Below, piece after piece: positions 1-64,000 of a stretch of DNA of 64,000 nucleotides. Every line of letters starts with the position of its first letter. Position 1 is the stretch's first letter. A model generated the notes under the pieces. It was not told the origin of the DNA. It was given only the letters and a program-made list of their open reading frames with translations, and ran no database searches. The stretch is from Tachypleus tridentatus. Taxonomy: Eukaryota > Arthropoda > Merostomata > Xiphosura > Limulidae. Location: contig NC_134829.1 in the NCBI RefSeq assembly GCF_004210375.1, forward strand, positions 57,900,107 to 57,964,106, written 5' to 3'. Both the position numbers and the translations under genes were made by a program.

Positions 1-3000
1 TGATATTGTTGAGGATACGCTTCTCATAATCAGTTTATAAAATGATATTGTTGAGGATACGCTTCTCATAATCAGTTTATAAAATGATATTGTTGAGGAA
101 GAGCTTCTCATAATTAGTTCATAAAATGATATTGTTGAGGATAAGCTTCTCATAATCAGTTTATAAAATGGTATTGTTGAGGATAAGCTTCTCATAATCA
201 GTTTATAAAATGATATTGTTGAGGATAAGCTTCTCATAATCAGTTTATAAAATGATATTGTTGAGGATACGCTTCTCATAATCAGTTTATAAAATGATAT
301 TGTTGAGGAAGAGCTTCTCATAATCAGTTTATAAAATGATATTGTTGAGGATAAGCTTCTCATAATCAGTTTATAAAATGATATTGTTGAGGATAAGCTT
401 CTCATAATCAGTTTATAAAATGATATTGTTGAGGATAAGCTTCTCATAATCAGTTTATAAAATGATATTGTTGAGGATAAGCTTCTCATAATCAGTTTAT
501 AAAATGATATTGTTGAGGATACGCTTCTCATAATCAGTTTATAAAATGATATTGTTGAGGAAGAGCTTCTCATAATTAGTTTATAAAATGATATTGTTGA
601 GGATAAGCTTCTCATAATCAGTTTATAAAATGGTATTGTTGAGGATAAGCTTCTCATAATCAGTTTATAAAATGATATTGTTGAGGATAAGCTTCTCATA
701 ATCAGTTTATAAAATGATATTGTTGAGGATACGCTTCTCATAATCAGTTTATAAAATGATATTGTTGAGGAAGAGCTTCTCATAATCAGTTTATAAAATG
801 ATATTGTTGAGGATAAGCTTCTCATAATCAGTTTATAAAATGATATTGTTGAGGATAAGCTTCTCATAATCAGTTTATAAAATGATATTGTTGAGGATAA
901 GCTTCTCATAATCAGTTTATAAAATGATATTGTTGAGGATACGCTTCTCATAATCAGTTTATAAAATGATATTGTTGAGGAAGAGCTTCTCATAATCAGT
1001 TTATAAAATGATATTGTTGAGGAAGAGCTTCTCATAATCAGTTTATAAAATGATATTGTTGAGGATACGCTTCTCATAATCAGTTTATAAAATGATATTG
1101 TTGAGGAAGAGCTTCTCATAATCAGTTTATAAAATGATATTGTTGAGGATAAGCTTCTCATAATCAGTTTATAAAATGATATTGTTGAGGATAAGCTTCT
1201 CATAATCAGTTTATAAAATGGTATTGTTGAGGATACGCTTCTCATAATCAGTTTATAAAATGATATTGTTGAGGATACGCTTCTCATAATCAGTTTATAA
1301 AATGATATTGTTGAGGAAGAGCTTCTCATAATCAGTTTATAAAATGATATTGTTGAGGATAAGCTTCTCATAATCAGTTTATAAAATGGTATTGTTGAGG
1401 ATAAGCTTCTCATAATCAGTTTATAAAATGATATTGTTGAGGATAAGCTTCTCATAATCAGTTTATAAAATGATATTGTTGAGGATACGCTTCTCATAAT
1501 CAGTTTATAAAATGATATTGTTGAGGAAGAGCTTCTCATAATCAGTTTATAAAATGATATTGTTGAGGATAAGCTTCTCATAATCAGTTTATAAAATGAT
1601 ATTGTTGAGGATAAGCTTCTCATAATCAGTTTATAAAATGATATTGTTGAGGATAAGCTTCTCATAATCAGTTTATAAAATGATATTGTTGAGGATAAGC
1701 TTCTCATAATCAGTTTATAAAATGATATTGTTGAGGATACGCTTCTCATAATCAGTTTATAAAATGATATTGTTGAGGAAGAGCTTCTCATAATCAGTTT
1801 ATAAAATGATATTGTTGAGGAAGAGCTTCTCATAATCAGTTTATAAAATGATATTGTTGAGGAAGAGCTTCTCATAATTAGTTTATAAAATGATATTGTT
1901 GAGGATAAGCTTCTCATAATCAGTTTATAAAATGGTATTGTTGAGGATAAGCTTCTCATAATCAGTTTATAAAATGATATTGTTGAGGATAAGCTTCTCA
2001 TAATCAGTTTATAAAATGATATTGTTGAGGATACGCTTCTCATAATCAGTTTATAAAATGATATTGTTGAGGAAGAGCTTCTCATAATCAGTTTATAAAA
2101 TGATATTGTTGAGGATAAGCTTCTCATAATCAGTTTATAAAATGGTATTGTTGAGGATAAGCTTCTCATAATCAGTTTATAAAATGATATTGTTGAGGAT
2201 AAGCTTCTCATAATCAGTTTATAAAATGATATTGTTGAGGATACGCTTCTCATAATCAGTTTATAAAATGATATTGTTGAGGAAAAGCTTCTCATAATCA
2301 GTTTATAAAATGATATTGTTGAGGATAAGCTTCTCATAATCAGTTTATAAAATGATATTGTTGAGGATAAGCTTCTCATATTCAGTTTATAAAATGATAT
2401 TGTTGAGGATAAGCTTCTCATAATCAGTTTATAAAATGATATTGTTGAGGATAAGCTTCTCATAATCAGTTTATAAAATGATATTGTTGAGGATAAGCTT
2501 CTCATAATCAGTTTATAAAATGATATTGTTGAGGATACGCTTCTCATAATCAGTTTATAAAATGATATTGTTGAGGAAGAGCTTCTCATAATCAGTTTAT
2601 AAAATGATATTGTTGAGGATAAGCTTCTCATAATCAGTTTATAAAATGATATTGTTGAGGATAAGCTTCTCATAATCAGTTTATAAAATGATATTGTTGA
2701 GGATAAGCTTCTCATAATCAGTTTATAAAATGATATTGTTGAGGATACGCTTCTCATAATCAGTTTATAAAATGATATTGTTGAGGATAAGCTTCTCATA
2801 ATCAGTTTATAAAATGATATTGTTGAGGATAAGCTTCTCATAATCAGTTTATAAAATGATATTGTTGAGGATACGCTTCTCATAATCAGTTTATAAAATG
2901 ATATTGTTGAGGAAGAGCTTCTCATAATCAGTTTATAAAATGATATTGTTGAAGAAGAGCTTCTCATAATCAGTTTATAAAATGATATTGTTGAGGATAA

Positions 3001-6000
3001 GCTTCTCATAATCAGTTTATAAAATGATATTGTTGAGGATACGCTTCTCATAATCAGTTTATAAAATGATATTGTTGAGGAAGAGCTTCTCATAATCAGT
3101 TTATAAAATGGTATTGTTGAGGAAGAGCTTCTCATAATCAGTTTATAAAATGGTATTGTTGAGGAAGAGCTTCTCATAATCAGTTTATAAAATGATATTG
3201 TTGAGGATACGCTTCTCATAATCAGTTTATAAAATGATATTGTTGAGGAAGAGCTTCTCATAATCAGTTTATAAAATGATATTGTTGAGGATAAGCTTCT
3301 CATAATCAGTTTATAAAATGATATTGTTGAGGATAAGCTTCTCATAATCAGTTTATAAAATGATATTGTTGAGGATACGCTTCTCATAATCAGTTTATAA
3401 AATGATATTGTTGAGGAAGAGCTTCTCATAATCAGTTTATAAAATGATATTGTTGAAGAAGAGCTTCTCATAATCAGTTTATAAAATGATATTGTTGAGG
3501 ATAAGCTTCTCATAATCAGTTTATAAAATGATATTGTTGAGGATACGCTTCTCATAATCAGTTTATAAAATGATATTGTTGAGGAAGAGCTTCTCATAAT
3601 CAGTTTATAAAATGGTATTGTTGAGGAAAAGCTTCTCATAATCAGTTTATAAAATGGTATTGTTGAGGAAGAGCTTCTCATAATCAGTTTATAAAATGAT
3701 ATTGTTGAGGATACGCTTCTCATAATCAGTTTATAAAATGATATTGTTGAGGAAGAGCTTCTCATAATCAGTTTATAAAATGATATTGTTGAGGATAAGC
3801 TTCTCATAATCAGTTTATAAAATGATATTGTTGAGGATAAGCTTCTCATAATCAGTTTATAAAATGATATTGTTGAGGATAAGCTTCTCATAATCAGTTT
3901 ATAAAATGATATTGTTGAGGATACGCTTCTCATAATCAGTTTATAAAATGATATTGTTGAGGAAGAGCTTCTCATAATCAGTTTATAAAATGATATTGTT
4001 GAGGAAGAGCTTCTCATAATCAGTTTATAAAATGGTATTGTTGAGGATACGCTTCTCATAATCAGTTTATAAAATGATATTGTTGAGGAAGAGCTTCTCA
4101 TAATCAGTTTATAAAATGATATTGTTGAGGAAGAGCTTCTCATAATCAGTTTATAAAATGATATTGTTGAGGAAGAGCTTCTCATAATCAGTTTATAAAA
4201 TGATATTGTTGAGGAAGAGCTTCTCATAATCAGTTTATAAAATGATATTGTTGAGGATAAGCTTCTCATAATCAGTTTATAAAATGATATTGTTGAGGAT
4301 AAGCTTCTCATAATCAGTTTATAAAATGATATTGTTGAGGATAAGCTTCTCATAATCAGTTTATAAAATGATATTGTTGAGGATAAGCTTCTCATAATCA
4401 GTTTATAAAATGATATTGTTGAGGATACGCTTCTCATAATCAGTTTATAAAATGATATTGTTGAGGAAGAGCTTCTCATAATCAGTTTATAAAATGATAT
4501 TGTTGAGGATAAGCTTCTCATAATCAGTTTATAAAATGGTATTGTTGAGGATAAGCTTCTCATAATCAGTTTATAAAATGATATTGTTGAGGATAAGCTT
4601 CTCATAATCAGTTTATAAAATGATATTGTTGAGGATACGCTTCTCATAATCAGTTTATAAAATGATATTGTTGAGGAAGAGCTTCTCATAATCAGTTTAT
4701 AAAATGATATTGTTGAGGATAAGCTTCTCATAATCAGTTTATAAAATGGTATTGTTGAGGATAAGCTTCTCATAATCAGTTTATAAAATGATATTGTTGA
4801 GGATAAGCTTCTCATAATCAGTTTATAAAATGATATTGTTGAGGATACGCTTCTCATAATCAGTTTATAAAATGATATTGTTGAGGAAGAGCTTCTCATA
4901 ATCAGTTTATAAAATGATATTGTTGAGGATAAGCTTCTCATAATCAGTTTATAAAATGATATTGTTGAGGATAAGCTTCTCATAATCAGTTTATAAAATG
5001 ATATTGTTGAGAATAAGCTTCTCATAATCAGTTTATAAAATGATATTGTTGAGGATAAGCTTCTCATAATCAGTTTATAAAATGATATTGTTGAGGATAA
5101 GCTTCTCATAATCAGTTTATAAAATGATATTGTTGAGGATACGCTTCTCATAATCAGTTTATAAAATGATATTGTTGAGGAAGAGCTTCTCATAATCAGT
5201 TTATAAAATGATATTGTTGAGGATAAGCTTCTCATAATCAGTTTATAAAATGATATTGTTGAGGATAAGCTTCTCATAATCAGTTTATAAAATGATATTG
5301 TTGAGGATAAGCTTCTCATAATCAGTTTATAAAATGATATTGTTGAGGATACGCTTCTCATAATCAGTTTATAAAATGATATTGTTGAGGATAAGCTTCT
5401 CATAATCAGTTTATAAAATGATATTGTTGAGGATACGCTTCTCATAATCAGTTTATAAAATGATATTGTTGAGGAAGAGCTTCTCATAATCAGTTTATAA
5501 AATGGTATTGTTGAGGATAAGCTTCTCATAATCAGTTTATAAAATGATATTGTTGAGGATAAGCTTCTCATAATCAGTTTATAAAATGATATTGTTGAGG
5601 ATACGCTTCTCATAATCAGTTTATAAAATGATATTGTTGAGGATAAGCTTCTCATAATCAGTTTATAAAATGGTATTGTTGAGGAAGAGCTTCTCATAAT
5701 CAGTTTATAAAATGATATTGTTGAGGATAAGCTTCTCATAATCAGTTTATAAAATGGTATTGTTGAGGATAAGCTTCTCATAATCAGTTTATAAAATGGT
5801 ATTGTTGAGGATAAGCTTCTCATAATCAGTTTATAAAATGATAATGTTGAGGATACGCTTCTCATAATCAGTTTATAAAATGATATTGTTGAGGATAAGC
5901 TTCTGATTAGCAGTTTATAAAATGGTATTGTTGAGGATAAGCTTCTCATAATCAGTTTATAAAATGGTATTGTTGAGGATAAGCTTCTCATAATCAGTTT

Positions 6001-7029
6001 ATAAAATGGTATTGTTGAGGATAAGCTTCTCATAATCAGTTTATAAAATGGTATTGTTGAGGATAAGCTTCTCATAATCACTTTATAAAATGATATTGTT
6101 GAGGATAAGCTTCTCATAATCAGTTTATAAAATGGTATTGTTGAGGATAAGCTTCTCATAATCAGTTTATAAAATGGTATTGTTGAGGATAAGCTTCTCA
6201 TAATCAGTTTATAAAATGGTATTGTTGAGGATACGCTTCTCATAATCAGTTTATAAAATGATATTGTTGAGGATAAGCTTCTGATTAGCAGTTTATAAAA
6301 TGATATTGTTGAGGATAAGCTTCTCATAATCAGTTTATAAAATGATATTGTTGAGGATACGCTTCTCATAATCAGTTTATAAAATGATATTGTTGAGGAA
6401 GAGCTTCTCATAATCAGTTTATAAAATGGTATTGTTGAGGATAAGCTTCTCATAATCAGTTTATAAAATGATATTGTTGAGGATACGCTTCTCATAATCA
6501 GTTTATAAAATGATATTGTTGAGGATACGCTTCTCATAATCAGTTTATAAAATGATATTGTTGAGGAAGAGCTTCTCATAATCAGTTTATAAAATGATAT
6601 TGTTGAGGATAAGCTTCTCATAATCAGTTTATAAAATGGTATTGTTGAGGATACGCTTCTCATAATCAGTTTATAAAATGATATTGTTGAGGATACGCTT
6701 CTCATAATCAGTTTATAAAATGATATTGTTGAGGATACGCTTCTCATAATCAGTTTATAAAATGGTATTGTTGAGGATAAGCTTCTCATAATCAGTTTAT
6801 AAAATGGTATTGTTGAGGATACGCTTCTCATAATCAGTTTATAAAATGGTATTGTTGAGGATACGCTTCTCATAATCAGTTTATAAAATGGTATTGTTGA
6901 GGATAAGCTTCTCATAATCAGTTTATAAAATGATATTGTTGAGGATAAGCTTCTCATAATCAGTTTATAAAATGATAATGTTGAGGATACGCTTCTCATA
7001 ATCAGTTTATAAAATGATATTGTTGAGGA
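1..7029. repeat. 42-bp satellite array, about 167 copies, truncated by window start
   Basis: Unit begins TGATATTGTTGAGGATACGC and ends with TTTATAAAA. Three main variants differ at one hexamer (GATACG, GAAGAG, GATAAG), plus a GGTATT/GATATT difference at the start. They recur in the order GATACG, GAAGAG, then one to five GATAAG, a higher-order arrangement. The array ends sharply at 7029, 131 bp before exon 1 of the window, and continues beyond the left edge. Confidence 0.98.
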
Positions 7030-7159
7030 ATAAAAGTTTATTCCATGTATCAAGGCTATTCGTTCCCCTGGTTCGTTTAAGTTAAAACAGATGTACATTT
7101 ATTTGGTTTTCGAATGTCAAAGAACATATTGCTTTTAACTATGTTTGTTATTGTTTCAG

Positions 7160-7193
7160 GAGCAAGATGAACTATATCAGGAATCCAAAACTT
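7160..7193 (+). CDS. pclo-like: Piccolo-like exon 1 of window (34 nt)
   Basis: Short exon between a TTGTTTCAG acceptor and a GTAAGA donor. In frame 0 it reads EQDELYQESKT and ends with one extra base, which joins the AT that opens the next exon to give a Tyr codon and keeps exon 2 in its open frame. There is no recognisable domain; the peptide is acidic and polar like the rest of the linker. Support is splice-site quality and phase only, so it is the least certain exon. Earlier exons must lie beyond the satellite on the left, outside the window. Confidence 0.55.
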
Positions 7194-7682
7194 GTAAGAA
7201 TTTATATTAGATCTTCAGATTTTGTTTATATTTTTTACAAAACTTCGAGAACTTTTTAATTCCTGAGAAAATAAAAAGTAGGATTCATAATATTACCCTC
7301 ATTGGTAACAGTTAATGAAACTTTGACCTTATTTTTTAATAAGACAATGCTATATTTAATTTATTTAATAATGTGGCAGCTCAGAGGGATATATGCTGAA
7401 TGTAGAGTAGCGTATATTTAACAGTTATTAATATTATTATTTTAATTGTGGGTGTGGATTAAATTGAATGTTGAAATGAAATAAAATGGTTGAACTTTAA
7501 TAATAAATGTGACGACGATTACCCTAAAAGCTTAATAGTTTTAAATAGTTAATGAACAGGATATATTAACTGAATGTATTTATTTTTATCCATCAAAAAT
7601 ACGTTTTTATAATTACGGTTGTCAAAGTCATTGTATTAAATTAACCAATGCAGTATCAAATTACATTTTCCTGTTTGTTCAG
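7194..7682 (+). other. Intron between exons 1 and 2, nothing else seen
   Basis: AT-rich, GTAAGA donor to TTGTTCAG acceptor. No repeat or open frame of interest. Confidence 0.6.
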
Positions 7683-9496
7683 ATATGGACCAATTGGGTC
7701 AAACACAGCAGTTGGAGTCCAGGAAAAGTGTACAACCGCCGGAAAACAAGATGCAAATATATGGAACTGTGTCCCAGGATACGAAAACCTACCGTACCGT
7801 TAGAAAACAACAATCCCAGGAACATGTAGAAGAACCATCACTGCCCATTTCTACATCAGGGCAGGCCTCTCATCAAGAAAAATCGCTGCAGTCTACGAGT
7901 CACATTAGGACCCAACAATCGTCACTACCTTGGGCTCCCGTTTCTCCAGCATCTCAACCCAATAATCAGGACAACTCGCAACAGCCATTATTATCCTCTA
8001 CTACCGATCCTGTGACAGTAATGTCAATCAGTCAAGTCAAAATACATCAACCTCAGGTTTCTTCTCACAAAGACATTTTTGGATATCCTTCAGAATACTC
8101 AGACTTAGGCGACGTTAAGAGTATTCAATACATCAATTACGACGATAGTCATGTTACTAGAACAGAAAGTGATGAAAAACGTCCGTCCTCAGAAGCGACA
8201 TCTTTCTCTGAGAACGGCTCTCAACAACAAAGGGAACAGCAGCAACAGTTGAGTTTTTCTAAAAAAATTAGTAAAGACCAGCAACAACAACAGCAACAAA
8301 CAACTTCTTACGAGCCATCTAAATCAAAGACTATCGACTTACAGAGTCAAAAGAAACCGAAACAACGGTCTGACAGTCAAGAGTGGTCTCCAGTGATAGA
8401 TCTTTCTCCAATTGTTGATGTTTCTCCTTCTGTGGAAGCAGCAGAACAGAAACTAATAGGGACGTTCCAAGACATAAGTAAACAAGAGGAACTTATTCCT
8501 CAGATGTCTATGCCGAGAGTAACAAGTGGTACCATACCAGAAATGCTAGCAAATTATCAGAAGTCTTTAGAGCAAGCACTAGAAGAGCATCAACAAACTT
8601 TCTCCTCAGAGGGAGCTCAAAAGATGTTTCCAGAAGCCGTCAGAGTTGATAAAGACGTTTCTTTAACAACTGTAAACCAGGGTTCAGTTTCTCGAATCAC
8701 TGAGAAGATAAGACCAATACCCAAGGAGCACTCAGCTCCTACTTCTGTTGCTCAGATTGTTACTACCCAAGCTCAGAGCCCAAAGACAGCTAGCAGTCGT
8801 CGAATACACAGAAGACTGCCGCAGCCCACTCTTGAACAAATGCAAGAAGCTATAGCTTTAGCGGCTCAAACTCCAAAGTTTAAGTCACCACAACATCGAG
8901 GTCAAACGATGCCAGTTTATGATTCCCAACCCCCCCCAAAGAACAGGGGAGTATTGGTGAAGTACCCAGTGGACGAAACGTTTCACCAGTGATTTCGAGA
9001 AAAGGTGTAACGGATAAAAGTCAAACTCTTCAACAGCAACATAAACCTCTACTACAGTCAGAATTTGAGCAAAGAAATCAAATGATAAAAGTTGTGACAG
9101 GTGATGCGAAAAAAGGTTGTCCTTCGAGCTCCAACATCCAGTATTAATGTTGCTGCCACAACGCAGTCCTTTGCTATACAGCCTACCGCTGTAACCCGTA
9201 GCATGTTGCCATCTGAAGCTGGAAACCATCTTCAGTCACCTGCAATCTTGTCCTATGGAAGCAGCACGCAGACAACTTCTGCTGTTTCTTCGCAGTTTGG
9301 TATGATGTACAATAACAGTCACACCTTCATGATACGTTCTCCTTTCTTTGATAGCCGAAAGTACGTTCCTGAGTTGAAGCAAGAATTATTTGTAGCAAAG
9401 GGAACACAGAACGTAAACTTTGGATACATCAGATCATCTTCAGTCCCTGACTCTGTCAGTAAGATCGGGACTTACACACAAGGTCAAAGAGATAAG
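7683..9496 (+). CDS. pclo-like: Piccolo-like exon 2, disordered Gln/Ser-rich region, two apparent frameshifts
   Basis: Long exon, acceptor TTGTTCAG and donor GTATTT, about 604 codons. The protein is low-complexity: Gln runs (around 8237-8300), many Ser/Thr/Pro, no fold recognised. This is typical of the central region of Piccolo/Fife proteins. The frame entered from exon 1 stays open to a TGA at 8990. The frame shifted by one at the C-run near 8930-8937 is open instead from there to about 9106, and the original frame resumes at the A-run near 9105-9110 and stays open to the donor. One missing C and one extra A would restore a continuous frame. Outgoing phase is 0, matching exon 3. Either the assembly has homopolymer errors or this copy is damaged; the first seems likelier because all downstream exons are intact. 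Confidence 0.85.
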
Positions 9497-9822
9497 GTAT
9501 TTACCGCTCATAACAGTAGTTTACATATTTTTTGTCTTAAATTATATTTATTTTGTTTTTTCAACATTCAGTAATTATTGGATCATGCTATATCAACTTG
9601 TTATACATGTACACTAATATCATAACATAAATAGTGGTCAAAATTGGAGTAGATTGGAGAAGCACCTATAGTTAGTGTATCGGACTAAAGGTCTACAGTT
9701 TGTGTCATTTTACCTCCACAAAAAAAAAAAAGACCATAAATGCGTTATAAGAGTGAAGGACAAATCCTACTATTCGATTAGAGTAGCCTAAAAGTTGATT
9801 AACTGCCTTCCATCTAGTCTAA

Positions 9823-9940
9823 CCCCGGCACAGGACTTATATTGCTAGAAACAGGGTTTCTATACCCGTGGTGGGCAGACTACAGACAGACTTTTGTGTA
9901 ACTTTGTGCATAATAAAAAAAATTAACAAAACAAACCATC
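9823..9940 (+). mobile_element. SINE family 2, short tRNA-headed copy
   Basis: GGGTTTCTATACCCGTGGTG B-box region, then GGGCAGACTACAGACAG and GTGTAACTTTGTGC tail. In intron 2. Just upstream (about 9650-9820) are faint traces of a family 1 body; the rest of 9940-10873 holds nothing I recognise. Confidence 0.75.
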
Positions 9941-10873
9941 TTGTCAAAATTAGTACGGTAATAGCGGATAACATTTGTGAAGCTTTGCAAAAATATCTGA
10001 AACAAACCAAAAAACACATCTTTCTTCTCTTTCTTGACGAATTAATTTGAAAGCAACAAAAACATTGAAAGCAAGGTCATTGTTTAAAGTCAAACTGACC
10101 TGCAGAGTGGACAAAAATGTGAAAAGTCTTTACGCTTAAACTGTTGTGTTCAGTGGGCAATTAATCCCTCGTTCGCTTTTTTGTGTGCTTGTGTGCGTTA
10201 AACCTAAATTCTGTATATTATTTCAATATACAAGTAATCTGATGTCTTACATGTTGAAGCAAACTTCGTACAAATTTGTTAATAAATGTAATCGAATAAG
10301 GCTTATTAAGCTGAAAGAACTTTTGTAAAGATTAAATTATATCTATTAGTTGGTATTTTTAACCAGAATGAAACCTCACGAGCCATAAGGCCTAAAGGAC
10401 CGGGACATAGCAAAGGCATCAATACTCAAACATAACCGTTTCTAATTCAGAGGGAAAAAAAAATCATTGAGAAATTAATGCCGACATAAACGGCTATCCT
10501 TAACCAAAATGTGTAACTGATTGTCACTTTTATAACTTCCCTATTGCTGAAAGTAGTTTAACTTACTCAGTAGCATTTTGATGACTCAAACTTCGACTTT
10601 CTTATCCGCTGGTGATCTGCTGACCACTAGCTCAATGGTTCCTAAAATTTTTTATTCTATGTACTGGCAAAATGTTTCCAGACCTTTTAGCGAATATAGG
10701 GTTTAGATCTGTAAATCATGTTAACCATACATTGACTAAGGATGGCTGCTCCTATGGGCTAAAAATGTCGCAGGTTTAATTGCGAAAAATAAAATGTTTT
10801 CACTGTATATCTGATCACGATATTTCCATATTATTAATGTTTCAGTCGAGTGAAACTAGCTTTTTTCCTTTAG

Positions 10874-11973
10874 GCTGGAGATTCATCTGACACACAAAGT
10901 GAAACAGGAAGTTCGACATCAGCCAAACTTCGACGACAACTTCCACATCCACCACCAAATCAAGAAGTGTCTTCCATCGCAAAAGTCCGTCATCGGAAGG
11001 ATCGGAGAAGAAACTTATCTGTTGGTAGCAGTCCACTTATGATTCAAGAAAGACCTCAACTTAAAACGTTATCCGGTCGACCGTCATCTGTAGAAGAACG
11101 TATACCGAAAACATTGGATTATAACATCACGAGAACAGGTACTCCTGCCTACCTTCCAACACACACAGAAGCCTACATCAACCAACTGTCTGATCCAGTA
11201 TCTGGATATTACTTACCAAAGACAACTGCTTCCTACTTTCCTTGCTCGACGATGACAACAGATACGCCGACTGCAACCAAAACACCAACTCAACAGTTGA
11301 GCCAGCCATCCGATCTCGATGTGTCTCAAGCATCTGTTCCTTCATACATGTACAACTTAAAACAGCAACTACGTGAGGAACTAAAGACGGTGACAGAAGA
11401 AAGAAGAAGGCTTGCAGATCTGAAAGAAAAGAGCCAGGAACTAGGATTGCGTCATAAAAGTGAAACCGATATTGCGTCTCTGTTAGTAACGCCCTCCAAT
11501 CTGGGCGAAACGTATGGAAGTAACATCATTCGTTCAGGCGCAGTGAGAACAATTTCTACATCTGCCCAGACATCCCCTCAGGATAGAGATAAAACCGTAT
11601 TTCTTCAGAACCCCCCAGAATACGTTATGGAAATGAAAGATATGTTTAATACTAAGGAATATCTAGATTCTTCTGATAACTTATCACGTTATACATCGTT
11701 TCGTGACGAGATTCCAGTTATGGTACACTCTAAGACATTTGAGTCTTCTCGTGGGCGGGATTTACCAGATGATGGATCTGGCCCATCCTGGTACACAGAA
11801 ACATTAGACAGAGGCTTAATTAGCCATCATCTCCAACGAAGCGGTTACTGGCAAGACAGCCCGATAGAAGACGTTAGAGACCTGACTTCTTTTCGCCTGA
11901 GAGAAATTGGTTATTTTGATAACATCAGAGATCAAAGAACTCTATTTAGCAACCATAAAAGAGGACGAATAAG
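10874..11973 (+). CDS. pclo-like: Piccolo-like exon 3 with coiled-coil segment
   Basis: Acceptor CTTTTTTCCTTTAG, donor GTAAGT, 1100 nt, phase 0 in and 2 out. The translation starts AGDSSDTQSETG and stays open to the donor; the TAA at 11975 is inside the intron. A basic Arg/Lys stretch (RHRKDRRR) is followed by Ser/Thr/Pro-rich sequence. A heptad-like charged helix follows, around LKQQLREELKTVTEERRRL (near 11356-11420), which fits the coiled coil that precedes the PDZ in Piccolo. The second half is rich in aromatic and charged residues with motifs such as DGSGPSWYTE. The coiled coil is inferred from residue pattern, not computed. Confidence 0.86.
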
Positions 11974-12545
11974 GTAAGTTTGAAAAATAGTAAAAATAGA
12001 GCTTTAATTGAAATTCATAGGTTAATAGTCTGTAGGGGAAAAAAGTGGAATATTTAATTTCAGAAATAAACAAAAGCCAAAAAATATTTTAAACCATTTA
12101 TAAACCAAATCTGACTTGTTTCGCAGCTGTTTCTGTGGCCTTTTTCTGTACGTAGCCTTAACAATTGTATTATATATATAAAACACAACCTCTGCAATAT
12201 TAGTTCTGTATCTACAGTCCGACTGCCCTTCAACAGTGGTTCAGTGTTTAAATCTGAAGGCTTATAACGCTAAAAGCCACATTTCGAACACCGTGATAAA
12301 AGCAGCACAGATACACTCTTGTGTAGGTTTACACTTAACAAGGAAAAAAAATCTAATTATTGCACATACGTAGCTATAGTTACAGACATACTTCTCAGGT
12401 AGACAGGTGAGGCTGTACATCGATTGATAACTGGTTGACACGTAAACGTTCTACTGTTGCGGTCCTTCTGTGGACAGGTACGACTGTTTATTGACAGTTG
12501 ACTATCACATGATATCTGTAATTTTCTAGTAGATAAGTTCCCAAC

Positions 12546-12656
12546 TAGCACAGTGCTATGTTGTGGACTTATACTACTAGAAACCGAGTTTTGATACCCG
12601 TGGCAGGCAGACCACAAATAGCCCTTTGTGTAGCTTTGTACTTAGTAACAAACAAG
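12546..12656 (+). mobile_element. SINE family 2 copy
   Basis: CAGTGCTATGTTGTGGACTT head, GAGTTTTGATACCCGTGG and GTGTAGCTTTGTACTTAG tail. The surrounding part of intron 3 (11974-12545, 12657-12981) shows nothing else. Confidence 0.8.
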
Positions 12657-12981
12657 TAAAGTGGACAAGGTCCACTGTATGTCGATAATTTGTTAGCACG
12701 CACACAATATTTGTAAAATTGTGTTTGTAACAGAAATGAATCTTTTTTTTAAAATCCTGAAATATCAAACTTTAATGCAGAGTTCAGAAAATAATGAATT
12801 TGCTCTCACATCACTTATAAATACGCTTCCGTTGTGAAAAAAACTATTCACGAATTATTAGCTGTTGTTTGCAAAAAGAGAACATGGTTCCTATCATTTT
12901 ACTTACCAGATCTAACTCTCCAACGAAACAAAAACGATGCCAAATCTGTCTCGCAGAATAGACTTAAGTCAGTAACTCGTA

Positions 12982-13140
12982 TTAACCGAAGTCTTTCCTA
13001 ATGACTTTTGTTTTGCTTTTACTTACTTTCTTCTGTGGTTTTTCATTCGAACGAACAATTAAATTCGATTTCTCAGTACCGTTATCACCACAGAGCACAG
13101 ATGTAAGGATACCTAACAGTAGGAGGCAACCCGTGAACAT
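12982..13140 (-). CDS. Candidate small secreted peptide ORF, intronic, antisense
   Basis: A minus-strand ORF of 52 codons starts MFTGCLLLLGILTSVLCG, a textbook-looking hydrophobic signal peptide with plausible cleavage after Cys-Gly. It continues as a short Lys/Ser-rich tail and stops at 12982. A longer start at 13173 would add 11 residues and spoil the signal. A GTAAGT donor lies inside it at 13026-13021, so residues 1-38 could instead be the first exon of a longer secreted protein with further exons at lower coordinates, which I could not identify. No homologue recognised. It lies in intron 3 of the Piccolo-like gene, on the opposite strand, next to the 24-bp array. It could be chance. Confidence 0.3.
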   Translation of the reverse strand: MFTGCLLLLGILTSVLCGDNGTEKSNLIVRSNEKPQKKVSKSKTKVIRKDFG

Positions 13141-13222
13141 AACAACCGTCCTTTGTGTTAAATGTACCGACACTCATACCACAAAACAGTTTAACGGCTT
13201 CTCAGAAAGTAGAACGTGTTTT

Positions 13223-16200
13223 TCGATATGTTGTTTCTATGATCTATTGATATGTTGTTTCTATGATCTATCGATATGTTGTTTATATGATCTATTGATA
13301 TGTTGTTTATATGATCTATCCATATGTTGTTTCTATGATCTATTGATATGTTGTTTATATGATCTATCCATATGTTGTTTCTATGATCTATTGATATGTT
13401 GTTTATATGATCTATCCATATGTTGTTTCTATGATATATCGATATGTTGTTTATATGATCTATCCATATGTTGTTTCTATGATCTATTGATATGTTGTTT
13501 ATATGATCTATCCATATGTTGTTTCTATGATCTATTGATATGTTGTTTCTATGATCTATCCATATGTTGTTTCTATGATCTATCGATATGTTGTTTATAT
13601 GATCTATCCATATGTTGTTTCTATGATCTATTGATATGTTGTTTCTATGATCTATCCATATGTTGTTTCTATGATCTATTGATATGTTGTTTCTATGATC
13701 TATCCATATGTTGTTTCTATGATCTATCCATATGTTGTTTCTATGATCTATTGATATGTTGTTTATATGATCCATTGATATGTTGTTTCTATGATCTATC
13801 GATATGTTGTTTCTATGATCTATCGATATGTTGTTTATATGATCTATCCATATGTTGTTTCTATGATCTATCCATATGTTGTTTATATGATCTATCCATA
13901 TGTTGTTTCTATGATCTATCGATATGTTGTTTATATGATCCATCGATAGTTGTTTATATGATCTATCCATATGTTGTTTCTATGATCTATTGATATGTTG
14001 TTTCTATGATCTATCCATATGTTGTTTCTATGATCTATCGATATGTTGTTTCTATGATCTATTGATATGTTGTTTATATGATCTATTGATATGTTGTTTC
14101 TATGATCTATCGATATGTTGTTTATATGATCTATCCATATGTTGTTTCTATGATCTATCCATATGTTGTTTATATGATCTATCCATATGTTGTTTCTATG
14201 ATCTATCGATATGTTGTTTCTATGATCTATCCATATTTTGTTTCTATGATCTATCGATATGTTGTATATATGATCTATCCACATGTTGTTTCTATGATCT
14301 ATCCACATGTTGTTTCTATGATCTATCGATATGTTGTTTCTATGATCTATCGATATGTTGTATCTATGATCTATCCACATGTTGTTTATATGATCTATCG
14401 ATATGTTGTTTCTATGATCTATCGATATGTTGTTTCTATGATCTATCCGTATGTTGTTTCTATGATCTATCCGTATGTTGTTTATATGATCTATCCATAT
14501 GTTGTTTCTATGATCTATCCACATGTTGTTTCTATGATCTATCGATATGTTGTTTCTATGATCTATCCACATGTTGTTTCTATGATCTATCCACATGTTG
14601 TTTCTATGATCTATCGATATGTTGTTTCTATGATCTATCCACATGTTGTTTCTATGATCTATCGATATGTTGTATATATGATCTATCCACATGTTGTTTC
14701 TATGATCTATCCACATGTTGTTTCTATGATCTATCGATATGTTGTTTCTATGATCTATCGATATGTTGTTTCTATGATCTATCCGTATGTTGTTTCTATG
14801 ATCTATCGATATGTTGTATATATGATCTATCCACATGTTGTTTCTATGATCTATCCACATGTTGTTTATATGATCTATCCATATGTTGTTTCTATGATCT
14901 ATCGATATGTTGTATCTATGATCTATCCACATGTTGTTTCTATGATCTATCGATATGTTGTTTCTATGATCTATCGATATGTTGTTTCTATGATCTATCC
15001 GTATGTTGTTTCTATGATCTATCCGTATGTTGTTTATATGATCTATCCATATGTTGTTTCTATGATCTATCCACATGTTGTTTCTATGATCTATCGATAT
15101 GTTGTTTCTATGATCTATCCACATGTTGTTTCTATGATCTATCCACATGTTGTTTCTATGATCTATCGATATGTTGTTTCTATGATCTATCCACATGTTG
15201 TTTCTATGATCTATCGATATGTTGTTTCTATGATCTATCCACATGTTGTTTCTATGATCTATCCACATGTTGTTTCTATGATCTATCGAAATGTTGTTTC
15301 TATGATCTATCCACATGTTGTTTCTATGATCTATCGATATGTTGTATATATGATCTATCCACATGTTGTTTCTATGATCTATCCACATGTTGTTTCTATG
15401 ATCTATCGATATGTTGTTTCTATGATCTATCCACATATTGTTTCTATGATCTATCCACATGTTGTTTCTATGATCTATCGATATGTTGTTTCTATGATCT
15501 ATCGATATGTTGTTTCTATGATCTATCCGTATGTTGTTTATATGATCTATCCATATGTTGTTTCTATGATCTATCCACATGTTGTTTCTATGATCTATCG
15601 ATATGTTGTTTCTATGATCTATTGATATGTTGTTTCTATGATCTATCGATATGTTGTTTATATGATCTATCCATATGTTGTTTCTATGATCTATCGATAT
15701 GTTGTTTATATGATCTATCCATATGTTGTTTCTATGATCTATCGATATGTTGTTTCTATGATCTATCGATATGTTGTTTCTATGATCTATTGATATGTTG
15801 TTTCTATGATCTATCGATATGTTGTTTCTATGATCTATCGATATGTTGTTTATATGATCTATCCATATGTTGTTTCTATGATCTATCGATATGTTGTTTA
15901 TATGATCTATCCATATGTTGTTTCTATGATCTATCGATATGTTGTTTCTATGATCTATCGATATGTTGTTTCTATGATCTATTGATATGTTGTTTCTATG
16001 ATCTATCCATATGTTGTTTCTATGATCTATCGATATGTTGTTTCTATGATCTATCGATATGTTGTTTCTATGATTTATCCGTATGTTGTTTCTATGATCT
16101 ATCCGTATGTTGTTTATATGATCTATCCATATGTTGTTTCTATGATCTATCCACATGTTGTTTCTATGATCTATCGATATGTTGTTTCTATGATCTATTG

Positions 16201-16807
16201 ATATGTTGTTTCTATGATCTATTGATATGTTGTTTATATGATCTATCCATATGTTGTTTCTATGATCTATTGATATGTTGTTTCTATGATCTATCCATAT
16301 GTTGTTTCTATGATCTATTGATATGTTGTTTCTATGATCTATCCATATGTTGTTTATATGATCTATCCATATGTTGTTTCTATGATCTATCCATATGTTG
16401 TTTATATGATCTATCCATATGTTGTTTCTATGATCTATCGATATGTTGTTTCTATGATCTATCGATATGTTGTTTCTATGATCTATTGATATGTTGTTTC
16501 TATGATCTATCCATATGTTGTTTCTATGATCTATCCATATGTTGTTTCTATGATCTATCAATATGTTGTTTCTATGATCTATCCATATTTTGTTTCTATG
16601 ATCTATCGATATGTTGTATCTATGATCTATCCACATGTTGTTTCTATGATCTATCGATATGTTGTTTCTATGATCTATCGATATGTTGTATCTATGATCT
16701 ATCCACATGTTGTTTCTATGATCTATCCACATGTTGTTTCTATGATCTATCGATATGTTGTTTCTATGATCTATCGATATGTTGTTTATATGATCTATCC
16801 ATATGTT
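13223..16807. repeat. 24-bp satellite array, about 149 copies
   Basis: Unit ATATGTTGTTTCTATGATCT followed by ATCC, ATCG or ATTG; TTTCTA alternates with TTTATA and TATCTA. Because 24 is divisible by three and no variant makes a stop, both strands hold frames of more than 950 codons. These encode only the repeat (plus ICCFYDLS, minus IDHRNNIS) and are not credible genes. The array lies in intron 3 and ends about 100 bp before exon 4. Confidence 0.97.
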
Positions 16808-16908
16808 TGTTCTTGTCATTAACTGTGTTAAAATTGATTGTTAAACCTCGAATATCGTAATGGTTATGGTAGTGATTCTTTTCTTTCTGATTTCCTTCTC
16901 CGTACTAG

Positions 16909-17231
16909 TGGTAGGCATACAAGGTACAGTACGGGTCTCGGAGAATCCTTCTTGGATACAGGTACCGACTGGGATTCGCAAGAGCTGATGAGAGGATACC
17001 AGTCCTTCTTGGATGAGAGGCGTAAGAGAAGAGAACCAATTGTTCGAAAACCCAGGTCGTGGCACCCTTCTCCTTACGGCTCAGAAGATGAAGATGATTT
17101 ACTGACCCGGGATGAAATTACTAAAATTAAAGGTCAAACAGGAAGAGGAAATGCTCACACAGAAGATACCGGCAGGTTGCGCAAAGAACTGAGAAAACTC
17201 GCACGTAAAAGAGAGTCTTATGAGCAGATTG
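16909..17231 (+). CDS. pclo-like: Piccolo-like exon 4, charged Arg-rich linker
   Basis: Acceptor with a long pyrimidine tract ending CCGTACTAG, donor GTGAGA, 323 nt. Incoming phase 2 joins AG from exon 3 to T, giving Ser, then GRHTRYSTGLGESF. The open frame runs on both sides of the exon, but the upstream part is satellite and the downstream part is a SINE, so the splice sites define the true ends. It contains an acidic patch (GSEDEDD) and a basic amphipathic helix (RLRKELRKLARKRESYEQ). It lies only about 100 bp downstream of the 24-bp array. No named domain. Confidence 0.83.
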
Positions 17232-17277
17232 GTGAGATATTGTACGAATATTTTGTGTTTAATCATACGTTGTTGGC

Positions 17278-17838
17278 TAGGCATGGCCAGGTGGTTAAGG
17301 CACTCGACTCGTAATCTGAGGGTCGCGGGTTCGAATCTCCGTCACACCGAACATGCTCACCCTTTCAGCCGTCGGGGTGTTATAATGTGACGGTCAATTC
17401 CACTATTCGTTGGTGAAAGAGTAACCCGAGAGTTGGCAGTGGGTGGCAATGACTGCTTTCTTTCGTTCTAGTCTTACACTGCTAAATTAGGGACGGCTAG
17501 CACCGATAGTCCTCGTGCAGCTTTGTTAGAACTCCAAAACAAACAAATCAAATATTCTCGCCCTTTCAGCTGTTAGGGCGTTATAATGTGACGATCAATT
17601 ATTGGTAAAAGAGTAGTCCAAGAATTAGCAGTGGTCGGTGATGGCTATCTGCCTTCCCTCTGGTCTTACACTGCTAAATTAGGGAAGGCTAGCACAGATA
17701 GCCCTCGAGTAGCTTTGTGCGAAATTCAAAAAACCAACAAACCAACTCTCTAGTCTTACACTGCTAAGTTACGGGCGGCTAGCGCAGATAGCCTTCGTAT
17801 AGCTTTACGCGAAATTCAAAACAAACCAAGCTAAATCA
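17278..17838 (+). mobile_element. tRNA-derived SINE (family 1), full copy followed by two partial tails
   Basis: The head GCATGGCCAGGTGGTTAAGG with B-box GGGTTCGAATC is followed by the body CCTTTCAGCCG and TTATAATGTGACGGTCAA, and the tail TTAGGGACGGCTAGC to about 17553. A second body and tail (17556-17745) and a third tail fragment (17750-17830) follow in the same direction. Starts about 45 bp after the exon 4 donor. Confidence 0.9.
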
Positions 17839-17948
17839 TACGTTACTTGTATGCACAGTAACTTACTTAATTACACTTTTCAACTTCATGTTACTATTTA
17901 TACATCTTTATAGAGTCCTATGTCCATAATGTAAATTATTCGTTCCAG

Positions 17949-18204
17949 GCTATCGTAGTGAAGTCGGAGCTAGAGATTACTATCTCACCTCGCATCAAGG
18001 AGAAATGTTGATGTCTCCTAGACGAAGACTGAGGGATGCACAAGGTAGATTAGGATTTCCTCCGTCGAGTACTTTTCATTCGTATGACATGCTCTATCGT
18101 GGAGGACCGTCGTCTTGGACGAAATATGATATGGGGGCTTCAGGATCAGTAAGTTATAGCCATGTTGCGGTCCCAACTAGCTACTCAACTCCATCTCTCT
18201 CCAG
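17949..18204 (+). CDS. pclo-like: Piccolo-like exon 5, Tyr/Arg/Ser linker
   Basis: Acceptor CGTTCCAG, donor GTACAT, 256 nt, phase 1 in and 2 out. Reads GYRSEVGARDYY and later SPRRRLRDAQGRLG and SYDMLYRGGPSSW, a Tyr/Arg/Ser-rich linker without a recognised fold. The last 24 or so exon bases and the donor are the founder-like first unit of a 64-bp tandem array that continues for about 1.1 kb into the intron. The true donor here is GTACAT, whereas most array copies read GTTCAT, a weaker site. Confidence 0.82.
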
Positions 18205-19306
18205 GTACATGTAAATTAATTATGTATAATTACATTATCCAGTTATACTCAAACTCCCTTTATCTCCAGGTTTATCAAAATTAATTATGTATAATCACAT
18301 TATCCAGTTATACTTAAACTCCCTTTATCTCCAAGTTCAGGAAAATTAATTATGTATAATTACATTATCCAGTTATACTCAACACCCTTTATCTCCAGGT
18401 TCATCAAAATTAATTATGTATAATTACATTATCCAGTTATACTCAACACCCTTTATCTCCAGGTTCATCAAAATTAATTACGTATAATCACATTATCCAG
18501 TTATACTCAACACCCTTTATCTCCAGGTTCATCAAAATTAATTATGTATAATTACATTATCCAGTTATACTCAACATTCTTTATCTCCAGGTTCATCAAA
18601 ATTAATTATGTATAATCACATTATCCAGTTATACTTAAACTCCCTTTATCTCCAAGTTCAGGAAAATTAATTATGTATAATTACATTATCCAGTTATACT
18701 CAACACCCTTTATCTCCAGGTTCATCAAAATTAATTATGTATAATTACATTATCCAGTTATACTCAACACCCTTTATCTCCAGGTTCATCAAAATTAATT
18801 ACGTATAATCACATTATCCAGTTATACTCAACACCCTTTATCTCCAGGTTCATCAAAATTAATTATGTATAATTACATTATCCAGTTATACTCAACATTC
18901 TTTATCTCCAGGTTCATCAAAATTAATTATGTATAATTACATTATCCAGTTATACTCAACATTCTTTATCTCCAGGTTCATCAAAATTAATTATGTATAA
19001 TTACATTATCCAGTTATACTCAACACCCTTTATCTCCAGGTTCATCAAAATTAATTATGTATAATTACATTATCCAGTTATACTCAACATTCTTTATCTC
19101 CAGGTTCATCAAAATTAATTATGTATAATTACATTATCCAGTTATACTCAACATTCTTTATCTCCAGGTTCATCAAAATTAATTATGTATAATTACATTA
19201 TCCAGTTATACTCAACACCCTTTATCTCCAGGTTCATCAAAATTAATTATGTATAATTACATTATCCAGTTATACTCAACATTCTTTATCTCCAGGTTCA
19301 TGAAAA
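18181..19306. repeat. 64-bp array seeded by the exon 5 boundary, about 17 copies
   Basis: The first unit spans the last 24 or so bases of exon 5, its donor and the start of the intron (TACTCAACTCC, CTCCAG/GTACATG). Later units repeat this as TACTCAACACC, CTCCAGGTTCATC and AATTAATTATGTATAATTAC. Copies differ by a few bases, including TATAATTAC versus TATAATCAC, and longer blocks of several units also recur. Confidence 0.95.
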
Positions 19307-19479
19307 TAATCTTTTAATACTAAATCCCTTTTTCTTCATACACAACTGTAATCATAGGTTTTTACTATCGAACAGTAGAAGTGTGATTGTATGTTGATTA
19401 TATAATACTGTGATGTGCTTGTCTTATCGAACATTATAAAAGCCAGTGTGTATTACGTCACGCTTGATGTCTCGAAATA

Positions 19480-19597
19480 GGTATGTGTTTTCTTACTGCC
19501 AAGCCACATCGGGCTATCTGCTGAGCCCACCGAGGGGAATCGAACCCTTGATTTTAGTGTTGTAAATCCGTAGACTTACTGCTATACTAGCGGTGGT
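19480..19597 (-). mobile_element. SINE family 3 copy with TSD
   Basis: Reverse orientation: GCCACATCGGGCTATCTGCT, GGGGAATCGAACCCTTGA and GTAGACTTACTGCTATACT. TCGAAATAGG lies on both sides. A third type of tRNA head with a tail related to the other two families. Confidence 0.85.
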
Positions 19598-19829
19598 TTC
19601 GAAATAGGAGGATCCATGAAAGCCAAAATGTATTTATTCAGACAGAATAATTCGATTACTCTTCCCTTACTATTTTAATGACGGGGGTGCAAGAGGGGTG
19701 TAGGGGAAGGGGTTGAAAATATCGATTCACTTTTAATTATAAATAATTTTCGAATATAGCTATTTAATGTTATATCATTATTTTCTAATTAAAAACCTCT
19801 TTGTTGAAAGAAAACTCTAATTTAAAAAT

Positions 19830-20103
19830 TAGGCCCGGCATGGCCAAGCGTGTTAAGGCGTGCGATTCGTAATCTGAGGGTCGCGGGTTCGCATTCCCGT
19901 CGCGCCAAATATGCTCGCCTTTTCAGCCGTGAGGGCGTTATAATGTGACGGTCAATCTCACTATTCATTGCTAAAAGAGTAGCCCGAGAGTTGGCGGTGG
20001 GTGGTGATGACTAGCTGCCTTCCCTCTAGTCTTACACTACTAAATTAGGGACGGCTAGCACAGATAGCCCTCGAGTAGCTTTTTGCAAATTTCAAAAACA
20101 AAC
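19830..20103 (+). mobile_element. tRNA-derived SINE (family 1), full length with TSD
   Basis: Starts GGCCCGGCATGGCCAAGCG and ends in an ACAAAC-type tail. Flanked by the direct repeat TTTAAAAAT at 19821-19829 and 20104-20112, the expected target-site duplication of a LINE-mobilised element. Confidence 0.93.
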
Positions 20104-20730
20104 TTTAAAAATCAACAAATATTTTTCAGTTTTTTTGTCTATACACTTTATTAAAAGGTGTTAATACAACTGTTTTTTACCAATATATATTATATAAATA
20201 TGCCACGAATTTATTTTATGAATGACCTTAATTTGTTTCCTTAATTTTGATTGGATGTCAAAACATTTTACCGACGTTTGACTACCTAGACTACAATTTT
20301 TGTCTCTTTGTTTGTCTAGCTAGATTTCGCAAAATTTATTTTTTTCAGTTAGCCCCGAAACATGACTAGGGGGTAGTAGTACTTGCCCTGTAAATTTTGA
20401 AGGGCTATACGCTAGTAGTATTGTATAACTAGTAGACAAATGTGGCTGTATGTTAATTACATATAACTACTCAGCTCGTTTCTTCTATTTCAAATATATG
20501 TATTCCATAGTTATACAGGATTGAGAGTGCGAATTTTAATACATGTAACAGTTGCAGTGGTGAACCAAAATGTATAACAACTACTTCCTTGTTTTGGGAT
20601 GTATATGTAACAGTTCTTTCCGACGCAAAATATTCATAAGCTCAAGTCATAAAGATTTGTTGAAACCTGATATTTAATGTTACAAATCGGGAATATCCTT
20701 TACACTTAATGGCATTGAAAAAAAAAAAAC

Positions 20731-20840
20731 CGAGTGGCACTGCAGGATGTCTGTGGACTTACAACGCAAGAGACCTAGTTTCGATACCAGTGGTGAGCAG
20801 AGCATTGCGTATCTGTGCTTAATTTCAAATAAACAAATAG
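20731..20840 (+). mobile_element. SINE family 2 copy, diverged
   Basis: GTGGCACTGCAGGATGTCTG head and TTTCGATACCAGTGGTGAGC B-box region; tail shortened. The rest of 20113-21461 is unassigned. Confidence 0.75.
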
Positions 20841-21461
20841 ACATTGAAAAATTAAAGAAATGTGGATCAACTTGAGATATCAAGACCATCCAGGAAGTGA
20901 CATGAAATAAGTCGTACATAGAAAAGCAAAATGAGCGTTTTGTAAAAGTTATAAATCGAAGAACGCAAAAATCAGTGGCAAAAGCTACAAACGAGGCACA
21001 GGAAACAGTACACAACAAAATAAAAAAGAATTTTCATTTGAAAAAGCAACACGACGTACCAGTTCAGTTTTCGTAAACCTCAAACAGGTAAAGAATGGCA
21101 CGAAGTATTTATTCTGTTTCATATAAAGACATGCCGGTCATGCAGCCAGATGTAACGCCTGTGCATTTCTGGAGATTTAACTTCTGAATTTGGAAAACTG
21201 TCATTCTCGTACATTAAATGTATTATGGAAAGACCAGGGAGGAGTGGGGTACTTTGAACATGAGAGCTTTATGACGAAGCCATCTGTAATGGTGTTTACA
21301 CTGCGGAGTTATTTTCAAGAAGGGTGATCGTGAAAGAGATCAGGACCGCATGTGGTGATACGAACTGTCACGATGTAGTGACATTCGAAAATCGTTTTAA
21401 TATAACGTACTTGACCCTTGTATAAACACTGCGGAATTTTTATTTTTGCATAACTCGCAAG

Positions 21462-23560
21462 TAGAATTAAACCCGGGGTAGTGTACTAAATGATCTAAAG
21501 AGCTGGGATTAAACCCGGGGTAGTGTACTAAATGATCAAAAGAGCTGGGATTAAACCCGGGATAGTGTACTAAATAATCTAAAGAGCTGGGAGAAAACCC
21601 GGGGTAGTGTACTAAATGATCTAAAGAGATAGGATTAAGACCCGGGGTAGTGTACTAAATGGGCTAAAGAAGTAGGATTAAACCCGGGGTAGTGTACTAA
21701 GTGATCTAAAGAGCTGGGATTAAACCAGTGGTAGTGTACTAAATGGGCTAAAGAAGTAGGATTAAACCAAGAGTAGTGTACCAAATGATCTAAAGAGCTG
21801 GGATTAAACCAGTGGTAGTGTACTAAATGGGCTAAAGAAGTAGGATTAAACCCGGGGTAGTGTACTAAGTGATCTAAAGATCTGGGATTAAACCCGAGGT
21901 AGTGTACGAAATGGGCTAAAGAAGTGGGATTAAAGCCGGGGTAGTGTACTAAATGGCTAAAGAAGTAGGATTAAACCCAGGGTAGTGTACTAAGTGATCT
22001 AAAGAGCTGGGATTAAATCAGTGGTAGTTTACCAAATGATCTAAAGAGCTGTGATTAAACCCGGGGTAGTGTACTAAATGGGCTAAAGAAGTAGGATTAA
22101 ACCATGGTAGTGTACTAAGTGATCTAAAGAGCTGGGATTAAACCAGTGGTAGTGTACTAAGTGATCTAAAGAGCTGGGATTAAACCCGGGGTAGTTTACC
22201 AAATGATCTAAAGAGCTGGGATTAAACCAGTGGTAGTGTACTAAGTGATCTAAAGAGCTGGGATTAAACCCGGGGTAGTGTATTAAATGGGCTAAAGAAG
22301 TGGGATTAAACCATGGTAGTGTACTAAATGGGCTAAAGAAGTAGGATTAAACCATGGTAGTGTACTAAATGGGCTAAAGAAGTAGGATTAAACCTGGGGT
22401 AGTTTACTAAGTGATCTAAAGAGCTGGGATTAAACCAGTGGTAGTGTACTAAATGGGCTAAAGAAGTGGGATTAAACCCGGGGTAGTGTACTAAGTGATC
22501 TAAAGAGCTGGGATTAAACCAGTGGTAGTGTACTAAATGGGCTAAAGAAGTAGTATTAAACCCGGGGTAGTGTACTAAGTGATCTAAAGAGCTGGGATTA
22601 AACCAGTGGTAGTGTACTAAATGGGCTAAAGAAGTAGGATTAAACCAAGAGTAGTGTACCAAATGATCTAAAGAGCTGGGATTAAACCCAGGGTAGTGTA
22701 CTAAGTGATCTAAAGAGCTGGGATTAAACCAGTGGTAGTGTACTAAATGGGCTAAAGAAGTGGGATTAAACCCGGGGTAATGTACTAAGTGATCTAAAGA
22801 GCTGGGATTAAACCCAAGGTAGTGTACTAAATGGGCTAAAGAAGTGGGATTAAACCCGGGGTAGTGTACTAAGTGATCTAAAGAGCTGGGATTAAACCAG
22901 TGGTAGTGTACTAAATGGGCTAAAGAAGTAGGATTAAACCCGGGGTAGTTTACTAAGCGATCTAAAGAGCTGGGATTAAACCAGTGGTAGTGTACTAAAT
23001 GGACTAAAGAAGTAGGATTTAACCCTCCGTAGTTTACCAAATGGGCTAAATAGGTGGGATTAAGCCCGGGGTAGTCTACCAAATGATCTAAATAGGTGGG
23101 ATTAAAGCCAGGGTAGTGTACTAAATGGGCTAAAGAAGTAGGATTAAACCCGGGGTAGTGTACTAAGTGATCTAAAGAGCTGGGATTAAACCAGTGGTAG
23201 TGTACTAAATGGGCTAAAGAAGTAGGATTAAACCAAGAGTAGTGTACCAAATGATCTAAAGAGCTGGGATTAAACCCAGGGTAGTGTACTAAGTGATCTA
23301 AAGAGATGGGATTAAACCAGTGGTAATGTACTAAATGGGCTAAAGAAGTAGGATTAAACCCGGGGTAGTGTACTAAGTGATCTAAAGAGCTGGGATTAAA
23401 CCCGAGATAGTGTACTAAATGGGCTAAAGAAGTGGGATTAAAGCCGGGGTAATCTACCAAATGAGATAAAGAGGTGGTATGAAACCAGAAGTAGTTACCC
23501 ACATTAGTTAAAGAGGTGAGAAAAACCTGGAGTAGTCTGACAAGTGAGCTGAAAGAGATA
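21462..23560. repeat. 42-bp satellite array, about 50 copies
   Basis: Unit GTGTACTAAATGGGCTAAAG followed by AAGTAGGATTAAACCCGGGGTA, with a second variant (AAGTGATCTAAAGAGCTGGG) alternating in a roughly dimeric pattern. The minus strand is open for more than 400 codons of a 14-residue repeat (HLVHYPGFNPTSLA), a by-product of the period. No homology to the 42-bp array at the window start. Confidence 0.96.
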
Positions 23561-23864
23561 ATCCAGCAGTACACAAACTACTCCGTAGTTTTGTTTATAT
23601 TTTATTTTGTTTGAGCTTGGTTTGTGTTCAGACGTATTTATGATTGTTTAACATGTTAAGAAATGTATAATAGTAAATCAGTTACAAACACAATCAAATT
23701 ATTTCTACGATAAAAAAATGATACATTTTGATTATTTATTTGTTCCTTAATATATAAGCAAATGTTAATATGTTTTATATTTTGTGTTTGTTTAGTTTTT
23801 AACTTCAGTTTACATCTTGCACTAGACTGTTATCACTTCATTTTGCTAAAACGTTGTATGAGTA

Positions 23865-23990
23865 TGTATTATTCGTTGGTAAAGAGTTGTTGATATTGAC
23901 TGACCGTTTTAAACACAGTGTATCATTTCTAACTTAGGGTCGACCAGCGCAGATAATATTCGAGTAGCTTTGCGCAATATTCAAAACCAA
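23865..23990 (+). mobile_element. SINE family 1, degraded 3' part
   Basis: TATTCGTTGGTAAAGAG and CAGCGCAGATAATATTCG with AGTAGCTTTGCGC recall the body and tail; the head is absent. Just upstream of exon 6. The stretch 23561-23864 holds nothing else I recognise. Confidence 0.65.
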
Positions 23991-24032
23991 GTTCTATGTA
24001 CGTATTAGTTAAAATGATTTTGTAATTATCAG

Positions 24033-24364
24033 ACATGGTTACGTCCGAAAGCCAGAAGTGCTCTGGTATGGCAGCGAACCTACAAGTCCCTCAGCCCGAT
24101 TTCCTGAAAATACAGAAGAGGATAATAGTATAGCTAGAATCGCTTTAACATTTCCAACAAATGGAAATACGCCCTCCAAAATACACCGTCATAACCGCCT
24201 TCCAATTGACTCTTTTCTGGACTTTTCGCCCGCAACACCAGACTCAGAAACTCCACCAGATATGCCCGAATATACTCCAGCCATGCCAATTCTTCCCGAC
24301 ATGCCTTCTCGTTCTCGTAAACTCTTAGAAGATCTAGGTAGTGCTCCTATTGTTGGACCTCGCT
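24033..24364 (+). CDS. pclo-like: Piccolo-like exon 6, Pro-rich linker
   Basis: Acceptor AATTATCAG, donor GTAAGT, 332 nt, phase 2 in and 1 out. Translation HGYVRKPEVLWYGSEPTSPS, then a Pro/Met-rich stretch with PDMPEYTPAMPILPDMPSR and a final LLEDLGSAPIVGPR. No domain recognised. The final 47 exon bases plus the donor form the first unit of a 78-bp tandem array (24318-25425), so the real donor is followed by about 13 further copies of the same exon end and donor sequence. Confidence 0.83.
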
Positions 24365-25425
24365 GTAAGTATTCTTGGATATATCTAATTAATTGTAAAA
24401 CTCTTAGAAGATCTAGGTAGTGCTCCTATTGTTGGACCTCGCTGTAAGTATTCTTGGATATATCTAATTAACTGTTAAACTCTTAGAACATCTAGGTAGT
24501 GCTCCGATTGTTGGTCCTCGCTGTAAGTATTCTTGGATATAACTAATTAATTGCTAAACTCTTAAAATATCTAGGTAGTGCTCCTATTGTTAGACTTCGC
24601 TGTAAGTATTCTTGGATATATCTAATTAACTGTTAAACTCTTAGAAGATCTAGGTAGTGCTCCGATTGTTGGTCCTCGCTGTAAGTATTCTTGGATATAA
24701 CTAATTAATTGCTAAACTCTTAGAATATCTAGGTAGTGCTCCTATTGTTGGTCCTCGCTGTAAGTATTCTTGGATATATCTAATTAATTGCAAAACTCTT
24801 AGAAGATCTAGGTAGTGCTCCTATTGTTGGACCTCGCTGTAAGTATTCTTGGATATGTCTAATTAATTGTTAAACTCTTAGAATATCTAGGTAGTGCTCC
24901 TATTGTTGGACCTCGCTGTAAGTATTCTTGGATATATCTAATTAACTGTTAAACTCTTAGAAGATCTAGGTAGTGTTCCTATTGTTAATCCTCGCTGTAA
25001 GTATTCTTGGATATAACTAATTAATTGTTAAACTCTTAGAATATCTAGGTAGTGTTCCTATTGTTGGTCCTCGCTGTAAGTATTCTTGGATATAACTAAT
25101 TAATTGTTAAACTCTTAGAATATCTAGGTAGTGCTCCTATTGTTGGACCTCGCTGTAAGTATTCTTGGATATATCTAATTAACTGTTAAACTCTTAGAAG
25201 ATCTAGGTAGTGTTCCTATTGTTGGACCTCGCTGTAAGTATTCTTGGATATAACTAATTAATTGTTAAACTCTTAGAATATCTAGGTAGTGCTCCTATTG
25301 TTGGTCCTCGCTGTAAGTATTCTTGGATATATCTAATTAATTGTTAAACTCTTAGAAGATCTAGGTAGTGCTCCTATTGTTGGTCGTCGCTGTAAGTATT
25401 CTTGGATATATCTAATTTATTGTTA
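24318..25425. repeat. 78-bp array seeded by the exon 6 boundary, about 14 copies
   Basis: Unit 1 covers the last 47 bases of exon 6 plus donor and intron start. Each later unit again carries TAGTGCTCCTATTGTTGG, CCTCGCTGTAAGTATTC and GGATATATCTAATTAA. Every copy keeps the GTAAGTAT donor. Copies are 95% or so alike by eye, with changes such as CTCCGATTG and GTGTTCC. Confidence 0.96.
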
Positions 25426-25883
25426 AAGTATTATTGGATGTACTAGTTAAGTGTTAACGTATTCTTACGTATAACTAGTTAATTGTTCACGTGATCTTAA
25501 TAAACTATTTAATTCTTAAAGTATTTTTGAATATAACCAGTCAGTTGTTAAAAGTGGCGTATGTAAGTTTTCTGTCTTCTATACCCATTACAAATGTACT
25601 GTCAGAAGTAAAGCTCCAACATGGGTTAGGGTTAAAACCTCTCAGTGACAACAGCTTATAACTATTGTTATATCATACCTTGCGCTCAGAAGCTATTTAT
25701 ATTCACCCTTGTAGACTATCTACGGTGTTTATTATGCGGTATTTCATATCTTTGTTTTAAATGTTCTAATGTTCAGTATTGATATGTTTTTAATACAGTA
25801 TGATAGACATTGGAGTCATTAAAAATATTTTGAATATCTTTCAGATTTGAAAAAAAAAGTGTTGTCTACTTATACAATAGTTG

Positions 25884-26085
25884 TATGGCCAGGTGATTAG
25901 AGCTCTTGACTCGCAATCTGAGGGTCGTGGGTTCGAATCTCCGTCTCAACAAATGTATTCGCCTCTTCAGCCGCGGTAACGTTATATGTGACGGTCAATC
26001 CCACTATTCGTTGGCAAAAGAGTAACTCGAGAATTGGCGGTGGGCGGTGATGTCTACCTGCATTTCCTGTAGTTTTTCACACATC
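25884..26085 (+). mobile_element. SINE family 1, 3'-truncated
   Basis: Head TATGGCCAGGTGATTAGAGC, B-box GGGTTCGAATC and body to CGGTGGGCGGTGATG; the tail is lost. Confidence 0.85.
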
Positions 26086-26268
26086 AATATTTCGGTAACC
26101 TTGTAAACACGTTGAATCTGTGTTGTTAAAATATATTCACAAGAGTCAGTTGTCTACGTAAAAATAAGCTAACTTCAACAATTACTTCACAAAAATATGC
26201 TTATAATTCGAAATAAACTGAGCTGAATATGTGATTTCACATGTCATACGATGTTTCATATGACAAAT

Positions 26269-26412
26269 GACCCCGCATGACCAGGTTGTTAGGACGTTCA
26301 ACACGTCATCTGAGGGTCGCGATTTCGAATTCCCGGGCACCAAACATGCTCGACCTTTCAGGTGTTGGGACATTTATATGTAATGGTCAATCCCATTATT
26401 TCTTGGTAATCA
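26269..26412 (+). mobile_element. SINE family 1, head and part of body, diverged
   Basis: GACCCCGCATGACCAGGTTG, then GGGTCGCGATTTCGAATTCC and CATGCTCGACCTTTCAGG; older than its neighbours judging by substitutions. Confidence 0.75.
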
Positions 26413-26524
26413 CTAGTCCGGTTCCGATATATCAATCACAACGCCAGATTTGGGCCCCATAACAAATCTTTAGTGTATTATACATACTGACGTGTGTCTG
26501 TGTGTATTCTGAGACATTATTCCT

Positions 26525-26803
26525 GGCCCGGCATGGCCAGGTAGGTAAAGGCGTACGACTCGTAATCCGAGGGTTGCGGGTTCGCATCCCCGTGACACCA
26601 AACATGTTTGCCCTTTCAGCCGTGGGGGCGTTATAATGTGACGGTCAACCCCACAATTCGTTGGTAAACTAGTAGCCCAAGAGTTGGCGGTGGGTGGTAA
26701 TGACTAGCTGCCTTCCTTCTAGTCTTACACTGCTTAAATTAGGAATGGCTATCGCAGGTAGCCCTCGTGTAGCTTTGTGCGAAATTTATAACAAGGAAAC
26801 AAA
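26525..26803 (+). mobile_element. SINE family 1, full length
   Basis: GGCCCGGCATGGCCAGGTAG head, complete body and tail ending GTGCGAAATTTATAACAAGG. Confidence 0.92.
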
Positions 26804-27206
26804 CATATAACAAATATTATTATAATATGTACATCATGCATAAGATTGCTTATGATTCAGTTTCCTTTATTCAGGTGTTTAAATAAAACGTTCTGTGAAG
26901 AGCAAAAATTAGATTTGAAAAACTTACTAACATCGATTTCGTATTCGATGATTTTGTGTTCATGGCATTCATCAGAAAGAGTAATCTAGTTTCGCTGCAG
27001 TGAAGTAAAACATTAACATAGTAATAATTACACAAATAAAAAACATGTCAAACTGATTACGCGAGAAAAAAAAATGTAAGAAAGACATAAGGGACCAAAT
27101 AAGTATCTACCTGTAGGAAACAATCACAAAATTATTTGTAAATGTAACACGCGAAAAGAGATGTGAAGGCAGCGTCTGTGGTAGTGATCAATACGTTGCT
27201 TTTCAG

Positions 27207-27304
27207 CTCACCCATCACAGAGAGAGTTTAGTCATTCTGACCGGTCCAGAGGTCATCTCAGAGAAGGGCTAACAAGAGAAGAATATCCAGAGAGCCAAGT
27301 TCAA
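27207..27304 (+). CDS. pclo-like: Piccolo-like exon 7, with alternative donor at 27332
   Basis: Acceptor TTGCTTTTCAG, donor GTAAGA, 98 nt, phase 1 in and 0 out. Reads HPSQREFSHSDRSRGHLREG and ends PESQVQ. A 27-bp tandem duplication copies the end of the exon and the donor, so a second GTAAGA at 27332 would extend the exon by nine in-frame codons (VRTRESKVQ) without a stop. Which donor is used cannot be decided from sequence. The next exon is entered in phase 0 either way. Confidence 0.77.
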
Positions 27305-27336
27305 GTAAGAACTCGAGAGAGCAAAGTTCAAGTAAG
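27278..27336 (+). repeat. 27-bp tandem duplication of exon 7 end and donor
   Basis: GAGAGCCAAGTTCAAGTAAG is followed 27 bp later by GAGAGCAAAGTTCAAGTAAG. Both contain a GTAAGA donor in the same reading phase, since 27 is a multiple of three. Confidence 0.9.
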
Positions 27337-28289
27337 AACGTACGCAAGTTCAGTGTATGAAAATTGGTTTCACTTCTTGTGCATGAGTTGTCCTTTTTCA
27401 TTCTATAGATACAGTTTACTAGATGTGGTTTTATATTATATTTGATTATTTATATATTTGTTTATTTCCATATTAATGGTCTATGTCAATGTCTTCATAT
27501 TTTGCTGAATTCTAATACATATTTACGGTAGAAAAAGGCCTCATTATATCGTGTATGTATATATAGAAATACATATAAAATATATATACGTAATCGAATG
27601 ACTGTTGTAAAATGTCTTATTTCACTTTTTTTTTAAAAAAAAGGTAATTATTATCTACGTTCATTTAAAGCAGAGTTTCCCAAAATGGTCGCTATCGACT
27701 CCCTGGGGCCATGAGATTTTACAAGATGTGAATAAAGACCTATGTATCGATAGGGGGTCTAAAATAACTCCTGGATTAAAGATGGCGTACGTTTAGTAGC
27801 AACAGCGAGCGAAAGTTACAGTCTTATTCGTTTGTTTCCTAATGATTATATTATGATGAATAAAGGTTGATTACACATTGAATGTTCATGAATGTGAATT
27901 TTCGCTCATAATTTATATTCCAAGAATTTAATGTGGAAGTTACATCAAAAATTAAAGCATGACTTCTGAGCTTTTAAAACAAAACTATTTTTGGTAATTT
28001 ATTCGGGCTGTCACCCCGAATTTTTCTGCAGGGTTCTGTTGTTTGTTAAACGTTTTACACCAATAAAAGGTTTACGTAATTGAGCCGAAAGTTTCTACGT
28101 TAATTAAAACAAAACAAAAAACACTAAAAACTAAAACAGTAGTGGTGATGATAGTTTTGGTAAATAATTTAATACAAATATGAGAACTCACGTTAAAACT
28201 CTAGTTTTTATTACTCATTTCATTTAAATACATAAATGTCTACGAATCCATAACAAGAATTGTTTCTCTTGATGACAATAAACTTGAAA

Positions 28290-29035
28290 TAAAAATGTAT
28301 CTCATAACGGCTGGTATGGGTATTAACACTTTTACTGATAAGGAGAGAACAGCGTTTCGATCTTCCTAGGTCATCTTCAGGTTAAAAAAGAGAGAGTTTG
28401 AATGTGACCGTTCACGGACACATGTCTTAGGAACATCAGCAGAAACATAACAAACATTTGGCAAAAACTAATAACAAAATATGACATTTCAGTTAATACC
28501 AAATTTATTCAAAAACCAGGTAGAAAACGGAAGTCCATACTATGTAAAAATTACAACATAATTTATAAAATACAATACAACAACTGCCACGACTTCTATA
28601 CTGGAGAAATAAGCAGAAAAATGGAAACTAGATTCAAATAACACAAACAACACCTTCACACGTTTTTGAACACTGCAACTAAAATAAACACAACATAACC
28701 ATAGAAAACACCCAAATAGTAAGTAGGGAAAAAAATAAAAACAAACGCAAAATCAAAGAAGCCTTACTTATATAGCAACTAAAACCAAAATTAAACCAAT
28801 ATAAAGGAACATCTTTATACCTGTACTAATTGATAACCTAACATCCATCTGCAACGCCCCCTATAATCCCGTACCCGTTTATACTCTCGTCCTTAAGACA
28901 TGTGTTCGCCAACGGTCACATTCAAATTCTCTCTTTCTTAACCTGAAGGTGACCTAGGAAGGTCGAAACGTTGTTCTATCCTTATTATTAAAGTGTTAAT
29001 ACCCATACCAGACATTCTGAGATACAAGACTTGTG
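28290..29035. mobile_element. Penelope-like element remnant: GIY-YIG fragment between inverted repeats
   Basis: The plus strand around 28560-28650 reads IYKIQYNNCHDFYTGEISRK, then METRFK and a stop. This is the shape of the GIY-YIG endonuclease found at the C-terminus of Penelope-like retroelements. It is flanked by an inverted repeat of about 130 bp. The left arm (28297-28435) contains CCTAGGTCATCTTCAGG, and the right arm (28893-29030) contains CCTGAAGGTGACCTAGG and continues GAAGGTCGAAACGTTGTTC. Stops and indels show it is dead. The arms probably correspond to terminal repeats of the element in opposite orientation. Confidence 0.6.
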
Positions 29036-29426
29036 TCTCTCCTATTTATGTGTCGTTGAGTACAATGTTTGAAATGCTGATACCAAACTATCTAGAATTC
29101 AGTTACTGCTTAAAATATCAGGAAAATACAGAAGTTCTGAACCGAAAAGTGAAAAACAAACATTTGGAAGTTTTCATCTCGTACGTACGAGATACTGTTT
29201 AAGTAATTACTGAAGGTAAAAATTTGATACCAAAACCTTGACAATATGGCCCAAGTAAACCTTTACGTTGTGATTCACGAAGGATCCATTTTAATATAAA
29301 GTTATCATTAAAAACGTGTAATATTCTTTTTACAGTAACACCAATGTGACTTCTAGGTGTTCGTACCGAACACCTTCAACCTTCAAATTGACGGTTCAGT
29401 AACTGTTATGAAACTGAAACGAAATT

Positions 29427-30797
29427 ATGAAACAAACACACTAACTAATTTTTATTTATGAACAAACACGCTAACTAATTTTCATTTATGTAACAAACAC
29501 GCTAACTAATTTTCATTTATGAAACAAACACGCTAACTAATTTTCATTTATGAAACAAACACACAAACTAATTTTCATTTATGTAACAAACACGCTAACT
29601 AATTTTCATTTATGAAACAAACACGCTAACTAATTTTCATTTATGAAACAAACACGCTAATTAATTTTCATTTATGAAACAAACACGCTAACTAATTTTC
29701 ATTTATGAAACAAACACGCTAATTAATTTTCATTTATGAAACAAACACGCTAACTAATTTTCATTTATGAAACAAACACGCTAATTAATTTTCATTTATG
29801 AAACAAACACGCTAACTAATTTTCATTTATGAAACAAACACGCTAATTAATTTTCATTTATGAAACAAACACGCTAATTAATTTTCATTTATGTAACAAA
29901 CACGCTAACTAATTTTCATTTATGTAACAAACACGCTAACTAATTTTCATTTATGTAACAAACACGCTAACTAATTTTCATTTATGAAACAAACACGCTA
30001 ACTAATTTTCATTTATGAAACAAACACGCTAATTAATTTTCATTTATGAAACAAACACGCTAACTAATTTTCATTTATGAAACAAACACGCTAATTAATT
30101 TTCATTTATGAAACAAACACGCTAACTAATTTTCATTTATGAAACAAACACGCTAATTAATTTTCATTTATGAAACAAACACGCTAACTAATTTTCATTT
30201 ATGAAACAAACACGCTAACTAATTTTCATTTATGAAACAAACACGCTAATTAATTTTCATTTATGAAACAAACACGCTAACTAATTTTCATTTATGAAAC
30301 AAACACGCTAACTAATTTTCATTTATGAAACAAACACGTTAACTAATTTTCATTTATGTAACAAACACGCTAATTAATTTTCATTTATGAAACAAACACG
30401 CTAACTAATTTTCATTTATGAAACAAACACGCTAATTAATTTTCATTTATGAAACAAACACGCTAACTAATTTTCATTTATGAAACAAACACGCTAACTA
30501 ATTTTTATTTATGTAACAAACACGCTAACTAATTTTCATTTATGAAACAAACACGCTAATTAATTTTCATTTATGAAACAAACACGCTAGCTAATTTTCA
30601 TTTATGAAACAAACACGCTAATTAATTTTCATTTATGAAACAAACACGCTAACTAATTTTCATTTATGAAACAAACACGCTAACTAATTTTCATTTATGA
30701 AACAAACACGCTAACTAATTTTCATTTATGAAACAAACACGCTAACTAATTTTCATTTATGAAACAAACACATTAACTAATTTTTAGTTATGAAATA
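29427..30797. repeat. 31-bp satellite array, about 44 copies
   Basis: Unit ATGAAACAAACACGCTAACT followed by AATTTTCATTT. Two main variants, CTAACTAAT and CTAATTAAT, alternate over long stretches (a dimeric order), with a minor ATGTAAC variant. Lies in intron 7 between exons 7 and 8. Confidence 0.97.
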
Positions 30798-31030
30798 ATC
30801 CTTATGGACTCACCAGCTAATTGTTATCGATAAGATAGTTTCTAAAATTAGACATATCTGTCGTACAATTTATGTATTTACTTATATCTTACGCACAAGA
30901 TAACAATTTCCATTTTTTCACCTTGGGGTTCAGAACTTCATAACTTGCGTGGTGTTTAATATTTGAGATTACTCGTTTATGCGATATTAATATGTAAAAT
31001 AAATAGATTATTCAATATTCAATGGTTCAG

Positions 31031-31121
31031 GAGAGAAGCTCACCTCGAAGGCGACACCAATACGATTTTCCAGTTAAAAGAATCCTGTTGACTCGAGATC
31101 CGAAGGATCGGTTTGTAAAGG
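31031..31121 (+). CDS. pclo-like: Piccolo-like exon 8, start of PDZ domain
   Basis: Acceptor AATGGTTCAG, donor GTAAGA, 91 nt, phase 0 in and 1 out. Reads ERSSPRRRHQYDFPVKRILL, then TRDPKDRFVKG. The KRILLTRDPKDR segment is the first beta strand and conserved lead-in to the Piccolo PDZ, where vertebrates have a similar ITRDSKD sequence. The frame joins smoothly into the carboxylate-binding loop encoded by exon 9. The match to the family and good splice sites make this exon secure even though it is short. Confidence 0.9.
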
Positions 31122-31904
31122 GTAAGATAATATTTGACCAAATAAAAAGACAATAATTCAGACATTTTGTTAACAATATTGCTAAAGCTCTTCTGAGGAT
31201 TACTAACCTGGACAAACGTCTGATAGACCATTCTGAAAAGACTTAAAAAATGAAATAATAACAGATATACACGTATATATAAACACAAACTCAAATAGTT
31301 AGAAACGTTTATCCGTTTACCCAGTCAAGGGTATCTAATCAATCACAGTAAATTTCAAAAATCAATTCGCCAGCCGCCAGTGTACTCCGTCCTCGAGCCA
31401 AGGTCTGGCTCACTTCACTTTCGCCGCTTTCGTCCAGTTCTCCCGTCCTTCCTCTCACTCACAAATACACCACTCCATTTTTTGAAATGTTAAAAATAAA
31501 GTAAAAATTCCACGGATATTTTAAAACATTTCTCATGTAAAGGGGACGAAGAGGAACTACAAAGTTCCTGAACACCCCAGTTGGAGAGAGAACTCTTCTG
31601 ATTTCTCTCTCTCTAAACTAAACCCCTGCCACGTTAGTTTGAGTTTTGAGTTAGAAACGTACCTAACTATTGGGTGTATTTGAGAGATTGTGTTCGAAAA
31701 TTATGTCAATAAAACTGTTTATTTGTATTTCACCGACAAGAACATTCAACTTCTTTCTACTTGGCACACACTATGCCTAAAACTTACTTTAACAAAGCTG
31801 TTTATTGGTGGTTCGGGTGTTCGGCTAATAATATGCGATTTGCTGGTCAAAACCCATCACCGAATGTGCTTGTTGTGGGAGGGGATTATAAATCATCACC
31901 CTTC

Positions 31905-32018
31905 TCGACATGATAACGGTAAATTAACGGACCTACAACGCTAAAATCCGGGGTTCGATTCCCCGAGGTGGACACAGTAGCTAGCTCAATGTAGCCTTGT
32001 TTTAAACAAACAAAAAAC
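31905..32018 (+). mobile_element. SINE family 3 copy
   Basis: GACCTACAACGCTAAAATCC, GGGGTTCGATTCCCCGAGG and a short AGCTAGCTCAATGTAGCC tail. Confidence 0.8.
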
Positions 32019-32069
32019 ACGAATGAAACAAACTTACATAATTGTAAGACTTACAAATATAATTGTCCA

Positions 32070-32185
32070 TCGTTGGGACAACGGTAAATTTAAGAACTTA
32101 CAACACTAAAATACGGGGTTTGAATCCCCCGGATTAGTAGATGTAACAGATAGTCCAACATGGATTTGCTTTAACAATCAAACCA
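32070..32185 (+). mobile_element. SINE family 3 copy, diverged
   Basis: ACTTACAACACTAAAATACG, GGGGTTTGAATCCCCC and ACAGATAGTCCAACATGG; in the same direction as the copy about 100 bp upstream. The rest of intron 8 is unassigned. Confidence 0.75.
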
Positions 32186-32276
32186 ATATAATACATTATT
32201 ATTACTGCATATTTTATTATTTTGAATGCAGTTTAATTAAAATAAACCTGTCTTTTTTCATTGTTTTTCTTTACAG

Positions 32277-32402
32277 GAAACGGATTTGGTTTAGAAATTA
32301 TTGGTGGCAAAGAAATTCCTGACAATAACGGAATGACGGGAGCATATATTGCTAAAATATATCCCAGCGTCATGGTTGGTACTTTGGGAGAGGTTGCAGA
32401 AG
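32277..32402 (+). CDS. pclo-like: Piccolo-like exon 9, core of PDZ domain
   Basis: Acceptor TTTTTCTTTACAG, donor GTAGAT, 126 nt, phase 1 in and out. Encodes GNGFGLEIIGGKEIPDNNG and then GAYIAKIYPSVMVGTLGEVAEG. GFGL is the ligand carboxylate-binding loop of the PDZ fold. GGKEIP and GAYIAKI are shared with Piccolo/Fife. The usual PGGSA segment is replaced by PSVMVG, an odd but conservative-length difference. The domain binds C-terminal or internal peptides of presynaptic partners in this family. Confidence 0.93.
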
Positions 32403-33568
32403 GTAGATACAAAAAATATTCTAGAAAATGCAACATTAACATGTATGCCTACTTTTGTACGCCCCTGTGGTTAAAACATTATTCACTGTTACCTAACAAG
32501 ATACTGTTGTATGGAAAGACGTAAAGCTACAAAATCGAGAACCCAAAAGTTTCGTTTTTAAATTTATAATTTTCGTTAATTATGATTGTTTTCTACTTTT
32601 CTACACATATCAAATGTGAGAAAAAGTGAAAAAGGAATGGTTTATAACATAACACTTTCATTTATTCATCAATTTAAATTTCTAATGCATCACTCGAGTA
32701 GGGGTATTTCGTATTAACTTCAATAGCTTTTGGTTTTTTTGCCTCCTTTTTCTTGTTTAGCAGTTTCAATTACTTCAACATTTTTCCAGCATTTTTCTGG
32801 AGTTTGTTATCTGTATAGCTTTAGAATAAATTCAACAAAATTTTTCCGTTCCCAGAAATTTTCCAGTTTTTTTATTTTTATTTTTAATTTAAAGATGCCG
32901 TTAAGATATTATTATTTTGTTTTGTTCTTTTTAAGATGGCGCTGTTGTCGTCAGGAAACGATTCTCAAAATATAAGTGATTTTTCTTCTTTCATTTAATT
33001 GGAAAAAGGGCACAAAAATAACAATCAGAAAGGCTTAACATTAACAAGAATGATACTAAGTGAATTGAAAGAGGTCGCCACAGGTCTTTAAATACGTTTA
33101 ATATGGGAATCAAAGTCACAGCAATATAATGTTAATACTTTTGACATCAGTAAAAGAAAACAACATAAAAATAAGAGTTCAAATAAATTATCCTTTTGTT
33201 TTCATTTACATATAACTAGTTTTTGCTTCAATATCGTTGTGGTTATGTTTATTTATTTTCAATTATACAACGTTTAATAATATTGCTCAAGAAATTAGTT
33301 TCGCTTTCAACTATTACGATTTTGTGACTAAAGGTAGATTTTTGGTTATATGTATTTCTATCAATCTAACATACAGATTATTTGGATAAAAGACACTTAT
33401 TTGAACGTGCGATTTTCAGAAAACTTTACTCTTTTCATTAAAAAATAATAATACAATAAAATTGAAAGCTGTTCCGACATCAGCTTTAAGTAGCACCATC
33501 ATAAGCAACAATGCACTTTTTTTTATGTCGGACGTTTTGTGAAATATATATTTTCTTCTATACTGCAG
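32403..33568 (+). other. Intron 9 of the Piccolo-like gene, nothing else seen
   Basis: T-rich, without arrays or SINEs, one of the few introns free of them. Intron 10 (33678-34738) holds only the old SINE at 34077. Confidence 0.6.
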
Positions 33569-33677
33569 GTGATCAGGTACTGGAATGGAATGGAATTACT
33601 TTAAATGGCAAAACGTTCGAAGAAGTTAAACGGATCATTGCGTCTTCTGAAGATGAAGTAGAAATGGTTATCCGGAG
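33569..33677 (+). CDS. pclo-like: Piccolo-like exon 10, end of PDZ domain
   Basis: Acceptor TTCTATACTGCAG, donor GTAATA, 109 nt, phase 1 in and 2 out. Encodes GDQVLEWNGITLNGKTFEEV, then KRIIASSEDEVEMVIR. QVLEWNG is the diagnostic strand of RIM/Piccolo PDZ domains, and EEVKRII forms the second helix lining the peptide groove. With exons 8 and 9 it gives a PDZ of normal size, about 85-90 residues. The phase-2 end joins exon 11 to give IRSDLNV, close to the RLDLN that follows the PDZ in vertebrate Piccolo. Confidence 0.94.
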
Positions 33678-34076
33678 GTAATATTTAGAATAATCAGAAC
33701 TGATATATTTTTAATTCAGTCGTTATTATTAAGTTTAATCTTGCAATCTGTTTCACTGTTGTCGTTTATGAGCGTTTGGTTCTATTTTTTTTCGCCCTAC
33801 ATACCAGATTTTTCCATGTATTTGTTTAAGACGTTTCAGTTTCAATAGTGTTTTTAAAACTTACTGCAGTGTCTAGCATAACACTTGCGTGTATCAGAAA
33901 AGTGTTGTTTTGCCGTTTCGCCTCGTGTAAAACCACACAGATAGGTATTTCAGGAATTTCACATACTCTTTACGAACTGGCTAAAGCGGCTATATTGAAA
34001 CACTTTTATCTGCACACGCGTTGTTATAAGCGAAACAAAAATATGCAAGTAATATCCACAGTTAAGGACTACTATT

Positions 34077-34281
34077 CATGGTTTTGTAGTGGCTAGGGCC
34101 TTCGACTTGCAGTCTAAGGGTTGTGGGTTCGAACCTCATCCTCAGATATGCTTGCACTTTCACCCATGGAGTGTTATACTGTAACAATAAATTCCAGAAA
34201 TAGTAGTATATTACTTTAAAATTAGAGACAGCTAGCGCAAAAATCCCTTCACCAGCTTTGTGCGAATTTAAAAACAAACAA
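34077..34281 (+). mobile_element. SINE family 1, old diverged copy
   Basis: GTAGTGGCTAGGGCCTTCGA head with GGGTTCGAACCTC B-box, shortened body and GCTTTGTGCGAATTT tail, in intron 10. Confidence 0.7.
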
Positions 34282-34738
34282 GCAAAATAATATTCGTAAT
34301 ATGAAACAATCAAAGAGTGACAGTAAAATATACAATAATGTGGTATAAACACTATCAATATGTTTTTTTTTTTATTTTACCCCATATATATGATATGACA
34401 ATTGTTCCTATTGTTATAATAGGAAGGTATGGAACGGAGACAACGTGTCTTTGCGTATGTTAATTACGTGGAGTCATGAACGTAGTTTTCAAATCATTTC
34501 CAGTCGTAGTTTTTGAGAACATATTCACACAATATATTTATGAGAAGTTGAAGTTTCTCGAGTGAGGTTTAATTTTTAATAATTTCAACTCCATTTTAGG
34601 TCATAAATCACCCTAGTGACCGTATCTATAACTAAAAGTTCCCATGTTTAAAATTTCCATAGGGCAGAAGTTATTAGAGCAACCACAGTATCTTGAGTAA
34701 CATATTAACATGAACCCAATTACCATTTTCTCTCGCAG

Positions 34739-35037
34739 TGATCTAAACGTCATTAAACCGCAAGGAGTGAGTCACGTGCAACGACATACCCCAAATCGTG
34801 GATTTAGACCTTTCGATGACTCTGGTCCAGGCCAGGGTCACAACCCGCGTGGATCTAGTGGGAGACCTAGAGACTTTGGAAGACTCTCCCCAGAACGAGG
34901 CTATTATAGTAGAAATAATGGTTCCAGAAGTGTGTGGAAGCGTAACCATCCTGAAAATGTAGCATCGTCACAGTTGTATAACCAAAACTCTCGGACCGGC
35001 AATCTCGATCGTTTAGACTCTCCTGGTGGTTATCCGG
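34739..35037 (+). CDS. pclo-like: Piccolo-like exon 11, linker after PDZ
   Basis: Acceptor TTTCTCTCGCAG, donor GTAGGT, 299 nt, phase 2 in and 1 out. Reads SDLNVIKPQGVSHVQRH and continues Gly/Arg/Ser/Asn-rich (SSGRPRDFGRLSPERGYYSR). No fold recognised; this is the expected disordered linker between PDZ and C2A. A stop (TAG) appears within a few codons past the donor, so splicing is required. Confidence 0.87.
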
Positions 35038-36351
35038 GTAGGTTATGTTAGAATACAGTACTGAAGCGTTGTGATATTTTGTGGATACTTTTATGGTTTC
35101 AACAAAAAAAAATTTTCTTTCTATTAATTAGACGTTACACGATTCCAAGTTGTTATGTTTTGTGCATTGTAATTGAAATTGTAACTAATTATTGAGATAC
35201 TCTTTGTGTGTTCTTACAAATCGTTTCAAACTGCCCAGGTGATTTATATAGAGAATAACGAACATTTTTTGGCTTGTTTGTGGCTTGTACTCCTCAATAA
35301 AGCACAGATGGTCAGGCTGTTAAAATATTGCTTTGGACAATCAGATGTAAACAGATTGTGTGGCTATGAAGCTTCCGCTGATAATACGGATGATATCTGA
35401 CCAATAGAAATAAAGCAGAAAGATTAATTAATTCCGAGAGCCGCGGACCCCAGAATAATTGAGGAAATGGTGTTCTAGAACGAATAAGTAGAATAATTGC
35501 AACGAGTAATGATAGCGTCACAGAAAACATTGATATACAAGAAAACAAGTTTCGTAATAGTATGACCAGCAAGAATAAAGATGTAGGAGAAATGATGTGT
35601 AAAATCATCAACTGAGAATAAGTCCTGCATTGGAAGAGGTTTTGAGTTAGATACCAGTGGGAACGAAACAACTAGAAATTGAAGACAGAGTTCTTTAACC
35701 AATAAGAATGCTAATGTGAAGGGAAAATAAAACACCTTGTAACAAAGAGAAGGACAACAGTAGCAAAGCCAAAAACCTTTGAATGAGATAGTATAAGGAA
35801 TAACATATACGTTATCAACAGAGAAAGGCAGAAAGCGTCTTACGCCAACAGAAAAAACATTTAGGACTTCAATAAAATCTTATTATAACAGCTCCAGGAA
35901 CTCAAGTGAGCAAGTAACATGAAAACGCATAAAAGAGGGCGAATTCTGGGTGTTATTTTGTTTAGATGTTACATCAGAAAAAGAAAAGAAAAATAAGAAA
36001 CAAAAAAATTAATTCTGTCTGTTTCTACGACGTTATGTGTCTTTCGAATGATTTTCAATTAGACTGTACCATAAAGAAAATGTACAGTTAGTAAATGTAA
36101 GGTGTAAGCTAATAATAAGAATATATCTATTCATGTTCTCCTATATAGAACTGGTCTCGTTTTTTCCAGCCATTAGCATTTTTTCTTCTCAATAACATAT
36201 AAATATATACATACATATATAACATAAAAATACGTTTTTATTACGATATACACGTGTACAAAAGTACAAATAGTATAATTTTAAATTCAAAATGTCTACG
36301 ACTATAGCACTCAAAAGCTTTGGGGGTATTCCGTCTGTTATACACATATAC
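35038..36351 (+). other. Intron 11, left part, unassigned
   Basis: A purine-rich stretch (about 35400-36000) with frames broken by stops on both strands. No feature recognised. The right part of the intron holds the hairpin, the 220-bp duplication and a 31-bp array; 37458-37964 is unassigned. Confidence 0.5.
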
Positions 36352-36407
36352 AATTATCACAAATAGATCCCAACCCTTTATTGAGTTGGGATCTATTTGT
36401 GATAATT
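36352..36407. repeat. Perfect 23-bp inverted repeat (hairpin)
   Basis: AATTATCACAAATAGATCCC plus AAC (36352-36374) is the exact reverse complement of 36385-36407, with a 10-nt loop. The right arm runs into the first copy of the 220-bp duplication. Confidence 0.9.
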
Positions 36408-36834
36408 CACAGTATCCAGTATAACACTACCAATCAACGTCTATTTGATCAACTACCCTCGATTTCTATCGAAAATTATCACTCAATCTCTTCCTTTCTT
36501 TAGTAATTTTAATAATACGTGGTTGTGTAATTTTTATTTATAAGTATTAAGTATTATAAGTGTACACACCAACACGTACATGGTACTGCTAGGAAATCTG
36601 TAACACAATATTATATTTGTGATAATTCACAGTATCCAGTATAACACTACCAATCAACGTCTATTTGATCAACTACCCTCGATTTCTATCGAAAATTATC
36701 ACTCAATCTCTTCCTTTCTTTAGTAATTTTAATAATACGTGGTTGTGTAATTTTTATTTATAAGTATTAAGTATTATAAGTGTACACACCAACACGTACA
36801 TGGTACTGCTAGGAAATCTGTAACACAATATTAT
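36395..36834. repeat. 220-bp tandem duplication, two near-identical copies
   Basis: 36395-36614 and 36615-36834 read the same base for base as far as I can check by eye (both start ATTTGTGATAATTCACAG and end TAACACAATATTAT). A recent duplication or an assembly duplicate. Confidence 0.93.
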
Positions 36835-37457
36835 AGAATAATACTATTTTATGTCTCTAGTGGTAATAATAATACTATTTTATGTCTCTAGTGGTAATAA
36901 TAATACTATTTTATGTCTCTAGTGGTAATTATAATACTATTTTATGTCTCTAGTGGTAATAATAATACTATTTTATGTCTCTAGTGGTAATTATAATACT
37001 ATTTTATGTCTCTAGTGGTAATATTAATACTATTTTATGTCTCTAGTGGTAATTATAATACTATTTTATGTCTCTAGTGGTAATAATAATACTATTTTAT
37101 GTCTCTAGTGGTAATAATAATACTATTTTATGTCTCTAGTGGTAATAATAATACTATTTTATGTCTCTAGTGGTAATTATAATACTATTTTATGTCTCTA
37201 GTGGAAATAATAATACTATTTTATGTCTCTAGTGGTAATAATAATACTATTTTATGTCTCTAGTGGTAATAATAATACTATTTTATGTCTCTAGTGGTAA
37301 TAATAATACTATTTTATGTCTCTAGTGGTAATAATAATACTATTTTATGTCTCTAGTGGTAATAATAATACTATTTTATGTCTCTAGTGGTAATAATAAT
37401 ACTATTTTATGTCTCTAGTGGTAATAATAATACTATTTTATGTCTCTAGTGGTAATT
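36835..37457. repeat. 31-bp satellite array, about 20 copies
   Basis: Unit ATACTATTTTATGTCTCTAG followed by TGGTAATAATA, with TAATTATA as the main variant. Directly abuts the 220-bp duplication. Unrelated in sequence to the other 31-bp array. Confidence 0.96.
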
Positions 37458-37964
37458 ATCATGCCCACAACCGGCTGTAAATGATAAGTGGTAATGGTAC
37501 ATTGTGGGTGCTAGCACCCAGTTCTTAGAGCCTTAATTATCTGTATCTTACTGTCTTGTTTTGCATCTACTAATCTGATTGTGTCTGATGGACGGAATGT
37601 CCTCAGTGCTTTTGAGTGTTGTGGCTTCCGTCACTTTTACTTTAAAGTGACCACATTTATATTCCTGTATAAATAATACCATTTTACATTATTTTGTTAC
37701 AGTTTTACTTGCGCAATCGCTTACATTTGTATTTTTACATAATTATCTCACCAAGGCAAAACAGCTACCAATAATCGACTGTATACCTTTGATATAACAC
37801 AAAGAAGAGTGATATATATCTCCGCGTGTGTGCCAATTAAACTATCTCATCCGTATTCCATATAGTTATGTATGTAGGGAAAGAGATAGATAAACGTGCA
37901 TCACTATTATTTTATATCTAATTTCGAAAATTAAATCCACTTTTATCCTTATCGTGGGTTCCAG

Positions 37965-38155
37965 TGGACATTTCACACGTGGACAGTCATATAAATGTTC
38001 CACGTAATTTTGATGAGAGTGTTATCCAGTCACGTGCACGTCACGAATCAGGAACACTCAACCATAATCACCATCAAGGGTCTCTTCAGGACATGTCGGG
38101 TTCACGAGCCGCAGGTCACAAGTTACCTAGCAACAGCCCTACGGATGATGAACAG
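37965..38155 (+). CDS. pclo-like: Piccolo-like exon 12, linker
   Basis: Acceptor GTGGGTTCCAG, donor GTGGGT, 191 nt, phase 1 in and 0 out. Reads VDISHVDSHINVPRNFDESV and ends LPSNSPTDDEQ, with a His-rich stretch (HNHHQG). Polar linker between PDZ and C2A. The phase match on the 5' side supports the call; no domain evidence of its own. Confidence 0.78.
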
Positions 38156-38860
38156 GTGGGTTATAATATATATATTAGTGATGGGGTGGAGATGGGAGAT
38201 CATGACACGAGAGCAAAATAATACGCACAAAAAGTATAAATGATAAAAATGAGATAATAGACAAATAGGGTAAAAATGATAATGGAATATAATAAAGAAG
38301 GAACTGCAGACAGTATAATACAGTATACACCAAATGGTGTACCTTACAAGTCTGGACTAATAACTCCACAAACATTTCGAGCTAAAAGGTTTTATCAGAT
38401 TCCACTATCATCCCACAACTATCACAAATTTTTGTAATATTTAATCATAAAAACCAAAGAAATATAACAAAGAGATTTAAGGATAATGAATTTATCGTTT
38501 TTTCAGTGTTACTTACTTACATGAATAGGAACTTAAATGTATCTGAACTAAAGATACATTCGAAATTTTAAAAAATAACACATAATTTTCAAAGCTATGC
38601 TTTAAACGTCGAAAGTTGACGAAGCTTTAAACAAACCAATAGACATAAGATTTTTATTAAATTACGTAAACTGTATATTTCTTACAATGTTTGTTTGTTT
38701 TTAACCTTGATTTGGAATCCAAAATGGGCAAATTAAGAAATCTGTCAAAACCATTTGTAATTTATATGGTTTTTATTACAAATATGTGAAAATCCATCGC
38801 TAATCGCTAAATAAAAAACCTATGTAGGGCTGGCTAATGTGCATGATAAAAACAGAACCA

Positions 38861-39492
38861 AACAACATAGGAATGAGAGTGGATATAATCTGTCATGTGA
38901 TCATCAGACGGATCACGTGATATATTCAGTTCCATTACAAACAAGATAGGAATGAGAGTGGACATTGTCTGCCATGTGATCATCAGACGGAACACGTGAT
39001 ATATTCAGTTCCATTACAAACAAGATAGGAATGAAAGTGGACATTGTCTGCCATGTGATCATCAGACGGAACACGTGATATATTCACTTCCATTCCAAAC
39101 AAGATATAAATGAGAGTGGACATTGTCTGCCATGTGATCACCAGACGGATCACGTGATATATTCAATTCCATTCCAAACAAGATAGGAATTAGAGTGGAC
39201 ATTTTCTGCCATGTGATCATCAGACAGATCACGTGATATATTCACTTCCATTCCAAACAAGATAGGAATGAGAGTGGACATTTTCTGCCATGTGATCATC
39301 AGACAGGTCACGTGATATGTTCACTTCCATTCCAAACAAGATAGGAATGAGAGTGGACATTTTCTGCCATGTGATCATCAGACAGGTCACGTGATATGTT
39401 CACTTCCATTCCAAACAAGATAGGAATGAGAGTGGACATTTTCTGCCATGTGATCATCAGACAGATCACGTGATATGTTCACTTCCTTTCCT
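38861..39492. repeat. 80-bp tandem array, 8 copies, each with a CACGTG
   Basis: Unit AACAAGATAGGAATGAGAGT, then GGACATT, TGCCATGTGATCATCAGAC and CACGTGATAT. All eight copies keep the palindrome CACGTG (an E-box core). Located in intron 12. Confidence 0.94.
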
Positions 39493-39820
39493 GTCTTGTT
39501 TGGTTCTCTTTTTCAAGATGACTGGCCAGCCGTACATGAGTTTTTATTTGGTGATACATTTTCCTAATACCTGTATACTTTTCATAAGGTGGCGCACGTG
39601 AGTTAACAGGTTATACAGTGTAACTAAAGCTTTATAGATTTTACATGTAAAACAATAAAACAGGTAGTCAGACATCGTGAAGACTGCATTACTCTACCAA
39701 GTAATGATAAAATTATAGTTACTACTAGAACTGTCTGGTGATGAAAATAAGAAAACTTAGTTTTGGTTGTTCGCCAGTTTTCGACACTTGCTAAACAGTG
39801 ATGTATATATACATATGTGG

Positions 39821-40911
39821 CAACTATACCAGGTAAGGCTTGATATCTAGCTTCTGATGACCAACTATACCAGGTCAGGCTTGATATCTAGCTTCTGATG
39901 ACCAACTATACCAGGTAAGGCTTGATATCTAGCTTCTGATGACCAACTATACCAGGTCAGGCTTGATATCTAGCTTCTGATGACCAACTATACCAGGTAA
40001 GGCTTGATATCTAGCTTCTGATGACCAACTATACCAGGTCAGGCTTGATATCTAGCTTCTGATGACCAACTATACCAGGTAAGGCTTGATATCTGGCTTC
40101 TGATGACCAACTATACCAGGTAAGGCTTGATATCTAGCTTCTGATGACCAACTATACCAGGTAAGGCTTGATATCTAGCTTCTGATGACCAACTATACCA
40201 GGTAAGGCTTGATATCTAGCTTCTGATGACCAACTATACCAGGTAAGGCTTGATATCTAGCTTCTGATGACCAACTATACCAGGTAAGGCTTGATATCTA
40301 GCTTCTGATGACCAACTATACCAGGTAAGGCTTGATATCTAGCTTCTGATGACCAACTATACCAGGTCAGGCTTGATATCTAGCTTCTGATGACCAACTA
40401 TACCAGGTAAGGCTTGATATCTAGCTTCTGATGACCAACTATACCAGGTAAGGCTTGATATCTAGCTTCTGATGACCAACTATACCAGGTAAGGCTTGAT
40501 ATCTAGCTTCTGATGACCAACTATACCAGGTAAGGCTTGATATCTAGCTTCTGATGACCAACTATACCAGGTAAGGCTTGATATCTAGCTTCTGATGACC
40601 AACTATACCAGGTCAGGCTTGATATCTAGCTTCTGATGACCAACTATACCAGGTAGGCTTGATATCTAGCTTCTGATGACCAACTATACCAGGTCAGGCT
40701 TGATATCTAGCTTCTGATGACCAACTATACCAGGTCAGGCTTGATATCTAGCTTCTGATGACCAACTATACCAGGTAAGGCTTGATATCTGGCTTCTGAT
40801 GACCAACTATACCAGGTCGGAAGCGATATCTAGCTTACCAGGTGGAAGGCGATATCTAGCTTCTGATGACCAACTATACCAGGTAAGGCTTGATATCAGC
40901 TTCTGATGACC
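39821..40911. repeat. 41-bp array with consensus splice donors, about 26 copies
   Basis: Unit CAACTATACCAGGTAAGGCT followed by TGATATCTAGCTTCTGATGAC. Most copies carry CCAGGTAAGG, a near-perfect 5' splice site; others have CCAGGTCAGG, alternating in the first part. The last units are shortened and scrambled (about 40820-40911). Confidence 0.95.
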
Positions 40912-41191
40912 TGTAGAAGAAAAATCCAAATGACTTGCGTATTGCTTTAATACTGGCGTCAGTGACATCCATGCACAGACAATGCTAGTGCACTCTCTGA
41001 TAATTATGTATTTATTTTTAGTTATGCCTTATTTAACAGTTGTACATGTAATGTTTATTATATATTAACTAGAAGCACACTTTAAGACGAAGAAATAGAT
41101 CTCAGTGTTGTGCATTTCTGTTTATTAGTTGTAATTATACATCAGTTCAGTGTTATTCTGAATACGTTGTAAGTTTTATTTCATCTTTCAG

Positions 41192-41230
41192 TCTAAGCTC
41201 CAAGCCCAACACATAGCCGGTGAAATAAAG
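41192..41230 (+). CDS. pclo-like: Piccolo-like exon 13, lead-in to C2A, with donor/phase problem
   Basis: Acceptor TCATCTTTCAG. Reads SKLQAQHIAGEIK, and GEIK joined to IQV of exon 14 matches the GEI-x-LQ start of the Piccolo C2A. If the donor is the consensus GTAAGT at 41230 the exon is 38 nt and ends in phase 2, but exon 14 is open only in phase 0. To keep the frame the G at 41230 must be exonic, which leaves a TAAGTA intron start. A lost G at AAAG/GTAAGT would explain this. The same AAAGTAAGTAC is repeated through the following 49-bp array. Confidence 0.72.
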
Positions 41231-42068
41231 TAAGTACAACACATAATACTATAACAACTTCACGTGTTGTATACTAAAGTAAGTACAACACATAATACTA
41301 TTACAACTTTACGTGTTATATACTAAAGTAAGTACAACACATAATACTATTACAACTTCACGTGTTATATACTAAAGTAAGTACAACACATAATACTATA
41401 ACAACTTCACGTGTTATATACTAAAGTAAGTTACAACACATAATACTATTACAACTTCACGTGTTATATACTAAAGTAAGTACAACACATAATACTATTA
41501 CAACTTCACGTGTTATATACTAAAGTAAGTACAACACACATAATACTATTACAACTTTACGTGTTATATACTAAAGTAAATTACAACACATAATACTATT
41601 ACAACTTTACGTGTTATATACTAAAGTAAGTTACAACACATAATACTATTACAACTTCACGTGTTATATACTAAAGTAAGTACAACACATAATACTATAT
41701 AACTTCACGTGTTGTATACTAAAGTAAGTACAACACATAATACTATAACCAACTTCGTGTTGTTTGTATGCTAAAGTAAGTACAACACATAATGCAATAA
41801 CAACTTCACGTGTTATATATAAAGTAAAGTACAACACATAATACTATAACAACTTCACGTGTTATATACTAAAGTAAGTACAACACATAATACTATAACA
41901 ACTTCACGTGTTATATACTAAAGTAAGTACAACACATAATACTATAACAACTTCACGTGTTGTATACTAAAGTAATTACAACACATAATACTATAACAAC
42001 TTCACGTGTTATATACTAAAGTAAGTACAACGCATAATACTATTACAACTTCACGTGTTATATACTAA
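41222..42068. repeat. 49-bp array seeded by the exon 13 boundary, about 17 copies
   Basis: Starts at the exon 13 end (AATAAAGTAAGTACAACAC) and repeats CTAAAGTAAGTACAACACAT, AATACTAT and CAACTTCACGTGTTATATA. Nearly all copies keep GTAAGTAC. Small indels (GTAAGTTAC, GTAAATTAC) occur. The array fills half of intron 13. Confidence 0.95.
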
Positions 42069-42415
42069 TTAATTAACAGTGGTTCTCTAAACAGCTTACG
42101 AAGATGTATTGAAACAATTAATTATTGTATGGCTCCGAACTATATAAACATAGTAATAATCCGAAGATAAGTTAATCTTCAAGGGTCATTTTCCAACCGG
42201 AAGATTTATATACAAACTAATATTAAAGTTAAGGAACCCGGAAATTTCAATTAAACCAATAAAGTATATTATTGGTGATACTATTATTATTTTAATGGAC
42301 GTCTTTATTAAAGTATTATGTGTTATATTTATCTAATCACTATACATTTTTTTATCTCTCTTTAATTTTGCTTCTCTAATTGTTCAATTAACTGTTGTAT
42401 TTAAATCAATCGTAT

Positions 42416-42551
42416 CATTAATCGAAACGTTAATGTGGTGTTCAGCACAATAACTAGTTTCTTGTTAAACTAAAGCTTGTTAACATTAATCGAAACGTTA
42501 ATGTGGTGTTCAGCAGAATAACTAGTTTCTTGTTAAACTAAAGCTTGTTAA
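42416..42551. repeat. 68-bp tandem duplication
   Basis: CATTAATCGAAACGTTAATG starts at 42416 and again at 42484; both copies run through TAACTAGTTTCTTGTTAAAC and differ by one base (AGCACAATAAC versus AGCAGAATAAC). The rest of 42069-42857 holds nothing I recognise. Confidence 0.9.
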
Positions 42552-42857
42552 CACGACTATCTAACCAGTGAAATTAATTTATTTTAATGTCGTTGTAACT
42601 CTGAACTTTTCTACAATTTTTTAAATAGTTAAAGGTAAATCAGTTGCGTAGATTTCAGGTTTCTCAGGTGTGTTTTAACAGAGATCTGTGGCGACATTTT
42701 TTGCTCACATATCAAATTTGAGAAGCTTTTAAAGATACCTATGATAAAATGTATGTATATTACCGATTCAGATGTGTTTTTATGGAGATACATTGGGAAT
42801 ATTTATAATTTGTATTTCAATAGAAGTGCGTAACGAAGTTGGTTACTTATATTTCAG

Positions 42858-42991
42858 ATTCAAGTGTGTTTTGACTCCAAAGCATCTATACTATATGTTA
42901 CCATTGTAAAAGCACGAAACCTGGAAACATCGAGGGACAACAGCGGCTTTCCAGATCCATTTGTAAAATGTTATATTTTGCCCGGAAGACG
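42858..42991 (+). CDS. pclo-like: Piccolo-like exon 14, N-terminal half of C2A domain
   Basis: Acceptor CTTATATTTCAG, donor GTATGT, 134 nt, phase 0 in and 2 out. Encodes IQVCFDSKASILYVTIVKAR, then NLETSRDNSGFPDPFVKCYI and LPGR. This is strands 1-3 of a type-I C2 domain. The loop-1 aspartates (the D in RDN and the D in PDPF) that bind Ca2+ in C2 domains are present. The other Ca2+ ligands lie in exons not found in the window. LPGR matches Piccolo/RIM. This is the last exon seen before the 39-bp array and the gap. Confidence 0.91.
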
Positions 42992-43224
42992 GTATGTTTC
43001 CAGAGGAATATTTATGATGAGATTTAAAGAAATGTAACTAATTTTCCATTATGAAAGTGATAATCTTGTACGTCAAGAAACTGTAAACATTGTTGTCTTG
43101 ATTTGGTAAAATATACAACAATAACCATTTCTTAAAGGATCATTGTATCCTCTGTCTGATAATGTACTGTGAACGTGCTTTATCAGAGAATGTACTCATG
43201 TGAACGTCGCTTTCTTCTTTTCCT

Positions 43225-44066
43225 TGGAATATAGTAGTGTACAGATTTATTAAAACACCACATTGGTATACAGTAGTGTACAGACTTACTAAAACACCAC
43301 ATTGGTATATAGTAGTGTACAGGTTTATTAAAACACCACATTGGTATACAGTAGTGTACAGATTTATTAAAACACCACATTGGTATACAGTAGTGTACAG
43401 ATTTATTAAAACACCACATTGGTATACAGTAGTGTACAGATTTATTAAAACACCACATTGGTATACAGTAGTGTACAGATTTATTATAACACCACATTGG
43501 TATACAGTAGTGTACAGACTTACTAAAACACCACATTGGTATATAGTAGTGTACAGGTTTATTAAAACACCACATTGCTATACAGTAGTGTACAGATTTA
43601 TTAAAACACCACATTGGTATACAGTAGTGTGTACAGATTTATTAAAACACCACATTGGTATACAGTAGTGTACAGATTTATTAAAACACCACATTGGTAT
43701 ACAGTAGTGTACAGATTTATTAAAACACCACATTGGTATACAGTAGTGTACAGATTTACTAAAACACCACATTGGTATACAGTAGTGTACAAATTTACTA
43801 AAACACCACATTGGTATACAGTAGTGTACAGATTTATTAAAACACCACATTGGTATACAGTGGTGTACAGATTTATTAAAACACTACATTGGTATACAGT
43901 AGTGTACAGATTTACTAAAACACCACATTGGTATACAGTAGTGTACAGATTTATTAAAACACCACATTGGTATACAGTAGTGTACAGATTTATTAAAACA
44001 CCACATTGGTATACAGTAGTGTACAGATTTATTAAAAACACCACATTGGTATACAGTAGTGTACAA
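43225..44066. repeat. 39-bp satellite array, about 21 copies
   Basis: Unit ACAGATTTATTAAAACACCA followed by CATTGGTATACAGTAGTGT. Period divisible by three, so open frames appear on both strands (plus YRFIKTPHWYTVV) without coding meaning. It follows exon 14 and lies just left of the gap. A diverged unit is seen again near 44123-44147. Confidence 0.96.
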
Positions 44067-44337
44067 ATGGATACAGTGAAACAAGAACATTGTATTTTAG
44101 AATGCACAGGGTAAAACATTAAAATTGGTATACATTAGTGTACAAATGAGTATTGTATTACTTGCATTCATGATTTTAATGTTACACATTTAATTAATTA
44201 AACATTTCTAGAGAAGAACATCACATAATTACCCATAGTTTATTACGTAACTATCTGTCAACAATGCTAATATAACTAAAAATAGCGCTGTAACATTGCT
44301 ACCTGTGGCTGTCTTTAGTCTCTGTAACAGTCATCAC

Positions 44338-44837
44338 NNNNNNNNNNNNNNNNNNNNNNNNNNNNNNNNNNNNNNNNNNNNNNNNNNNNNNNNNNNNNNN
44401 NNNNNNNNNNNNNNNNNNNNNNNNNNNNNNNNNNNNNNNNNNNNNNNNNNNNNNNNNNNNNNNNNNNNNNNNNNNNNNNNNNNNNNNNNNNNNNNNNNNN
44501 NNNNNNNNNNNNNNNNNNNNNNNNNNNNNNNNNNNNNNNNNNNNNNNNNNNNNNNNNNNNNNNNNNNNNNNNNNNNNNNNNNNNNNNNNNNNNNNNNNNN
44601 NNNNNNNNNNNNNNNNNNNNNNNNNNNNNNNNNNNNNNNNNNNNNNNNNNNNNNNNNNNNNNNNNNNNNNNNNNNNNNNNNNNNNNNNNNNNNNNNNNNN
44701 NNNNNNNNNNNNNNNNNNNNNNNNNNNNNNNNNNNNNNNNNNNNNNNNNNNNNNNNNNNNNNNNNNNNNNNNNNNNNNNNNNNNNNNNNNNNNNNNNNNN
44801 NNNNNNNNNNNNNNNNNNNNNNNNNNNNNNNNNNNNN
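44338..44837. other. Assembly gap of exactly 500 N
   Basis: A run of 500 N between the end of the first contig and the second. The round number points to a fixed-size scaffolding gap, so the true distance, and possibly the order and orientation, are not known. Repeats close to both edges fit a contig break. Confidence 0.99.
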
Positions 44838-44933
44838 GTTTAACACAAAAGATTTGAATTCATTGTTTCCAAATTGTAATTTCATTAAACAATTAACGAT
44901 TAGTGTTTACGTTTCTAACACATCATATTTGTT

Positions 44934-45188
44934 AGGCCCCGGCATGGCCAGGTGGTTAAGGCGTTCGACTCGTAATCCGAAGGTCGTGGGTTCGAATGCC
45001 GGTCGCACCAAACATGCTCGCCCTTTCAGCCGTGGGGGTGTTATAATGTGACGGTCAATCCCTCTATTCGTTGGTAAAGAGTAGCCCAAGAGTTGGCGGT
45101 GGGTGGTGATGACTAGCTGCCTTCCCTCTAGTCTTACACTAGCACAGATAACACTCGAGTAGCTTTGTGCGAAATTAAAAAACAAATC
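44934..45188 (+). mobile_element. SINE family 1, with internal deletion
   Basis: GGCATGGCCAGGTGGTTAAG head directly after the gap; the tail lacks the CTGCTAAATTAGGGACGG segment. Confidence 0.9.
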
Positions 45189-46339
45189 AATGTGATACTA
45201 AACGGCACTTTTTTTCAAATTCTTAACATTTTCCGCTTCGAATAAGTTAATTAAAATTTTCGCTAGTTTTGAAAGTGTTTAATGTACAATCTCTTATAAT
45301 ATGTTTATATTATAATGTAAATATGTTTATATTAGTTTTACAATTTTATTTATAAATAAATTGCACACGTTATTTGCCTTGTTTTCAAAATGTTAATTTA
45401 TTTGGAACATATTAAATAATGATTTTATTTGTAAAAAAAATGTACTGTTTTGTGGTGTTACCAATTCAGTCTATATAAATTTGTAACATCGAGGTCAACA
45501 GTGACGTAACAAGGTTCTTCTCGAGGAAAAGAACACAGAATTTTAAGGAAGACCAATACATTAAAAACTGAAACTGATATAACTTTTTAATAAATTTCTC
45601 GTTAAAACAAATCAAATGTAATAGTGTTTAAGAAGTTTTATTTATTTTTATTAAATGATACAAAACGAGTTTATTATTTATAAACGCTAAAAAAATAATA
45701 TGTAATTTATATGCCTAGGTTTTCAGGGAGGATGCTGACCCTCTTGGGCTATCTTGCGCTACACCTCTGAAGTCCAGACACACAACGAGAACTAGTTAAC
45801 GAGCTAGTCCTAGTAGAGATCCAACTTGCATCAGATAGACATAAGCACTTCCTAGTCAGTTTTCATCAGTTTTCCATTGGGATTTTGAACACTTTCCAGA
45901 TGTAAAGAAAACGTCTGTGTCTAGATGATATACGGTGTATCTGATACAACATGATCGATTTTGTGATCGGAACCAGAGTAGATTAGGAAAGGAAGTAAAA
46001 ACACTTTTCAAGACGGTGCTACATTTCCAAAACAAAGGATTAATTCTCTATGAAACAATAATATTTATAAAATTGTCTTTGTTGTTTTATTTTCTTACTC
46101 TAGATGGAGCAATATTTCTATGACGTCATTGCATTAGGCTCATTATTATATAAGTGTTTTGAGGAGGAACAGCTAAAGAAATGTACAGACGAAAGAATTA
46201 TCTGATATACAAATAAGTACGTAAACAAGTAGATGCAGCTACATGACTACACCTGAAATTATTATGATACGCTCGTCTATTACAAATCAGTCTTCTGCTG
46301 GCAGTCAACACTTTGTGCGAGCATGTGTCAAAGATAAAT
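45189..46339. other. Unassigned AT-rich region after the gap
   Basis: No exon, SINE or array recognised. 46579-48351, apart from the decayed SINE near 46750 and one diverged 97-bp unit near 47455, is likewise unassigned, as is 48776-49677. Confidence 0.5.
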
Positions 46340-46578
46340 AGTAATCCGAGGGTCGCGGGTTCGAATCTCCGTCACACCAAACATGCTCGCCCTTTCAGCC
46401 GTGGGGCGTTATAACGTCACGGTAAATCCCACTATTCGTTGGTGAAAGAGTAGCCCGAGAGTCGGCGGTGAGTGGTGATGATCATTTGCCTTTCCTCTAG
46501 TCTTACACTGCTGAATTAGGGACGGTTAGCGCAGACAGCTCTCGTGTAGCTTTGCGCAAAATTCAAAACAAACTAAAC
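46340..46578 (+). mobile_element. SINE family 1, 5'-truncated
   Basis: Starts at GTAATCCGAGGGTCGCGGG in the tRNA-like T-arm region and runs to GCGCAAAATTCAAAACAAAC. Confidence 0.9.
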
Positions 46579-46749
46579 AAAGATGAATGTGATGTTAATC
46601 AAAGTGGAAAAATGTATTTTCTTTGTCTTTTGAAAAATCAAACGTGTTAGTTAACGATGTTTATTATTAAACAAAGAATATTCCAGAAATCAGAGATGTC
46701 CTTCTAAATATTTAAACCGGTTCTTTCTTTTGTTATTTATACCTCTAGG

Positions 46750-46845
46750 TGCTTCGTCAATACACGAAAGTTTATAACGCTAAAATTAGAGGTACGACTC
46801 CTGTGATGGACGCGTAACTGATAACTCATTTTGTAATTTTAGTTT
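46750..46845 (+). mobile_element. SINE family 3 copy, heavily decayed
   Basis: GTTTATAACGCTAAAATTAG and GGTACGACTCCTGTGATGGA recall the tRNA-like arms only. Confidence 0.5.
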
Positions 46846-48351
46846 AAACATAAAAAAATACATTGGTATTTAAACAATGTACACTAAATATTATTATATC
46901 ATGGTCGGCCAATGGAAAGCACGATCTTACTCTAAAGCACTTTTGAAAATGCTCTAATCCATCACTTCTAAATTTGGACCGGGTAGTGCAGGTGGCCTTC
47001 AGGTAGCTTAGCACGAAATTCAACAAATAAATGAACTTTTAAAATCTATTTTAGCAGTAATTTTTACTTTATGTAAGATATAAATTGCGACAAACGTTTT
47101 AAAACCTGAGCAGATTTATTAAAACAAAATGCATTTTTTAATGAAACAGATCATTGCACTGTTATTAGAACAAATTTTATTGTGAAACAGAACCACGCAC
47201 ACCGTTCTCTGAACTCAAGGTTGCGTGATGTTATACGTGTCATGTGTAAGCACATAGTGTGTCCACAGACTGTTAGAGCGAAAACTATAAAGTTATCAGT
47301 ATGATCTAGTAAAAATAAGCAAGAAAAAATGTAACTGTTGTAGTTTACATTAGGCTTACTTATGTTGTTAATTGAACCGGTACGTTTAAGCTCAGACTAA
47401 AAGAAAAAAGCTCGTCAGTAACATACACTGCCACCTCTTGTGTTAGTGAACAAAGTATGACATGTAAGTCCTTTGTCCACACGCTAAACAAATTACAAAT
47501 GATATTCTAATATTTTTTGTGCAACGTATTTACTGTTATGCATTTATTTTAATATCTGTATTAATATATACTTAGAAATGCATGTAACGTGTATTGTTAA
47601 ATGTCTGTTGCGAAAGCTCAGCCTGTTTTCTAAATTTGTCGAAGATTTTCGACCATAAGAATCTACCATGTATGATGCGTGTATGTAAAATACTAGTAAC
47701 TACTAGTATTATTTTCAGCTGAATTCTCGATAACCTCGTTCAGTGAGAATAAAAATAGCCATCGCAACACGCGGAGAGACAGTTTAATATTGTTAGTTTG
47801 CTACAATTTTGATAAACGATTATTAGTCAGAAAACTACAGATATTTGATCAAGAACGTTTAAAGATTTTGAATATTATCAACAGTTCAACTTCAGATAAT
47901 TGACTTCGGATGTTCGTATTTCTACGAAGACATTAGATAGCTTCGTCGGAGAAAAGTCAGCTTGTAAACGGCGTGAGGCTAGCCATTAAGAGAAGTGTAA
48001 CAATATCAACATATAATTCGCCCCTCGTGAACCGTTGATAAAATATTCAGTTCCAGACCAAATAGGAGACTCAGTATTGTTTGTAAATTTGTAAAGCTAT
48101 TGTATCTCGACAACTATTTTCAATAACTATTTGTAATAACCGTAATTATAAATCTTATTGTTGTTCGTACATTAAAATACATTTGTGTTGAAAATGAAAA
48201 CTGTGTATCAATGTTGTTGGCAAATATCATAAATGTGATAAATATTGGCACTCAGTTAATATCTAAATTCAAATTTCTGACTACTTGAAATTTTAATACA
48301 TAACATAATAAATCGAAAACTCGCCCGAGATAAATTATAAAGCGTAACACT

Positions 48352-48775
48352 TGGAATAAGATAAACGTCATATTCATCAAGTTCAGCTTATGGACCTGTA
48401 AATCCATTGTCCACACCCTAACCAAGTTATAAGTATTATAATATATCGTGGAATAAGATAAACGTCATATTCATCAGGTTCAGCCTATGGACCTGTAAAC
48501 CCATTGTCCACACCCTAACCAAGTTATAAGTATTATAATATATCGTGGAATAAGATAAACGTCATATTCATCAGGTTCAGCCTTTGGACCTGTAAACCCA
48601 TTGTCCACACCTAACCAAGTTATAAGTATTATAATATATCGTGGAATAAGATAAACGTCATATTCATCAGGTTCAGCCTATGGACCTGTAAACCATCTGT
48701 CCACACCCTAACCAAGTTATAAGTATTATAATGTGATATTATAATATATCTTGGGATAAGATAAATTTTATATTA
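48352..48775. repeat. 97-bp tandem array, 4 copies plus a partial
   Basis: Unit GTGGAATAAGATAAACGTCA, then TATTCATCAGGTTCAGCC and CCATTGTCCACACCCTAACC, ending TATAATATATC. Starts near 48352, 48448, 48545 and 48641. A diverged single unit lies near 47455-47510 (CCTTTGTCCACACGCTAAAC). Confidence 0.9.
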
Positions 48776-49690
48776 GCCACTTAAGAAGTATATTATTTTC
48801 AATTTTATCTAATATTTTCCCAGTGAAATCTATCTTTCTATGAGCAAAATTACTGATTAAATCAAAAAGTTGCATTCTTCAAGTACTGGCCATAATCAAT
48901 AATCAAGCGTGGATCTGTACTGCAAGTTTCAAAATTGAATCTCAATTCTCAAATACAACGTCAATTCACTATTTGTTTTATATTCATCGTGTAAGAAATA
49001 TAATTACTGATGTATAAAGATAATTAGCTGACGTATCTGTTTAACGCAAGGAAAAGTCACAGAAGATAACAAAACAAAAACCGTCTCGTCTCTGACACTC
49101 TTCGTATGGACATCAGAGTGCTCAACAGGTTTTGTAACAATCAGTCCAGCGATTCGACAGTCCTGATCTGACACACACTGAGTGTTGTTGAATAATGATT
49201 TAGATACATGACAAGTGCTCGAATCGTCCCTTATCTACAACACCTACCGCAAGTTCTTGAGTCACTCTAATCGAATATTTGGGTTCTATTGTCATACTTA
49301 TAACGTATCTATGTTTACAAAGCGCGGGATACGGACCGTGGACCTGAGGTTCACAATACGACACGCGAATCTATCGAAGAGTACTTATAAGTTCGTTTTG
49401 TTTCATGTTACTGTCGTTAAACCAAAATTTAATTAGTTTAAGAAAAAAATCTAATTAATCTGTTTTAAAAAACACGCAATAATTCATCATTAAACGTTAA
49501 TCTGTAAACCATTGCCACGTGCATACAACGAGTTTAACTTCGATCACAAGTCATGAACTCAAGAAACGCTACCTGATGTATGTAAGCTGAACTTTTAAAT
49601 CGAAAAATCGTTTTACAGTAATAATAATTGCCTGCAATTAGTAAGCCTCGATTTCGTTTCTTTTGTAAGATAATTTTCGCTTGCGATGTA

Positions 49691-49965
49691 AGGCCCGGCA
49701 TGGCGCAAGTGTGTTAAGGCGTTCAACTCGTAAGCTGAGGGTCGCGGGTTCGAATCCCGGTCGCACCAAACATGCTCGCCATTTCAGCCGTGGGGTCGTT
49801 ATAATGTCACGGCCAATCCCTCTATTCGTTGGTAAAAGAGTAGCCCAAGAGTTGGCGGTGGGTGTTGATGACTAGCTGCCTTCCCTCTAGTCTTACACTG
49901 CTAAATTAGGGACGGCTAGCGCAGACAGCCCTCGAGTAGCTTTGCGCGAAATTCAAAAACAACAA
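49691..49965 (+). mobile_element. SINE family 1, full length with perfect 13-bp TSD
   Basis: AGGCCCGGCATGG head to ATTCAAAAACAACAA tail. CGCTTGCGATGTA occurs at 49678-49690 and again at 49966-49978, a perfect target-site duplication and a sign of recent insertion. Confidence 0.96.
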
Positions 49966-50385
49966 CGCTTGCGATGTACGAATCTTCCCAATTTACGACA
50001 TCACAAGACTCATTTCTGATAAAAGCGTTTAATATTGAATAAACACATCTCTTTTTTTTTCAATGAATCAAAAATATTTTAAGTAGATACAAATTGTTAT
50101 TCTTGTTTATTTTAAAGATTGTAACACATAATGTTTTTTTGTTATTATTGTCTTCTTAGAATTTGATGTATTAAATACGATGTTTGAAAATCAGTGACGG
50201 TGTGTTACGTTCTTGGCAGAAAAATAATAATATAGAAAGATAGGGTAACAAAATGTAATATAAGACCTCACACGGTAAGAGATGTTATAAAATTATCACC
50301 TTTGTGACTGTCAAGCCGCGGTAACTTGACACGAAATAAATAAATAAAAGTAGTAGAAATCTCCAACTGCGTAAAACACCGCCAC

Positions 50386-50507
50386 ACAGTGGCTCAGCGG
50401 TATGTATATGGACGTACAACGTTAAAACCGGGTTTCAATACCCGTGGTGGGCAGAGCACAGATAGTCCATTGTGTAGGTTTCTGCTTAATTTAAAACAAC
50501 AACAGTA
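50386..50507 (+). mobile_element. SINE family 2 copy
   Basis: CAGTGGCTCAGCGGTATGTA head, GGGTTTCAATACCCGTGG and AGCACAGATAGTCCATTGTG tail. Confidence 0.88.
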
Positions 50508-50597
50508 TTCACTAAATATGATATGAATTCTAATTATATTTAATTGAATTATTAACATTCATAGGGATATGTTACGTTACTTACTTACGTGATTTGC

Positions 50598-50722
50598 TCC
50601 CCCAGCAGCACAGTGGTTTGTCTGCGGACTTGCACACTAAAAACCGGGTTTCGATACCCGCGGTGAGCAGAGCACAGATAGCCCATTGTGTAGCTTTGTG
50701 CTTAATTCTAAACAAACAAACG
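50598..50722 (+). mobile_element. SINE family 2 copy, well preserved
   Basis: CCCCCAGCAGCACAGTGGTT head, GGGTTTCGATACCCGCGG and AGATAGCCCATTGTGTAGC, ending AAACAAACAAAC. Confidence 0.92.
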
Positions 50723-50925
50723 TAAAGCACTTTCTATGTCATTGACATTTCCTATACATATCTATTAATGATATAAATATAGGTATGACAGTATATTCAG
50801 ATTTAGGCTTAGCTTTACAATGATAAATGTTCGACTTCTAAAGTCACTTCTAAATAAAGTATTATTGGATATAAACAGCTTATCCGTTTATCTTTTTGTT
50901 CTTTTGCCAACAGTACTTTTTAGCC

Positions 50926-51339
50926 TTTGTTTGTTTTCGTTTTTGAACTTCGCGCAAAGCTACACGAGGGCTATCCGAGCTGGGCGTTCTTAATTTAGCA
51001 GTGTAAGACTAGAGGAAAAGCAGCTAGTCATCACTACCCACCGCCAACTCTTGGGCTACTCTTTTACCTTGTTTTTGTTTTTCGCACAAAGCTACACGAG
51101 GGATATCTGTGCTAGCCGTCCCTAATTTAGCAGTGTAAGACTAGAGGGAAGGCAAACTAGTCATCACCACCCACCGCCAACTCTTGGGCTACTCTTTTAC
51201 CAACAAATAGTGGGATTGACAGTCACATTATAACGCCCACACGGCTGAAAGGGTGAGTATGTTTGACGCGATGGGGATGCGAACCCGCGACCCTCAGATT
51301 AGGAGTCGCACGCCTTAACATGCTTGGCCATGCCGGGCC
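50926..51339 (-). mobile_element. SINE family 1, partial plus full copy in tandem
   Basis: On the minus strand a full element (51339 to 51069) is followed by a second tail and partial body (51068 to 50926). This is the same head-to-tail tail duplication seen at 17278-17838. Confidence 0.92.
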
Positions 51340-51934
51340 CTTAGGAACGTGTATATAAATTTCATGGTAATATGATTCGATACTTTTCTAATGCTGAAAC
51401 AAAAAAAAAAGTCACTAATTGATTTTAATAAAGGCTTTAAACAAGGATTGTTCAGCACGTGTAAGAAACAAAAGGAAGTATTTTGCTTTATCTCTGTAAA
51501 AACAAATATATCGCAGATTTTATATCATTTAAATTCTATTTCACTTCAACACAAGCATAGCAGTCGAATCATTGAGTTAAATATCGGTTCCACATTTAAT
51601 TTGTCTGGTTTTTTTTCGCTTAAGGGTTCGTTGTTATGTACTCAACTGATGTTATGTTATAGAACCAGGCTACATTCGTTATATCCTACGTTTAATGGTT
51701 CGTTATTTTATATTTAAATAATGTATATTAAAGTATCATGACGACTTTCTTTACCTGTTGCCCCTATATAGGAACTTTGCTGTTAAACACATGTGACCTT
51801 TTGTTGTTTGATTATTGTTATATGTGAGAAAAATATTAGTCTTTATAGGTAGATAAACTGCTTTAACTACTGACACTGGTATCGGCTTGATCGACGGTTA
51901 TAATAAAGTTTACAAAGTGTTATAGTCATAAGAG

Positions 51935-52290
51935 TGTGTTACTTAAACACAGATAGCCTCAATAGAGTATTATCTGAACATAGTAACAATAATATATTAT
52001 CTAAACACAGATAGTGACAAGAGTTGTTGTTGTTTTGAATTAAGCACAAGAGTTGTTGTTGTTTTGAAAAAAGCTACACGATGGGCTATCTGTGCTCTGC
52101 CTACCACGAGTATCGAAACCTGGTTTTAGCATTGTAAGTCCGCAGACATACCGCTGAGCCACTGGGGGGCAGTCACAAGAGAGTATTATCTTAACACAGA
52201 CAGTAACAATAACATATTACCTAAACACAGATAGTCACAAGAGAGTATTATCTTAACACAGATAGCCACAACAGATGTATTATCTAAGCA
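51935..52290. repeat. Degenerate ~30-bp repeat, interrupted by a SINE
   Basis: Imperfect copies of AGTATTATCTTAACACAGAT with AGTCACAAGAG. A minus-oriented tRNA-headed SINE (about 52050-52170) is inserted inside, flanked by AGTGACAAGAG and AGTCACAAGAG. Confidence 0.7.
52050..52170 (-). mobile_element. SINE family 2 copy, inserted in a degenerate repeat
   Basis: Reverse orientation: CTACACGATGGGCTATCTGT, ACGAGTATCGAAACCTGG and GCTGAGCCACTGGGGGGC. Near-matching direct repeats flank it. Confidence 0.88.
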
Positions 52291-53303
52291 CAGATATTTA
52301 TTTTTGTCAGCACCATTAGGTAGCCGAATTGATTTTAAGCAAACATGCTTGCATGGTTATTCACACACTATCGTACCAAATTTTTAATTTGTGGTTTATC
52401 AGAACAAGTTAAACGAACAGCCCAAATTACCCTTAATAACTACAGCAGCTGTAGTCTTTTGTTTTTAGACTTTAGTGTATGTTTTCCTAATAGTCTTTTA
52501 TAACGAATGGTTTAATTTTTGATTTTGTAAGCTTGAGAGAACTGAGGCGTGGTAGTCTATAATAATTCTTGAATTTTTTTTGTAGCCATGAAGGTGTAAC
52601 ACACCCGAGGTAATTTGTGTGTAGATTAATTTAAGTGATTTATTTCTAGTGTGTGAAAAAGGTAACCAAATTATTTATCTGTAATTAATTATTGCTTGCC
52701 AATTACCCGTGACGCCAGTGCATTAGATTCGCGTGTGACGTATTCATTACGCCATATTCACATTCTGTGTGTTTGTAAATAAATAGCACCACTTTGAGAA
52801 CATTTTTCCAAGTTTTTCTCAATTTCTGGCCGTAAATGACACTTTTTCGTTTGAATACTCGGTAGATACTTGAAAAACTAACAATACATAATTGTTTTTG
52901 ACACTATTCATTGCTTTATAGCGCAGTGAACGTCGAATCTGCGTGTGAGCTCTTCAGCAAATTGAGCTGATCGATTTTTGCTGTGCATTTGAATGAAGAA
53001 AAGAAGTTCTCTGTGACGGGAAACAAAGGCGAAACGGGAAAATTGTGACATCTATTGAAAATCTACATGCACACAGAATAAAAAATTTCGCAAAGTTGAG
53101 GGTTGCACATAGTGTAATAAAAGGTTTTCAAGTATCATATAAGCAACGGTTTCATTATAATATGATGACGATAATGATAACACGCTGAACAGAAACATAT
53201 CCATGTTTAAAAAGCAATGTAAAAACTGTAGCTAGTCATAGTACACATGCTGATGACAGTAAAAAAAAAAAACTACAAGATTTTCACGATTTAATCGTTT
53301 TGT
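52291..53303. other. Unassigned region
   Basis: No coding frame or repeat family recognised. The same is true of 51340-51934, 54402-55282, 55347-56064 and 57166-58436. Confidence 0.5.
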
Positions 53304-53314
53304 TGGATGTTCGG

Positions 53315-53594
53315 TTTCTGGTTTGATTTTTTTGAAATTTGGCGCAAAGCTACACGAGGGTTATCTATGCTAGCCGTCCCTAATTTAGAAGTGTAAGACT
53401 AGAGGGAAGGCAGCTAGTCATCACCACCCACAGCCAACTCTTAAGCTACTCTTTTACCAACGAATAGTGGGATTGACCGTAACATTATAATGCCCCACTG
53501 CTGAGAGGGCGATCATGTTTGGTGTGACGGGGATTCGAACTCGCGACTCTCGGATTACGAGTCGAGTGCTTTAACCACCTGGCCACGCCAGGCC
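53315..53594 (-). mobile_element. SINE family 1, full length with TSD
   Basis: Reverse-oriented full copy flanked by TGGATGTTCGG at 53304-53314 and 53595-53605, an 11-bp target-site duplication. Confidence 0.95.
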
Positions 53595-54049
53595 TGGATG
53601 TTCGGAAATTCAATAGAATTCTAATTCAGTTATGCTACAATACAGAAATCTTCATGTTTTACAAAAGCAAAGTTTCTAGCTCTGACTCCAGTATTTAACA
53701 TACCACTGGGCTGAAACGATATACGTGTTTTACTCGACTTTCATCAATACACCTGGGGTTCATATTTTTTAAAATTTTTATTTATTTTTTATGTTATTTA
53801 CACATTAACATCTTCTGACACAAAAATTATAAAACTGTCGATGTGTTGTATTCGAATAATTTTTGTGAATAAAAGTCGCATGCGGCCCATGCGGACCCCA
53901 AGTAATATACAAATTCGGAGCTCTGTTCTTCATCAGGCATTATGAGTATGGACTCACAGGGGTTATCCATTGTGATAAACAGTGATTACGTATTTAGATC
54001 TCTCCTGAAGTGAAATAATGCACAAAACCTACTTCAGAGACGTCTCCAG

Positions 54050-54253
54050 GATCTCCCTGCAATGCAGAAAGGTGTTAAATCTACCTTTGTAGATCTAGGA
54101 TTGTTTGACACAAGACAACATGCTGGCAAGATGTTCCAGCAACAAGAACACGATGCTATCTTTGCCCAAGAACTGCAGACAGGAAAGTCTGTCAAATCTG
54201 TAGAGCATGTGGAAACCATGGTTGCGCTGATCACCACCCAGTGTACTGTGTGA
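54050..54253 (+). pseudogene. Unassigned ORF fragment, possibly from a mobile element
   Basis: The plus frame reads QDLPAMQKGVKSTFVDLGLF and later HAGKMFQQQEHDAIFAQELQ, to a stop at 54251-54253; 63 codons from the ATG at 54062. Composition is protein-like (balanced charge, no low complexity), unlike the surrounding intron-like sequence. I do not recognise the family. There is no good splice acceptor nearby and the frame is short, so it looks like a retrocopy or transposon-derived fragment. A SINE follows directly. Confidence 0.3.
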
Positions 54254-54271
54254 TAAGTGTTTGTTAAATGA

Positions 54272-54401
54272 TGTTGTTGTTGTTTTTTGAATGAAGCACA
54301 AAGCTACACAACGGGCTATCTGTGTTCTGCTCACCACGGGTATCAAAACCCGGTTTTTAGCGTTGTAAGTCCGCTGACATCCCGCTGAGCCACTGGGGGG
54401 C
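54272..54401 (-). mobile_element. SINE family 2 copy
   Basis: Reverse orientation with CGGGCTATCTGTGTTCTGC and GCTGAGCCACTGGGGGGC. TGTTAAATGA and TGTAAAATGA flank it as a probable TSD. Confidence 0.9.
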
Positions 54402-55282
54402 TTGTAAAATGACTGGTAAAAGATATGAGAGACACTTTATGTTCATTCAGAATATGTTTTGCAAACAAGTTGTCCAAAATTTGGCATTAGTTTAGCTCTG
54501 AACCAAAGTTTGATGCAGTTCGACCCCTCTTGGGTTCATTCGAACCCCAAGCACATTTTCGTACAATTTGGTGTTTTTTGTTACATTGTCGAGAAATCTG
54601 TTTCTTCATTCAGTATTTTATTAATGTCAATGATGACTATTTGTGTCTAAATATGAGAAAGTAGTTACACGTAAATTTCATATTTTGTAATAATAAATCA
54701 CATATTATATACTTATGGTTCTCAGTCTTTCTTACACTTTATTTGCACAATGCTATGAGAAAGCACTATGCTAACTTTTCAACAACTGAATCATAGCTTC
54801 AACATTATGATCATTAAACATATGTGGGATCCGTATGGACTCCAGGTGAACTGAAAGGTATATATTTTAAGGTGTACTGATGAAGGTTAAATGAGCATAC
54901 TAGTTCTGGTTCCACAACTTAACATTGTAACTCTTGTTCCAAAATAACACGTAAAGATGCAGGCCGAGAAAAACGTGTTTTATCCAGGATAACTTTATAA
55001 TTCTTGTTTCAAGATAACACATACACAACACAGTTAAGGAAATCCTCACGTGTTTCCTAAGCACATTTTCAATCTGTTATTCTAAGATATCACGTATCAC
55101 TGGGCCAAGTAAAATAACAACTAGAGATATAAACTCAGTTAATACATTATATTTAAGTATGCTATTCAGTCGTATTATTTAGACCGTCAACAATTCAAAT
55201 TACGAACAAAGGTTTCAGAAGAACTGTTTTGGGCATAGCTATTAGAAAATTTGCCATTAATACTAAGTATAACTGCAAAGGT

Positions 55283-55346
55283 ATGGCATGGCCTGGTGGT
55301 CTGTACAAGCGATTCGCAATCTGTGGGTCACGAGGTCGAATCCTCG
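55283..55346 (+). mobile_element. tRNA-like SINE head only
   Basis: GGCATGGCCTGGTGGTCTGT, then GGTCGAATCCTCG: head with B-box but no body. It could also be a decayed tRNA pseudogene. Confidence 0.5.
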
Positions 55347-56075
55347 TTTTAAAAATTATTGTTTCTTCTAGAGTAATAAGTATGAAAAGTATCTTGGTTA
55401 ATACAAAATATATGTGTCCGTCAAAAAAGACTAGTGTTATAAGCCTACACTTACTGCTGAACCACTGTGGGACTAAAACGTTCATAAATCTGTCTACGCA
55501 CTTCTTAATCGGGCGGAGGAGGGCAATTTGCTAGCAACGTTTAGTTTGAAAATTTACCCTGAATGACTAAGTGTCTCTATATCTAGATCAACATGTCCGC
55601 CTTTATGTCATTTTCTCAATAAATTCACCTGCTAGATCACACACGTCTTTTATCTTCGTTTTATATCCGGAGAGGGTTGGTTGTTGGAAGTTTATGTAAT
55701 CGCTATGAAAGTACGTTCAGAGCTTTAATAAAGAAATTTTGAATAACAAAGGAACACGTGCGATGAATGGAACAATAACGTGCTGGGTTCATTAGTATTT
55801 AGTGTTGACTAAATTATGCATTCCAGAAGTCACAGTGCGATTAACATTTGTTGTAATATACAACAACAACAAATTGCGAGAAGTCAATGTCTTTTTTTTT
55901 CTCTATCGTACTGCTTAAATACTACATTGAATTTTACATTATATCTAGTTTTACATTATATCGTTTTAAAAGACACGAGAAAATCTCCACTTTTGGTGAA
56001 ATCACGTCTTGTTTTTTTTAGCGTAACATATTAAGTATATCTGCAGGGCGTTAAGTCAGGCATTTTGTCGCACTG

Positions 56076-56350
56076 TTTGTTTGTTTTTTAATTTCGCGCA
56101 AAGCTACTCGAGGGCTATCTGCGCTAGCCGTCCCTAATTTAGCAGTGTAAGACTACAGGGAAGGCGGCTATTCATCACCACCCACCGCCAACTCTTGGGC
56201 TACTCTTTTACCAACGAATAGTGGAATTGACCGTCGCTTTATAACGCCCCCACGGCTGATAGGGCGAGTATGTTTGGTGCGACGTGGATTCGAATCCGCG
56301 ACCCCCGGATTACGAGTCGAACGCTTTAACCTACCCGGCCGTGTCGGGCC
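56076..56350 (-). mobile_element. SINE family 1, full length with TSD
   Basis: Flanked by TTGTCGCACTG (56065-56075) and TTGTCGGACTG (56351-56361), 10 of 11 matching. Confidence 0.94.
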
Positions 56351-56407
56351 TTGTCGGACTGAAAGTAAATATCAAGCGATTGCACTCAATATTCATTCAT
56401 TTGATTT

Positions 56408-56525
56408 GATTGTTCCTTGTTAAGCACAAAGTTACACGCAATGGGCTATCTGCGCCGTGCTCATTGCAGGTATCAAAGCACAGTTTTTAGCGTTGTAAGC
56501 CCTCAGATTTACAGCTGGATTATTG
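56408..56525 (-). mobile_element. SINE family 2 copy, diverged
   Basis: Reverse orientation: GTTAAGCACAAAGTTACACG tail, GCAGGTATCAAAGCACAG and a decayed head. Confidence 0.8.
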
Positions 56526-56939
56526 ATAAGTTCCAAAATACGAAACCTAACAGAATACGACGTAAGGTTAAAAAGAACTTGGAAGAAGTATAAGATTCAC
56601 AGTTAAATCCCTGCACTAGACGCGGCACAAACAACTCATCCTACAGTTTCATGTATAATAGGAAAGAAGCAGTAATAACTTTCAGGAATAAATTACGGTT
56701 TCGCGTGAGTAATAAATTTCCCTTAAATAAACCCTACAGCACAGATAACCCATTATGTTGCATTGTGCTTAACTTAAAAAAAAACCAAAACAAGATAAAC
56801 CCAATGTCAAGTCACTGAAAAAATTATCGAAGTTGTATGCTAAAAAAACAACAAACATACAACTGCTTAGGAACATTACACCAAAATCGCACCTAAAGAA
56901 ATACACTTTATTACTGCTTTTAATTTTCCTTTTAATAAA

Positions 56940-57165
56940 ATGGTCTAGTGGTCAGTTCGCTCGACTCACAGGTCAGAATTACCCGTTTTCGGACATTCTT
57001 GCCCTTATATAACGTTATGAAACGACGATGAAAAAGCAGCCCAAGAGGTGGCGGTGGGTGTTGTTTTGCTGCCTTCCCTCTAGTCTATCACTAACAAATT
57101 GGGGACGGTTAGCACAGATAGCTCTCGTGTAGCTCTGCGCGAAATTTAAACCAAATCAAACCTGT
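56940..57165 (+). mobile_element. SINE family 1, head rearranged
   Basis: A tRNA-like start TGGTCTAGTGGTCAGTTCGC joins a shortened body with CTGCCTTCCCTCTAGTC and tail CTCGTGTAGCTCTGCGCG. Confidence 0.75.
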
Positions 57166-58447
57166 CATTCAGTTGTTAACATGTAACTGTTATTTGATAA
57201 ACATATCAATCCATAGCATGATGTCTACTGGAAGATATAAACACCTTGAAACGAAACTGTAAATAATTTTATTTGTAAAATAATGACTTTTGTTTAACTT
57301 TTAAAACGCTTCATAATACGTATTGTATTTTTGTATATGATGTAATAAAAAACACATTAGGTGTGGAAAAAGATGCTGCCAAAACACAATTGCGTGTGTG
57401 ACGTAAAAAAAATGAAATAAAAAACTGTTGACCAAACTAGTAGCTAAACTTACAGCATCAATAATAATTTCACAGCAAACAGGCATTTATTAGTTAGTCA
57501 GTCCGTGTCTTTTTTTTTTTTTTTTGCTCAACGTGGCTCATGATCGTGGGTAAAACAAAATACACGGCTTAGCTAACTGATGAATTAATATTTACTGTAA
57601 AATTAATGTCAGTGTTATAAGTGTAGTCATCAGTTTAACCGCCAATTTTGAGTTCATTCCGTTAAGTCACGCACTGAATAATTCTTAGGCCGTGACGTGT
57701 TTTTTTTTTTACACCTAACGTGTTTTTGATTAGATATCATGACGTTTTGTCAACACACACTAATAAACCACAACAAATAAGAAAGTGATGCTTTATAATT
57801 GTAACCCTATTATTCTGAACAAACTTATACTTTACAGAACCAATTAGACTCTTTAAAATATATGGAGGTAATTTGGCCACTGTAAAACAGTTTTAATAGT
57901 TTTTTATACTTACGCCATGGAATCTAGATTAACAGTTTCTTGTCATCAACTCATGCACCCTGTACATCAAGCATCTTTATTCACGTGACTCTTTGCGTAG
58001 ACGTGTGCAAAATGCTTTCTTAAATTTGAATAATTTTGCATGTGTGGTATATGTTTATATCATATGCGACTCCTATTTTTAGATTGTAAAGATCTATCAG
58101 AGTACCGACCTTGTGAAAAAAAAAATCCGTAAATTTTAAATATGTTTTTCTATCCAATAAATTTTAGTACTTCTGATAGGAAGCAAAAGACAAGGAAGAA
58201 ACTTAATGAATATTGGATATGTTATATTTCATGTATTTCTTAACGGATTGTCTTAAAATTTGGTAATGTAGTAAACGTCAGTAGAGCACATCCACTGAAA
58301 ATGTATGATAGTTTGGATTACCATAGTTTGAGATACAGAAGGTAGAGAAATCGCTAAGCTATCACTCGTGTTAATAACACAGTATGTCGTGCACCATGTT
58401 ATTTTGACCGCAAGACACATTACCACGTGCGACGTGTCTTAATAACA

Positions 58448-58722
58448 TTTGTTTGTTTGTTTGTTTTTGAATTTCGCACAAAGCTACTCGAGGGCTATCT
58501 GTGCTAGCCGTCGCTAATTTTGCAGATTAAGACTACAGGGAAGGCGGCTATTCATCACCACCCACTGCCAACTCTTGGGCTACTCTTTTACCAACGAATA
58601 GTGGGATTGACCGTCACATTATAACGCCCCCACGGCTGGGAGGGCGAGCATGTTTGGCGCGACGCGGGCGCGAACCCGTGACCCTCGGATTACGAGTCGC
58701 ACGCGTTACGCGCTTGGCCATG
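58448..58722 (-). mobile_element. SINE family 1, near full length with TSD
   Basis: Flanked by TCTTAATAACA (58437-58447) and TCTTGATAACA (58723-58733). The first few head bases are missing. Confidence 0.93.
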
Positions 58723-59164
58723 TCTTGATAACAAGGTGTACCATTTTAGCTTTTGTAACAGAAATTACTTATTGGTTTTCCTGTTCATCAGGGTTCTGTC
58801 CATGTTTTGCACTAAGATGGGTCAGGTTGATCTATTTCGCACTCTCAGAAATTAGTTTGTTTGCACTGTCACAGAATTCGAGGTATCAACCTATTTTACA
58901 TTCTTGCTTTACTTACAGTATATTAATTTTTTCTACTGTCCAATACATGAGGTAATATTAACTCGTATATATTTCCACTAGTTTTACATGATCGTACTGT
59001 TAGTCCGTGTTCACAATATATTTCAGTGATAGGCACACACACAAAATCCTGTTTTGTTTACTTACAAAATATTTTCATAACAGAGCTACGTCTGTACCTA
59101 AGATTGAATTAGTCTCAACACTGTTTGGTTTGAGAGTTTATTATTTATGGTGATTAGAATGTTG

Positions 59165-59385
59165 AGGTTCACGTATTACGTAACTCTAGTTTGTTCATGG
59201 CTCATCACGTATTACGTAACTCTCTGGTTTGTTCATGGCTCATCACGTATTACGTAACTCTAGTTTGTTCATGGCTCATCACGTATTACGTAACTCTAGT
59301 TTGTTCATGGCTCACCACGTATTACGTAACTCTCTGGTTTGTTCATGGCTCATCACGTATTACGTAACTCTCTAGTTTGTTCATC
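59165..59385. repeat. 36-38-bp tandem repeat, about 6 copies
   Basis: CACGTATTACGTAACTCT, then AGTTTGTTCATGGCTCAT, with TCTGG and TCTAG variants and unit lengths differing by two bases. Confidence 0.9.
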
Positions 59386-59699
59386 AGTTCATAACTTTCT
59401 TATGTTATAAAACGAGTTACCTTAAGAGTGTCACCGACAACAATCAAGGAGCTTCTCCAGAAAACATATTAAAAACTTACATAACACCAGTCGTAGAATA
59501 TGTCTGTATAACATGGATAAATGTATCATAATCATACATCAACAAACTACAGCAAATAAAAAACTATATTTTTTTAGCATTTTAAGTCCACATACATGCA
59601 GCTGTGTCCCTGGGGAACGATTTGGAGGGTCTGTGTTTAAAGGGGACGAGCCATTCAAACAAAAAAAAATTTAAGAGGTGCAGATAATTTAGATAGTGT

Positions 59700-59818
59700 G
59701 TGTGTGTTTTCCTATAGCAAAGTTATACCGGGCTATCTGCTGAACCCACCGGTGGAAATCGAACCTTTGATTTTAGCGTTGTAAGTCCGTAGACTTACTG
59801 CTGTACTAGCGGGGTACG
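59700..59818 (-). mobile_element. SINE family 3 copy
   Basis: Reverse orientation: CCGGGCTATCTGCTGAACCC, GGAAATCGAACCTTTGA and GTAAGTCCGTAGACTTACTG. Confidence 0.85.
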
Positions 59819-59937
59819 TGTTAGATAGAAATATAATTGATTCTATGACAATCATACTTATTTTTATATGTTCGCTATTACGTGCTTACCAACATTAAAA
59901 CTAACATACAAACTTTGCGAACTAAAGCATTTTACAC

Positions 59938-60048
59938 TCCCCCCAGTGGTATGTCTTCGGACTTATACTGGGTTTCGATACCCGTGGTGGGCAGAGTACA
60001 AATAATCCTTTATGGAATTTTGTGCTTAATAACAAACAAGAACAACAA
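59938..60048 (+). mobile_element. SINE family 2 copy with internal deletion
   Basis: CCCCCCAGTGGTATGTCTTC head, GGGTTTCGATACCCGTGG, and a shortened anticodon-arm region. Confidence 0.85.
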
Positions 60049-60289
60049 CTAATTTTAGTGAGTACCAGGTGATCAAAATTAATAATACAATTGTTTTATT
60101 TATAGCATGCTTTAATTTCTAACTATTATTCTGAAATAAGCAGTGATTAAACTGGTTTCAGTTGTCTTTGTAAGCATTCTCTTTAGAACTAGTATTTGTA
60201 TATTTCAGGTCAATAATATCAAAGGTTTTGTGTAAGATAATTATAAAATTTGCAAATGTAGGCCAGTTCCATAATGTTATTGTTTTCTA

Positions 60290-60400
60290 AGTGTAAAGCT
60301 AAATGGCGAACTATATGTACTTTGTCCACCATGGAAAGTCGAACCCCGAATTTTAGCGTTGTCAGTCAGTAAATCTACAACTGACCAACCGGATTACGCC
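60290..60400 (-). mobile_element. SINE family 3 copy, diverged, next to zinc-finger exon
   Basis: Reverse orientation: CACCATGGAAAGTCGAACCC and TTTTAGCGTTGTCAGTCAG; it ends about 40 bp from the donor of the zinc-finger exon. Confidence 0.7.
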
Positions 60401-60441
60401 ATGCACGAAGTAATATTTGAATAAAAATAAAATTGTCTTAC

Positions 60442-60637
60442 CCTTCCATCTGCTTCTGCCAGTGATGTTCCACATTTCCGACAGGCGGCTATTTTACAGT
60501 CTGCACACTGGGACATGGTTTCAGCTGTTAGCACAGTGACGTGACACTGTGGGCAAAGCTGTTGTTGCTGAGCTTGAACAGGGGGTGGCGCTGAAGTTGT
60601 TCCAGGTGTGGTTTCTTGTCGTGTTTGCTGTACTTTC
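60442..60637 (-). CDS. Zinc-finger exon of Piccolo/RIM/rabphilin type
   Basis: On the minus strand, acceptor CACTACTTTCCAG and donor GTAAGA enclose 196 nt, phase 2 in and 0 out. The 65 residues start KVQQTRQETT, pass through a Pro/Gln stretch (SAPPPVQAQQQQ) and give LCPQCHVTV, QCADC and CRKCG. The spacing C-x2-C-x12-C-x2-C-x4-C-x2-C is the first six ligands of the FYVE-like zinc finger of Piccolo, Bassoon, Fife, RIM and rabphilin. The last CxxC pair would be in the next exon, at lower coordinates. This domain sits near the N-terminus in that family, so the exon may be the start of another family member or a displaced part of the plus-strand gene. Neighbouring exons were not found. Confidence 0.78.
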
Positions 60638-61579
60638 CTGGAAAGTAGTGGTGTACGACATACGATTAACACAAACAAAATCAAACCGTTTACATTGTTT
60701 TTATCAAAAGTTTTCTGGATAAATTGTTGTTCTAACTTATAAAGGGTGAAGTTTTATTATTGTATACGTACAGTTACTCGACTCCAGACGTATTTTCTAC
60801 AGGTATAATATCGATATGTACCTTCTGATAATGTATTCATGTTTAAAAAGTTTTATTAACCACCGAATGTGCCACGAAACACTAAAGCACTCAATCTTCG
60901 TCTGACCTTATTAACACTTACATAACATCCACCCTATTTCTCGAACGGATGTACATTCAGGGCAAACTGGAATAAGTAAGTACTGGAGGGCAAAGTTCAA
61001 TCATCGTCTTTCATGTTTATCCTTGATAAAAGTTTCTAATAAAAGAAATTTAGGAGTAACTCAACTGACAAGATGACAGGAGTCAGAAAGGGTAAGTTCA
61101 GGCAATTTGTAATCTGAAAAAAAAGAAATTAGGGCGTAAAATGTTCAAATTCGCATTCTCGACCTCATACGTCGTTCCACTGCAGAAATCGTATAATACA
61201 CCATTTAACAAAAGGAATGCTCTTCTGTGTTAAAACAAATAATATAATATTTTTATTGCGACAATAAATAAAGTAATAATCCAACAACGATCTTCTTCTA
61301 GTGAAAAAAGAGAAAATAAAGTGTGTGTGATAAAGGCTATCCATAGAAGTTACTTATCTAAACAGTTATTTTGTTTAATCGCAAACTCTGTTATGAGGTT
61401 ACAGCTATCATGTTTGACACGTTAATGGTTAGAAACGGATTATTCAACTGGTCTTCAGATATGGCGACGACATATTCTGATTTTATTTTTATTTAAGTTA
61501 ATGAATCTAAATAGAAACTCAGTCTCTATATTTTGTATCGAGGGCGTTCAAGTAGAATAAAACTAAAGCAGATTGGCTT
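60638..61579 (-). other. Sequence 5' of the zinc-finger exon, unassigned
   Basis: It should be intron on the minus strand. I could not find the preceding exon, which must end in phase 2. 61693-62432, 62701-63570 and 63691-64000 are also unassigned. Confidence 0.45.
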
Positions 61580-61692
61580 CAGCTTATTTTTTAAGCAAAA
61601 GCCTACACAAAGGGCTATCTGTTCTCTGCCCACCACGGGCATCGAAACCCGATTTCTAGAGGTATAAGCCTGCAGACGTACCACTGTGGGGC
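61580..61692 (-). mobile_element. SINE family 2 copy
   Basis: Reverse orientation: AAAGGGCTATCTGTTCTCTG, CACGGGCATCGAAACCCG and CGTACCACTGTGGGGC. Confidence 0.88.
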
Positions 61693-62432
61693 CTGACTCA
61701 AGCACTGTCATTTTTTGATTTCCTTCAGTTCTTCAGCGACGATCGATCAGATGAATTGATTAGTAAGTAATGTGATCTCTGATCAGACATAATAATTAAA
61801 TAACATGATTTATTAGCAGCTGAATTCAATGCTAACGAATCAAATGTCTAAGCTTCTACAATGTGAAAATAACAAAATTTCTTTCTGGAAACTTTATCAT
61901 ATTAAGTGGAAGTTCATAAATCTACGTAATAATGTTTAGTAGTGACGTCTTTAACCGCGTCCATGACGTCAGTTAATCTACTAGTGGTTTTCCGCACATT
62001 ACACAGTTACATTTACTTTATAAAGATTTCTTTACCATACATTATAAAAAACTGCAATACATATTGATCTGGGTGCATTGTTGTTATACGTATCATCTAT
62101 ACATAAGTATCCGATATTACCTACACATATATGCGTACAACCTATGTAATACAAAAAACTAATTAATTGAAATCTATTATGATTAAATTTTTCACCAGTC
62201 TTCAGAAGATGGCTAGCAGTGCAAGCTTTCAATCTCATTAACTTGTATATAAGGCCTACAAGAGCTCCGAAGTAGCGCATCTGTCTGAATGTAATATACG
62301 TTAATCTTGTTAGAAAGGCATTTATGATCAATACTTGGTTAAACTGGAAAGAAAAAAACTCTATAAACAACAAGGAAATTTATGGGGTTTTTTCTGTAGA
62401 ATTCTTAGCTATTCGTCGATGAGGTCCCAGTA

Positions 62433-62700
62433 TTGTTTGTTTCTTTGTGTTTTTTTATTTCGCGCTCAGCTACACGAGGGCTATCTGCGCTAAACATCCG
62501 TAATTTCGCAGTGAAAGACCAGAGGAAAGGCAGCTAGTCATCACTATCTACCGCCAATTCTTGGGATACTCTTTTACCAACGACTAGAAGAACTGACCAT
62601 CACATTATAACACCCCAAGGCTGAAAGAACGAGCATGTTTTATGTGACAGGGGAATTGACCAGTGAACCTCAGGTTACGAGTCAAGCGCCCTACCCAATA
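62433..62700 (-). mobile_element. SINE family 1, old diverged copy
   Basis: Tail CGCTCAGCTACACGAGGGCT, body and a decayed head (AACCTCAGGTTACGAGTCAA). Confidence 0.8.
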
Positions 62701-63570
62701 AAGAAAAATAGTTAATTATTATCAGTCTTCAAACATATTGTTGGTATGAAAATATCTTGTAGTCACTGCGAGAAAAACCTATACACTGGACAGGCGAAGT
62801 GAAGAAAAAGTGTCATTGGACAATATTCGGTCCTTCGCATTATCTATTGGCACAATAGCAAGTCTTATCGTAATAAAATTTGGATAAATAGCCAATCAAA
62901 TTTCTCTAGCATAAGGAGTTACATCCCATTATAACTAAGATGTCTACCTATAAGATAAATTTAAAATTCTAATATTTTGTTTTAAAATAATTATTCAATT
63001 ACAAGTTTCATTAAATAAGGGTTGAACTTGATGAAGTAGTTTCACTGTAGCGTAAGATTTACATTAATTTCTTTGTGTATTTTTGTGTTAAAAAGTCTTA
63101 AAATATCGAGAACAAACTATTTTAATTGTCATATGATAATTGGTAGAGTTTAGACTGAAATGAAATATTTTATGACGAAGGTTAGCATGCTTTACATTTG
63201 AAACACGATTAGTTTAGGTTTTGTTATTCTCTTCAGAAAATACTAATTATTTTAACAATTACTATAATTATTATAATTCTAGTTGATATAATTATGGTTA
63301 TTAAGCTTGTCAATTGAAAAAAATGTTAAAATCTACACAAGCATGACTTCAAAGAAAACAAAGTTTGTTCCATACGTTCAACTGAGTGGTTATATAAAGT
63401 CACGAAGACAGACAATTGACTTGTGAAATTCCCACGTAAAATTAGAAACAAAACGTAGGTATACTAAGTCCGGAATTGGAGGTAAGTTGGGAAAGATATG
63501 ATTGTCATCACATACATTGGACAAGAATATCAAATGAAAGCCCCAAACATTAATGTAATCTAAAAATAGT

Positions 63571-63690
63571 TCTCCGCTGGTACAGCGGTAAGTCTCTGGA
63601 TTTACAACGCTAAAACCAGGGATTCGAAAATCCTCGGTGGACACAGCAGATAGCTACGCATGGCTTTGCTATAAGTAAAACGCAATATAA
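63571..63690 (+). mobile_element. SINE family 3 copy, well preserved
   Basis: CTGGTACAGCGGTAAGTCTC head, ACAACGCTAAAACCAGGG and GCAGATAGCTACGCATGGC tail. Confidence 0.87.
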
Positions 63691-64000
63691 AAATAAAATA
63701 TTTATTTCTTACACAAACACGTACTGGTTTCTGTTGTTGTGTTTGATAATACAATAAGCCAGAATCCACAACTTTCAAATAACTTTATCTGTTGCAGTGA
63801 GAATAAATAGGTTTTTATGCCAAAGACACGACAAGAGACGGAAGGATTTTGCCAATGTTGTGTTTTCAGGTGTTATTAAATGTCCTTACCTAACATACCA
63901 ATGTTCATCATCACTATAGATCTTCTAGTAGTAACTTATACAAACCACAGCATCATTTCTAAGCTTGGGTATAACTCACATTTTCTGGGAAAACAATACA

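Follow-up and report, generated by a model that had tools for sequence, protein, structure and literature searches.

A coding exon of the horseshoe crab Tachypleus tridentatus ends inside a tandem array that repeats the exon's own 5' splice site, and this raises the question of how such an array arose and whether the extra donors matter to the gene. The exon lies in a 64,000-nucleotide stretch of contig NC_134829.1, a stretch to which we refer as the window (features in Table 1); its label, exon 6, follows the numbering of the preliminary description of the sequence. TRF reports the array at 24318-25427 with a period of 79, 14.1 copies, and 93% matches, and an exact search for GCTGTAAGTATTCTTGG returns 14 copies at steps of 79 bp each, arranged as head-to-tail units. 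The preliminary description had the copy number right at about 14, and its period of 78 bp is corrected to 79 bp by these exact anchors. As it had also stated, the unit begins in coding sequence and carries exon end, donor, and intron start together: 47 bp of exon end precede 32 bp of intron start, the latter opens with the donor GTAAGTAT, and unit 1, within the coding exon at 24033-24364, is the exon end itself. The donor GTs fall at 24365 + 79k (k = 0-13), the final GT being at 25392. The donor GTAAGTAT, which we take to be the complement of the U1 snRNA 5' end, is kept in 14 of 14 window units, just as had been claimed, and the first donor is indeed followed by 13 further copies identical to it over 8 nt, the "equal competitors" of the earlier account. 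Fourteen units at 93% identity lie far beyond chance. With tandem units in the range of about 10-100 bp and in many copies (14 x 79 bp, 93% matches), the array has the form of a minisatellite, or VNTR. The intron part of the unit is also the first member of a degenerate repeat of period 32 that runs to 25551.

Table 1. Features of the exon 6 locus and of related donors, in window coordinates
Feature	Position	Strand	Basis
Exon 5, leaves in phase 2	17949-18204	+	paralogue at C5:16.1 Mb
64-bp array at the donor of exon 5; donor region in 18 copies (near copy: 4)	18182-19307	+	TRF
Exon 6, 332 nt; in at phase 2, out at phase 1; last 47 bp are exonic unit 1	24033-24364	+	paralogue matches, acceptor, frame
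Exonic TAAA, proposed left breakpoint of a presumed founding duplication	24318-24321	+	
Array, 14 units x 79 bp, each with exon end, donor, and intron start	24318-25427	+	TRF and exact anchors
Donor 1, GTAAGTAT; sole donor joining exon 7 in frame	24365-24372	+	
In-frame TAG in unit 2, reached by every donor 2-14 transcript	24418-24420	+	
Donors 2-14, GT at 24444 + 79k, last GT 25392; identical over 8 nt	24444-25399	+	
Older degenerate repeat, period 32, 5.0 copies, 70% matches	25396-25551	+	TRF
TAAA where single-copy intron resumes, proposed right breakpoint of a presumed founding duplication	25424-25427	+	
Exon 7, up to first donor (GT at 27305)	27207-27304	+	
Exon 7 twin donors 27 bp apart, GT at 27305 and 27332	27305-27339	+	in-frame tandem duplication
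Two PDZ exons placing the gene in the Piccolo/RIM group	32277-32402 and 33569-33677	+	
Short exon (SKLQAQHIAGEIK)	41192-41229	+	reading frame and splice signals only
Array at donor of short exon, 49 bp x 17.1 (near copy 17.0)	41226-42068	+	TRF

The end of exon 6 is placed at 24364 because the homologous coding sequence of its paralogues stops at the matching place on a single donor. The exon follows exon 5 in phase 2 and continues into exon 7 (from 27207) in phase 1, and its flanking introns measure 5,828 and 2,842 nt. When the two PDZ exons are joined as protein they match PF00595 above the Pfam cut-off, and the best PDB match of this domain is KIAA0559, which we take to be Piccolo, followed by RIM2 and RIM1. 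A Pfam search with five single-exon frames gave no match above the curated cut-off. Judged by its PDZ domain, which is closest to that of Piccolo or RIM, the gene looks like a synaptic gene of Piccolo/RIM type. The short exon at 41192-41229 is a putative C2A exon, as we have labeled it.

The Pfam family Coagulin has 19 matches in the genome and none in any of 14 control genomes; coagulogen being a marker of horseshoe crabs, this fits the source species. A search of the 2.17 Gb genome with the exon 6 protein found five other places besides the array units. One is a near-identical copy of the locus at C5:45.90 Mb, on the same contig and 12 Mb away, which matches the window in collinear blocks from 962 to 44,337 and differs from it at 183 of 17,168 aligned bases (about 1.1%), as counted over 11 segments that we chose outside the arrays. 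This near copy, which is either a misplaced allele or a true duplicate, has an exon 6 protein that is 100% identical over 111 aa, and it holds 10 array units against the 14 of the window, with GTAAGTAT in 10 of 10 and with stops within the coding part of units 7-9. This difference in unit number, next to an unchanged exon 6 protein, suggests that the copy number of the array is labile. The remaining four places are diverged paralogues (C5:16.1 Mb, C13:60.9 Mb, C13:184.7 Mb, and C6:122.5 Mb), which show 39-61% identity over the aligned parts of the exon 6 protein. An RK-LLEDLGSSPIV-like exon end is kept in three of them, and in all four the exon ends at the matching place on one donor. The preliminary description had named a single copy at this place, or homologues whose array starts away from the exon boundary, as the findings that would speak against it; in the assembly both copies of the locus hold the array, and no homologue starts it elsewhere, all four diverged paralogues being without an array at the exon 6 donor. 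Since these paralogues share the exon end and its single donor and do not have the array, the comparison indicates that the exon end is old and that the array arose recently, in the gene copy of the window and the nearly identical one. The presence of several gene copies is consistent with three rounds of duplication of the horseshoe crab genome, as reported in the available part of PMC7815833.

The reading frame past donor 1 determines what the further donors can do. It meets a TAG at 24418-24420, ahead of donor 2 (GT at 24444), and this same TAG is reached from each of donors 2-14 in the window and 2-10 in the near copy. If used, donors 2-14 would all give one truncated product. The earlier suggestion that they buffer loss of donor 1 fails at this point, because all of them run into the stop at 24418 and donor 2 would offer no rescue. 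Isoforms with different exon ends, as first put forward, are likewise not what the sequence predicts, since the 13 alternatives would encode a single truncated protein; distinct in-frame products would come only from a putative splicing of mini-introns, which is taken up below. The coding part of the later units is without constraint: distinct changes there number 8 nonsynonymous and 2 synonymous in the window, and 4 nonsynonymous, 2 synonymous, and 1 stop in the near copy, to be compared with 94 nonsynonymous, 36 synonymous, and 5 stop changes that are possible. We also considered donor conservation as proof of function and rejected it, the invariance being within chance. Capture of U1, another role first suggested for the array, leans on that same invariance and is conjectural. 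In a test that is independent of column position, invariance of the 8-nt donor block has a P of 0.093 over the 24 units of both copies and 0.19 over the 14 of the window, and the longest invariant run across the 24 units, 14 columns that include the donor, has a P of 0.31.

We consider it likely that a minisatellite (VNTR) has here captured a functional 5' splice site and that the array is tolerated by way of exon definition, which takes the first donor. The founding event would have been one tandem duplication of 79 bp. Its breakpoints would lie at two TAAA tetramers on either side of the donor, the first 47 bp ahead of the end of the exon and the second 32 bp inside the intron, and these may have supplied the microhomology. 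The duplicate would then have expanded and contracted by slippage or unequal exchange, like many other minisatellites here; the 64-kb window contains 13 arrays of at least 4 copies. Unit 1 alone would be exonic, with units 2-14 left to drift in the intron without coding constraint. Because exon 6 sits between long introns (5,828 and 2,842 nt), exon definition is expected and the array would be tolerated, splicing presumably taking the first donor after the acceptor and occasional use of a later donor leading to one truncated, probably degraded mRNA. We expect donor 1 to be used and the later donors to be rare noise. The array is probably a harmless accident, because its first copy alone keeps the protein in frame, and it is most likely neutral.

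The first-donor part of this reading has a parallel in human minigenes, in which, under exon definition, the upstream of two identical CAG/guaagu donors placed 52 nt apart was used exclusively, with flanking introns of 365 nt (PMC9225289, the available part). The likeness lies in several donors of equal strength after one acceptor, with introns of exon-definition length; the minigenes had two designed donors in human cells, whereas here 14 natural ones lie 79 nt apart in an invertebrate. Against it stand the older in vitro rule, recounted in the same source, that the donor nearest the acceptor across the intron is favored, and the ability of SRSF1 to suppress an upstream donor, as described in the portion of PMC5585400 at hand. 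A single founding duplication is, in turn, put in question by a microhomology of just 4 bp, and the involvement of four donors in a single gene copy could be more than accident. With 14, 10, and 1 copies of the donor at this exon end within one genome, the locus is in effect a natural experiment on donor choice, which among identical donors has so far been argued from minigenes and alternative events.

Another reading gives the later donors a role: some transcripts would use them, and the truncated, decay-prone mRNA would reduce what this gene copy yields, to a degree set by the length of the array. The 13 later donors match the first across its 8 nt, and the frame from any of them reaches the same early stop; the PDZ domain is encoded by later exons, so truncation would remove it. 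The difference of 14 and 10 units between near-identical copies and a donor invariance within chance give no sign of selection, however, and the preference for the upstream donor under exon definition, as far as the available text of PMC9225289 reports it, also argues against substantial use of the others. We regard this reading as unlikely.

The capture of a donor by a minisatellite would be less of an accident if 5' splice sites were themselves mutational founders of minisatellites in this lineage, and the array at exon 6 does have counterparts. The arrays at 18182-19307 and 41226-42068 also start in the last exon bases and include the donor of the exon, although the later copies of the exon 5 array have an altered donor, GTTCATC for GTACATG. 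At exon 7 both near-identical loci have a two-copy duplication of 27 bp that takes in the donor, and the C5:16.1 Mb paralogue has a single donor there; choice of the second donor would add 9 codons in frame. In the same paralogue an 83-bp x 2.7 repeat begins at the donor of the first PDZ exon. Recurring donor-spanning tandem duplications in this gene are, we think, new here. With a threshold of at least 18 of 24 bases for a downstream self-match, and 20 donors placed in five gene copies, a spanning tandem copy is present at 5 of the 20 donors (4 of the 7 window donors and 1 of the 6 from the C5:16.1 Mb paralogue), at none of 7 in the other three paralogues, and upstream of none of 18 acceptors. 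The exon 6 donor of the C6 paralogue falls below the threshold at 17 of 24. The contrast of 5/20 donors with 0/18 acceptors has a Fisher P of 0.048, in a post hoc comparison of sites that are not independent. Random positions score alike: of 3,000 drawn from the repeat-rich window 33% pass the threshold, as do 8.9% of 3,000 drawn from the C5:16.1 Mb paralogue, and for this reason 4 of 7 and 1 of 6 represent no clear excess. Random placement of 13 array starts relative to 8 donors x 60 nt, in contrast, leads one to expect 0.0975 hits, and three arrays of at least 4 copies have a P of about 1.4e-4; this test, too, is post hoc, and its donor number of 8 is our estimate, 7 donors having been placed in the window. 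The 7 do not include the donor of the 34.7-kb exon or those of the early exons at about 8.5-9.1 kb.

Genome-wide counts of motifs, taken as three copies 24-54 nt apart with strands summed and set against the pattern read backward, point in both directions. Tandem AGGTAAGT occurs 3,741 times against 1,876 in the backward control (2.0 times) and tandem AGGTGAGT 3,442 times against 926 (3.7 times), and the acceptor-like TTTTCAGG is also 2.0 times its control (949 against 485); these counts are dominated by large arrays, and the words are not normalized for frequency. Two candidates were rejected here. Donor bias does not follow from the motif counts, as the ratio of the acceptor-like word equals that of AGGTAAGT, and donor-targeting as a cause was set aside because the two nulls disagree (placement P of about 1.4e-4 against 33% of random positions). 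That donors found minisatellites, so that the array is not an accident of position, is in our view quite improbable. Duplications may instead strike donors no more often than the background and leave acceptors untouched.

A broader version holds that donor-spanning duplications recur genome-wide and would survive since the first donor wins, that acceptors stay free of them, and that the exon 6 ladder may be spliced stepwise so as to set protein length; we hold this combination to be rather doubtful and give it little weight. In the accessible portion of PMC9225289, upstream acceptors are preferred overall but significantly less so under exon definition, which by the authors' conclusion favors the sites closest across the exon. 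Read with caution, that source backs tolerance at donors and not clearly intolerance at acceptors. The contrast of 5/20 with 0/18 raises the question of whether repeats may overrun a donor but not an acceptor, and the recurrent pattern in this gene deserves a genome-wide count.

Stepwise splicing at exon 6 would work as a ladder of mini-introns, each running from donor n to the CTAG of the next unit, so that 52 nt are removed, a 27-nt in-frame microexon is added, and array length sets protein length. The distance from donor n to the CTAG of unit n+1 is 52 nt with intron-like ends (three units measured per copy), CTAATTAA is present 13 times in the array, and every later unit, 13 of 13 in the window and 9 of 9 in the near copy, keeps the 27-nt piece open and in frame. 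Fission yeast introns that lie across tandem duplicates of a 24-bp AGGT segment offer a precedent in the part of PMC4974935 at hand. For intron gain, donor and acceptor should both be in the duplicated segment, and the unit does hold CTAG/GT and TTAG, without a clear pyrimidine tract. A length of 52 nt is, moreover, near the lower limit for introns. Because the agreement among units is explained by their relatedness alone, and because in most units a TTAG lies 9 nt ahead of the CTAG and splicing there gives a stop, we find such a ladder very unlikely. The near-identical second locus 12 Mb off on the same contig and the 99% inverted copies of a downstream stretch hint at some haplotype or assembly problem in the vicinity. 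An assembly artefact over a single-copy locus is nevertheless highly improbable, given that both assembled copies hold the array, that they differ in unit number and each have unit variants of their own, and that an array of 1.1 kb would be short for long reads.

The minisatellite with a captured donor can be set beside several described systems. Human segmental-duplication genes likewise have minisatellites of variable number at exon-intron boundaries of recently duplicated genes (PMC2812944). Those units average 30 bp x 4 and are, in the available text, tied to the lengthening of exons or introns and to introns proposed to be new, whereas the horseshoe crab array is 79 bp x 14, repeats an old, conserved donor in every unit, and leaves the exon unchanged. 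The potato RdRp case (PMC4974935) is also a tandem duplication that crosses an exon-intron boundary and multiplies splice signals; according to the part consulted it carries the acceptor and made a new intron, whereas the array described here multiplies the donor, any new intron in it being putative. At MIR137HG (PMC6692358) a VNTR beside alternative donors has a length linked to splicing, but its 15-bp repeat lies beside the donors and is not said, in the portion available, to repeat them, and no coding exon is involved. In the available part of PMC4039745, on minisatellites of C. elegans, the repeats in question lie close to alternative exons and do not multiply donors. Among the open-access titles and abstract openings listed, a scope that leaves subscription journals mostly outside, we found no description of a genuine 5' splice site repeated in tandem. 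VNTRs near exon boundaries are already known; what appears to be new is a VNTR straddling a conserved splice donor. Long runs of perfect decoy donors are a hazard for gene models and splice predictors in this genome.

The locus and its relatives contain further repeats. A 42 bp x 167 minisatellite occupies window positions 1-7029 (144 copies in the near copy), and a 24 bp x 149 minisatellite lies at 13226-16807, where the near copy has an 11-copy array. A perfect 220-bp x 2 duplication at 36394-36835 is followed directly by a 31-bp x 20 array. At 39821-40817, about 0.4 kb ahead of the exon at 41192, a 41-bp x 24.3 array (27.0 in the near copy) has a unit that holds CAGGTAAGG, and in some units CAGGTCAGG, with no exon recognized at the array start. 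Upstream of the two locus copies, the collinearity of which ends near window position 44337, the stretch at 52500-55500 recurs in inverted orientation and at 99% identity, at C5:57886096-57889093 and at C5:45866634-45869639. A perfect 51-bp x 2 duplication is also present in the C5:16.1 Mb paralogue (L019, 7647-7746), where it begins about 20 nt into the intron past the exon 7 donor. Finally, window positions of about 25880-26060 and 26280-26420 bear what we take to be a likeness to tRNA-derived SINEs, and frames related to them recur across the paralogue loci.
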